Shown: positions 1-41,674 of the stretch, piece after piece
Layout: every line of letters begins with the position of its first letter
How positions within the stretch are numbered: position 1 is the stretch's first letter
Assembly (NCBI GenBank): GCA_003142215.1
Contig: PLOT01000246.1
Location: 1-41,674, forward strand
Direction: 5' to 3'
From: Granulicella sp.
GTDB taxonomy: Bacteria > Acidobacteriota > Terriglobia > Terriglobales > Acidobacteriaceae
Length of the DNA: 41,674 bases
Translations under genes and position numbers: made by a program
The notes under the pieces: generated by a model
The model's input: the letters and a program-made list of their open reading frames with translations, nothing else
The model's database searches: none
Told to the model about the DNA's origin: nothing

Positions 1-321
1 AAAACGTTGATTCGGTGCGGCTTATTCAGTTGAGAAAGAACGGTGCGAGCGGGCGGCGGGAGTTTATTTCCGCACGGTCAACGCTGCCCTCGATGGATTT
101 GATCCATATATTAATTGTATCAAGCGGAGCATAACTACTATGCCAACTATTTTTCTGATTTAAGTCGTTTGTTTGGTGTAGTTTAGTTTGATTTTTGGGT
201 GTCGAGGGGCTTGACAAGCCGATTTGCTGGGGTTTTTGCGGAAAGAAAATTGCGGTGGCGGGACGGGGCTGGAAGCCACATCTCAAAAGCGAGACATGTG
301 GCACCCGGTTTACCGGCGGTC
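1..321. repeat. Non-coding left edge with a hairpin repeat
   Basis: No convincing gene is seen here. The stretch from about 230 to 345 resembles a dispersed acidobacterial intergenic repeat. It contains an inverted repeat, GCCACAT at 275-281 pairing with ATGTGGC at 296-302, with a CTC/GAG inner pair. The repeat probably runs into the last codons of the minus-strand gene ending at 322. A minus-strand open frame (26-352) crosses it but has no RBS and no recognisable domain. Confidence 0.45.
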
Positions 322-951
322 CTAAGCTGGGCCGCCTGCCGACCTGCTCCAAGAAGGTTGAAACTCTGTTAATTTCTGCCGACAGCGGTAGAGACTAGGC
401 GAGTGTAACTCCGCTTCGTTCGGCTTCCATACCGTCGTGACAAATTCGCATAAGCACCCGTTGTAATCGCGCCCCTGCTTTGCCGTGGATTTCGGTCTCG
501 GTACAATTCGCGATTTAATCAGACTTCGCGGCGATTTAGATGCCAATCTGATCAGCGTGGCTTTGGGATCAGGCAATTCGTCTGGCTGCTGTGGAAGTCG
601 TGTTTTGGATACTCCGAGAAAGCTTGAAAAACTTGTCCGGTCAGCCAATATCCAGGATTCTACCTCCCGCACCGCAACCCTAAAGATGAGATTGTGCTGA
701 ATGGTATCAGGGAGCCATGAAGACGTCAGGGCTGACGGACAAACAACAGCATCCAAATCTGTCAAAAGGAAAAATGGAATGCCTTTTGCTGCATTATTCC
801 AACCCGGAACATTTTTTCTCAGGTATCCATTTCCGCCGTGATTGTATACAGCGCCGATCGAGAAACTCCTCCCAGAATCGACAAGTAGCCGTTTGGCCAC
901 AGCCTCGCTAAGCAAGTCTTCGACTGCGATGTTGATTGGGATTGGTGTCAT
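322..951 (-). CDS. TOPRIM-like (DUF4276-type) partner of an AAA ATPase
   Basis: Predicted 209-residue protein, probably a metal-dependent nuclease of the TOPRIM fold. An acidic residue follows the first strand (E11 in IAVEDLLSE). An aspartate pair lies at the end of a hydrophobic strand (D65 and D67 in FFLLTDLDAV), the DxD signature of TOPRIM domains. REVESW with D104, DPKATL and SPSL further on are typical of DUF4276-like proteins that accompany ATPases. The ATG at 949-951 overlaps the stop of the upstream ATPase gene as ATGA, indicating translational coupling; longer readings would run back inside the ATPase gene. The last dozen residues are probably repeat-derived. By analogy with OLD, Gabija and PARIS systems the pair may act in phage defence. 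That role is inferred, and the family assignment is moderately sure. Confidence 0.62.
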   Translation of the reverse strand: MTPIPINIAVEDLLSEAVAKRLLVDSGRSFSIGAVYNHGGNGYLRKNVPGWNNAAKGIPFFLLTDLDAVVCPSALTSSWLPDTIQHNLIFRVAVREVESWILADRTSFSSFLGVSKTRLPQQPDELPDPKATLIRLASKSPRSLIKSRIVPRPKSTAKQGRDYNGCLCEFVTTVWKPNEAELHSPSLYRCRQKLTEFQPSWSRSAGGPA

Positions 952-2096
952 TGGAACAAGTTGAACTGTTCTAGTGTCGGAGGGGCAGTGAACGGAAGCG
1001 CAGCTTCGGCGATGCTCAAGCCATTCTCCAGCATGGCGCGAACTTCTTTCCGTTCCGATGAGACCTGAGCTTTCGTCCCCTCCAGCGATGGAGTGAGTAG
1101 AATCACCTCCTCGGCACCAATACCGAGATCCGAAAGCAGTTCCCACGAATGAGTAGTCACAAATACCTGGCCGCTACGTCCCTTCTGCTGCTTCTGTAGC
1201 CGATAAAAGAGCGATGGGAGGCGTTTCACAATCGCTGAGTTCAGAGACAACTCCGGCTCTTCGAGTAGCAGCGGGGAATCTCCGTCGAGAAGAGACCAAA
1301 AGAGCCCGATCAGCCGAAGCGTCCCATCTGAAAACTGATCCTCTCTTTGGCGGCCAGCATTGGGACGCCAGTGTTCGTATAGAACTTCGAGATGTGGAAC
1401 TCCAGCATCATCCTTCGTATCGTTCAGGTCTTTCATCTGCGGGACTGCTGATTTTAGAGCTGCCTCAATTTTGCGTAGACGCGCCTTTCGCGTCTTCTCC
1501 GGTGTCCGCGCAATAGCCTCCAAAAAGCCTCTTCCAAACGGATCGTCAACTGCGGCACCTTGGCCTTCAGGTTTCCGCAACAGTTGAGGCACAAGGTGCA
1601 GGTAGCGAATCGATTCGAGCAATTTCGCTATATCGCGAAACTTTGAATTGGCACTGATTTGCTCAAGATGCGTTTGAGTCAGTAGAACTCTGTCACTCTG
1701 ATCGTGCGTGTCCGGCCGATTGAGCACCTGCTCATCACCATGCCAAGCACGCTCATACCTGATAACAGGCAGACGCAATCCGCCAGCCTGGTGAGTCAGA
1801 CCGATGGCGTATCGCCAGTCAGCGCTATCTTCGTTCTCGGAAAGTGAGATTTCTAGCTCTACATCCGGGTCTTTACGGGCCGATAGACAGCGAACCTTTG
1901 AAAGTCCGCCTCTATGCACAAGGCTGCTTTGCAGGCCTCCTCCAGGCTTGGCGATATCACGCAGAAATCGCAATGCGTCCAGGAAGTTAGACTTTCCAGA
2001 CGCATTGGCTCCGACAATGAATACTCTGTCCGAAAGGGCAACATCAATTGATCGGAAATTTCGCCAGTTTTTTAGAACCAACCGGGAGATCAGCAT
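948..2096 (-). CDS. AAA_21/RecF-like ABC-type ATPase, putative defence component
   Basis: A 382-residue SMC/RecF-class ATPase. Visible motifs are Walker A GANASGKS at 29-36, an ABC-like signature FSDGT at 255-259, Walker B with tandem glutamates (LLLEEPEL) at about 276-283, and an H-loop TTH at 314-316. The N-terminus (LVLKNWRNFRSIDV) is the usual first strand of the COG4637/OLD ATPase group. There is no long coiled coil between the two lobes, so this is a compact form. It is the first gene of a two-gene unit, with a four-base overlap onto the TOPRIM-like gene. Base composition is visibly less GC-rich than in the genes to the right, which suggests acquisition by transfer. Such ATPases typically sense or bind DNA and gate the partner nuclease; whether this one does is unknown. 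Confidence 0.75.
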   Translation of the reverse strand: MLISRLVLKNWRNFRSIDVALSDRVFIVGANASGKSNFLDALRFLRDIAKPGGGLQSSLVHRGGLSKVRCLSARKDPDVELEISLSENEDSADWRYAIGLTHQAGGLRLPVIRYERAWHGDEQVLNRPDTHDQSDRVLLTQTHLEQISANSKFRDIAKLLESIRYLHLVPQLLRKPEGQGAAVDDPFGRGFLEAIARTPEKTRKARLRKIEAALKSAVPQMKDLNDTKDDAGVPHLEVLYEHWRPNAGRQREDQFSDGTLRLIGLFWSLLDGDSPLLLEEPELSLNSAIVKRLPSLFYRLQKQQKGRSGQVFVTTHSWELLSDLGIGAEEVILLTPSLEGTKAQVSSERKEVRAMLENGLSIAEAALPFTAPPTLEQFNLFQ

Positions 2097-2400
2097 GCAA
2101 GCATTCTAGCCGACTAGCATCAATATTGACTCTGTATTTGCACTTTTTCAGTATTGAGTCGAAAAACCGTTCTTTTGGGTTCCGCGCATCGCCCCCACTG
2201 CGGCTTTGCCTCCGGTCGGGATGACGGAGTGGGTTGATGCGGCGCGGATAGCAACCGCAGGTTCCTTCGACAGGCACAGGACAGGCACAGGGCACGTGCA
2301 GGACAGGCACAGGGAAGGTTCAGGGGCACCCGGCGCAGGGGAATTGACGCGCTGTTCATTTTCTTCTTCTTGTTGGTGCGGTAGTCTCATAGTGCCGTAT
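2097..2400. repeat. Divergent intergenic region with 11-bp tandem repeat
   Basis: Gap between the divergent ATPase and polyphosphate kinase genes. Four 11-bp units (GACAGGCACAG, with the third unit degenerate) run from 2269 to 2312. Upstream, about 2190-2235, is a GC-rich segment resembling dispersed acidobacterial repeats. A weak TAGAAT box lies about 10 bases before the ATPase start. No convincing promoter for the kinase was found. Confidence 0.55.
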
Positions 2401-4701
2401 ATGTCTGAGAAGAAACCACCCACCGCGAAGTCCCGCCGTGCCGGCAAGACGGCCACGCGCGAAGCAGCGACGAAGTCCGGCCGTGCCGGCAAGACGGTTG
2501 CAGGCGAGCCCTCCGCGCTGAAGCCCTCCGAGCGTGAATCGGCCGCAAAGAAGCCCGCCGCAAAGAGATCGCCCGTGAAGAGGGCGGCTAAATCGTCTGC
2601 GAAGAAGGTCGCCGCGTCCGCGCCGGAGGAGCGCTTCTTCGACCGCGACGAGAGCTGGATGCTCTTCAACCAGCGTGTTCTGGAAGAGGCCGAGGACGCC
2701 ACCAATCCGCTGCTGGAGCGGGTGAAGTTTCTTGCCATTACGGCCAACAATCTGGACGAGTTCGTGGAGATCCGCGTGGCCAGCCTGTTGCAGCGCATCG
2801 AGGACGGCTTCGACCAGCCGCAGCGCGCTGACGAGGGCGGACAGACGCTCCAGCGGCGGCTCGACCAGTTCAGCGTAGTATTGCACGAGTTTGTCGACGC
2901 GCAGTACGCCTGCTGGAACCATATGCTGCGCCCAGCGCTGGCCGCCGAAAAGATCCGCATCCTCGACTGGAAACACCTGGACAAGCACGCGCGCGCCTAC
3001 GCGCTCAATTTCTACGAGACCGAGGTCGATCCGCTGCTGACTCCGGTCACCATCGACCCATCGCATCCCTTCCCGCGCGTGCTGAACAAGGCGCTGTGCA
3101 TCGCGCTCCTATTGCGCTCCAAGCGCGGGGCAAAGGCCGTGCCCAAGCATTGGGCCGCGCTGGGCGTGGTCACGGTGCCGCGCGCCCTGCCGCGCATGGT
3201 TGCGCTTCCCGGCAAAGAGGGATGCTACGACTTCATCCTGCTGCATAAGCTGATCGAATCGCAGGTGGAGCGCATGTTCCGCGGCTACCGGGTGCTGTCG
3301 CGCGCGGCCTTCCGCGTCACCCGCAACAGCAACCTCTACCTGCAGGAGGAGGAGTCGCGCTCGATGCTGGAGAGCGTCCGCGAGGAGCTGTACAACCGGC
3401 GCAAGGGCGACGCGGTGCGCATGGAGATCGAGTCCTCCGCCACGCCGGAGATCGTGGAACGGCTGCGCACCAACTTCGAGCTCGACACCTGGCAGGTCTT
3501 CCGCACCGATGCGCCGGTGAACCTTGCACGGTTGATGACTCTTCCCGGCCTGGTCGCGCGGCCCGGCTTGAAGTACCCCGACTTCCATGGCCGCCACACC
3601 CACCTGGCACCCAAGTCGGCGAACCTGTTCGACGAACTGCGCACGCGCGACATCCTGCTGCACCACCCGTTCGACTCCTACGCCACGGTGGAGGAGTTCA
3701 TCGAGTCGGCGGCCAAGGACCCCGCCGTCGTCAGCATGAAGCAGACGCTCTACCGCACCAGCGCCGACTCGCCGCTGTTCAAGGCACTGACCGAGGCCGC
3801 GCAGTCCAAGGAGGTGACGGTGGTCATCGAGTTGATGGCGCGCTTCGACGAGGCCTCCAACATCCGTTGGGCGCGCGAGATGGAGGACGCAGGCGTGGGC
3901 GTCTTCCTCGGCATCCTGGGCCTGAAGACGCACTGCAAGCTGGCCCTGATGGTTCGCCGCGACCCGGACGGCGCGATCCGGCGCTACGCGCAACTGGGTA
4001 CGGGAAATTACAACTCGGTGACCGCGCGGCTGTACACCGACATCAGCCTGCTGACGGCGCGGCCGGAGATAACCTCCGCCGTGCAGAACGTCTTCCGCTA
4101 CTTGACGGCGGAGTCCGACGCAGAAAGCTACGCGCCGCTGTTGGTCGCCCCGCTCACGCTGGCGCCCGCACTGCTGCAACTGATTGCGCGCGAGACGGCG
4201 CACGCGAAGGCTGGCCGTCCCGCCGCCATTGTTGCCAAGATGAACGCGCTGCTCGACCGTGCAACCATCGAGGCGCTGTACGAGGCGTCGAGCGCGGGCG
4301 TGGAGATCGACCTGATTGTGCGCGGGATGTGTTCGCTGCGCCCAGGCGTCGCGGGACTCAGCGAGCGAATCCGCGTGCGGTCGATTGTGGGAAGATTTCT
4401 GGAGCACAGCCGCATCTTCAGCTTCAGTAACGGCGGGCAGCCGGAGGTCTTCTGCGGCAGCGCGGACTGGATGCCGCGCAACCTCTTCGAGCGCTCCGAG
4501 GCCGTCTTCCCGGTGGACGATCCCGCGCTCGCGGCGCGCCTGCGCGACGAAATCCTGGCGGCGTATCTGGCCGACAACACCAAGGCGCGACTGCTGCAGC
4601 CCGATGGCAGCTACACGCGCGCGCCGCAGATTGGCCCCGCCTTCAACGCGCAAGAACACCTGATGACGATCTCCAAGGCCGAGCGCGGCGGATCGCAGTA
4701 G
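2401..4701 (+). CDS. ppk1: Polyphosphate kinase 1
   Basis: Cytoplasmic or membrane-associated enzyme that reversibly transfers the ATP gamma-phosphate onto inorganic polyphosphate. Length is 766 residues. The PPK1 N domain begins at about residue 77 (RFFDRDESWMLFNQRVLEEA). The two PLD-like C domains carry both family histidines: H511 in GLKTHCKLAL, the autophosphorylated position, and H669 in GRFLEHSRIFSF. The TGNYN motif lies between them. The first 75 or so residues form a lysine/alanine-rich, histone H1-like tail absent from most PPK1 proteins. The start at 2401 was chosen because the frame upstream to 2206 only reads through tandem repeats. The RBS is weak. It stands alone, convergent with ribD 23 bases downstream. 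Confidence 0.95.
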   Translation: MSEKKPPTAKSRRAGKTATREAATKSGRAGKTVAGEPSALKPSERESAAKKPAAKRSPVKRAAKSSAKKVAASAPEERFFDRDESWMLFNQRVLEEAEDATNPLLERVKFLAITANNLDEFVEIRVASLLQRIEDGFDQPQRADEGGQTLQRRLDQFSVVLHEFVDAQYACWNHMLRPALAAEKIRILDWKHLDKHARAYALNFYETEVDPLLTPVTIDPSHPFPRVLNKALCIALLLRSKRGAKAVPKHWAALGVVTVPRALPRMVALPGKEGCYDFILLHKLIESQVERMFRGYRVLSRAAFRVTRNSNLYLQEEESRSMLESVREELYNRRKGDAVRMEIESSATPEIVERLRTNFELDTWQVFRTDAPVNLARLMTLPGLVARPGLKYPDFHGRHTHLAPKSANLFDELRTRDILLHHPFDSYATVEEFIESAAKDPAVVSMKQTLYRTSADSPLFKALTEAAQSKEVTVVIELMARFDEASNIRWAREMEDAGVGVFLGILGLKTHCKLALMVRRDPDGAIRRYAQLGTGNYNSVTARLYTDISLLTARPEITSAVQNVFRYLTAESDAESYAPLLVAPLTLAPALLQLIARETAHAKAGRPAAIVAKMNALLDRATIEALYEASSAGVEIDLIVRGMCSLRPGVAGLSERIRVRSIVGRFLEHSRIFSFSNGGQPEVFCGSADWMPRNLFERSEAVFPVDDPALAARLRDEILAAYLADNTKARLLQPDGSYTRAPQIGPAFNAQEHLMTISKAERGGSQ

Positions 4702-4724
4702 CACAATTCGCGTCAGTAACCTCG

Positions 4725-5876
4725 TCAATCGGAAACCGAGGCCCACGGGTCGCGCAGAACGCCCGCCACGCATGCGTCCGCGCCGAAGTTTATGCGCGTG
4801 ATTCGCTTCAGCGACTGCTCCAGCACAGACGGCGATGCGAGTCCGGCGGCGAATGGAATTGCACCGTCGCCCAGCGCAGCCGGCGCATGGAAGAGCACAA
4901 CTTTGTCCACCAGATTCTGCGCGAGAAAGGTGCCGTTCAACTCGGAGCCGCATTCCAGCAGCAGACTCAGAACCTGCCGCGCGGCAAGTGCCGCAAGCAC
5001 TGCATTCAGATCGAGCCGTCCACCGTGCTGCGCGATGCGCTCGACCGCAACGCCCGCCGTTTGCAACGCGGAAGCGCGGTCAGCCACTGCCTCCGCGCCG
5101 CAGAAGATCAGCACGTCGTCGTGCTGCGCAGAGCGCACAAGCTGCGAATCGAGCGGAGTACGCAGCCGCGCGTCCAGAACCACGCGCAGCAGCGGCCGGC
5201 GACGAGGCAAACCGCTGCGGTCGGTGAGCAGCGGATCGTCGGCCAGAACCGTGCCAATGCCAGTCAGCACCGCGTCAGCGGCGTGGCGCCGGCGATGCAC
5301 CTCTGCGCGCGACTCCGCCCCGGTGAGCCAGTGCGGCTGGCGAGCGGTTCGCGCGGAGGCCAGCGGCGCGAGCATTCCATCCGCCGAGAGCGCGGCCTTC
5401 AGCGTAACCAGCGGCCTGTGCGACTGGATGAATCGCGTGAAGGCGTCGTTGATTGCACGCGCCTCGGGTTGCAACACGCCAACTGTAACGTCAACTTCCG
5501 CGGCACGCAGACGCGCGATTCCGCGGCCACTGACCTGGGGATTGGGATCGACGGTGGCGACGACTACGCGACTGACTCCTGCTGCAATCAGCGCGTCGGC
5601 GCATGGGCCGGTGCGCCCGTGATGGCTGCACGGCTCCAGAGTGACGTACGCGGTCGTTGCGGAGAGATCGGTGCCGCGTTCGCGCGCCTGCCGCAGCGCA
5701 ACAATCTCCGCGTGGTCGCGCTCATCGTAGATGTGCGCGCCCTCTCCGACGATCTCGCCCGCGCGCACCACGACGCAGCCCACCTGCGGATTGGGCGACG
5801 CGAGACCGGCTGTCGCACGCGCCAGCTCCAATGCACGCCGCATAAACCGCTCGTCGATCTGTTCGCGCGATTCCAT
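4725..5876 (-). CDS. ribD: Bifunctional riboflavin biosynthesis deaminase/reductase RibD
   Basis: Catalyses deamination of the 2,5-diaminopyrimidinone ribose phosphate and then reduction of its ribose side chain, two steps of riboflavin synthesis. The N-terminal CDA-type domain shows the zinc ligands in HAEIVALRQA and PCSHHGRTGPC. The C-terminal half is the NADPH-dependent RibD_C reductase domain (RPLVTLKAALSADG onward). Length is 383 residues from the ATG at 5876, normal for the family. A GTG seven codons upstream (5897) is an alternative start. The gene lies about 30 bases behind ftsY on the same strand, so the two are probably cotranscribed. Confidence 0.95.
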   Translation of the reverse strand: MESREQIDERFMRRALELARATAGLASPNPQVGCVVVRAGEIVGEGAHIYDERDHAEIVALRQARERGTDLSATTAYVTLEPCSHHGRTGPCADALIAAGVSRVVVATVDPNPQVSGRGIARLRAAEVDVTVGVLQPEARAINDAFTRFIQSHRPLVTLKAALSADGMLAPLASARTARQPHWLTGAESRAEVHRRRHAADAVLTGIGTVLADDPLLTDRSGLPRRRPLLRVVLDARLRTPLDSQLVRSAQHDDVLIFCGAEAVADRASALQTAGVAVERIAQHGGRLDLNAVLAALAARQVLSLLLECGSELNGTFLAQNLVDKVVLFHAPAALGDGAIPFAAGLASPSVLEQSLKRITRINFGADACVAGVLRDPWASVSD

Positions 5877-5908
5877 TGAATCTCTCACGCTGACCACTAA
5901 CCACTGTC

Positions 5909-6922
5909 TTACTTCACCATTGAATCCACGAACGCGGCGCTGTCAAAGGGCAGCAGGTCTTCCATCTTTTCGCCGACGCCGACGAACTTCACCGGCAGGC
6001 CAAGCTCGGTGGCAATCGCCAGCACGATGCCGCCCTTGGCCGTACCGTCGAGTTTGGTCAGCACGATTCCGGTGACGCGCGCCGCCTCGGTGAAGAGCCG
6101 CGCCTGCTGCAGTCCGTTCTGGCCGGTGGTCGCGTCCATCACAAGCAGCGTCTGGTGCGGCGCGCCGGGGACAAGCCGCCCGGCGGTGCGGCGCATCTTG
6201 TCCAGCTCCTTCATCAGGTCGGTCTTGGTGTGCAGGCGGCCCGCTGTATCGACGATCAGCACACCGGTCGCGCGCGCCTTGGCCGCGGTGCAGGCGTCGT
6301 AGAGGGCAGCCGATGGATCGCCGCCCGTCTTCGTCTTGATCATCGGCACGCCGGACCGCGTGGCCCACACCTCAAGCTGTTCGATCGCCGCCGCGCGAAA
6401 CGTGTCTGCCGCGCACATCATCACCGAGCGGCCCTGCGCGGCGTAGTACGCGGCCAGCTTGCCTGTGGTGGTCGTCTTGCCGGTGCCGTTGACGCCCACC
6501 ATCATTACAACTTCGGGCGCGGTCGCGGGAACCACATCTTCCGTCGCTACTTCGTCGAGCACCTGCTTCAACTCGAGCTTCAGCAGCCGCTTCAGCTCGT
6601 CGCCGCCCTCGATTCCCTGGCGCAGGCCACGCTGGCGCAGGCTCTCGATAATCTCGCGCGCGGTGGCGGAACCGATGTCGGCGGCAAGCAGCACCGTCTC
6701 CAGCTCCGCCAGCGATGTCTCGTCCACCTCGCGCGTCAGCGCCAGCACCGACCCGATCGACTCGGAGAAGGAGTCGCGCGTGCGCGTCACTGCCTGCCTC
6801 ATGCGGTCGAAGAAGCCGCGTTTCTCCTCGACTCGAGGCGCGTCCCCATTCGCGTCGAAATTCTTGCGTTCCTCTGTTGTTTCAGAGTCAGACCCGCGCT
6901 TGCCAAAAAGTGAAAAAGCCAT
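5909..6922 (-). CDS. ftsY: Signal recognition particle receptor FtsY
   Basis: SRP-type GTPase that docks ribosome-SRP complexes at the membrane. The 337-residue protein has an NG domain with [15 protein letters not shown] (P-loop), [20 protein letters not shown] and [10 protein letters not shown]. The acidic A domain of enterobacterial FtsY is replaced by a short charged N-terminus (about 35 residues), as in many non-proteobacterial forms. The ATG at 6922 starts MAFSLFGKR. It is first in a likely ftsY-ribD transcript and diverges from the Uma2-type gene at 6981. Confidence 0.96.
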
Positions 6923-6980
6923 GTGGAGTCTAGTTTAGCCGATGCCGTTGGATTAGCATGGTCTTGAGCGAGGTGTCACC

Positions 6981-7520
6981 ATGGCCACGTCAGCGCCCGT
7001 CTACGTTCCACGCGAAGAGTATCTCAACACTACCTACCGCCCCGACCGCGACTGGATCGACGGCGAAACCAAGGAGCACACCATGGGCGAGCAGCCACAC
7101 GCCAGCGTTCAGGGTTTCTTCATACAGCTATTCAGAAACAACACAACCGAATGGCAGGTTCGCGTCTTCCCCGAGCAGCGCGTGCAGACCTCCTCCACCA
7201 ACTACCGCATCCCCGATGTCTGCGTCGTTCGCCGCGCCACGCCGATGGAGCCCATCGTGCGCACTCCGCCCCTGCTCTGCATCGAAATCCTCTCCCGCGA
7301 AGACCGCATGAGCGACATCCAGGAGCGCGTCGAAGATTACCTCGCCATGGGTGTGCAGGCCGTGTGGGTGGTCGATCCGCAACGCCGCCGCGCCTACGAG
7401 ACGCTCCCCAGTGGCGCGCTCCAGCCCGTGCATGCCGAACTCACCCTCGCCGGAACCGGGATTTGCATCCCTCTCGCCGACGTCTTCGCCGAGCTGGACG
7501 AGATGGAAGCCAAGAGCTAG
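6981..7520 (+). CDS. Uma2-family (DUF820) PD-(D/E)XK nuclease-like protein
   Basis: A 179-residue member of the Uma2 family, a restriction-endonuclease-like fold that is greatly expanded in cyanobacteria and also common in Acidobacteria. The family core is visible as RIPDVCVV followed by PPLLCIEILSREDR, which supplies the acidic pair of the nuclease site. The helix DIQERVEDYLAMGVQAVWVVDP follows. A GAGGTG RBS precedes the ATG. The gene stands alone and converges on gpsA with a 12-base gap. The function of most Uma2 proteins is unknown, and a nuclease role is inferred from the fold only. Confidence 0.85.
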   Translation: MATSAPVYVPREEYLNTTYRPDRDWIDGETKEHTMGEQPHASVQGFFIQLFRNNTTEWQVRVFPEQRVQTSSTNYRIPDVCVVRRATPMEPIVRTPPLLCIEILSREDRMSDIQERVEDYLAMGVQAVWVVDPQRRRAYETLPSGALQPVHAELTLAGTGICIPLADVFAELDEMEAKS

Positions 7521-7532
7521 GCGGTTCCGCGG

Positions 7533-8522
7533 CTACTCGTCCTTGCCGGGACGCGTCATCAACTCGTGGATCGCCACTTTCGGACTCTTGCCGCGGTGCA
7601 GGATCGCGTCCATCTGCTCGGTGATGGGCATCTCGACACCGTAGCGCGCCGCCAGACCCAGCGCCGCCGCCGTGCTCAGCACGCCCTCCGCAACCTTTCC
7701 GTTCATCCCCTCCAGAATCTCGCCCAGCTTCCGGCCCTTGCCCAGCTCGATGCCCACCATGCGGTTGCGCGAGAGCGATCCCGTGCAGGTCAGCACCAGG
7801 TCGCCCATTCCCGACAAGCCGGCCAGTGTCTGCCTGCGTCCGCCGCAGGCCACGGCCAGCCGCGTGATCTCCGCGATGCCGCGCGTGATGAGCGCCGCCG
7901 CCGGGTTATACCCCAGGTCCAGCCCATGCACCACGCCAGCGGCCAGCGCGATCACATTCTTCAGCGCGCCGCCCAGCTCCACGCCGGTCACGTCCTCGTT
8001 GGTATAGATGCGCAGGGTGGGCGAGCTGAACGCCCGCTGGATTGCCTGCGAGACCGCCGGCGTTCCTGCCGCAACAATCGCCGTGGGAGTCCCAGCGGCG
8101 ACCTCGGCGGCAAACGATGGCCCGCTCAGCACTCCAAATGGGTTCGCCGTCACCGACGCAATCACCTGCGACATGCGCAGCAGGCTCGACTGCTCCAGCC
8201 CCTTGGCGGCGCTCACCACAATCTGGTTCGATGTCAGATGCGGCGCAATCTGGCCGACGACGCCGCGCAGATGCTCCGACGGAGTCACGCACAGCACAAT
8301 CTCCGCCGCCTTCACCGCCTCCGCCAGGTCCGCCGTCACCAGCACGTCCGCCGGCACAACGTATCCGGGCAGGAAGAGAGAGTTGACTCCCGTGTCCTTC
8401 ATCTCCGCGGCCAGCTCCGGCAGGAACGACCACAGTGCAAGCGAGTGCCCGCCACGTCGCGCCAGCGAGATGGCCAGCGCCGTTCCCCACGCGCCCGCAC
8501 CCAATACCGCAATCCGGCTCAT
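7533..8522 (-). CDS. gpsA: Glycerol-3-phosphate dehydrogenase [NAD(P)+]
   Basis: Reduces dihydroxyacetone phosphate to sn-glycerol 3-phosphate for phospholipid synthesis. The 329-residue protein begins MSRIAVLGAGAWGTALA, a Rossmann GxGxxG nucleotide site. It contains AAKGLE with the catalytic-region lysine, GPSFAAEV, and NVIALAAGVVHGLDLG with the second lysine segment NVIA. The ATG at 8520-8522 overlaps the plsY stop in a four-base ATGA, so the longer open frame reaching 8864 is only read-through of plsY. The product is the direct substrate of the acyltransferase encoded just upstream. Confidence 0.96.
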   Translation of the reverse strand: MSRIAVLGAGAWGTALAISLARRGGHSLALWSFLPELAAEMKDTGVNSLFLPGYVVPADVLVTADLAEAVKAAEIVLCVTPSEHLRGVVGQIAPHLTSNQIVVSAAKGLEQSSLLRMSQVIASVTANPFGVLSGPSFAAEVAAGTPTAIVAAGTPAVSQAIQRAFSSPTLRIYTNEDVTGVELGGALKNVIALAAGVVHGLDLGYNPAAALITRGIAEITRLAVACGGRRQTLAGLSGMGDLVLTCTGSLSRNRMVGIELGKGRKLGEILEGMNGKVAEGVLSTAAALGLAARYGVEMPITEQMDAILHRGKSPKVAIHELMTRPGKDE

Positions 8523-9157
8523 GCCTCCGCCTCTCCCGTTCCCGATCCAGAGCCAACTCTGAAGCGGCTCTCCGTGCCATTCATCAGGCGCCGGATGTTT
8601 CCATGGTGCTTCAAAATAATTAACAGCGGAATAAAGAGAAATCCGAACTTGACCATGGGCGTGATCGGCGTGTGCTGCGCCACAAAGTAGAAGCCGAAGA
8701 GGGGAAACGTCGCCAAGCCCACGATCGACGCCAGCGAGACATACCGCGTCAGTGCGAAGACCACCACAAACACCAGCAATATCGCCACCGTCGATGGCCA
8801 GGTCAGCACCAGAAAGACGCCCAGCGCACTGGCCACGCCCTTGCCTCCGCGGAATCCCAGCCACACGGGATACACATGCCCCACAACAGCCGCCACCGCC
8901 GCGGCCACCTGCACGTCATACACGCCCGGCGCCAGATGCCGCGCAATCGCCACTGCCGCAAACGCCTTGCCAATATCGAGCAGAAGCGTCACCACGCCCA
9001 GCTTCGTTCCGCCCGACCGCGCCACATTGGTGGCTCCGATGTTCCCGCTTCCCTTCTCGCGCACGTCTTCGTTGCGGAAGAGGCGCACCAGCAGATAGCC
9101 AAAGGGGATCGACCCCAGCAGGTAAGCAATCGAAATGGAGACAACCCATGGATTCAT
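8519..9157 (-). CDS. plsY: Acyl-phosphate:glycerol-3-phosphate acyltransferase PlsY
   Basis: Integral membrane enzyme making lysophosphatidic acid from acyl-phosphate and glycerol 3-phosphate. The family motifs are present: SIPFGYLLVRL, GSGNIGATNVARSGG, VGHVYPVWLGFRGGKGVAS and a third motif near LKHHGNIRRLMNGTE. About five to six hydrophobic segments are visible. The length is 212 residues from the ATG at 9157; a TTG at 9175 would add six. The tail (RVGSGSGTGEAEA) is low complexity. It sits in a likely cinA-plsY-gpsA transcript. Confidence 0.95.
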   Translation of the reverse strand: MNPWVVSISIAYLLGSIPFGYLLVRLFRNEDVREKGSGNIGATNVARSGGTKLGVVTLLLDIGKAFAAVAIARHLAPGVYDVQVAAAVAAVVGHVYPVWLGFRGGKGVASALGVFLVLTWPSTVAILLVFVVVFALTRYVSLASIVGLATFPLFGFYFVAQHTPITPMVKFGFLFIPLLIILKHHGNIRRLMNGTESRFRVGSGSGTGEAEA

Positions 9158-9243
9158 CGTCAACGCGCGAACCAACTCATTCTTTCTCCATCAAGAGTCT
9201 ATCAAGCCACGGAAGAATACATTGCACATCGCGGCCGCATGAC

Positions 9244-10518
9244 TTACGTCCGCTCCATCAGGCTCTGCCGCACCAGATGCAGCGCGTGCTGGCTTGCGAA
9301 CCATCGAACCCGCTCGCGGTCTCCCGTTATATGCAGCTCCGTCACCGTGGTGCCACCGCCGAGACCGGCAAACGAGAGCGCGATATACACCAGGCCGATC
9401 GGTTTCCCGGCGTCCGGCCCCGGCGCGCCCGGCCCCGGCCCGGCGATGCCGGTAATCCCCACGCCCACCGACGCGCCTGTCCGGCGGCGAATTCCCTCGG
9501 CCATCGCGCGCGCAACCGGCTCGCTCACCGGACCCTCGGTGCGCACCGTCTCCTCGGGGACCTCGGCAAAGATGGTCTTGAGCCGGTCCGCGTAGACCAC
9601 CGCCCCGCCCAGAAAGTAGCGCGAGCTGCCCGCGACCGCCGTGAGCCGCTGGGCCAGCAGGCCGCCGGTGCAACTCTCCGCCGCAGCCAGCGTCATGTGG
9701 CGCAGGCCCAGCATCAGCAGCACCACCTCTTCCAGCGACTCGCCGTGCGAAGAAAAAACCTCCTCGCCCATCTCCTGTTCGATCTTCTCCGCCAACTCGT
9801 CCACGCGCGCCTGCGCCTCGGCCTCGGTCGGCTTGGAGCAGACGAAGTGCAGTTGAATCTCCGCCGCCCCAGCCAGAATCGTCGTCTCCACATCCTTGAA
9901 TGTTGTGTAGATGGGCGCGGTCCGCATATCCACCTCCGACTCCCGCGTGAGCGCCATGCGCAACATGCGCCGCGCCATGTGCCGCTCCGGCAGCGTCGCC
10001 GCCAGCCGCGGCCTGCACTCGGCCTGGTACATCGGCTCCAGCTCTTTGGGCGGCCCGGGCAGCAGGATCACGATCTTGCGGTGGCGGCCGACCACGGTGT
10101 CGATGTACTGCCCCGGCGCGCTGCCGTTGGGGTTTGGCATCACCTCCGCGCCCTCGATCACGTCGGCCTGGCGCGCGTTGTTCTCCGGCATCGACATGCG
10201 CCGCTCGGCGAAGCGCTTGTACATTGCGGTCACAATCTGCGCGTCGCGCCGCATCCCCACGCCGAGTGCCGCAGCCGCCGCCTCGCGCGTGCGGTCGTCC
10301 TGGGTGGGGCCGAGGCCGCCGGAGAAGATGACAATGTCCGCGCGCCCCAGCGCAACCCGCGCTGCGCCGGTCAGGTCTTCCAGATTGTCGCCAACGATGG
10401 TCTTGAACGCCACCGACACGCCAAGCTCGTTGAGCCGCGCCGTCAGATAGAGCGAGTTGGTGTCCTGCCGGAAGGGCGTCAACATCTCCGACCCGGCGGC
10501 AATAATCTCAGCAATCAT
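9244..10518 (-). CDS. cinA: CinA-family protein (competence/damage-inducible, NMN amidohydrolase domain)
   Basis: A 424-residue two-domain CinA. The N-terminal molybdopterin-binding-like domain (COG1058; MIAEIIAAGSEML, FSGGLGPTQDDRTREA) is linked to ADP-ribose pyrophosphatase activity in studied members. The C-terminal PncC domain deamidates nicotinamide mononucleotide and carries the AAESCTGGLLAQRLTAVAG motif and GITGIAGPG. Size is normal and both domains look intact. The gene lies upstream of plsY (86-base gap). Its first 24 codons are duplicated 0.9 kb upstream (see the remnant at 11346-11416), so this is the surviving complete copy. Confidence 0.95.
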   Translation of the reverse strand: MIAEIIAAGSEMLTPFRQDTNSLYLTARLNELGVSVAFKTIVGDNLEDLTGAARVALGRADIVIFSGGLGPTQDDRTREAAAAALGVGMRRDAQIVTAMYKRFAERRMSMPENNARQADVIEGAEVMPNPNGSAPGQYIDTVVGRHRKIVILLPGPPKELEPMYQAECRPRLAATLPERHMARRMLRMALTRESEVDMRTAPIYTTFKDVETTILAGAAEIQLHFVCSKPTEAEAQARVDELAEKIEQEMGEEVFSSHGESLEEVVLLMLGLRHMTLAAAESCTGGLLAQRLTAVAGSSRYFLGGAVVYADRLKTIFAEVPEETVRTEGPVSEPVARAMAEGIRRRTGASVGVGITGIAGPGPGAPGPDAGKPIGLVYIALSFAGLGGGTTVTELHITGDRERVRWFASQHALHLVRQSLMERT

Positions 10519-10604
10519 TCCTTAGTTTTACGCCGTCAACCCCAACTTGCTCCACCCCTTCTTCCAATCCATCGTCAATTGCCCGCTGCTTTTTCAAGAA
10601 TTGA

Positions 10605-11195
10605 TCATTTACCTATTCTGCGGTTTTCGCTCACGCCCTTACCGGCCTCCAGCATCTTCGGCTTGGAGACCGCATTGGGGCGGAAGCCGATCTGCCGGAC
10701 GGGTTTCTCCGGCGGCATCGCGAGCTCATGGATCGCCTTGATGATCTCGACTATTTTGTGGTCGTGTGTTTCCAGCCGTTGCTCCAATTCGGCAAGTTTG
10801 GCGGCGAGCACCTTGTGGGTGGCGAGCGTCTCATGCAGGCGCAGGAAGGCGCGAACCACGAAGATGCTCATCTCCACAGCACGCGGGGAGTTGAGTACGC
10901 TGGCAGCCATGATGGCTCCGTGCTCGGTAAAGGCATAGGGCGCGTAGCGGCGGCCGCCACGGCTGCTCTTTGATGTCACAGTTTGTGATTTCAGTACCTC
11001 GTTCTCCTCCGCCGTCAGCTGAAAGACGAAATCCGGAGGGAAACGCTCCTTATTCCGCTTGACCGCCTGATTGAGCGCGCGGACTTCTACGCCATACAGC
11101 GCCGCCAGGTCGGCATCGAGAAGAACCTTCTGGCCGCGAACAAGAAAGATTTGGTTCTCAATCGGTTTCGCTGCGAGGACGCTTTTCCTGGTCAT
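10605..11195 (-). CDS. ORF6N-domain DNA-binding protein
   Basis: A 196-residue protein with an N-terminal ORF6N domain, a DNA-binding module of phage antirepressor-like proteins. Diagnostic stretches are DADLAALYGVEVRALNQAVKRN, RFPPDFVFQLT, LKSQTVTS, GGRRYAPYAFTEHGAIMAASVLNS and IFVVRAFLRLHE. A coiled-coil segment (LAAKLAELEQRLETHDHKI) follows. It has the best RBS in the region (AGGAGG, 4 bases before ATG). A perfect 14-bp inverted repeat lies just upstream of that RBS. It is probably mobile cargo: it sits between a broken and an intact copy of the cinA 5' end. Its target is unknown; autoregulation via the palindrome is plausible. Confidence 0.88.
   Translation of the reverse strand: MTRKSVLAAKPIENQIFLVRGQKVLLDADLAALYGVEVRALNQAVKRNKERFPPDFVFQLTAEENEVLKSQTVTSKSSRGGRRYAPYAFTEHGAIMAASVLNSPRAVEMSIFVVRAFLRLHETLATHKVLAAKLAELEQRLETHDHKIVEIIKAIHELAMPPEKPVRQIGFRPNAVSKPKMLEAGKGVSENRRIGK
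10975..10992 (-). repeat. Copy of the ORF6N palindrome core inside its coding sequence
   Basis: The codons for KSQTVTS contain the 14-base core ATCACAAACTGTGA. This matches exactly the centre of the upstream palindrome at 11206-11236, and several flanking bases match too. It could be an internal operator or the origin of the palindrome. Confidence 0.6.
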
Positions 11196-11205
11196 CCCGC
11201 CTCCT

Positions 11206-11236
11206 GGTTTGAGATCACAAACTGTGATCTCAAACC
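11206..11236. promoter_or_regulatory. Perfect palindrome upstream of the ORF6N gene
   Basis: Two 14-base arms, GGTTTGAGATCACA and TGTGATCTCAAACC, are separated by AAC. The near arm ends 10 bases from the ATG at 11195 and abuts the AGGAGG RBS. Its position suits an autoregulatory operator or an RNA hairpin that occludes the RBS. Confidence 0.7.
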
Positions 11237-11345
11237 GTGCATCGTTATCCGAACTCTGGCAACAGGGCAGTCGGCAAGTTCGCCCTCGCTGAAGTTAGCG
11301 TAAATATCACTTACGCTCAATTTGGGACCTCTGGCAACGGCAAGG

Positions 11346-11416
11346 TAGAGCGAATTGGTGTCCTGCCGGAACGGCGTCAGCATCTCCGGCCCGGCGGCAA
11401 TAATCTCAGCAATCAT
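11346..11416 (-). pseudogene. Duplicated 5' fragment of cinA
   Basis: This 71-base segment matches the start of the intact cinA (10448-10518) at 67 of 71 positions and encodes the same first 24 residues apart from one change, S10 to P. Three of the four differences are silent, so the fragment diverged under selection as part of a working cinA before being stranded. The frame continues past the match into unrelated codons and stops at 11192. It marks one border of the segment carrying the ORF6N gene. Confidence 0.85.
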
Positions 11417-11754
11417 GAGGACTCAGTCTCGGCCTCAACATAAATAAAATGTCGCTCGATAATACGCAAAATCAATGCGGCGAGTAGGAGCATAACCCCA
11501 AATATCGAACCCATCCGACCATGACGCACCGTCATCCAATCCGGCAAAGCTCCTTCAATCCGCGGAATGAATGGCATAAATGAGAAGATCAACGCCAAGT
11601 ACAGCAGGTGCACCACTATGATCGTTGAACGCGGTGTGACATTCTGCTTGGATAGAATTCTGGCTTCATCCTTGGTAAGCGAATACCAGAAGACAAAGAT
11701 GGTGTAGGCAATACCGACGAGTAAGTACTTCAGCCATACAAGATTTGTACTCAT
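11413..11754 (-). CDS. Small hypothetical membrane protein (3 TM)
   Basis: A 113-residue protein with three clear hydrophobic helices, at about residues 8-25 (YLLVGIAYTIFVFWYSL), 45-65 (IIVVHLLYLALIFSFMPFI) and 82-100 (GSIFGVMLLLAALILRII). It has a short charged N-terminal loop and an acidic C-terminus. No family was recognised. Base composition is AT-richer than its neighbours. Its stop overlaps the ATG of the cinA fragment in an ATGA, suggesting it was once translationally coupled to a complete cinA and arrived on the same piece of DNA. An AGGGAAG RBS lies before the ATG. Confidence 0.7.
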   Translation of the reverse strand: MSTNLVWLKYLLVGIAYTIFVFWYSLTKDEARILSKQNVTPRSTIIVVHLLYLALIFSFMPFIPRIEGALPDWMTVRHGRMGSIFGVMLLLAALILRIIERHFIYVEAETESS

Positions 11755-11828
11755 ACGTCTTCCCTGTTCCTTACCTGGTAACCCGCATTTCGATTCTGCG
11801 ATGTGGGTCTTCGGAGACTCATGCCACT

Positions 11829-12983
11829 CTACACCAGCCGCCGTCCCTCAATGTCCAGGGCAACATGGTAGAGCGCATCGCGGGTAGCGAGCGCGGCGCA
11901 GCCATCTTCAAGGAACGCCAGACCGACGAGATTATTTCCGGAGATGGCGAGCGATGCATCGCGTTGCGGCGTAATCCGCACGATGCCGCGCTGGCCGTGC
12001 AGTGACGCGGCGACGTAGAGGTTGCCGTCCACGTCGAAGGCGATGCCCTGCGCGCGTCCCAGTCCCTGATAGAAGACCGTGGTGCGACCGTCGCGGTCGA
12101 TGGCGTAGATCGCCTGATTGCTCGATGTCGTCGGCCCGGTTACAAAGAGCGTACCCTCGTCGTTGAACGCCAGGTGGTAGGCCGCCATGCTGGGCTCCAG
12201 CGTGGCGTAGACGAAGATCTCGCGGTCGCCGAGTTCCCCGCCGGTCTGCTCCGCGCCAGCCTGCCCTCCGCCGGCCAGCGTACTACTCGCCAACGTGCTA
12301 CTTGCCAGCGTCCCGCCCGTGCGTCCCTTCTCCGGCCCCACCTTGAAGATGGTGCCCGAGCGGTCGCCCACAAACAGGTTGCCATCGCGGTCGAACGCGA
12401 TGCCAGTGGCAATCCCCATGCCCTCGGCGTAGGTCGTCACCGCTCCGGCAGGCGAGATGCGATAGACCGTCCCCGCCGCGCGCGAACTGGCATAGAGATA
12501 GCCTTCCGCGTCGAAGGCCAGCCCCGTGGCGTTCAGGATTCCGCGCACAAACGGCCGCATCTCGAAGTCGCGCGCAATGGAGTAAATCGACACCGGAACG
12601 CTCTGCCCGCGGTCGCCGGAGAAGGTCGCATAGACGTTCCCCTCCGCATCCACCGCCGGGTTCGCCACGGGATGCAGCTCCGCCGCCATGGGCACGGCGA
12701 CGCGCAACTGCAGCGCATTGCTCGCGCTGCCGCCGCGCACCAATACCACCGCGCCCGAGGTTGTCCCCTCGGGAACCTGCAGCACAACACGCCCCGGCCT
12801 GCTCAGCGACAGCACCGCCTCGGCATCGTCCACCGTCACGCGCGGCAGCACAGCGCCCAGCAGCCCCGAACCGCGCAACTCCACCTCGCCGCCCGTCATC
12901 GCCGCCGGCGGGGCGAGCGACTCCAGATGCGGCGCATCGGTCTTCGGGCTACGAGTTACAGCACCACGCAACGAAGGACTCAT
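11829..12983 (-). CDS. IPT/TIG plus NHL-type beta-propeller protein
   Basis: A 384-residue protein. Residues of about 20-110 look like an IPT/TIG immunoglobulin-like domain (GGEVELRGSGL, VTVDDAEAVL, ALQLRVA). The remainder holds repeated NHL/SMP-30-like propeller blades of the type GLAFDAEGYLYASSR, GIAFDRDGNLFVGDRSG and GIAFDVDGNLYVAA. An in-frame low-complexity insertion (repeats of TLASS followed by Gly/Ala/Gln) interrupts one blade and comes from short tandem repeats at about 12274-12311. No signal peptide is obvious. It lies about 40 bases behind pgpA on the same strand. The substrate is unknown; such proteins often bind ligands or act as lactonase-like scaffolds. Confidence 0.75.
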   Translation of the reverse strand: MSPSLRGAVTRSPKTDAPHLESLAPPAAMTGGEVELRGSGLLGAVLPRVTVDDAEAVLSLSRPGRVVLQVPEGTTSGAVVLVRGGSASNALQLRVAVPMAAELHPVANPAVDAEGNVYATFSGDRGQSVPVSIYSIARDFEMRPFVRGILNATGLAFDAEGYLYASSRAAGTVYRISPAGAVTTYAEGMGIATGIAFDRDGNLFVGDRSGTIFKVGPEKGRTGGTLASSTLASSTLAGGGQAGAEQTGGELGDREIFVYATLEPSMAAYHLAFNDEGTLFVTGPTTSSNQAIYAIDRDGRTTVFYQGLGRAQGIAFDVDGNLYVAASLHGQRGIVRITPQRDASLAISGNNLVGLAFLEDGCAALATRDALYHVALDIEGRRLV

Positions 12984-13022
12984 CTCAACCCCAGCCTAGC
13001 CCGGTGCGCGCCACAGCGCAAA

Positions 13023-13550
13023 CTATACCCAGCGGGAGATCAGCAATCCCACGGCCAGCGCCAGCGCTCCCGCCGCCACATCGTCCATCATGATTCCGGT
13101 GCCCTCGGGCAGAGCCTCCAGCCGCCTGATCGGCCACGGCTTCCAGATGTCGAAGAGGCGAAAGAGCACGAGCGCCAGCGCCGCGTGCTGCCAGTCCGGA
13201 CGAATTGCGATCAGCGCGATCCACTGCCCGGCAACCTCGTCGATCACCACAAAGCCCGGGTCTTCGCGCCCCGACTCGCGGGCCACAATCGTCGAAGCCG
13301 GAATGCCAATCAGCGTCACGAGCAGCGCGGCCACTGCCGTTGCTATCGCCAGCGCCAGCCATCCCGGATGAAACAGATGCGCCGCGCCGTACCACAGCAG
13401 CACCGCAGCCAGCGAGCCATACGTCCCCGGCCCCGGCCGCATTCGCCCCGCGCCAAACCACGTCCCGAGCGCCCACGCCCAGCGCGTCTTTTTCTCGCAG
13501 ACCAGCCGCGCGCTCTCCAGCCCGGCGATTCCCTTCCCATGCGCCATCAC
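13023..13550 (-). CDS. pgpA: Phosphatidylglycerophosphatase A
   Basis: Membrane phosphatase converting phosphatidylglycerophosphate to phosphatidylglycerol. The 175-residue PgpA fold shows the family motifs [27 protein letters not shown] with catalytic-site acids, [16 protein letters not shown], and [12 protein letters not shown], plus about four hydrophobic segments. The start ATG overlaps the yacG stop in a four-base ATGA. Together with plsY and gpsA in this window it adds a third phospholipid gene. Confidence 0.94.
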
Positions 13551-13783
13551 TGCACGTCCCCGCTGCCGCTGAAGGAATCGGAGTGCTTGCGGTCGCGCAG
13601 TCCTTCCAGCTCGTCGATCAGCTCAGGGTCGTGTATCGGCGAACTGATGACATACCCGCCGCTCGCCCACTTGCCTAGATCGATCAGGCGGCAGCGGTCC
13701 GAGCAGAAGGGAAAGTCCTCGCTCCCGGCCAGCACAATTGTCCTGCACGTCGGACATCGCAGCGTCTTCAGCTTATAAGCCAT
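13547..13783 (-). CDS. yacG: YacG-like zinc-finger protein (DNA gyrase inhibitor family)
   Basis: A 78-residue protein with the four-cysteine YacG zinc site CPTC...CSDRC followed by [15 protein letters not shown], the hallmark of the family. E. coli YacG binds GyrB and inhibits gyrase; that role is assumed here by homology. The spacing between the two cysteine pairs is normal. The acidic tail ([13 protein letters not shown]) is somewhat longer than the minimal form. It is first of the yacG-pgpA pair. Confidence 0.9.
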
Positions 13784-13860
13784 AAATCCATTCTAAAAGC
13801 GTGGCTGCCACAAGCCAAACGCTTCACTTGTTCCCACTGCAAGCAGCCTTGACCCATCCC

Positions 13861-15099
13861 TCAATTGGTGAAGTTGACCGTCCGCCACTCACTCAACGCG
13901 ATCTGGCCATCCTTGCCGACGGCCCACACACGCCAGCGTTCCGGCACTCCTATGGCAAAGATCATGGTGCTGCTCACCACATCGCCAGACTGCGGCGGAT
14001 TGACAAATGTAAGCGATGGCTGGCCCCAATTCTCATCCTTGCCTCTGGGATTGGCGACTTGCCGCTCCACGATATACGCCGCCGGTGGTGGTTGGTTCTG
14101 GTGCCAGGAGATGTCGTACCAGGCGGGTGGGACGAGCTTCTGCGATGCGTCCTGCTGGGTAATCAAGGAGGGGACCGCTGGGGCACGCCCCTGCGTCTTC
14201 TCGTAGGGAAGGCTGGAGAAGCCTTTCACCAGACTCGCCGTCGAAATGTCCGGAATCCTCGGCATCAGATATAACACCTTCCATTCATTCATCCGCTTGC
14301 GCAGCACAAGGAAGGAATGCACCAGGCCGCTACAGATTACCTGCCCGCCCCGTGCGTTCTCTTCGTATGTAATCTCCATAATGGCGATCTTCTCATTCCC
14401 GAAGATGAATCGGACCGAATGGTTGACCATTGCAACGATGTTTCCGCAGCCTGTGCCTATGGATGGCAGATCGAAGAGCGCCGCATCCGGATCTATCGCT
14501 GGATTGGTTCTTATATCCTGGGCTAGATTTTTGAGCGCAATCAAGGCCGAGGCAGTGCTCTGTTCTCTGTCGATGGTTGACATTGCACTGGAAGAAAGCT
14601 GGGGGGCCGTCCAGTGCGGATCATCGTTCAACCAGTGCAGGAACGCAAGCGCCGTCGAGGGATGCGCTCCCTGCATCATCAAGAACCACGTGCCGCGCAG
14701 TGCAGGAAACCGGGATGGCCACAACAGTTCCACAACCGATTGCGACTCAATCAGTGGCGCACCCTGACCCCAGTTGTCGACGAAGACCACATCCGGCAGC
14801 GAGCCATGCGCTGCTGTCGATGTCAGCTCAAAAATAAAATCCTGCGCGGCCACCAGCCGAAAGTTGACCTGGAGTTGCGGGAAATCCGCCACCAGAGATC
14901 TCCCGGCTGCGGCCCAATTCGGCGCACGGGAACTGTCGGAGTACCACACCGTCAGGCTGCCCGTCCGCAAACTGGCAAACGGATCCGCCGAAGCAACCGG
15001 CTGTTGCCCCCAGGCAACCACACCAAGAGAAGAGCACATCAGGAAGCCGATGCAACACAACCGCGCGAGACTACGGACGAGACGCGAAAAATCACGCAC
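13861..15099 (-). CDS. Secreted protein with a solute-binding-like N-terminal domain
   Basis: About 412 residues. A signal peptide is evident (LARLCCIGFLMCSSLGVVAWGQQ). The next 150 residues resemble an extracellular solute-binding lobe (GSLTVWYSDSSRAPNWAAA, DFPQLQVNFRLVAAQDF, LPDVVFVDNWGQG). The middle (about 200-290) has the strand pattern of an NTF2-like fold (CGNIVAMVNHSVRFIFGNE, IAIMEITYEENARGG). The end (YIVERQVANPRG, WRVWAVGKDG) resembles a fibronectin-type strand set. The GTG at 15099 is preferred because GGAG lies 7 bases upstream; the ATG at 15132 has none. There are no transporter genes nearby, so an ABC role is doubtful. The domain calls are tentative. Confidence 0.6.
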   Translation of the reverse strand: MRDFSRLVRSLARLCCIGFLMCSSLGVVAWGQQPVASADPFASLRTGSLTVWYSDSSRAPNWAAAGRSLVADFPQLQVNFRLVAAQDFIFELTSTAAHGSLPDVVFVDNWGQGAPLIESQSVVELLWPSRFPALRGTWFLMMQGAHPSTALAFLHWLNDDPHWTAPQLSSSAMSTIDREQSTASALIALKNLAQDIRTNPAIDPDAALFDLPSIGTGCGNIVAMVNHSVRFIFGNEKIAIMEITYEENARGGQVICSGLVHSFLVLRKRMNEWKVLYLMPRIPDISTASLVKGFSSLPYEKTQGRAPAVPSLITQQDASQKLVPPAWYDISWHQNQPPPAAYIVERQVANPRGKDENWGQPSLTFVNPPQSGDVVSSTMIFAIGVPERWRVWAVGKDGQIALSEWRTVNFTN

Positions 15100-15162
15100 A
15101 GAACACTCCGTTCCAACGGACGCACCCAGCATACTCCGGGGGTCTGTTCGATGGCGGAGGAA

Positions 15163-16020
15163 TTACAGCCCGTAAACTTCAATCGCAGTTCCGCCAAATA
15201 TTGCGGCCTGCTCCGTCTCGCTGAAGCCGGCGAAGTAGCTGCGCAGCAGATCGAACCACTGCGCGTAACCGGTGGCCAGCAGGCAGACCGGCCAGTCCGA
15301 CCCCGCCATCAATCGCTTCGGGCCAAACGCCTCGACGGCCACATCGAGATACGGATTCAGCGTCGCAAGCGAGCTGGCGCGGGCCGGGTCCGTCCGCCAG
15401 TCCGCCTCCGTCACCATTCCCGAGAGCTTGCACCAGACGTTCTCGCGCCGGCCCAGCTCACGCATGAGAGTGGCCCATGGCTCGATCTGGCCCGCGGCGA
15501 TCAGCGGCTTGGCGATGTGGTCCAACACAAACGGCTGCCGCGGATGCGTGTCCACAAAGTGGATCGCGTCGGCCAAATGGCGCTCGAAGATCAGAATCTC
15601 GTAGACCAGCCCGCTGTCCACGAGCGTGCGGATGCCGGAGTTGAAGTCCTCGCGCAGGATGTAGTGCTCGTCCGGCTCGTCCTGGATCACGTGGCGCAGC
15701 CCTTTCAGCTTGAAGCGGCCGTCGAACTCCTCCATCACGCCGGGAAACTCCTCGCCCGCAATCGGCGCCCAGCCGACCACGCCCCGAATCGCGTCGGTTC
15801 CATCGGCCAGGTCGAGCAGCCAGCGCGTCTCGTCCAGCGTCTGCCGCGCCTGCACCGCAATCGTGCCGTCGATGCCCGCAGACGCCATCGCGGCCTTCAG
15901 GTCGGAGGGCAGAAAATCCCGCCGCAACGCGGTCATCTCTTCGTCGATCCAGCCATACTCCGTCGCCGAGTAGCGCCAAAAGTGCTGGTGCGCATCGATC
16001 CTCTCAACTTTCTCAATCAC
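15163..16020 (-). CDS. Amidohydrolase-2 family protein (fuconolactonase-like, COG3618)
   Basis: A 285-residue TIM-barrel hydrolase. It opens VERIDAHQHFWRYSATEYGW, the typical start of the L-fuconolactonase/COG3618 group. FVLDHIAKPLI and LMAGSDWPVCLLATGY supply the later histidine and aspartate ligands or catalytic positions. The GTG at 16018-16020 is preferred: GGAG lies about 9 bases upstream, whereas the upstream ATG (16065) falls inside a dispersed hairpin repeat and would add 15 non-conserved residues. The substrate is probably a sugar lactone, but no sugar-catabolism gene is adjacent to fix it. Confidence 0.82.
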   Translation of the reverse strand: MIEKVERIDAHQHFWRYSATEYGWIDEEMTALRRDFLPSDLKAAMASAGIDGTIAVQARQTLDETRWLLDLADGTDAIRGVVGWAPIAGEEFPGVMEEFDGRFKLKGLRHVIQDEPDEHYILREDFNSGIRTLVDSGLVYEILIFERHLADAIHFVDTHPRQPFVLDHIAKPLIAAGQIEPWATLMRELGRRENVWCKLSGMVTEADWRTDPARASSLATLNPYLDVAVEAFGPKRLMAGSDWPVCLLATGYAQWFDLLRSYFAGFSETEQAAIFGGTAIEVYGL

Positions 16021-16063
16021 ACTCACACTCTCCACTCGGCCGTCATCCAACTCAATTGTCGTC

Positions 16064-16140
16064 ATTCTGGCGAAGCCAGAATCTCCGTATTTCGCATTTG
16101 CCGAGGGCCACGCATCTTGATTCCGGGAAGCGGACCCTCG
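16064..16140. repeat. Dispersed hairpin repeat, ATTCTGGC family
   Basis: A perfect hairpin ATTCTGGC-GAA-GCCAGAAT (16064-16082) is followed by TCTCCGTATTTCGC and a second stem CGAGGG/CCCTCG (16102-16107 with 16135-16140). The same core and the CGTATTT tail recur at 20670-20715, so this is a dispersed family. It forms most of the gap between the zinc-ribbon and amidohydrolase genes. Confidence 0.75.
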
Positions 16141-16145
16141 CGCCG

Positions 16146-16367
16146 CTACTTTTTGCTGTACAGCAGGTCCTTGATCGCCTGCCGCCGCGCCGCATTCGCC
16201 TCGCGCACGCTCTTCAGCTCATCTGCGTCCATGTGCGCTTTGCTGCCCGCCTGCTCATCCGCCTCCGGCGCGCTGCACTTTGGGCAGCGGTTGGCGAATC
16301 CCGGCTTGTCCGGCCTCAACTCGAACTCCTCTTCACACACCACACAAGTTTTAATTGGAAATGACAT
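16146..16367 (-). CDS. Small zinc-ribbon protein
   Basis: A 73-residue protein with two CxxC knuckles, CVVC and CPKC, in the order MSFPIKTCVVCEEEFELRP...FANRCPKCS. An acidic, then basic, helical tail follows (ELKSVREANAARRQAIKDLL). Similar short zinc ribbons are common in acidobacterial genomes. The function is unknown. The ATG at 16367 is chosen because the zinc site starts at once; a longer frame to 16481 crosses the promoter region of the divergent gene. It is divergent from the TIGR03435 gene. Confidence 0.7.
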   Translation of the reverse strand: MSFPIKTCVVCEEEFELRPDKPGFANRCPKCSAPEADEQAGSKAHMDADELKSVREANAARRQAIKDLLYSKK

Positions 16368-16511
16368 TGCCCCACCTACAACATTTTCCCCTATCATACG
16401 ACGCTCCGATTCGCAGGGAAACCCTCTGCGCGAGTGTCCACGCCAGCGTAACCGGACGCGCACGAATAGCGCACTGTACAAGTCCCGATTGATACAGTAC
16501 TATTGTTCCCG

Positions 16512-16533
16512 TACTACGATAGTTATCGTAGTA
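16512..16533. promoter_or_regulatory. BlaI/MecI-type operator before the TIGR03435 gene
   Basis: A perfect inverted repeat, TACTACGATA-GT-TATCGTAGTA, ends 36 bases before the ATG at 16570. The TACTAC/GTAGTA half-sites match those bound by BlaI/MecI winged-helix repressors. A candidate -35 box TTGATA lies at 16489-16494, 17 bases before the palindrome, so binding would cover the -10 region. Confidence 0.7.
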
Positions 16534-16569
16534 ATAGCCCCTATTCTTGCCGGATTCAAAGGATATTCC

Positions 16570-17388
16570 ATGCGCATCAAAGACATCTTCCTCGCAATCC
16601 TCATCAGTATCTGTGCAACCTCGATCACTTCCGCGCAAACCGCCAGCACACCGGCGACCGTGAGCGCCCAGTCAACGCCGCCCGCCTACGATGTAATGAC
16701 GATCAAGCCAAACGTTACCGGCAACGGATCGACGGCGTTCTCTCTCGATACCAAGGGGGATCACTTCATCGCGCACCATGTCTCGTTGAAGCAAATTATG
16801 CAGTATGTCTACAACCTCAATGAAGATTCGATCGCAGGAGTGCCAGCCCAGTTTGACACTCTGCGATTCGACATCGAAGCGAAGGTCGTCGAGCCGGACC
16901 TCGACGCGCTGAAGAAGATGAACTCGGAGCAGCGGCGAGCGATGCTGCGGCCGTTGGTGACAGAGCGCTTCCAGTTGAAGACGCATACCGAATCCAGGAT
17001 TCTTCCCGTCTATGAACTCGTCGTCGCCAAAGGCGGACCGAAGTGCAAGCTGTCGGACGATCAGACGAAGCTCGGCTGGGGTGACATAGGCCTTTATTAC
17101 AACAGGAGCGACATCAAGCTCGAAGGGCGCGGACTGCCGATGGCGCATCTGGCAAAAACCCTGGCTGACCAAGTCCATCGCACCGTGATCGACAAGACCG
17201 GCCTTGCGGGCAACTACAACCTGACGCTGCAATGGACGCCCGACGACCGCCTCGCATCAACAGAAGCCGACTCCGCCCCCTCCTTCTACACCGCCGTGCA
17301 GGAGCAACTCGGCCTCAAGCTCCAACCCGCAAAGGCTCCAGTCGAGGTTCTGGTCGTCGATCACGCGGCAATGCCCTCCGACAACTAG
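16570..17388 (+). CDS. TIGR03435 (DUF3738) family secreted protein
   Basis: A 272-residue protein with a signal peptide (MRIKDIFLAILISICATSITSAQ). The body is the TIGR03435 domain: AYDVMTIKPNVTGNG, SLKQIMQYVYNL, RFDIEAKV, MLRPLVTERFQLKTHTESR, YELVVAKGGPK, LAKTLADQVHRTVIDKTGLAGNYNLTLQWTPD and VEVLVVDHAAMPSDN. The family is expanded in Acidobacteria, has no known biochemical function, and is often found beside BlaR1-type peptidase and BlaI-type regulator genes. None is present here, but the operator upstream suggests control by one encoded elsewhere. It converges on rlmN with a 39-base gap. Confidence 0.9.
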   Translation: MRIKDIFLAILISICATSITSAQTASTPATVSAQSTPPAYDVMTIKPNVTGNGSTAFSLDTKGDHFIAHHVSLKQIMQYVYNLNEDSIAGVPAQFDTLRFDIEAKVVEPDLDALKKMNSEQRRAMLRPLVTERFQLKTHTESRILPVYELVVAKGGPKCKLSDDQTKLGWGDIGLYYNRSDIKLEGRGLPMAHLAKTLADQVHRTVIDKTGLAGNYNLTLQWTPDDRLASTEADSAPSFYTAVQEQLGLKLQPAKAPVEVLVVDHAAMPSDN

Positions 17389-17427
17389 GCAGTCCTCCAT
17401 CATAGATTTCAGTCGAATTCGTCGTTG

Positions 17428-18612
17428 CTAGCTCAACTCCACCAGCGCGGGCGCATCCACCGTCCGCTTCAACTGGCCGCAGGCGGCGTAGATGTCGCGG
17501 CCGCGGGGCTTCCGGGTAAACGTGGGAATTCCGCCGTCGATCAACATGCGGTGGAAGACGGCGACATCGGCCGGCGCAGGCTCGCGGAAGTCGACGCCCG
17601 GGCCGGGATTCCAAACGATGAGGTTCACCTTGGCCTTCATTCCGGCGAGCAGGGCGAGGACTTCGCGCGCGTGCTGCGGCTGGTCGTTGACGCCGCCCAA
17701 CAGGACATACTCAAACGTCACGTACTCGCGCTTGCCCAGCGGAATCGCGCGCAACGCATCCAGCAGCGCACTGATATTCCATTTGCGCGTCACCGGCATG
17801 ATGCGCTCCCGCACGGCGTCGTTCGACGCGTTGAGGCTGAGCGCCAGCTTGGGCCGGACGGGTTCCTCGGCGAAGCGGCGGATTGCGGGCTCGATGCCGC
17901 TGGTAGATACCGTCATGCGCGACTCGGGAATCCCCATCGCGCGCAGCAGGTGAACGCTTTGCATAAACGCGTCGTAGTTCAGGAACGGCTCGCCCATCCC
18001 CATGAAGACGAGGTTGATGCGCGACGGCATCTCGACGCCGCGCCCGCTGCCGATCCTCACGCGCTGGCGGTTGAGCACGGCGGCCACCTGCCCGGCGATC
18101 TCGCCCGCCGTCAGGTTGCGCCGCATCCCCAGCCGCGCCGTCAGACAGAACTGGCAGTTCACAGCGCAGCCCACCTGGCTCGAGATGCAGATGGTCGCAC
18201 GCTTGTACTGCTGTTCCTGTTCGCTGGCCTCTTCCTCGACCGCGGCCTCGCTTCCATCGCCGCGCTCGCCGCCGTCGCCATCGGGCATCCACACCGTCTC
18301 GACGGTTTCGCCGTCGGCCATGCGCATCAGATAGCGCTCGGTGCCGTCAATAGAGCGCGCCGCCTGCGCGATCCGCGGCAGACCCACCGAGTAGCCCTCG
18401 GCGGCGAGCCGCTGGCGCAGGTCTTCAGGAAGAGTGGTGATCTCGTCGAGCGACTGCAGCCGCTGCTTGTAGAGCGCCTCGGCCAACTGCACGGCGCGAT
18501 ACTTCGACTGCCCCAGCGCCACAACCACCGCGCGCAGCTCCTCCGGCGTCATTCCAAAGAGCGGCTTCGCCGCCGCCTGTCCATCCTCGATAGTGATTGA
18601 ATCCGTCGCCAT
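17428..18612 (-). CDS. rlmN: 23S rRNA/tRNA adenine-C2 methyltransferase RlmN
   Basis: Radical SAM enzyme methylating A2503 of 23S rRNA and A37 of some tRNAs. The 394-residue protein carries the iron-sulfur motif CAVNCQFC (C149, C153, C156), GMGEPFLNYD, STSGIEP, SLNASND, and a C-terminal cysteine near 378 (YAACGQL) that accepts the methyl group. An acidic low-complexity insert of about 25 residues (111-135, Gly/Glu-rich) lies just before the radical SAM core and accounts for the extra length. The ATG at 18612 starts a short unstructured N-terminus. Confidence 0.95.
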   Translation of the reverse strand: MATDSITIEDGQAAAKPLFGMTPEELRAVVVALGQSKYRAVQLAEALYKQRLQSLDEITTLPEDLRQRLAAEGYSVGLPRIAQAARSIDGTERYLMRMADGETVETVWMPDGDGGERGDGSEAAVEEEASEQEQQYKRATICISSQVGCAVNCQFCLTARLGMRRNLTAGEIAGQVAAVLNRQRVRIGSGRGVEMPSRINLVFMGMGEPFLNYDAFMQSVHLLRAMGIPESRMTVSTSGIEPAIRRFAEEPVRPKLALSLNASNDAVRERIMPVTRKWNISALLDALRAIPLGKREYVTFEYVLLGGVNDQPQHAREVLALLAGMKAKVNLIVWNPGPGVDFREPAPADVAVFHRMLIDGGIPTFTRKPRGRDIYAACGQLKRTVDAPALVELS

Positions 18613-18696
18613 CGCCAGAACTCAGTTTACCCGCCCCTCATGCTCGTCCGTCCAACATCCAATCCTCTGTGGCACAATAAAGCAGCAAGGAGACGC

Positions 18697-20010
18697 ATGT
18701 CCGCAATCTGCACCCCAGCCGCCGCAACTGAATCCCCCTCCCGCAACATCCGCCGGACTGTTCTCCCCAATGGCCTACTCGTCCTCACCGAGAGCATTCC
18801 CCACGTCCGCTCGGTCTGCATGGGCGTGTGGATCGCCTCCGGGTCGCGCGACGAGCCGCTGGAGCTGAACGGCATCTCGCACTTCGTCGAGCACATGGTC
18901 TTCAAGGGAACCACCACGCGCAACGCCCAGCAGTTCGCGCGCGAGGTGGACTCCATCGGCGGGAACCTGGACGCATTCACAAGCAAGGAGAATATCTGCT
19001 TCAATATCAAAGTTCTGGATGAAAATGTTGCTCCGGCACTTGAACTTCTCTCCGACCTCGTTCTCCATCCCACCTTCACTCCGGAAGACATCAGTCGCGA
19101 GCAGGGCGTGATTCTGGAGGAAATCAAGATGGATGAGGACAGCCCCGACTATCTCGTCCACGAGACCTTCACGCAAAAATTCTGGAAGGGCAACGGCCTC
19201 GGACGCCCTACCCTGGGCACGGTCAAAAGCGTCTCCAGCTTCACCCAGCCGACCGTCTTCGACTTCTACAACAGCCGGTTCACCCCGCGCAACATGGTCT
19301 TCTCCGCCGCAGGACACCTGGACCACGACCGCTTTGTGGCACAGGTCGCCGCCTGCTTCAGCAGGTTGGCCGCCAGCACCGGCACTCCGCCTGCCAAGCC
19401 ACCCGCGCCGGCGACCTTTGCCGAGATCACGCTGAAGCGCAAGAAGTCCCTGGAGCAGGTGCAACTTTGCCTCGGCGTTCCCGCTCCGCCCATCGATTCG
19501 TCCGACCGCTATGCCATCTACCTGCTGAACTCGATGCTGGGCGGCGGCATGAGTTCGCGCCTCTTCCAGACCATCCGCGAAGACCGTGGCCTGGCCTATT
19601 CCATCTACGCCGAGACCAGCCCCTTCCGCGACACCGGCGCTCTAAGCATCTACGCCGGCACCTCCGCCGCTAAAATCGCCGAGGTCTTGCGGCTTACTCT
19701 TGCCGAGCTGCGGCGTCTGAAAGAAGACACCGTTCCGGAGGCAGAGTTGAAGCGCGCCAAAGACCAGCTCAAGAGCAACATCGTCCTCGGCCTGGAGTCG
19801 TCGTCCAGCCGCATGTCAAATCTGGCTCGCCAGGAGATGTACTTCAAGCGTTTCTTCTCGGTCGACGAGATCGTCTCCGCGGTCGAAGCCGTCACCGCCG
19901 CCGACATCCTGTCGCTGGCCCGCCAACTCTTCCGCCCCGAGGCGATCGCGCTCACTGTCCTCGGCAACCTCGGCCCATTCACCGTCTCGCGCGAATCTCT
20001 CGCATGTTGA
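18697..20010 (+). CDS. M16-family zinc metallopeptidase (processing-peptidase-like)
   Basis: A 437-residue peptidase with the inverted zinc motif HFVEH in LNGISHFVEHMVFKGT and the downstream glutamate in EQGVILEEIKMDED. The second, inactive M16 lobe follows (LCLGVPAPPIDSSDRYAIYLLNSMLGGGMSSRLFQTIREDRGLAYSIYAE), ending in the R/Y segment that contacts substrate. The length is typical for single-chain bacterial YmxG/PqqL-like enzymes. AAGGAGA lies 6 bases before the ATG at 18697. It is the first gene of a plus-strand series, 59 bases before the prepilin. The substrate is unknown. Confidence 0.93.
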   Translation: MSAICTPAAATESPSRNIRRTVLPNGLLVLTESIPHVRSVCMGVWIASGSRDEPLELNGISHFVEHMVFKGTTTRNAQQFAREVDSIGGNLDAFTSKENICFNIKVLDENVAPALELLSDLVLHPTFTPEDISREQGVILEEIKMDEDSPDYLVHETFTQKFWKGNGLGRPTLGTVKSVSSFTQPTVFDFYNSRFTPRNMVFSAAGHLDHDRFVAQVAACFSRLAASTGTPPAKPPAPATFAEITLKRKKSLEQVQLCLGVPAPPIDSSDRYAIYLLNSMLGGGMSSRLFQTIREDRGLAYSIYAETSPFRDTGALSIYAGTSAAKIAEVLRLTLAELRRLKEDTVPEAELKRAKDQLKSNIVLGLESSSSRMSNLARQEMYFKRFFSVDEIVSAVEAVTAADILSLARQLFRPEAIALTVLGNLGPFTVSRESLAC

Positions 20011-20069
20011 GCCGCACCCTGCTACAGTTTCAATCGAGATCGAAACGCTCATCTCGCCGCAGAGGAAAC

Positions 20070-20633
20070 ATGAAGACCACCGATCGCATCTCCCAATGTT
20101 TGTCATTCCGCAGCGAAGCGGAGGAATCTGCTTCTTCTTCACTGAGCAAAGAACTCGGCTTCACCCTCATCGAACTGCTCATCGTCATGTCCATCATGCT
20201 GATCCTGATGGCGCTCGCCGTGCCGAATATGATCAAGCTGAAGAAGCACGCCGACGAGACCTCCGCAGCGCAGACCATACGCACCATCGGCCAGGCCGAG
20301 ACGCTCTACAACTCCACATACAGTGGATACGCCTGCCCGCTGGCCTCCCTCGGCGGCGATCCCAAGTCCGGCGCGCCCTCCGCCACCTCCGCCCAGGTGC
20401 TCGACCCCGTGCTCGCCGCCGCGGGACAGAAGTCCGGCTACACCTTTACCATCACCTGCGGCTCCAAGGTCACTATCAACAATCAGGACGTTTACAACTC
20501 CTACGAGGTCACCGGCGTTCCTCAGGTCATCGGCAAAACCGGCGACAACGGCTACTGCTCCGACGAGAACAACATCGTCAAGGTCGATCCCGCCGGTGGC
20601 ACCACCTGCACCCAGCCCCTCCAGAGCAATTGA
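20070..20633 (+). CDS. Type IV pilin/pseudopilin-like protein with a repeat-bearing leader
   Basis: A 187-residue prepilin. The peptidase site is G30/F31 in KELGFTLIELLIVMSIMLIL, with the conserved E at +5. The hydrophobic helix is followed by a variable body with cysteines in YACPLASL, TITCGSK, NGYCSDEN and GTTCTQP, probably two disulfides. The start at 20070 has AGAGGA upstream. The leader is unusually long, 30 residues, because codons 11-22 lie within a dispersed palindromic repeat (20102-20133). No other pilus genes are in the window, so it may be an orphan minor or type II-secretion-like pilin. Confidence 0.85.
   Translation: MKTTDRISQCLSFRSEAEESASSSLSKELGFTLIELLIVMSIMLILMALAVPNMIKLKKHADETSAAQTIRTIGQAETLYNSTYSGYACPLASLGGDPKSGAPSATSAQVLDPVLAAAGQKSGYTFTITCGSKVTINNQDVYNSYEVTGVPQVIGKTGDNGYCSDENNIVKVDPAGGTTCTQPLQSN
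20102..20133. repeat. Palindromic repeat inside the prepilin leader
   Basis: Core ATTCCGC-AGCGAA-GCGG followed by AGGAAT, a bulged hairpin starting GTC and ending CTGCTT. It is nearly identical to 21429-21460 (one base differs in the core). Here it is read in frame, encoding approximately LSFRSEAEESAS. Confidence 0.85.
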
Positions 20634-20637
20634 GCCT

Positions 20638-20757
20638 GTCATTCTGAACGAAGTGGTTTATGCGCCGTCATTCTGGCCTGAGAGAAGTCGAAGGCCAGAA
20701 TCTGCGTATTTGCCGTTGTCTGTCCTTGCTGTCATTCTGAACGAAGTGAAGAATCCC
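20638..20757. repeat. Cluster of three GTCATTC hairpin repeats
   Basis: The gap between prepilin and lolA holds three related elements. A partial GTCATTCTGAACGAAGTG lies at 20638-20655. A full hairpin (ATTCTGGCCT at 20670-20679 with AGGCCAGAAT at 20692-20701, 10-bp perfect stem, CTGCGTATTT tail) follows. A third copy at 20731-20757 has ATTCT/AGAAT arms. The third copy runs into the lolA reading frame. Confidence 0.85.
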
Positions 20758-21393
20758 CGCATCTCGCTCGTACTCCCACTGCTGCTCGCGCTCTCGTGCA
20801 TTCCGCAAGCCGGCGCGCAGGATTCCGCCCTCATCCGCCGCGTGGACGACCACTACAACCACCTGCGAACCCTGCGCGCGCGCTACACCGAGCGCTACAC
20901 CGGCATGGGCATGGACCGCACCGAGAGCGGCACGCTCACCCTCAAGAAGCCCGGCCTCATGCGCTGGAGCTACGACGCGCCGCCCGGCAAGCTCTTCGTC
21001 CTGGACGGCCGCTTCGCCTGGTTCTACACCCCCGGCGACGCGCAGGTCTCGCGCGCACCCGCCAAGCAACTCGACGACCTGCGTTCCCCCCTGCGCCTTC
21101 TGCTCGGCCACACTCAGCTCAGCAAGGAACTCGACCAGATCGCCACCGCGCCCGACGGCGCGAACTTCCGCATCACAGGCGTCCCCAAGGGCATGGATCG
21201 ACGAGTCCACCTGCTCACCCTCATCGTGACTTCCACCGGTGCCATCGCGCGCCTGAAGCTGGAAGAGACGGACGGAGCCACCACCGAGTTCACCTTCACC
21301 AGCCTCGAAGAAGACATCCCGCTGCCCGCCTCCGACTTCATCTTCACCCCACCTCCCGGAATCCCCATCGTCTCCGCGCAGCCTCCCATTTAG
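20746..21393 (+). CDS. lolA: LolA-like outer-membrane lipoprotein carrier
   Basis: Periplasmic carrier that shuttles lipoproteins to the outer membrane. A clean signal peptide (MKNPRISLVLPLLLALSC, cut near AGAQ) precedes a LolA body: RVDDHYNHLRTLRARYTERY, GTLTLKKPGLMRWSYDAPPGK, LFVLDGRFAWFYTPGD, and an EETDGATTEFTF strand. Length is 215 residues. No ATG is available; the best start is GTG at 20746, which lies inside a dispersed hairpin repeat, so the repeat supplies the start codon and first residues. A TTG slightly upstream is possible. It is followed by a MITE-like inverted repeat. Confidence 0.82.
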   Translation: MKNPRISLVLPLLLALSCIPQAGAQDSALIRRVDDHYNHLRTLRARYTERYTGMGMDRTESGTLTLKKPGLMRWSYDAPPGKLFVLDGRFAWFYTPGDAQVSRAPAKQLDDLRSPLRLLLGHTQLSKELDQIATAPDGANFRITGVPKGMDRRVHLLTLIVTSTGAIARLKLEETDGATTEFTFTSLEEDIPLPASDFIFTPPPGIPIVSAQPPI

Positions 21394-21394
21394 A

Positions 21395-21499
21395 GCGGTT
21401 CCCGAATTGGTGTAGATCAGCATCGCTTGTCATTCCGCAGCGTAGCGGAGGAATCTGCTTTTGTCGTTCGACGATGGCATACACCAATTCGGGAACCGC
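21395..21499. mobile_element. MITE-like element with 20-bp perfect terminal inverted repeats
   Basis: The left arm GCGGTTCCCGAATTGGTGTA (21395-21414) and the right arm TACACCAATTCGGGAACCGC (21480-21499) are exact inverse complements. Inside are a second stem (CATCG at 21421-21425 with CGATG at 21472-21476) and a central palindromic repeat of the ATTCCGC family (21429-21460). There is no coding capacity. No clear target-site duplication is seen. It begins 2 bases after the lolA stop and could also act as a transcription terminator. Confidence 0.75.
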
Positions 21500-21541
21500 A
21501 ATATTTGTCTGGATTGCAATGTAGAATTGGAGATAATTCCA

Positions 21542-22309
21542 ATGATCGCGCGCATCGAGACGTGCAGAAGAGCAGCCCCTCAAGTGAGCCCCGCCGCAAA
21601 GCCACAAATTCTTACCACCGCCGAATTCCACGCCGCCGTCCACGCGCTTGCCCCCGCCACCGCCGTCTTCGACTGCGACGGGACCCTCTGGTCCGGCGAC
21701 GCCGGCATCGGCTTCATGCGCTGGACCGTCGATGGCGGCCTGCTCTCGCGCGAGGCCATCGACTGGCTGGACGACCGCTATCGCGCCTACCTGCGCGGAG
21801 ATGCCTCGGAGCTGGCCATCTGCGGCGAGATGGTGCAGATATACCAGGGCCTGCGCGAGAGCGAGATGCGCGCCGCCGCCGCCGAGTTCTTCGCCACACG
21901 CATCGAGCCAAACCTCTTCCCCGAGATGCTCACCCTGGTACGCCAGTTGCAGGCGCGCGGCACCCAGATCTGGGCCGTCAGCTCCACCTGCAACTGGGTC
22001 ATCGAGGAGGGCATGAGACGCTTCGAGATTCCCCCGGACCGCATCCTCGCCGCCCGCGTCGCCATCGATTCCGAAGCTGGCCTGGTCACCCCCACCCTCA
22101 TCGACGTCCCCACCGACGAGGCCAAGGTCGCATCGCTCGCCCGCGTCGGCATCCATGCGCCCGACGCCGTCTTCGGCAACTCCATCCACGACGCAGCAAT
22201 GCTGGCCATCGCCCGCCGCGCCTTCCCCATCGATCCCACCCCAGCCCTGCTTGCCCGCAGCATTCACGAGCGCTGGCCCCTCTACTACCCAGCCTCCGTC
22301 GTCCCGTAA
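21542..22309 (+). CDS. HAD-superfamily phosphatase (PSP/SerB-like)
   Basis: A 255-residue HAD-IB hydrolase. Motif I is FDCDGTLWSGDAG (nucleophile and acid aspartates), motif II AVSSTCN, motif III lysine in DEAKVASLAR, and motif IV VFGNSIHDAAML. The helical cap between motifs I and II resembles phosphoserine-phosphatase-type enzymes. The ATG at 21542 has GGAG 9 bases upstream. A longer frame from 21461 would read through the right arm of the inverted-repeat element and is rejected. The substrate is undetermined. It is separated from the DapA-like gene by about 35 bases. Confidence 0.88.
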   Translation: MIARIETCRRAAPQVSPAAKPQILTTAEFHAAVHALAPATAVFDCDGTLWSGDAGIGFMRWTVDGGLLSREAIDWLDDRYRAYLRGDASELAICGEMVQIYQGLRESEMRAAAAEFFATRIEPNLFPEMLTLVRQLQARGTQIWAVSSTCNWVIEEGMRRFEIPPDRILAARVAIDSEAGLVTPTLIDVPTDEAKVASLARVGIHAPDAVFGNSIHDAAMLAIARRAFPIDPTPALLARSIHERWPLYYPASVVP

Positions 22310-22315
22310 CTACAA

Positions 22316-22336
22316 CTGTTCCCTGTTCCCTGTTCC
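22316..22336. repeat. 7-bp tandem repeat
   Basis: Three units of CTGTTCC lie just before the DapA-like gene, occupying the place where its RBS would be. Confidence 0.7.
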
Positions 22337-22344
22337 CTGACTTT

Positions 22345-23409
22345 ATGCTGCTCGAAGGCCTCCACATCCCGCTGACCACCCCCTTCCACCCGGATGGCCG
22401 CCTCAACCTGCCCAAGCTCGCCGCCAACGTCGTGCGTTATTCAAAGTCTGCCGCCGCCGGGCTCCTCGTCCTCGGCCCCAGCGGCGAACCGGCCCTGCTG
22501 ACCGACGATGAGACTCGCGATGTCCTGCGCGCCGCAGCCCAGGCCGCCGCGCCCGAAAAGCTCCTCTTCGCCGGCATCTCTCGCGACAGCGTCCGCACCG
22601 CCCTCTCGTTGGCCGACCTCACCGCCGAGTTGCTCTACGACGCCGTCCTCATCGGCGTCCCCTCGATCCTCGCTACCGGAAGCCCGGACGCAGCAGCAGC
22701 GTGCCGCCGCGAACTCCTCCTCTACTTCCAGACCATCGCCGACCAATCCCCGCTTCCCATCGTTCTGTTCAGCAGCCGCGACCGCCGCATCCCTATCGAC
22801 GCGCTGGTCGATCTCGCCGCCCATCCACGCATCCTCGGCCTGCTCGACGACGTAGCCCTCCCCGCAGGCATTCAATCCATCCTTCACCGCATCGCGTCAA
22901 TCAAGCGCGAAGTCACCGTCACGCCAGTCTTCGCCGCCGTCACCGCGCGCATGAAAGCCGCCGCCACTCATGCGTCCGCATCGTTCGTCTCCGCGGATTC
23001 GCTCTTCGCGAGTCCGTCCACGACCGCAGTCGCCAACGCGCAGCCAACGCCGCCACTCCGAACGCGCACAAAATCCGTCGGCTTCCAGGTCCTCGCCGGC
23101 AACACGCACTCAATCCTCGAAGCCCTGCGCGGCGGGGCCGTCGGAGCCGCACCCGCTTTCGCCGCCGCCGCCCCACAGGCCTGCTACGAGGTTCTCGCCG
23201 CATGGAAGGACGACGACCAGCCACTGGCCGAGGAGAAGCAGACTCGCTTGGTCGAGGCCGCCCGCCTCGCCGAAGCGAGCCCCGGCAATCTAAAATTCGC
23301 CTGCGACCTGAACGGCTACTTCGGCGGCCTTCCGCGCCTGCCGCAGCTCCCGCCCACGGGCGAACAGCGCGCCGCCATCGAGCAGATCATGAAGCCAATT
23401 CGCAACTAA
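22345..23409 (+). CDS. DapA-like aldolase-fold protein lacking the catalytic lysine
   Basis: A 354-residue dihydrodipicolinate synthase/NAL-family protein. The start (LHIPLTTPFHPDGRLN), LGPSGEPALLTDDE and the end (VLAGNTHSILEALRGGAVGAAPAF) align with the family TIM barrel. However, the strand that normally reads GIK(D/E) is ILGLLDD, replacing the Schiff-base lysine (about position 167) by leucine. The LYN motif carrying the catalytic tyrosine reads LFSSRD. A 40-45 residue low-complexity insert (about 205-245) precedes the last strands. Aldolase chemistry is therefore unlikely by the usual route; it may be a binding or regulatory relative. No RBS is evident before the ATG. Confidence 0.8.
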   Translation: MLLEGLHIPLTTPFHPDGRLNLPKLAANVVRYSKSAAAGLLVLGPSGEPALLTDDETRDVLRAAAQAAAPEKLLFAGISRDSVRTALSLADLTAELLYDAVLIGVPSILATGSPDAAAACRRELLLYFQTIADQSPLPIVLFSSRDRRIPIDALVDLAAHPRILGLLDDVALPAGIQSILHRIASIKREVTVTPVFAAVTARMKAAATHASASFVSADSLFASPSTTAVANAQPTPPLRTRTKSVGFQVLAGNTHSILEALRGGAVGAAPAFAAAAPQACYEVLAAWKDDDQPLAEEKQTRLVEAARLAEASPGNLKFACDLNGYFGGLPRLPQLPPTGEQRAAIEQIMKPIRN

Positions 23410-23493
23410 TCGGCGTGCCACATCGGAATTCCATTCAGAATTGGCGCAGGATCAAGCTCGCTTGCACCGGCCATTTGCAGAAGCCCATTTTCT

Positions 23494-23541
23494 TTGCACG
23501 CGCCGTGCACAACCGCTATAATGGTCATCTGGAGATGACCA
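23494..23541 (+). promoter_or_regulatory. Toxin-antitoxin promoter with two inverted repeats
   Basis: TTGCAC (23494-23499), a 17-base spacer and a perfect TATAAT (23517-23522). A perfect operator-like palindrome TGGTCATCT-GG-AGATGACCA spans 23522-23541, reaching from the -10 box to the antitoxin start and including its GGAG RBS. A second one, TGCACG-CGC-CGTGCA (23495-23509), overlaps the -35 side. This layout suits autorepression by the antitoxin or the TA complex. Confidence 0.75.
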
Positions 23542-23542
23542 C

Positions 23543-23899
23543 ATGGCGACGCTTGCGAAATCTTTACCGCCCGCACCGGCACTCGGCAAGTCCAAGTCGA
23601 CCAGGATATTGAGCGCCCTGCCGCGCAAGACATCGCTCAGCCGTGTGGCCCAGCGCGAACCCATCGCCGCAGCCAAGGCCAAGACTCACTTCCTGCAACT
23701 GCTCGATCAGGTCGAGCAGGATCGCGTCCCAATCACAATCACGAAACGAGGCCGCGTTGTGGCCCAGCTAACACCGGTCGCAGTAGAAATTGGGAAGTCG
23801 TCTCTCGAAAACATGATAGGACGCCTGAGGGGCAGCATAAAAATTACCGGCGACATCGTCAGTCCAGATCATGATTTCTGGGGCCCGGATTGGCGATGA
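23543..23899 (+). CDS. Phd/YefM-type antitoxin
   Basis: A 118-residue prevent-host-death-type antitoxin. The core is AAAKAKTHFLQLLDQVEQDRVPITITKRGRVVAQLTPV. It is preceded by a 40-residue basic extension (MATLAKSLPPAPALGKSKS) and followed by a toxin-binding tail (LENMIGRLRGSIKITGDIVSP). It would bind its own promoter palindrome and neutralise the PIN toxin. The stop overlaps the toxin ATG in a four-base ATGA. The N-terminal extension is longer than usual for this family. Confidence 0.87.
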   Translation: MATLAKSLPPAPALGKSKSTRILSALPRKTSLSRVAQREPIAAAKAKTHFLQLLDQVEQDRVPITITKRGRVVAQLTPVAVEIGKSSLENMIGRLRGSIKITGDIVSPDHDFWGPDWR

Positions 23900-24336
23900 T
23901 CTCAGGCGTATTGCTGGACACACATTCCTGGGTTTGGCTCCAGAATGACCAACTGGACATGCGAGGCGCCGTAAGACAGACGCTGCAAGACGCACTCGAT
24001 CGAGACGCTCTCTTTGCCTGCTCGATCTCGATGCTGGAGATCGCCAACGCGGCTCGCAGAGGTCGAATGTCGTTCGATAGGAGCCTCGCTGACTGGTTCA
24101 AAATCAGTCAACGCAATCCCGGAGTGCGTCTCATCGACATTTCGCCAGAGATCGCACTGGATACGATGAAGCTGCCTTCAGCCTTCCATGGCGATCCGGG
24201 CGACCGTATCATTGCGGCTACGGCCCGCGTCAACGGCCTCACACTTTGCACCCATGATCGCGATCTCCTACGCTTCGGAAAACAGGGCTTGATGCGAACC
24301 TTGAAGGTGAACAAGAAGAGGGAACTCCATGCCTGA
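23896..24336 (+). CDS. PIN-domain (VapC-like) ribonuclease toxin
   Basis: A 146-residue PIN toxin. The acidic site is complete: D8 in GVLLDTHSWVW, E48 in SMLEIANAARRG, D100 and D103 in FHGDPGDRIIAATA, and D121/D123 in THDRDLLRF. Such toxins cleave specific RNAs. The ATG at 23896 is chosen over a TTG two codons earlier because it forms the ATGA overlap with the antitoxin. The last 8 bases overlap the start of the amidase gene, so the TA pair and the amidase may share a transcript. Confidence 0.9.
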   Translation: MISGVLLDTHSWVWLQNDQLDMRGAVRQTLQDALDRDALFACSISMLEIANAARRGRMSFDRSLADWFKISQRNPGVRLIDISPEIALDTMKLPSAFHGDPGDRIIAATARVNGLTLCTHDRDLLRFGKQGLMRTLKVNKKRELHA

Positions 24337-25375
24337 CCCAACCCGCGTTGCCCTCATCCAGATGGCCTGCGCGCCCTCCACCGCCGAGAACCTAGACCAC
24401 GCCGCCGATCTTGTCCGCCAGGCCGCACGCGACGGCGCGCAACTCATCTGCCTGCCCGAACTCTTCCGCTCCCAGTACTTCTGCCAGCGCGAGGACCACG
24501 CGCTCTTCGCCCTCGCCGAGCCGATCCCCGGCCCTTCGACTGCACGTCTTTCCGCAGTCGTACGAGAAGCCAAGATCACGCTGATCGCCAGCCTGTTCGA
24601 GCGCCGCGCACCCGGCCTCTACCACAACACCGTCGCCGTGCTGGACCACGACTCCGCCGAGCCGGACAACATCAGTGGCATCTACCGCAAGATGCACATC
24701 CCCGACGACCCGCTCTTTTACGAGAAGTTCTACTTCGCGCCCGGCGACCTCGGCTTCCGAGCTATTCCCACCAGCCATGGCCCCATCGGCGCGCTCATCT
24801 GCTGGGACCAGTGGTTCCCGGAGGCCGCCCGCCTCACCGCGCTCGCGGGCGCGCAGTCGATCTTCATCCCCACCGCCATCGGCTGGCACCCCAGCGAAAA
24901 GTCCGAGTTCGGCGCCGCACAGTACTCCGCCTGGAAGGCCATCCAGCGCTCCCACGCCATCGCCAACGGAGTCTTCGTCTGCGCCGTCAACCGCGTCGGC
25001 CACGAGCACGGCGACGTCATCCTCGAATCGCCTGAAGTTTTGAAAGAATCGGATGCTTTGAAAGGGACGGGCTTCAGCCCGTCCGCATCAACACTCAATA
25101 AGACCGGGACTTTAGCCCCCGAGGGAATCTCGATCCCTGGCCCCGGCGACCACAGCACCGCCAGCGGCTGCAACTCAGGAATCGACTTCTGGGGCGGCAG
25201 CTTCATCGCCGATCCCTTCGGACGCATCCTCGCCCAGGCCTCCCACAACCAGGAAGAGATCGTCACCGCGACGCTCGACCCCGCGCTGGTCGAAACCACC
25301 CGCCAGAACTGGCCCTTCCTGCGCGACCGCCGCATCGACGCCTACAGCAGCATCACAAATCGCTTCATTGATTAG
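24329..25375 (+). CDS. aguB: N-carbamoylputrescine amidase
   Basis: Nitrilase-superfamily enzyme converting N-carbamoylputrescine to putrescine in the agmatine route. The triad is visible: E44 (CLPELFRSQYF), K121 (YRKMHIPDD) and C158 (LICWDQWFPE). RVALIQMACAPS, AWKAIQRSHAIANGVFVCAVNRVGHE and DFWGGSFIADPFG are typical of AguB. At 348 residues it is about 50 longer than usual. The surplus (about residues 231-283) is in frame and contains a dispersed palindromic repeat. The insert falls in the loop before DFWGGSF and so may be tolerated. The partner gene for agmatine deiminase is not in the window. Confidence 0.92.
   Translation: MPDPTRVALIQMACAPSTAENLDHAADLVRQAARDGAQLICLPELFRSQYFCQREDHALFALAEPIPGPSTARLSAVVREAKITLIASLFERRAPGLYHNTVAVLDHDSAEPDNISGIYRKMHIPDDPLFYEKFYFAPGDLGFRAIPTSHGPIGALICWDQWFPEAARLTALAGAQSIFIPTAIGWHPSEKSEFGAAQYSAWKAIQRSHAIANGVFVCAVNRVGHEHGDVILESPEVLKESDALKGTGFSPSASTLNKTGTLAPEGISIPGPGDHSTASGCNSGIDFWGGSFIADPFGRILAQASHNQEEIVTATLDPALVETTRQNWPFLRDRRIDAYSSITNRFID
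25065..25084. repeat. Palindromic repeat inside aguB
   Basis: Perfect hairpin GGACGGGCT-TC-AGCCCGTCC, followed by a weaker GC-rich stem (ACCGGGACT to about 25125). It is read in frame as part of a low-complexity insert (ALKGTGFSPSAS). The motif resembles acidobacterial intergenic hairpins recalled from other genomes. Confidence 0.8.
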
Positions 25376-25731
25376 AAATGAACCGCGAACAAAATCAGAC
25401 ATAACACAACAATGGAACCGGCGATGCCGCTCCACTTTGCTCGACCACGCACGGGGATAGACGCAACGAGTGCTAGCATCGCCACCCCAAGACCCCACTG
25501 TGAAAGGGACGCAGCCTTTGACTGAATTCCATATAAAACGCAGTGGACGATACGAGGAACACAGGAGAGAGAAACTCCTAGACATGTGGCCGAGACTAGC
25601 AAAAGAGCGCCATCTCGCCACGCTGCACGACGAATGCGCAGAACTCCTAAAACAACGTTGGCAACCAACAGACAAGATGCCAGAAGAAATGCAGCGAGAA
25701 GAAGAGCGTCAATCAGCAATGCAAAAATCAT
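25372..25731 (-). CDS. Hypothetical membrane protein (4 TM)
   Basis: A 119-residue protein that is nearly all hydrophobic helix: MIFALLIDALLLAAFLLASC, then a helix through GALLLVSATCLGVSLS, a third through GLGVAMLALVASI, and a C-terminal one (GIAGSIVVLCLILFAV). No family was recognised. The start at 25731 begins directly with the first helix; a longer frame adds only arginine-rich shadow sequence. Its stop overlaps the aguB stop by 3-4 bases on the opposite strand. It lies just downstream of the DUF5615 gene. Confidence 0.62.
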   Translation of the reverse strand: MIFALLIDALLLAAFLLASCLLVANVVLGVLRIRRAAWRDGALLLVSATCLGVSLSCVPRIVHCVLYGIQSKAASLSQWGLGVAMLALVASIPVRGRAKWSGIAGSIVVLCLILFAVHF

Positions 25732-25738
25732 TGATCTC

Positions 25739-26074
25739 TTACCCCCGGCGAAACTCGCCGCACTCCACCACCTGAAACGACCCCGGCAAGACCCCGTCCA
25801 CAGCCGACGAAATCTCAGCCTGCTTCTCCTTGAGAGTCGGCCAGTCCTGTGCCGACAGCAGCACAATCCCAATCCGTCGCTCCTTCAGATTCTGCTGGTA
25901 CCGGAGCTTCTTGTCCCCGGTGACAAAGACCTCAAAGCCTGCCGTCTCCGCCGCCCTTAGCAGTGCCCCATTCTTCAGCCCATTCCACCCAATATAGGCG
26001 ACCGTGCTTGCATCATGATTCACTAAGCACAGCCGCAGCTTATGCGGCAGGTCCTCATCCAGAAGAACCTTCAT
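25739..26074 (-). CDS. DUF5615 PIN-like protein (toxin-like)
   Basis: A 111-residue protein with the DUF5615 start MKVLLDEDLPHKLR, whose aspartates correspond to the first PIN acidic positions. VFVTGDKKLRYQQNL supplies the later acid/basic motif. The family is the usual partner of DUF433 proteins, and the pair is regarded as toxin-antitoxin-like. The ATG overlaps the DUF433 stop in ATGA. Toxicity is inferred from the family, not shown. Confidence 0.85.
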   Translation of the reverse strand: MKVLLDEDLPHKLRLCLVNHDASTVAYIGWNGLKNGALLRAAETAGFEVFVTGDKKLRYQQNLKERRIGIVLLSAQDWPTLKEKQAEISSAVDGVLPGSFQVVECGEFRRG

Positions 26075-26292
26075 GCAATGCGCCGCATTTGCCGCGCTTG
26101 GGCGTAATTGAGAAGGCTATAGATTGTCGCCAGCGAGAGCGAGGGATAATTCTCCTCAATCTCCTCCACCGGCGAACCAGCCTCAAAGTTCTCTACAATC
26201 ACATCCGCGGGAATGCGCGTCCCCTTCACCAAGGGCCGACCCGACACCTTGCCCGCAATGACCTCAACCAGCTCGCACCCTGTCCAGTCCAT
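26071..26292 (-). CDS. DUF433 protein (antitoxin-like)
   Basis: A 73-residue DUF433 protein: GKVSGRPLVKGTRIPADVIVENFEAGSPVEEIEENYPSLSLATIYSLLNYA, a helix-turn-helix-like fold akin to VapB-type antitoxins. The ATG at 26292 has GAGGT 6 bases upstream; the frame continues to 26310 but without an RBS. It is first in the DUF433-DUF5615 pair and probably the DNA-binding, neutralising member. Confidence 0.85.
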   Translation of the reverse strand: MDWTGCELVEVIAGKVSGRPLVKGTRIPADVIVENFEAGSPVEEIEENYPSLSLATIYSLLNYAQARQMRRIA

Positions 26293-26332
26293 AGAGCACC
26301 TCACACTCAAATTCTACCGCCATTTCTGCATC

Positions 26333-27349
26333 TCATCGCCACCAATCCGACCGCAGCTCTGCCCCACGCACCACCTCGGTCGGCAGCCCCGGCTCTGGCG
26401 ACCACAGCTTCAGATCCTCAACCTCCGCTATCTCCAGCAGGCGCTCCATCGGCTGACGCCAAGCGTGCAATGCCAGGTTGAATAGCCCCCAGTGGATCGG
26501 CATCAGCAAGCCCGCCCCACCCAGCGCGTGAAACGCCCGCACAGCTCCATCCGGCCCCATGTGGATCGACTGCCAAAGCTCGTTGTACGCACCAATCTCC
26601 AGCATCGTCACGTCGAATGGCCCAAACGCCGCGCCGATCTCGGCAAATCCCTCCCACCAACCCGAGTCCGCCCCGTAGTACACCGTATGCCCGGCCCCAC
26701 GCAGCACAAACGAAGCCCATAGCGTCTCGAAGCGGTTGAACGCGCCGCGCCCCGAGAAGTGTCGCGCAGGCAGTGCCGTAATCTCGCACCTTGCGCCAGC
26801 CGCGCCCGCAATCGAAACCGTCTCCGTCCAATCCATCTCTGCAATCCGCTCCGCCTGCACGCCAAGTCGCCGCAGAATCGCACCAACACCCAGCATTGTC
26901 ACCCAGCGCACCTGCGGTTGCAGAGCCACCAGCCGCCGCACCGTTCCAGCGCCCAGATGGTCGTAGTGGTCATGCGATACCAGCACTGCGTCGATCGGTG
27001 GCAGCTCTTCCAGCCGCAGCGTCGGCGCAAAGAAGCGCTTCGGCCCAGCCCACTGCACCGGCGCGGCGCGCTCATCCCACACCGGGTCCACCAGCACCCG
27101 TACTCCGTCGATCTCCATCAACATCGACGAGTGCCCCATCCATGTAATCCGCAACCCACTCACCGGCTCCGTCGCATAGGCCGCAACATTCGTGCGAAAC
27201 GGCCCCAGCGCCCGCCGCGGCACCCGCTCCTCACGATTGAGGAGGAACTGCGGCAACACCTTGAAGATCATTCCCGGTCCGCCCACCACCGTCGGGACCG
27301 GATTCAAAAACCTCCGCCCCACTTTCTCCGCTCGCTTCAACATGGTCAT
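26333..27349 (-). CDS. MBL-fold metallohydrolase (NAPE-PLD/UlaG-like)
   Basis: A 338-residue metallo-beta-lactamase-fold enzyme. The metal motif is SHDHYDHL (H126, H128, D130, H131). Further ligands are probably in PARHFSGRG, YYGADSGWW and PIHWGLFNL. The opening ITWMGHSSMLMEIDGVRVLVDPVWDERAAP and the HFSGRG motif fit the group that includes N-acyl-phosphatidylethanolamine phospholipase D and UlaG-like lactonases. The substrate is unknown. It lies 64 bases downstream of the acyl-CoA ligase gene on the same strand, so the two may be co-expressed, and a lipid substrate is possible. Confidence 0.88.
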   Translation of the reverse strand: MTMLKRAEKVGRRFLNPVPTVVGGPGMIFKVLPQFLLNREERVPRRALGPFRTNVAAYATEPVSGLRITWMGHSSMLMEIDGVRVLVDPVWDERAAPVQWAGPKRFFAPTLRLEELPPIDAVLVSHDHYDHLGAGTVRRLVALQPQVRWVTMLGVGAILRRLGVQAERIAEMDWTETVSIAGAAGARCEITALPARHFSGRGAFNRFETLWASFVLRGAGHTVYYGADSGWWEGFAEIGAAFGPFDVTMLEIGAYNELWQSIHMGPDGAVRAFHALGGAGLLMPIHWGLFNLALHAWRQPMERLLEIAEVEDLKLWSPEPGLPTEVVRGAELRSDWWR

Positions 27350-27413
27350 ATATCGGATTGGATGCGCGTCCCTGCCCGCGACGCACCGCCTATCTTAAAT
27401 CTCCCAATCTGCC

Positions 27414-29438
27414 TTACCGCGTCGCCGTTGCCTCGTCCGCGTAGAACTCCGCAATCTCCGCCGCGTACTGCTTCTCCACAACGCGCCGTTTCAGCTTCAT
27501 GCTGGGCGTCAGTTCATCCCCTTCCACGGTCCACTCATCGGCCACCACCGCCAGCCGCTTGATCGTCTCGAACGGCGCCAGCGTCGCATTCACATCATCG
27601 ACGATGCGCTGATACCGCGCCACCACCTGCGGAACCTGCACCAAAGCTTTGCGGTCGCCGGAAGGATAGACAACGCCCTTCACCCGTGCCCAGCTCTCCA
27701 GAATCGCAAAGTTCGGCGAGATCAGCACGCACGCAAACTTGTGCTTGTCGCCCACCAGCGCGGCGTTGCCCACCAACACATGCGCCTTCAGCTTGCCCTC
27801 GATCGGCTGCGGAGCAATCAGCTTCCCGCCGCTGGTCTTCAGCAACTCCTTCTTGCGGTCGGTAATCGTCAGGAACCCCTCTGCATCGATCTTCCCGATA
27901 TCTCCGGTGAGGAACCATCCATCCTCGGTGAACACCTCCGCCGTCTCGGTCGGCTTCTGCCAGTAGCCGTGGAAGACCGAAGGCCCGCGCACCTCCAGCT
28001 CGCCATCCGGAGCGAAGCGCACATCGACGCTCTCCAGCACCGCACCCACCGTGCCGATGCGATGCCGCTTCGGCGTATCCAGTGCAATCAGCGGCGATGT
28101 CTCGGTCAGCCCATAGCCCTCCAGGATAAGGATTCCCACGTCGGCGAACCAGCCCGCCGTGTCCATCCCCAGCGGCGCGCCGCCGGAGACGAAGACCTTG
28201 ACCCGACCGCCAAACGCCGCGCAAATCTTGGAGAAGACCAGCTTATCCGCCAGCTTCCAAGCAATCTCCCGGCGCATCTTAATGCTAATGAAAATCACAC
28301 CATAGATGGCCCAGAAGATTAATTGCTCGGCAAACTCCAGGCTCCAGTGTCGATGCGACCTTTCTGCTGTGCGATAGCTAGCCCAGATCAACGTTAAAAA
28401 AAATAGACAGACCGCCAATGTCAATGTCAGGGAAGACTCAGGCATTAGATTAATGCGTGGAATCTTTCCCGCCAGCGTCTCGGCGCGATGCTTCTTCCCC
28501 ACGCTCAGCGCCCAGTTCAGAATCGCCTTCTTCACCCCGTGCGACTTGCCTTCGACGGCCTGCCGAATCTTCTCGTACACGCGCGGCACGGCAACAATGA
28601 GCGTGGGCCTCACCTGCTTCATGGCCACTGAAATCCGGTCGAACTTCGGGCAATGGGCCAGCGTCACTTGCTCCAGCATCAGCACATAGTCCAGGTGCCG
28701 CGCCGTTACATGCGAGAGCGGGAGAAACGAGATGCAGGAGTCCGTCTCGTTGAATGCAAACTCACGCGACGAATAGCAGAGGTTGCTCGCTAGATTGCCA
28801 TGGGTCAGCATCACGCCCTTCGGCTCGCCGGTGGTCCCCGAGGTGTATATGATCGTCGCCAGGTCCTCCGGCTGCACCTCGCGCACCCGCGCGTCGAACT
28901 CCGCATCGCGCGATTGCATCGCCGCCGCACCCGCCAGCAACTCCGCAAATTCCGCGACACTGGGTGCCCCATCCATCGCAGTTTTATCGCGATGGGTGGG
29001 AGGAACTGCATCCATCACCACCACGCGCTCGAGCGCGGGCAGCTCGCCCGCCGCATGCACCTTCTCCGCCTGCTCCCACGAAGAGACCACCGCAACCTTC
29101 GCGCCGCAGTCGCGCAACATATACCCCAACTGCTCGGCGGTCAGCGTGGTATATAACGGAACGTCCACGGCCCCCAGAGCCAGCACGGCGAAGTCCGTCA
29201 CCGCCCACTCCCATCGGTTCTCGCTCAGCAGCGCCACGCGGTCGCCCTTGGCTACTCCCCACGCGGCGAGCCGTCCCGCCAGCGCGCGCACCCGCCCATA
29301 CGCCTCCGCCGAAGTAATCGGCTTCCACATCACCTCGGCCTCTGCGTCCACTGCCGCGTCACACCACAGCCAGAGTCTCTTCTCGCCGCGCCCACACACC
29401 TGCAGAAACGCATCGTTGATCGTCTTGACATCAACCAT
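27414..29438 (-). CDS. Long-chain acyl-CoA ligase with a membrane insertion
   Basis: AMP-forming fatty acyl-CoA synthetase of the FadD15 type, 674 residues. Motifs: TIIYTSGTTGEPKGVMLTH (196-214), GYGLTETSPL (441-450), TGDIG and a C-terminal lysine region. A segment of about 64 residues (328-391, bases roughly 28266-28457) with no counterpart in the usual enzyme contains two hydrophobic helices (LTLTLAVCLFFLTLIWA and LIFWAIYGVIFISI). It is AT-rich, unlike the rest of the gene. Without it the length is about 610, normal for the family. GGAGG precedes the ATG. It activates fatty acids for beta-oxidation or lipid synthesis, perhaps at the membrane. Confidence 0.92.
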   Translation of the reverse strand: MVDVKTINDAFLQVCGRGEKRLWLWCDAAVDAEAEVMWKPITSAEAYGRVRALAGRLAAWGVAKGDRVALLSENRWEWAVTDFAVLALGAVDVPLYTTLTAEQLGYMLRDCGAKVAVVSSWEQAEKVHAAGELPALERVVVMDAVPPTHRDKTAMDGAPSVAEFAELLAGAAAMQSRDAEFDARVREVQPEDLATIIYTSGTTGEPKGVMLTHGNLASNLCYSSREFAFNETDSCISFLPLSHVTARHLDYVLMLEQVTLAHCPKFDRISVAMKQVRPTLIVAVPRVYEKIRQAVEGKSHGVKKAILNWALSVGKKHRAETLAGKIPRINLMPESSLTLTLAVCLFFLTLIWASYRTAERSHRHWSLEFAEQLIFWAIYGVIFISIKMRREIAWKLADKLVFSKICAAFGGRVKVFVSGGAPLGMDTAGWFADVGILILEGYGLTETSPLIALDTPKRHRIGTVGAVLESVDVRFAPDGELEVRGPSVFHGYWQKPTETAEVFTEDGWFLTGDIGKIDAEGFLTITDRKKELLKTSGGKLIAPQPIEGKLKAHVLVGNAALVGDKHKFACVLISPNFAILESWARVKGVVYPSGDRKALVQVPQVVARYQRIVDDVNATLAPFETIKRLAVVADEWTVEGDELTPSMKLKRRVVEKQYAAEIAEFYADEATATR

Positions 29439-29506
29439 TCAAACCCCTCCAGCCTGTGCCGCCAGGAAATGACCTCATTCAGCCTACGCCGCTTGGCTGC
29501 AACGGG

Positions 29507-30964
29507 CTAGCAGCGAACGATCTTCTCCGACGCGATCCCTTTAGTCGCGTTGCGCGTGTCTACCACAATCCGCGACAGGTCCACGATCGCCGCATAGTCG
29601 TAGTCCGTGTGGTCGGTCATAATCAGCACGCAGTCGTACTGCTCCAGATTCTCCAGCGGCGTGGACCTCATATTCAGGTTGTAGTGCCGTCCACGCCCTA
29701 CCGCCGGGAAGTATGGATCGTTGTACAGCACCTCCGCGCCCTGCTCGCGCAGCAACTCGATCACGGTCAGCGAAGGCGATTCCCTCAGGTCGTCGATGTC
29801 CTTCTTGTACGCCATGCCCAGCATCAGGATCCGCGCCCCATTCATCGCCTTCTTCTGCGTGTTCAGCGCCTGTGCGACAGACTGCGCCACATGCGCGGGC
29901 ATCGCCTCGTTCACCTCGCCCGCAAGCTCGATGAAGCGCGTGTTGAAGTCGTACTCTTTGGCCTTCCAGCTCAGGTAGAACGGATCGATCGGGATGCAGT
30001 GCCCGCCGAGCCCCGGCCCCGGATAGAACGGCTGGAACCCGAACGGCTTGGTCGCAGCCGCGTCGATCACCTCCCAGATGTCCACCCCCATGCGCAGCGA
30101 CAGAATCTTCAGCTCATTGACCAGCGCGATGTTCACGCAGCGGTAGATGTTCTCCAGCAGCTTGGTCATCTCCGCCACGCGCGTCGACGATACCCTCACT
30201 GCCCGCGTAAAGATTCCCTCATACAACGTCGCCGCAAGCTCGGTCGCAATCGCCTCATGCCCGCCCACCACCTTGGGAATGTCGCGCCGTGCCACGGTGA
30301 CATTGCCCGGGTCCTCGCGCTCCGGCGAGAAGGCCACATAGAAGACGCCATGCTCCGCCGCCGCGCCCTTCGCCTGCGCCTTCAGCCCCTGCGTGTTGCC
30401 CGCCTCCAGCACGGGAATCAGCAGCTCCTCGGTCGTCCCCGGATAGGTCGTGCTCTCCAGCACCACCAACTGCCCCTCGCGAATCCACGGGGCCACCGCC
30501 TTCGCCGTGTTCTCCACAAAGCTCAGGTCCGGCTCGTGGTGCGCCGTCAGCGGCGTGGGAACGCACAAAATAATCGCGTCCTGGTCCGACAGGCGCGCAA
30601 ACTCGGTCGTCGCCGTAAATCCCTTCGCCCGCGCGGCCTTGATCTCCTTAGCCTCAATGCGAAAGATGTACGACCGTCCAGCCTCCAGGTCGTCCACTTT
30701 TTTTGCGTCGATGTCGAAGCCCGTCACTTTAAATCCCGCCTCCGCAAGCAGCAGCGACAGCGGCAACCCAACGTACCCCAGTCCGATCACGCCAATCCGC
30801 GCGGTGCGCGCCTCCAGGCGTGCAAGACGCTGCCGGGCAATCCGCGGCAGGTTGAGCTTGCCGGAGTTCGCTTGGATGGATTTAGCTTTGCTGGTCTTCG
30901 CTTTGCTGGTCTTCGTTTTGCTGGACTTTCCCTGGCTGGACTTTGCTTGACTGGGATTCGACAT
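29507..30964 (-). CDS. Nucleotide-sugar dehydrogenase (WbpA/TviB-like)
   Basis: Oxidises a UDP-sugar (probably UDP-GlcNAc or UDP-ManNAc) to its uronic acid for surface polysaccharide. The 485-residue protein has the Rossmann motif GVIGLGYVGLPLS (58-70), ESTTYPGTTEE, KLLENIYRCVNIALVNEL and the catalytic cysteine C323 in PGLGGHCIPIDPFYLSW. AFSPEREDPG fits UDP-N-acetylhexosamine dehydrogenases better than UDP-glucose ones. Residues of about 11-30 are a Ser/Lys tandem repeat (SSKTKTSKAKTSKAKS) encoded by 15-bp repeats. It is the first locus of the polysaccharide region, divergent from the GT39 gene. Confidence 0.9.
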   Translation of the reverse strand: MSNPSQAKSSQGKSSKTKTSKAKTSKAKSIQANSGKLNLPRIARQRLARLEARTARIGVIGLGYVGLPLSLLLAEAGFKVTGFDIDAKKVDDLEAGRSYIFRIEAKEIKAARAKGFTATTEFARLSDQDAIILCVPTPLTAHHEPDLSFVENTAKAVAPWIREGQLVVLESTTYPGTTEELLIPVLEAGNTQGLKAQAKGAAAEHGVFYVAFSPEREDPGNVTVARRDIPKVVGGHEAIATELAATLYEGIFTRAVRVSSTRVAEMTKLLENIYRCVNIALVNELKILSLRMGVDIWEVIDAAATKPFGFQPFYPGPGLGGHCIPIDPFYLSWKAKEYDFNTRFIELAGEVNEAMPAHVAQSVAQALNTQKKAMNGARILMLGMAYKKDIDDLRESPSLTVIELLREQGAEVLYNDPYFPAVGRGRHYNLNMRSTPLENLEQYDCVLIMTDHTDYDYAAIVDLSRIVVDTRNATKGIASEKIVRC

Positions 30965-31192
30965 GCTCCCGATTATCGCATTCAGCCCATTGGTTTTTTG
31001 CGATTTTCAGCAAGCCGTATCCAAAATAGGCACTCGAACGAAGTGGCCGCCTTAAAGCTTGTCCCATACAGCAACGGGCGGCTGCACCAACGAACATTCC
31101 CCTGCGCATTCTGGCCTTTGCACTGTGTACATAATGGTCTAATGGGAACGATCTCCTATCCTGTCCCATGAGAGCCCTTGCAGCGGTACTCC
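30965..31192. promoter_or_regulatory. Divergent intergenic region
   Basis: The 228-base gap between the sugar dehydrogenase and the glycosyltransferase must hold both promoters. No convincing -35/-10 pair, operator or RNA structure was recognised. A T-run (about 30993-31000) is the only visible feature. Confidence 0.35.
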
Positions 31193-32788
31193 ATGACCTC
31201 GTCAACCAATCTCGACGCATCGCCAACCAGCGCGGGAATACAACGTCTTGTCCGCGCTGGAATCCCATGGACCGCAATCGCCTTCCTCGGTCTCACCGCC
31301 GTCATTTCGCTCCTGTGGTCGCACTCCAGACTGATGTGGAACGACGAATTCCTCTCGCTCTGGACCGACAACGCGCCCAGCATCGGCCAGGTCATTCAAA
31401 TCCAGCGCAGTTGCCCGATCTCTCTCGATCCCCTCTTCTACCATGCGCTGGCGCACGCCGCCATTCGCCTCTTCGGCGGTGGCGCGCTGGCAATCAGGCT
31501 GCCGTCGCTGCTCGGCTATCTGCTGATGCAACTCTGTCTGTTTCTCTTTGTCCGCCGCGTTGCCAGCGAACGCGCGGCCGTCTTCGCGATGGCCTTTCCG
31601 GCGCTTACAACCTCGCTCTACTATTCGGTCGAAGGCCGTCCCTACGGCCTGATGCTCGGGCTCTTCGCCCTGACCATGGTGAGTTGGCAGAGCGCCACGC
31701 GCCGGGAGACGGCACGCACACTTGTGCTGGTTACCCTGGCTGTGTCGCTTGCTCTCACCCTCAACACCCACTACTACGGCATCCTGCTGCTCGCTCCGCT
31801 TTCGATTGCCGAGATCTTCCGTACAGCACGGCGCCGGCGTCTCGACCTGCCCGTGGTTGCATCCATCGGCCTGGGAACGGCTGGAATCCTCTTCACCGTT
31901 CCCTTCATGAAGGCCGCCGCGCTGTACCACAGCCACTACTACAACGTGGTCGCGGACAGCCCACGCACGATAGCGCAGGTCTATCCCGAACTGCTGTCCT
32001 CCTACTCTCGCATGCCCACTCAGCTTGATGGCGAGATAGGCAGGGCGCTCATCCTGTTGCTCGCATTCGTCACTCTGCTGGGTTGCATTCGACAGTGGCG
32101 CGCCGGGACCCTGCAACTGCCGCAAGCCGAGGCTGTGTTCCTCATCGCGCTGGCCGCACTGCCATTCTTCGGATTTCTGATGGCGCGCTTCGTCACCCAC
32201 GCCCTCGAGTTGCGCTTCGTGCTTGGAGCCATTCTTGGGATAACCGCGCTTGCGGCGATTGGCCTGTCGTCGTTCTTCAGCCGCAAACGCGCCGGCAATC
32301 TCGCTCTGATTGCGCTCTTCGCGGCGATTGCCCTCACCGGCATCGAGCATATATACGAGGAGCGGACCGCGACCCGCGAGACCATGTCCTCCATGGCGGT
32401 GTCTCCGGCACTCAAGGCCGCGCTGCTTGCCGGTTCCGATCGGCGGCTCTACTTTGAACAACTGAAGTTGTTCGCCGTCGCAAGTTACTACGAGCCAGAC
32501 CCCGAACTGCGCGCAGCCATGGCTCTGACTTTCTCCAGCGACCAGGAGATGAGTGCGGCCCACACGAACACCAACTCCCTCACCGCAATGAATATGCGCC
32601 ACTTCACGTCTTTCATCATCGTTCCCTATGACACGCTCGCCGCCCAACCCGGCGATACCGTCTTCGTGACCTTTCACCAGCGCTCGGACAACTGGATCCC
32701 ACGGACCACCGCGAACACATTTGCTCCCGCAAGACACATCGGGGCCGCATTCGGCGGCGATGCAGAATCGATTCGTTTTCTTCCGTGA
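31193..32788 (+). CDS. GT39/ArnT-like membrane glycosyltransferase
   Basis: A 531-residue integral membrane protein with about ten to eleven hydrophobic helices. The GT-C signature of family 39 is present: the first loop after helix 1 reads SRLMWNDEFLSLW with the catalytic-type acidic pair, followed by LDPLFYHALAHAAIRLFG, YYSVEGRPYGLML and NTHYYGILLLAPL. The last 130 residues form a soluble domain. Such enzymes transfer sugars from lipid-phosphate donors to a periplasmic acceptor. A TTG 15 bases upstream is an alternative start. A run of nine C follows two bases after the stop. It fits the neighbouring polysaccharide genes. Confidence 0.85.
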   Translation: MTSSTNLDASPTSAGIQRLVRAGIPWTAIAFLGLTAVISLLWSHSRLMWNDEFLSLWTDNAPSIGQVIQIQRSCPISLDPLFYHALAHAAIRLFGGGALAIRLPSLLGYLLMQLCLFLFVRRVASERAAVFAMAFPALTTSLYYSVEGRPYGLMLGLFALTMVSWQSATRRETARTLVLVTLAVSLALTLNTHYYGILLLAPLSIAEIFRTARRRRLDLPVVASIGLGTAGILFTVPFMKAAALYHSHYYNVVADSPRTIAQVYPELLSSYSRMPTQLDGEIGRALILLLAFVTLLGCIRQWRAGTLQLPQAEAVFLIALAALPFFGFLMARFVTHALELRFVLGAILGITALAAIGLSSFFSRKRAGNLALIALFAAIALTGIEHIYEERTATRETMSSMAVSPALKAALLAGSDRRLYFEQLKLFAVASYYEPDPELRAAMALTFSSDQEMSAAHTNTNSLTAMNMRHFTSFIIVPYDTLAAQPGDTVFVTFHQRSDNWIPRTTANTFAPARHIGAAFGGDAESIRFLP

Positions 32789-32876
32789 CCCCCCCCCAGT
32801 TTTCCAGAAATACCACCAAATAATACTTCCATCGTATTTTCCTGACACTCAGCGATACACTCAAAGCGGAGGATCG

Positions 32877-33842
32877 ATGGCCCGTTACTTGATTACCGGA
32901 ATCGCAGGCTTTATCGGCTCAACCCTGGCCCACACGCTGGTCGAGCAGGGACACGACGTGCGCGGCATCGACAACCTCTCCACCGGCAGCCTCGACAACC
33001 TGGCCGGCATCCGCGACAAGATCGACTTCCAGCAGATGGGCCTGCAGGACGTAGCCGGAATGAAGTCCGCCTGCGAGGGCATCGACTTTATCCTCCACCA
33101 GGCAGCGCTCGCCAGTGTCCCCCGCTCCGTAAAAGATCCCCTCACCTCGCACCAGTCCAACATCGACGGCACGCTGAATCTGCTGCTCGCCGCGCGCGAC
33201 GCCAAGGTGCGGCGCATCGTCTACGCGGCCTCCTCCTCGGCCTACGGAGACCAGCCCATGCAGCCCAAGCAGGAAGACATGTCTCCGCTGCCGCTCTCGC
33301 CCTACGCCGTGCAGAAGCTGGCCTGCGAGTACTACATCCAGGCTTTCTACCGGACTTATGGGCTGGAAGGAATCTGCCTGCGCTACTTCAATATCTTTGG
33401 CCCGCGCCAGGCCGCCGACTCGCCTTACTCCGGCGTCATCGCCAAGTTCACAACCATGATGATGGCAGGCGAGACGCCCACCATATTCGGCGATGGCCTC
33501 ACCAGCCGCGACTTCAACTTCGTCGACAACGCGGTCAGCGCCAACCTGCTCGCCTGCCTCGCGCCCAGTTCGGTCGCCACTGGCCGCGTCTTCAACATCG
33601 GCACCGGAAGAAGCCACACGCTCAACGAGGTCTACGCCACCATCGCCGAGCAGCTCGGCTTCACTGCTGCGCCGTTCTACGGCCCCACACGCGCGGGTGA
33701 CATTCGCCACTCGCTGGCGGACATCCATCGCGCCAGCAAGGAGCTGGGGTACCATCCGAAGGCGCACTTCCACGAGGGCCTGCAAAAAACGGTCGCCTGG
33801 TACCTCGCCGAAAAAGAGAAGAAGGCCGCCTCGACGCTCTGA
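32877..33842 (+). CDS. NAD-dependent nucleotide-sugar epimerase (WbpP/TviC-like)
   Basis: A 321-residue extended SDR. It opens MARYLITGIAGFIGSTLA (GxxGxxG). The catalytic triad is in AASSSAYGD (Ser) and SPYAVQKLACEYY (Tyr-x3-Lys). DFNFVDNAVSANLLA and GTGRSHTLNEV belong to the C-terminal substrate domain. The sequence resembles UDP-GlcNAc C4-epimerases, and with the dehydrogenase upstream would yield UDP-GalNAcA-type sugars (the Vi-antigen logic). GGAGGA lies before the ATG; a longer frame back to 32721 overlaps the GT39 gene and is rejected. Confidence 0.9.
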   Translation: MARYLITGIAGFIGSTLAHTLVEQGHDVRGIDNLSTGSLDNLAGIRDKIDFQQMGLQDVAGMKSACEGIDFILHQAALASVPRSVKDPLTSHQSNIDGTLNLLLAARDAKVRRIVYAASSSAYGDQPMQPKQEDMSPLPLSPYAVQKLACEYYIQAFYRTYGLEGICLRYFNIFGPRQAADSPYSGVIAKFTTMMMAGETPTIFGDGLTSRDFNFVDNAVSANLLACLAPSSVATGRVFNIGTGRSHTLNEVYATIAEQLGFTAAPFYGPTRAGDIRHSLADIHRASKELGYHPKAHFHEGLQKTVAWYLAEKEKKAASTL

Positions 33843-33863
33843 CTCAAGAGTGCCGCGCCGCCC

Positions 33864-36158
33864 TTACCCCAGCTTCGCCAGCTCCTCGTTTGCATCGCTC
33901 GACGTCTTGCTGTTGGGCGCAAGCGCCGCGGCCTTCTTCAGATGCAGTTGAGCGTTGGCATTGTCGTGCATCTTGCTGTAGGTCATTCCCAGGTGGAGAT
34001 GCATCGAAGCGTTGTCCGGGGTCGACCGCAGGGCTCCCTCCAGCAGGTCCCGCGCCGCATAGTAGTTTCCCTTGTAGTAGTAGACCCAGGCCAGTGTGTC
34101 GGCTGTACTCGGCGAGTCCGGCATGGCACGGCGCGCCGTCTGCGCCAACGTCAGCGCCACATCCACATTCTGCCCGTTCTCCACCATCAGGTACGCCAGG
34201 TTGTTGGACGCAACCGCGTTGTTCGGATCGATCTGCAGTGTCTTCTTGTACTCCGCCATCGCCGTCGAGACGTCGCCCTTCGCCTCCTGCAACGATCCCT
34301 GCATCTGCCACGCATGGGCGTCGTTCGGGTGCGAACTGACCCAACCCTGCCAGGTTGCAATCGCTGGATCGATGTCCTTCAGAGCAATCTCGGCCCGCGT
34401 ATAGATGTCGATCGCGTCGATGCTTCCCGGATTCAACTGCATCGCCTTCTGCGAACTCTCCAGCGCGCCTTTGAAGTCCTTGGTCTGCAATTGAACGGCG
34501 GCAAGCACCGAATAGAAGCTGCCATTCCCCGGCTGCTTTGCAATCTGCGCCTCGACCCGCGCCAGCGCCTTCGCCGGCTGCTTCTGCTTGAGGTCGTAGG
34601 ACACCAGCATTCCCAGCGCCCGGTCCGAGTTCGGGTCCTTGTCCAGCGCCTTTTGCAGCATCGCCTCGCCCTCGGGTACATGCCCCTGGGCTATAAGAAT
34701 CTGGCCCAGTTCCAGGTACGCCGGTGCATTGTCGGGATTTGCCTTCAATACCGCCTGGAAGTCTGCCTCCGCCTTGTCGTACTCCTTCCGGCTGGCCTCC
34801 GCGGTCCCCCGCCACAGATAAGCTGCAGCATAGTTTGGGTGCTGTTGGATCGTCTTGTCCGCCACCTCGGAGAGCATGCCTGCGTCGTTGCGCAGGACCG
34901 CGATCTGCGCCAGCCCGCTTGCGGCCTCCAGGTTCCCCGGATTCAGCTTCGCGGCCGCGTGCAGGCTCGCCTCGGAGGTCGCCAGGTCGCCCTTGTTTTC
35001 CGCCATCTGTGCCAGCAGCAGTTGTGTCTGCACGTCGTTCGGGTTGTCCTTCACCGCCTTCTTCAGCAGCGCGATTGCGTCGTCGGTCTTGCCCGTGTTC
35101 ACCAGCAACAGCGCATTTAGAATCTGCACCTGAGGATTGCCTGCATTGTTCTTGGTCAACTCCGAGGCCACCGACGCCGCCTTGGCATAGTTCTTCCTGT
35201 CGAACAGAACGCGCGCGTAGGTGATCTTGATCGCGAAGCTCTTGGGATACTTCGAGGTCAGGTCCGCAAACGCAGCCTCGGCGCGGTCCATCTGCTGCGC
35301 CTTCACGTAGTAGTCCCGCAGCAGCGTCGAGGCCTCCTCGCTCTCGGGAAGATCGACCACCGCCTGATGCAGTATCTGCTCTGCCTTGTCCTTGCTGCCC
35401 TCGCGGAAGTAGAGCCCGGCCAGTGCGGCACGCCCCTGCACGTTGCCCGGCGCAATCCCGACCGCCGCCGTGTACTGCTGCTCCGCGCCTTGCAGATCGC
35501 CCTTCTTCTCCATCAGCGCCGCCATTACAAGATGCGGCGTCGCGTCCTTGGCGTCCAGCGATGCCGCCTTGCCCAGCTCCTGTTCGACCGAAGCCTCATT
35601 CGCCGGGTCGGCAGTCAGCAACAGCGCCGCCGCGGTATGGAAGCTCGCACGGTTGGGTTCGAGTTGAAGGGCCCGCTGGATCTGCTTCAGTGCATCCGCG
35701 TTGTTGCCCCTCCGCTGTGCCACTCCAGCCAATAGAGCGTATGCATCCGCGTCGTTCGGGTCGATCGCCAACACCGCATTGGCCTGCTCTTCCGCCCGGT
35801 CGGTGGCACGTCCATCCAGAAGCAGGTTCCCCAGATCGATCCGTGCCTGCAGGTTCGCCGGGCTCACTTGCACCGTCTTCATCAGCTCCGAGTAGGCCAG
35901 CATCGGGCTGTTCATCTTCAGATAAGTCTTGGCCATCTCGTAGTGCGCATCGCCAAAGTTCTTGTCCACCTTCAGCGCATTGAGAAACTGCAGCGCGGCC
36001 TCTTTGTACTTGCCGCTCGCCTCATATCGCTTTCCACTCTCCAGGTACTTCTGCTTGCGCACGTTCGGGTCGCGGCTGCATCCGGCGGTGAAAATCAGCA
36101 CGAGCGATAACACAGCCGCTGAGATTCTGGCAACCTGCACTTTGCGTAGTTTGAACAT
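33864..36158 (-). CDS. TPR-repeat lipoprotein of an exosortase locus (PrsT-like)
   Basis: A 764-residue protein with a lipobox (SLVLIFTAGC, then SRDP) followed almost entirely by tetratricopeptide repeats, about 18-20, of the type GRYYEAALQFLNALKVDKNFGD and NPDNAPAYLELGQILIAQG. It should be anchored to a membrane and act as a scaffold. Large TPR lipoproteins of this sort accompany exosortase/PEP-CTERM exopolysaccharide loci. The ATG at 36158 is preferred (GAGGA 8 bases before it); an ATG five codons upstream is possible. It is downstream of epsI on the same strand. Confidence 0.85.
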   Translation of the reverse strand: MFKLRKVQVARISAAVLSLVLIFTAGCSRDPNVRKQKYLESGKRYEASGKYKEAALQFLNALKVDKNFGDAHYEMAKTYLKMNSPMLAYSELMKTVQVSPANLQARIDLGNLLLDGRATDRAEEQANAVLAIDPNDADAYALLAGVAQRRGNNADALKQIQRALQLEPNRASFHTAAALLLTADPANEASVEQELGKAASLDAKDATPHLVMAALMEKKGDLQGAEQQYTAAVGIAPGNVQGRAALAGLYFREGSKDKAEQILHQAVVDLPESEEASTLLRDYYVKAQQMDRAEAAFADLTSKYPKSFAIKITYARVLFDRKNYAKAASVASELTKNNAGNPQVQILNALLLVNTGKTDDAIALLKKAVKDNPNDVQTQLLLAQMAENKGDLATSEASLHAAAKLNPGNLEAASGLAQIAVLRNDAGMLSEVADKTIQQHPNYAAAYLWRGTAEASRKEYDKAEADFQAVLKANPDNAPAYLELGQILIAQGHVPEGEAMLQKALDKDPNSDRALGMLVSYDLKQKQPAKALARVEAQIAKQPGNGSFYSVLAAVQLQTKDFKGALESSQKAMQLNPGSIDAIDIYTRAEIALKDIDPAIATWQGWVSSHPNDAHAWQMQGSLQEAKGDVSTAMAEYKKTLQIDPNNAVASNNLAYLMVENGQNVDVALTLAQTARRAMPDSPSTADTLAWVYYYKGNYYAARDLLEGALRSTPDNASMHLHLGMTYSKMHDNANAQLHLKKAAALAPNSKTSSDANEELAKLG

Positions 36159-36256
36159 TGGCGGTATCCTCATCTCCTCTTGACGTTCCCTTCAATCTCT
36201 CTCTTCCATGCCGTCTCCTGCAAACCCTCTCTTCCAGCAACGGGGCCTCGCCCTGC

Positions 36257-36955
36257 TCAATCGGGAACATATGCCGGAAGCAGCGGCGCAATCTGCTCGG
36301 CAAACTTCATCACGCGCGCCCGCGCCTGCAGCCTGTCCTCTCCCGGCTCCACGGGCGTGATAATGCGGACCAGCGCAGCATCCGTGCGCCCGTAGCGGAT
36401 CGAGTCGGCCAGCGTAACCAACTTCGCCGCATAGTCGCCCGCAATCACATGCCCATGCATCTGGTACCAGTACAGGACCTCCTGCGTCGAAGTCCCATTT
36501 GAAATCAGAAACTCCTTCACCTGGTATTTTTTGCCCGCGGCGTTGGTCAACGACGTAATCCACGACGACTCGAAGTTCCATCCCGCGCCGGGCAGGCAGT
36601 TCTGCGGCGAGTGGATCGACTGCCCCGTCCGCTGCGTGGGGAAGTAACCGATAAAGAGCCCGATCGACGCCCGGTCGTCCATCCCTGCGTTCTCCGGCGA
36701 AGCGCTGTCCTCGACCGAGAGCTGAGGATGGTACACCCGGTTCAGGAACTCCCCCTTGCCCAGAGCCTGCACTACATCCTCAGGCATCACGATCTCGGTC
36801 GCCGTTCGCGTCCCAACCGTCATCGGAAACTCGTCCAGCGGACTGCTCGGCGGAACCCAGTCCACATCTCCGCGCAGATACAGCAGCAGCGCCGCCGACG
36901 CCATCAGCAGCGCCACGACCCAGAACCGTGAAGACCGGAGCCGCGCGCTCCTCAT
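36257..36955 (-). CDS. epsI: EpsI-family exosortase-associated protein
   Basis: A 232-residue protein with one N-terminal membrane helix (FWVVALLMASAALLLYL) and a periplasmic EpsI domain. Family residues are FIGYFPTQRTGQSIHSPQNCLPGAGW and LYWYQMHGHVIAGDYAAKLVTLADSI. In other bacteria EpsI is fused to, or adjacent to, the exosortase and needed for the exopolysaccharide or sorting system. The ATG overlaps the exosortase stop in ATGA, so the pair is translationally coupled. Confidence 0.9.
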   Translation of the reverse strand: MRSARLRSSRFWVVALLMASAALLLYLRGDVDWVPPSSPLDEFPMTVGTRTATEIVMPEDVVQALGKGEFLNRVYHPQLSVEDSASPENAGMDDRASIGLFIGYFPTQRTGQSIHSPQNCLPGAGWNFESSWITSLTNAAGKKYQVKEFLISNGTSTQEVLYWYQMHGHVIAGDYAAKLVTLADSIRYGRTDAALVRIITPVEPGEDRLQARARVMKFAEQIAPLLPAYVPD

Positions 36956-37836
36956 GCCGGTTGCCTGCCTTTCTCCGCCACCAACTCCATCGCTCGATGC
37001 ACCAGATAGAGACACCCCAGCGAGATCACGAACATCAGCCAGCCCGAGAACTCATGGAAGAACCCCATCGCCTTATCCGGGTCCCAGTACTGCACGCACA
37101 GCCCCGTTCCGAAGATGCGCGCCCCGTTGGCTGCCACTGCAATGGGAACGCTGGCCAGCGCCAGCACCACCCTCCGCCACGTCTTGCGCTCCAGAAAATA
37201 ACCGTAGATCACCGCCACCGTGAACAGGCTCATCAGCGAACGGATGCCGCTGCAAGCCTCGGCAACCTCCAACTGCATGGCCGGCAACTGGATCACATTG
37301 CCCTCGCGCAGCACCGGAACCTGGGCCACCTGAAGCAGCGTGGTGGCCAGCCGCGAAGCCAGCAACTGTAGCGGAAACGTAATTTGGTTGAACAGGATCG
37401 TCGGCAGAGGGATCGCCAGCAGAAGCACAAACAAAACAAACTTCACCCGGCCCAGCATGGCTCGGCCCAACAGAGTCCACACCAGCCCCGCCACCAGCAG
37501 CACAAACGAGGTCCGCTGCAGGAACAGGTCCGCGCCAAACACGCCCAGCAACAGCACAAACAGCCCCAGCACAACCAGCCACACACCCGCCCAGCTCGGC
37601 GCAATCGCCGTGTCCTGAAGCTCGCGCCGGTTGTCCCACAACAGATAAGCCGCAAAAAACGGAATTAGAAATCCATGGGAGAAGTCAGGCAGCTCATACC
37701 AGTCCGCCACCAGCTTCACCGCAATGCCGTGGTAGAGCACCGCCAGCAGCGCCACAACCAGCAGCGCCGGCCCGCTCCTGGAGAGAGCAGGCGGCAGGAA
37801 AGTCCCAGGGACCGTGTCGATTGAATTCGACTTCAC
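36952..37836 (-). CDS. xrtA: Exosortase (EpsH/XrtA type)
   Basis: A 294-residue polytopic membrane transpeptidase. Catalytic residues are present: C195 in VAEACSGIRSLMSL, R240 in VAANGARIFGTG and H261 in GFFHEFSGWLMF. The family motif DFSHGFLIPFFAAYLLW lies at 51-67. It would cleave PEP-CTERM tails in the cytoplasmic membrane and hand proteins to the cell surface. The GTG at 37836 has AGGTGAG upstream. No PEP-CTERM protein is encoded in the window. It is divergent from the Wza-like gene across a 385-base gap. The exact subfamily cannot be fixed without a search. Confidence 0.9.
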   Translation of the reverse strand: MKSNSIDTVPGTFLPPALSRSGPALLVVALLAVLYHGIAVKLVADWYELPDFSHGFLIPFFAAYLLWDNRRELQDTAIAPSWAGVWLVVLGLFVLLLGVFGADLFLQRTSFVLLVAGLVWTLLGRAMLGRVKFVLFVLLLAIPLPTILFNQITFPLQLLASRLATTLLQVAQVPVLREGNVIQLPAMQLEVAEACSGIRSLMSLFTVAVIYGYFLERKTWRRVVLALASVPIAVAANGARIFGTGLCVQYWDPDKAMGFFHEFSGWLMFVISLGCLYLVHRAMELVAEKGRQPA

Positions 37837-38221
37837 GCGTACTCACCTAAGCAATTCGCAATTCTCAATTCGCAATTCAATTCGCAATTCTTCGCAATTC
37901 ATAGACCCATCGGATTATCGCACGCAATAGGTACCTTTGCGGTCTACGTCTTTCGAGGTACACAAGTGTGCAAGACCGCAAAATGGCGCGCCGCGGGAGT
38001 GTAAAATCGCCACAGATGTGTTTCGTGGCTCTTGGTCCTTCAACAAGAGCCCGCGGGCTCGAAGCGGCCCAAACAGGCGGTTTTGCATGGATGTTCCGTT
38101 CCGCGGGATGGGTCGGGTGCGCACCGGAATCGACCAGGTGCGCGACCTTTGTACCGCGAAACGGGTCGCGAAACAGGTTCTGGACAGTTGCATCCACGAC
38201 GCGTACAAATCGGCAAATACT
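37837..38221. promoter_or_regulatory. Divergent control region of the exopolysaccharide locus, with tandem repeat
   Basis: The first part (37851-37900) is a tandem array of AATTCGCAATTC units. The rest, to the ATG at 38222, is GC-rich and structured: a perfect palindrome GGTGCGCACC (38116-38125) and a direct repeat of CGCGAAAC at about 38155-38173 are visible. It must hold two divergent promoters and probably a long 5' leader of the Wza-like gene. No known riboswitch consensus was recognised. Confidence 0.5.
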
Positions 38222-38905
38222 ATGACCTCTCTCCGCTGCACACTCCTTTCGATCGCTCTCCTTCCGGCTCTCGCCGCCGGCCTCGCCCAGCAGACGCCCG
38301 CCAGATCTGCGCCCGCCGCCAAGCCAGCCGCCGCACCCGCCATCAACCATCCCGCCACCTCGTCCTCCACCGCGCACCCCGCTGCCACGGCGCTCGTCGC
38401 CCACCCCGCCAACGTCGCCCCCGCCTACATCATTGGCCCGGATGACGCCCTCTCGGTGATGGTGTGGGACAATCCCAACTACTCCGCCGCCAACCTCCCC
38501 GTGCGCCCGGATGGGAAGATCACCCTGCCGATGATCGGAGATATTCAGGCCTCCGGGTTTACTCCGATGCAGCTCTCCGCGGACATCACAACGCGCCTCA
38601 AGCAGTTCATCATCGATCCGGCGACGGTCAACGTCAGCGTGCTCGCCGTCAACAGCAAGCGCGTCTACCTGATCGGTGAAGTCATGCATGTTGGCCCGCT
38701 TGCCATCACTCCGGGACTGACCATCCTGCAGGCCATCGCCACCGCCGGTGGGCTCACCCCGTACGCCAACAAGAAGCACATCTACATCCTGCGCGGCGAT
38801 CCCGGCAAGCAGCAAAATATTCCCTTCGACTACACCAAAGCCTTGAAGAAGGGCGACATGCAGGGCGTCACGCTCGCCCCCGGCGACACGATCGTGATTC
38901 AATAA
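38222..38905 (+). CDS. Wza-like polysaccharide export protein
   Basis: A 227-residue periplasmic/outer-membrane export protein. Signal peptide MTSLRCTLLSIALLPALAAG, then an Ala/Pro-rich linker (residues 24-65), a Poly_export domain (YIIGPDDALSVMVWDNPNYS, VRPDGKITLPMIGDIQASG) and one SLBB domain (RVYLIGEVMHVGPLAITPG, ILQAIATAGGLTPYAN). It has no lipobox cysteine and is shorter than Wza. It forms or gates the exit channel for the polymer. TAATG overlap with the next gene shows coupling. Confidence 0.9.
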   Translation: MTSLRCTLLSIALLPALAAGLAQQTPARSAPAAKPAAAPAINHPATSSSTAHPAATALVAHPANVAPAYIIGPDDALSVMVWDNPNYSAANLPVRPDGKITLPMIGDIQASGFTPMQLSADITTRLKQFIIDPATVNVSVLAVNSKRVYLIGEVMHVGPLAITPGLTILQAIATAGGLTPYANKKHIYILRGDPGKQQNIPFDYTKALKKGDMQGVTLAPGDTIVIQ

Positions 38906-40236
38906 TGAAGACGCTCCCGCTCACCGCCCAATCCGTAGCCCTGCTTCTTCTCCTGCCCTTGCTGGCGATTCCCGCCACTTCCGGTGCTCAGGCCCTTCCA
39001 GCCGCTGTGGCCTCGCCCATCTCCACCGGCTTCAGTCTGCCCAGCTCCGCGGGCACGCTGCAATACGCCCTCAGCGCCTCCCAGAGCATCTCCAACAACT
39101 ACTTCGGCAACTCCGGCACTGACTACAACACCAACCTCAACGGCGATCTCGCCTTCATCTCCAGCAGCCCGCGCGACCCCTTCAACATGGTCTTCTCCGG
39201 GGGGCGTTCATGGAGCAGTTCCAGCCAGTCGTTCAACTTCCTCAACCTCGCCATCTCTCAGGTTGTCATTGCGGGCCGCTGGAACTTCATGCTCTCCGAT
39301 TCGGTCAGTTACCTGCCGCAAACCGCCTCCGCCGGACTCTCCGGCGTGGCTGGCGTGGGCGATCTCGGCCTCAGCCCCGTCCAGACTGGTGCAATCCCCG
39401 GCCAGGGAGTGCTCACCGGCTACTCCACCCGCGTCGCCAACTCGAGCTCCCTCAGCCTCGGACGCCAGATCACCGGCAAGACCTCGCTCAACGCCTCGGG
39501 CTCCTACTCCCTCACGCGCTTCCTCAGCAACTCCAGCAGCTCCACCGTCCCCAGTTCCCCCGGCCTTGACACCGACGGCGACTCCGTCAGCGCCAGCCTC
39601 AGCCATACCATCGACACGCGCAACAGCTTCGCAGGGAACTTCGCCTACTCGCGCAACACATACTCCGGCGCCAACTCCGGCATCCCTCAGCCCGGCTTCT
39701 CCAGCCAAACCGCCAGCCTGCAATACTCCCATCAGTTCACCCGCAAGTTCGGCATGAGCCTCGCCGCCGGCCCGCAATGGACCGGCATCGACAGCCCAGG
39801 CCTCACGCCCACCCTCAGCCTCTTCGCCAACCTCTCGGCCTCCTACGCCGGCAAGTTCTCCCACGCCACGATTGCCTATTCGCGCAGCAGCAACAGCGGC
39901 TTCGGCGTCGTCGGAGGCGCAATCTCCAACTCCGTCACCTTCTCCGCCAGCCGCACCTTCGACCGCGTCTGGGCCTGCGCCCTCACCTCGGCCTATACCC
40001 AGACAGCCAACCTGCCCTCGGCCACCAGCCTTCCCTTTACCTTCCACACCACTATCGCCGGCGTGCAGGTCTCGCGTGCCCTGGCCCGTTCTCTCTCCGC
40101 ATACGCCAGCTACTCGTTGCAGAATCAGTCCAACCAGGGAACGACCGCCGCCGTCGATCTCTTCAGCGGACTCTCCAATGTAGCCGGCTTCGGGATCACC
40201 TTCTCGCCCTCCGCCGTCCGTCTTGGGCACTCGTAA
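38905..40236 (+). CDS. Outer-membrane beta-barrel protein of the exopolysaccharide locus
   Basis: A 443-residue protein with signal peptide (MKTLPLTAQSVALLLLLPLL, cut near SGAQ). The body is rich in Ser, Asn, Thr, Gly and aromatics with alternating polar/apolar strands (YALSASQSISNNYFGN, NASGSYSLTRFL, GNFAYSRNTYSG, SYAGKFSHATIAYSRS), typical of a barrel. The number of strands cannot be read reliably. Position between Wza-like and Wzz-like genes suggests a GumC/PelB-like or PEP-CTERM-associated secretion barrel. No cysteines stand out. Confidence 0.72.
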   Translation: MKTLPLTAQSVALLLLLPLLAIPATSGAQALPAAVASPISTGFSLPSSAGTLQYALSASQSISNNYFGNSGTDYNTNLNGDLAFISSSPRDPFNMVFSGGRSWSSSSQSFNFLNLAISQVVIAGRWNFMLSDSVSYLPQTASAGLSGVAGVGDLGLSPVQTGAIPGQGVLTGYSTRVANSSSLSLGRQITGKTSLNASGSYSLTRFLSNSSSSTVPSSPGLDTDGDSVSASLSHTIDTRNSFAGNFAYSRNTYSGANSGIPQPGFSSQTASLQYSHQFTRKFGMSLAAGPQWTGIDSPGLTPTLSLFANLSASYAGKFSHATIAYSRSSNSGFGVVGGAISNSVTFSASRTFDRVWACALTSAYTQTANLPSATSLPFTFHTTIAGVQVSRALARSLSAYASYSLQNQSNQGTTAAVDLFSGLSNVAGFGITFSPSAVRLGHS

Positions 40237-40247
40237 GGAGCATCGAA

Positions 40248-41674
40248 ATGCTTGGCCATCGCGCACTGATCGTCGAAGATTATATGGCAATCCTCAAGCG
40301 CCGCTGGTGGCTCATCGCCATCCCCACGTTCATTCTGCCGGTCCTCGCTGTCGTCGCCACCGTATACATCCCTCCGCAGTTCGTCTCGCTGGCCGGTATC
40401 CAGATCGACCAGCAGAAGGTATCCAACGATCTGGTCAAGTCCGTCGTCTCCGAGGACATCAACAGCCGCCTCGCCGCCATCGAGCAGCAGATCAAGAGCC
40501 GGTCCAGCATCCAGCCCATCGTGGAAAAGTTCAACCTGTACGCCGACCAGCGATTTACCATGGACGACCGCATCGTTCTGGCGCTCAAGAACATCGATAT
40601 CCAGGGCATGCCAACCGGCTTCGCCCGCTCCAATGGAGTCCCCGGATTTACCATCGCATTTACCGCCAGCGACGCGCACACCGCACAGCAGGTCTGCGCC
40701 GAGATCACATCGCTGTTCATCTCGGCCAACCTGCGCTCCCAGCAGGACTTCAGTGGGGGCACCACCGACTTCCTCAAGGAGCAACTGAACAACGCCAAGC
40801 ACACCCTCGACGACCAGGACGCAAAGAAGGCCGACTTCGAGCGCAAGTACTTCGGAATGCGGCCCGAGGATGAATCCAACAACGTCAACATTCTGAGCAG
40901 CCTGAACACCCAACTCGACGCATCCACCCAGGCCCTCAGCCGTATGGAGCAGGACAAGTCCTACATGGATACGATGCTCGCCCAGCAGTCCACGTCCTCT
41001 CCCGGCGCAGTCTCCCCGCAGACCGACGAGAAGCAGTTGCAGGATCTGCTGGCGCAGCAGGCCAATCTCACCCTCCATTACACCGCGCAAGACCCTGACG
41101 TCGTCTCCATCAACCGCAAGATCGCCGACCTGCGGCGCAAGATAGCGCAGTCGCCCGCCACCCCATCGTCCGTGGCTTCCAGCACCGCCGCAGGCCGCAA
41201 CGACTCCGCGGCCGTCCAGGATCTGCGCGCCCGCATCCGCGCCGCCGACATCGGTATCCAGGCCAAGCGTGCCGAACAAGTTCAGCTCAACAAGCAGATC
41301 CATGCCTACCAGGGGCGCATCCAGTCCACTCCGCAGGTCGAAGAGGAGTACGAGCAATTGACCCGCGACACCCAGATCTCGCAAGCCCAGTACGATAGCG
41401 ATCTGACCAAGCTGAACCAGGCCCAGATGGCCACCGACCTGCAAAACCGCCAGGAAGGAGAGACCTTCAGCGTGCTGGATGCAGCCAATTTGCCGGATAA
41501 CCCCACCTATCCCAAGCGCAGGATCTTCGCCTCCGGAGGTCTTGCCGCCGGCCTCTTCCTCGGCCTGCTCCTCAGCGCTCTGCTTGAATACCGCGACACC
41601 GCACTGCGCAGCGAGCGCGACGTCTGGGCCTTCACCAAACTGCCCACTCTGGCCGTCATCGCATGGTCGGGCGA
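40248..41674 (+). CDS. Wzz/GumC-type polysaccharide chain-length protein (partial)
   Basis: Reading frame open to the window edge, at least 475 residues. Residues 19-42 are a first membrane helix (RRWWLIAIPTFILPVLAVVATVYI) after a short cytoplasmic start (DYMAILKR). A long periplasmic coiled-coil section follows (heptads in DFLKEQLNNAKHTLDD, IADLRRKIAQ, RAADIGIQAKRAEQ). The second helix (GGLAAGLFLGLLLSALLEY) is preceded by the PxxP-like segment NLPDNPTYPKRR. The C-terminus could still carry a BY-kinase domain. AAGGAG lies 7 bases before the ATG. It controls polymer chain length in export. Confidence 0.9.
   Translation, partial: MLGHRALIVEDYMAILKRRWWLIAIPTFILPVLAVVATVYIPPQFVSLAGIQIDQQKVSNDLVKSVVSEDINSRLAAIEQQIKSRSSIQPIVEKFNLYADQRFTMDDRIVLALKNIDIQGMPTGFARSNGVPGFTIAFTASDAHTAQQVCAEITSLFISANLRSQQDFSGGTTDFLKEQLNNAKHTLDDQDAKKADFERKYFGMRPEDESNNVNILSSLNTQLDASTQALSRMEQDKSYMDTMLAQQSTSSPGAVSPQTDEKQLQDLLAQQANLTLHYTAQDPDVVSINRKIADLRRKIAQSPATPSSVASSTAAGRNDSAAVQDLRARIRAADIGIQAKRAEQVQLNKQIHAYQGRIQSTPQVEEEYEQLTRDTQISQAQYDSDLTKLNQAQMATDLQNRQEGETFSVLDAANLPDNPTYPKRRIFASGGLAAGLFLGLLLSALLEYRDTALRSERDVWAFTKLPTLAVIAWSG

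Follow-up and report, generated by a model that had tools for sequence, protein, structure and literature searches.

The window analysed here, a 41,674-nucleotide stretch of a Granulicella sp. genome, carries at its left end two genes on the minus strand. The upstream gene (948..2096) encodes a RecF/SMC-like ABC ATPase (AAA_21) of HEC-01A type and 382 aa, and the downstream gene (322..951) encodes a TOPRIM-type, HEC-01B/DUF4276-like small protein of 209 aa that is a putative nuclease. As the initial annotation described, the two open reading frames are joined by a four-base overlap, in which the ATG of the small-protein gene shares 4 nt with the TGA of the ATPase gene (ATGA, 948..951, minus strand). 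Its remark that the block is richer in AT than its surroundings and lies beside repeats also agrees with what was found here: the GC content of the pair is approximately 50-54% compared to 60-68% across most of the flank, and positions 1-310, next to the pair, hold a dispersed repeat. This genome contains about 40 partial copies of it, which are 73-96% identical and mostly cover a core at 133-241. A further short repeat at 2192-2248 recurs on two other contigs of this genome (C208 and C314), in each case with a copy of the 1-310 repeat within some hundreds of bases, and because the two lie so close together on those contigs they may form one larger element. Base 1 of the window is the end of the contig and the left context of the pair stops there, while the right neighbour, on the opposite strand, is presumably a polyphosphate-kinase-like gene, as named from its sequence.

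The ATPase matches Pfam AAA_21 (E=1.6e-37) and, over residues 1-380 of its 382, the PADLOC model PDLC04180 for HEC-01A (E=3e-156). The Walker A motif (GANASGKS, 1989..2012), the ABC signature (FSDGTLRL, 1311..1334), the Walker B motif with the catalytic Glu (LLLEEPE, 1251..1271) and the H-loop (THS, 1146..1154), all on the minus strand, are intact and conserved. The AF2 model of the ATPase has a mean pLDDT of 89.0 and is closest to PtuA, SMC, Rad50 and GajA (Foldseek, E about 1e-13 to 1e-11).

The small protein matches the PADLOC HEC-01B model PDLC04194 over its full length (E=1.7e-66), and its match to Pfam DUF4276 is weak (E=5e-4, below the gathering score). No match was found in NCBIfam or PHROGs, and a sequence search against the PDB returned only chance matches. 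Its AF2 model (mean pLDDT 88.9) shows alternating strands and helices, and the top PDB neighbours in a Foldseek search were the C-terminal TOPRIM domains of OLD proteins (6nk8 and 6njw) at marginal E values of 0.025-0.05, with no match to a non-TOPRIM fold. At these marginal scores, the structure prediction that the initial annotation had called for is compatible with a TOPRIM fold. The E...DxD signature it had read in this protein is conserved across 13 homologues. The putative first metal-binding acidic residues are E11 (at least 90% conserved) and E16 (invariant) in VEDxLSE (904..921, minus strand); in the DxD motif D65-L-D67 (751..759, minus strand) D65 is invariant and D67 is at least 90% conserved; and E98 of a conserved R-x-V-E-x-W motif (658..660, minus strand) is invariant. 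With its conserved E, DxD and ExW, the small protein is a DUF4276-like putative nuclease.

Both proteins match the models of HEC-01, a catalogued PADLOC candidate defence family, over their full length, the genes are adjacent and in the same order, and no difference in the anatomy of the pair was found. The pair belongs to HEC-01 and is not a new system, a correction to the earlier suggestion of a little-described subtype. HEC stands for Hma-embedded candidate, and several HECs have been reported as validated, with HEC-06 named among them (PMC12988326). In the openly licensed papers and few preprints searched, no mention of DUF4276 was found, nor any paper that treats HEC-01 together with PADLOC.

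The initial annotation had likened the arrangement to OLD, Gabija and PARIS pairs while considering the proteins much smaller. The likeness to OLD and PARIS holds, but HEC-01B partners normally have about 200 aa. PARIS (AriA-AriB, class 4 OLD) also consists of adjacent, separate ATPase and TOPRIM genes, the window ATPase also matches AriA models (E=4e-33), and a PARIS complex came up at rank 11 in the fold search with the small protein (E=0.23). However, the window partner is of DUF4276/HEC-01B type and gave no match to AriB, the window pair is smaller, and its ATPase has a C-terminal clamp-type motif. The class 1 and 2 OLD systems (P2 Old, GajA) likewise combine a RecF/SMC-like ATPase with a TOPRIM nuclease, and this group supplies the closest fold matches to the small protein, but there the two parts are fused whereas in the window they are two genes. 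As for Gabija, a GajB UvrD-like helicase is not among the window open reading frames listed, and the contig end at base 1 leaves no room for one. AbiL (AbiLi/AbiLii) also pairs an ATPase with a small partner, and the window ATPase matches AbiLi (E=8e-22), though far more weakly than HEC-01, and the partner has no AbiLii match at the threshold used.

Across 84,980 species genomes, a scan recovered 80 close ATPase loci, which come from Acidobacteriota, Cyanobacteriota, Bacteroidota, Planctomycetota, Pseudomonadota, Poribacteria, archaea and others. Together with loci from relatives they gave 93 ATPases. A TOPRIM partner lies directly downstream in 86 of the 93 (tblastn), across many phyla, and one more (L059) was recognised by reading, while L060 and L082 keep only a truncated remnant of the partner. 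At four loci (L071, L074, L087 and L089) no recognisable TOPRIM partner was found downstream. The pairing also answers the possibility, raised in the initial annotation, that homologues occur mainly in housekeeping contexts without the ATPase, which is not the case. The distribution is patchy: 14 of 150 relatives, but none of the congeners searched, gave a TOPRIM homologue, and inspection of the ppk neighbourhood in 24 congeners did not turn up the pair. At the thresholds used, no homologue was found in phage collections or among 72,556 plasmids. With full-length matches to HEC-01A and HEC-01B, this pairing, this distribution and the OLD TOPRIM fold neighbours at marginal E, the earlier proposal of a candidate defence pair is upheld.

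The genes around the homologous loci give a more mixed picture. One pair (L044) adjoins type I restriction genes and two (L093 and L100) adjoin HmaB, but other loci adjoin housekeeping genes. Genes near the loci matched 137 PADLOC families and genes far from them 48, in a neighbour survey tallied by family. The neighbourhood survey proposed earlier thus shows an association with defence at some loci, and that association is modest overall. A second AriA/NsnB-like AAA gene was also seen at L100 (11757-13496), between the HEC-01 pair and the HmaB gene.

The most informative feature of the locus is the C-terminal clamp-type motif of the ATPase, which was absent from the initial annotation. In the alignment of homologues a variable linker separates the conserved core from a short motif at the extreme C-terminus, and in the window this candidate sliding-clamp-binding motif is QFNLF (residues 377-381; 954..968, minus strand), followed by one Gln and the stop. 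The Phe at position 2, where Leu is usual, makes the window copy slightly non-consensus. Short QLxLF or QLxLxL peptides, often terminal, are found in clamp-binding proteins such as Hda, MutS, Pol IV and SocB. Those are other enzymes than the window ATPase, and we know of no clamp-binding protein that is an ATPase-TOPRIM defence pair.

The motif is conserved by statistical measure. A pattern consisting of a QLxLF-like pentapeptide or a QLxLxL/F-like hexapeptide matched within the last 14 residues of 67 of the 93 homologues, compared to a mean of 2.6 and at most 9 matching tails in 500 shuffles, the pattern having been written after the first tails were seen and the 80 scan loci fetched afterwards. 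A strict form of the pattern matched 55 tails compared to 0.44 in shuffles, and internal 14-residue windows matched at 0.8%. Among the remaining tails, 12 of 93 have a near match only and 14 of 93 have no recognisable motif. Of the 67 matching tails, 61 have Leu at position 2 and 57 have it at position 4, and S, T, D or A predominate at position 3. The tail of the ATPase in a gammaproteobacterial pair from Pantoea (L099) reads QLGLW. The Leu residues of the motif are encoded by all six codons, which together with the preference at position 3 suggests that the constraint acts on the protein. The motif codons are also not purine-rich, and the motif is retained at three loci where no partner was found (QLSLLE in L071, QLSLFE in L087 and QLSLFEE in L089). 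The possibility that the motif merely reflects an overlap with the next gene, through its ribosome-binding site or its start, was considered and was rejected on these grounds, namely the six Leu codons, the codon composition and the retention without a partner.

The pentapeptide and hexapeptide forms interconvert, and on a tree built without the tail the hexapeptide group requires 9 changes. A motif that survives such changes of form suggests selection for binding. The same genome has a DnaN-like gene. The window tail is not predicted to be strongly disordered (block pLDDT of 81 and then 61 in the AF2 model). No relevant report that joins a clamp-binding motif, or the sliding clamp or DnaN, to anti-phage activity was found among openly licensed papers and few preprints. 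The clamp tether predicted from this tail is the new and testable part of the locus, with no earlier report of it found in the papers searched, the pair itself being a known candidate.

A second, diverged HEC-01A subtype, PDLC04178, is 27-29% identical. In a sample of three sequence types from four loci, two of them from related genomes, its ATPase carries KQLDLF, AQIELF or AQMDLF close to the C-terminus and is followed by a TOPRIM partner. Among members of PDLC04182 and PDLC04175 from the same relatives the motif is absent, and roughly 35 tails of other AAA_21 ATPases gave no pattern match in the last 14 residues and one near match (QGLLF in L145). The motif therefore belongs to some HEC-01 subtypes and not to such ATPases generally. 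The sliding clamp of archaea is PCNA. At four archaeal loci of one clade (L041/L104, L111, L112 and L115) the tail is QAYLEEFF, a canonical PIP box, at the place of the bacterial motif, and the PCNA-binding motif is Qxx[I/L]xxFF (PMC9690074). The other archaea are mixed, with QxxLF-like forms in L106 and L107, degenerate tails in L109 and L110, and neither motif nor partner in L108. A switch to the PIP box in archaea is suggestive, though it should be noted that it concerns one clade and was noticed after the fact.

The reading preferred here, at a probability of roughly 60%, is that the pair is a two-gene, OLD/PARIS-like ATPase-nuclease of HEC-01 type that is tethered to the sliding clamp and guards replicating DNA. 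The data show the gene anatomy, the pairing, the family match, the conserved catalytic residues and the conservation of the clamp-type motif, by statistics and by phylogeny; we infer clamp binding, nuclease activity, trigger and defence. Points against this reading are the Phe in the window motif, the tails with a near match or no motif, the mixed archaeal tails, a tail that is not predicted to be strongly disordered, the marginal fold scores of the small protein and the modest defence context. One alternative is that this is an ordinary HEC-01/OLD-like defence pair whose QLxLF tail is an intramolecular latch or a peptide that docks the TOPRIM protein. Short conserved peptides at a C-terminus can serve to dock partner subunits, and very few of the loci lack the partner. 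However, the allowed variants follow the published bacterial clamp-binding consensus, QL(S/D)LF at the C-terminus (PMC9690074), and a hexapeptide form of the motif occurs as well. The persistence of the motif at the three loci where no partner was found and the PIP box at the same place in one archaeal clade also speak against a latch, which makes this explanation unlikely.

It is also rather improbable that the pair is a host module for DNA repair or replication quality that works on the clamp with its RecF/SMC-like ATPase and TOPRIM nuclease and is not primarily anti-phage. Clamp binding is a common trait of proteins in replication and repair, and there is precedent in Cran1, an archaeal OLD-family ATPase-nuclease that acts in cell-cycle progression and not in defence (PMC12796447). 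Such a role fits poorly with the patchy distribution and absence from congeners, with Hma or restriction-modification neighbours at some loci, and with the listing of HEC-01 by PADLOC as a defence candidate. A toxin-antitoxin-like or plasmid-interference module that uses the clamp to target replicons is very improbable, since the small protein has no toxin or antitoxin family match and no homologue was found on the plasmids searched at the thresholds used. Even so, the Caulobacter toxin SocB acts via the sliding clamp (PMC9690074), and ATPase-TOPRIM modules can target plasmids, as with Wadjet, whose JetD has OLD-like TOPRIM homology (PMC10568477).

Under the preferred reading of a clamp-tethered pair, the ABC ATPase would most likely assemble into a dimer or a larger complex that holds the TOPRIM nuclease and keeps it under control. 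A flexible C-terminal peptide of the ATPase would bind the hydrophobic groove of the bacterial sliding clamp DnaN, which would keep the complex on clamps at replication forks and on DNA that has just been copied. Phage replication that uses, displaces or poisons host clamps might then change the state of the ATPase, and this change would release the TOPRIM nuclease to cut nucleic acid, either phage DNA or a host target, the latter leading to abortive infection. For the family more widely, the odds are put slightly better than even that HEC-01 of the PDLC04180 and PDLC04178 subtypes is a clamp-tethered defence, in which the C-terminal motif docks DnaN, or PCNA in at least one archaeal clade, and so ties immunity to ongoing DNA replication or to interference by phages with the clamp.

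To our knowledge, it is understood for few ATPase-TOPRIM defence systems how they detect infection. The conserved clamp-binding tail, if real, would offer a concrete and easily tested answer for one widespread family, which would be watching the replication fork. If this is true, HEC-01 would be a rare defence system with a physical connection to host replication, and one whose clamp motif appears to have changed, in a single archaeal clade, from the bacterial form to that for PCNA.
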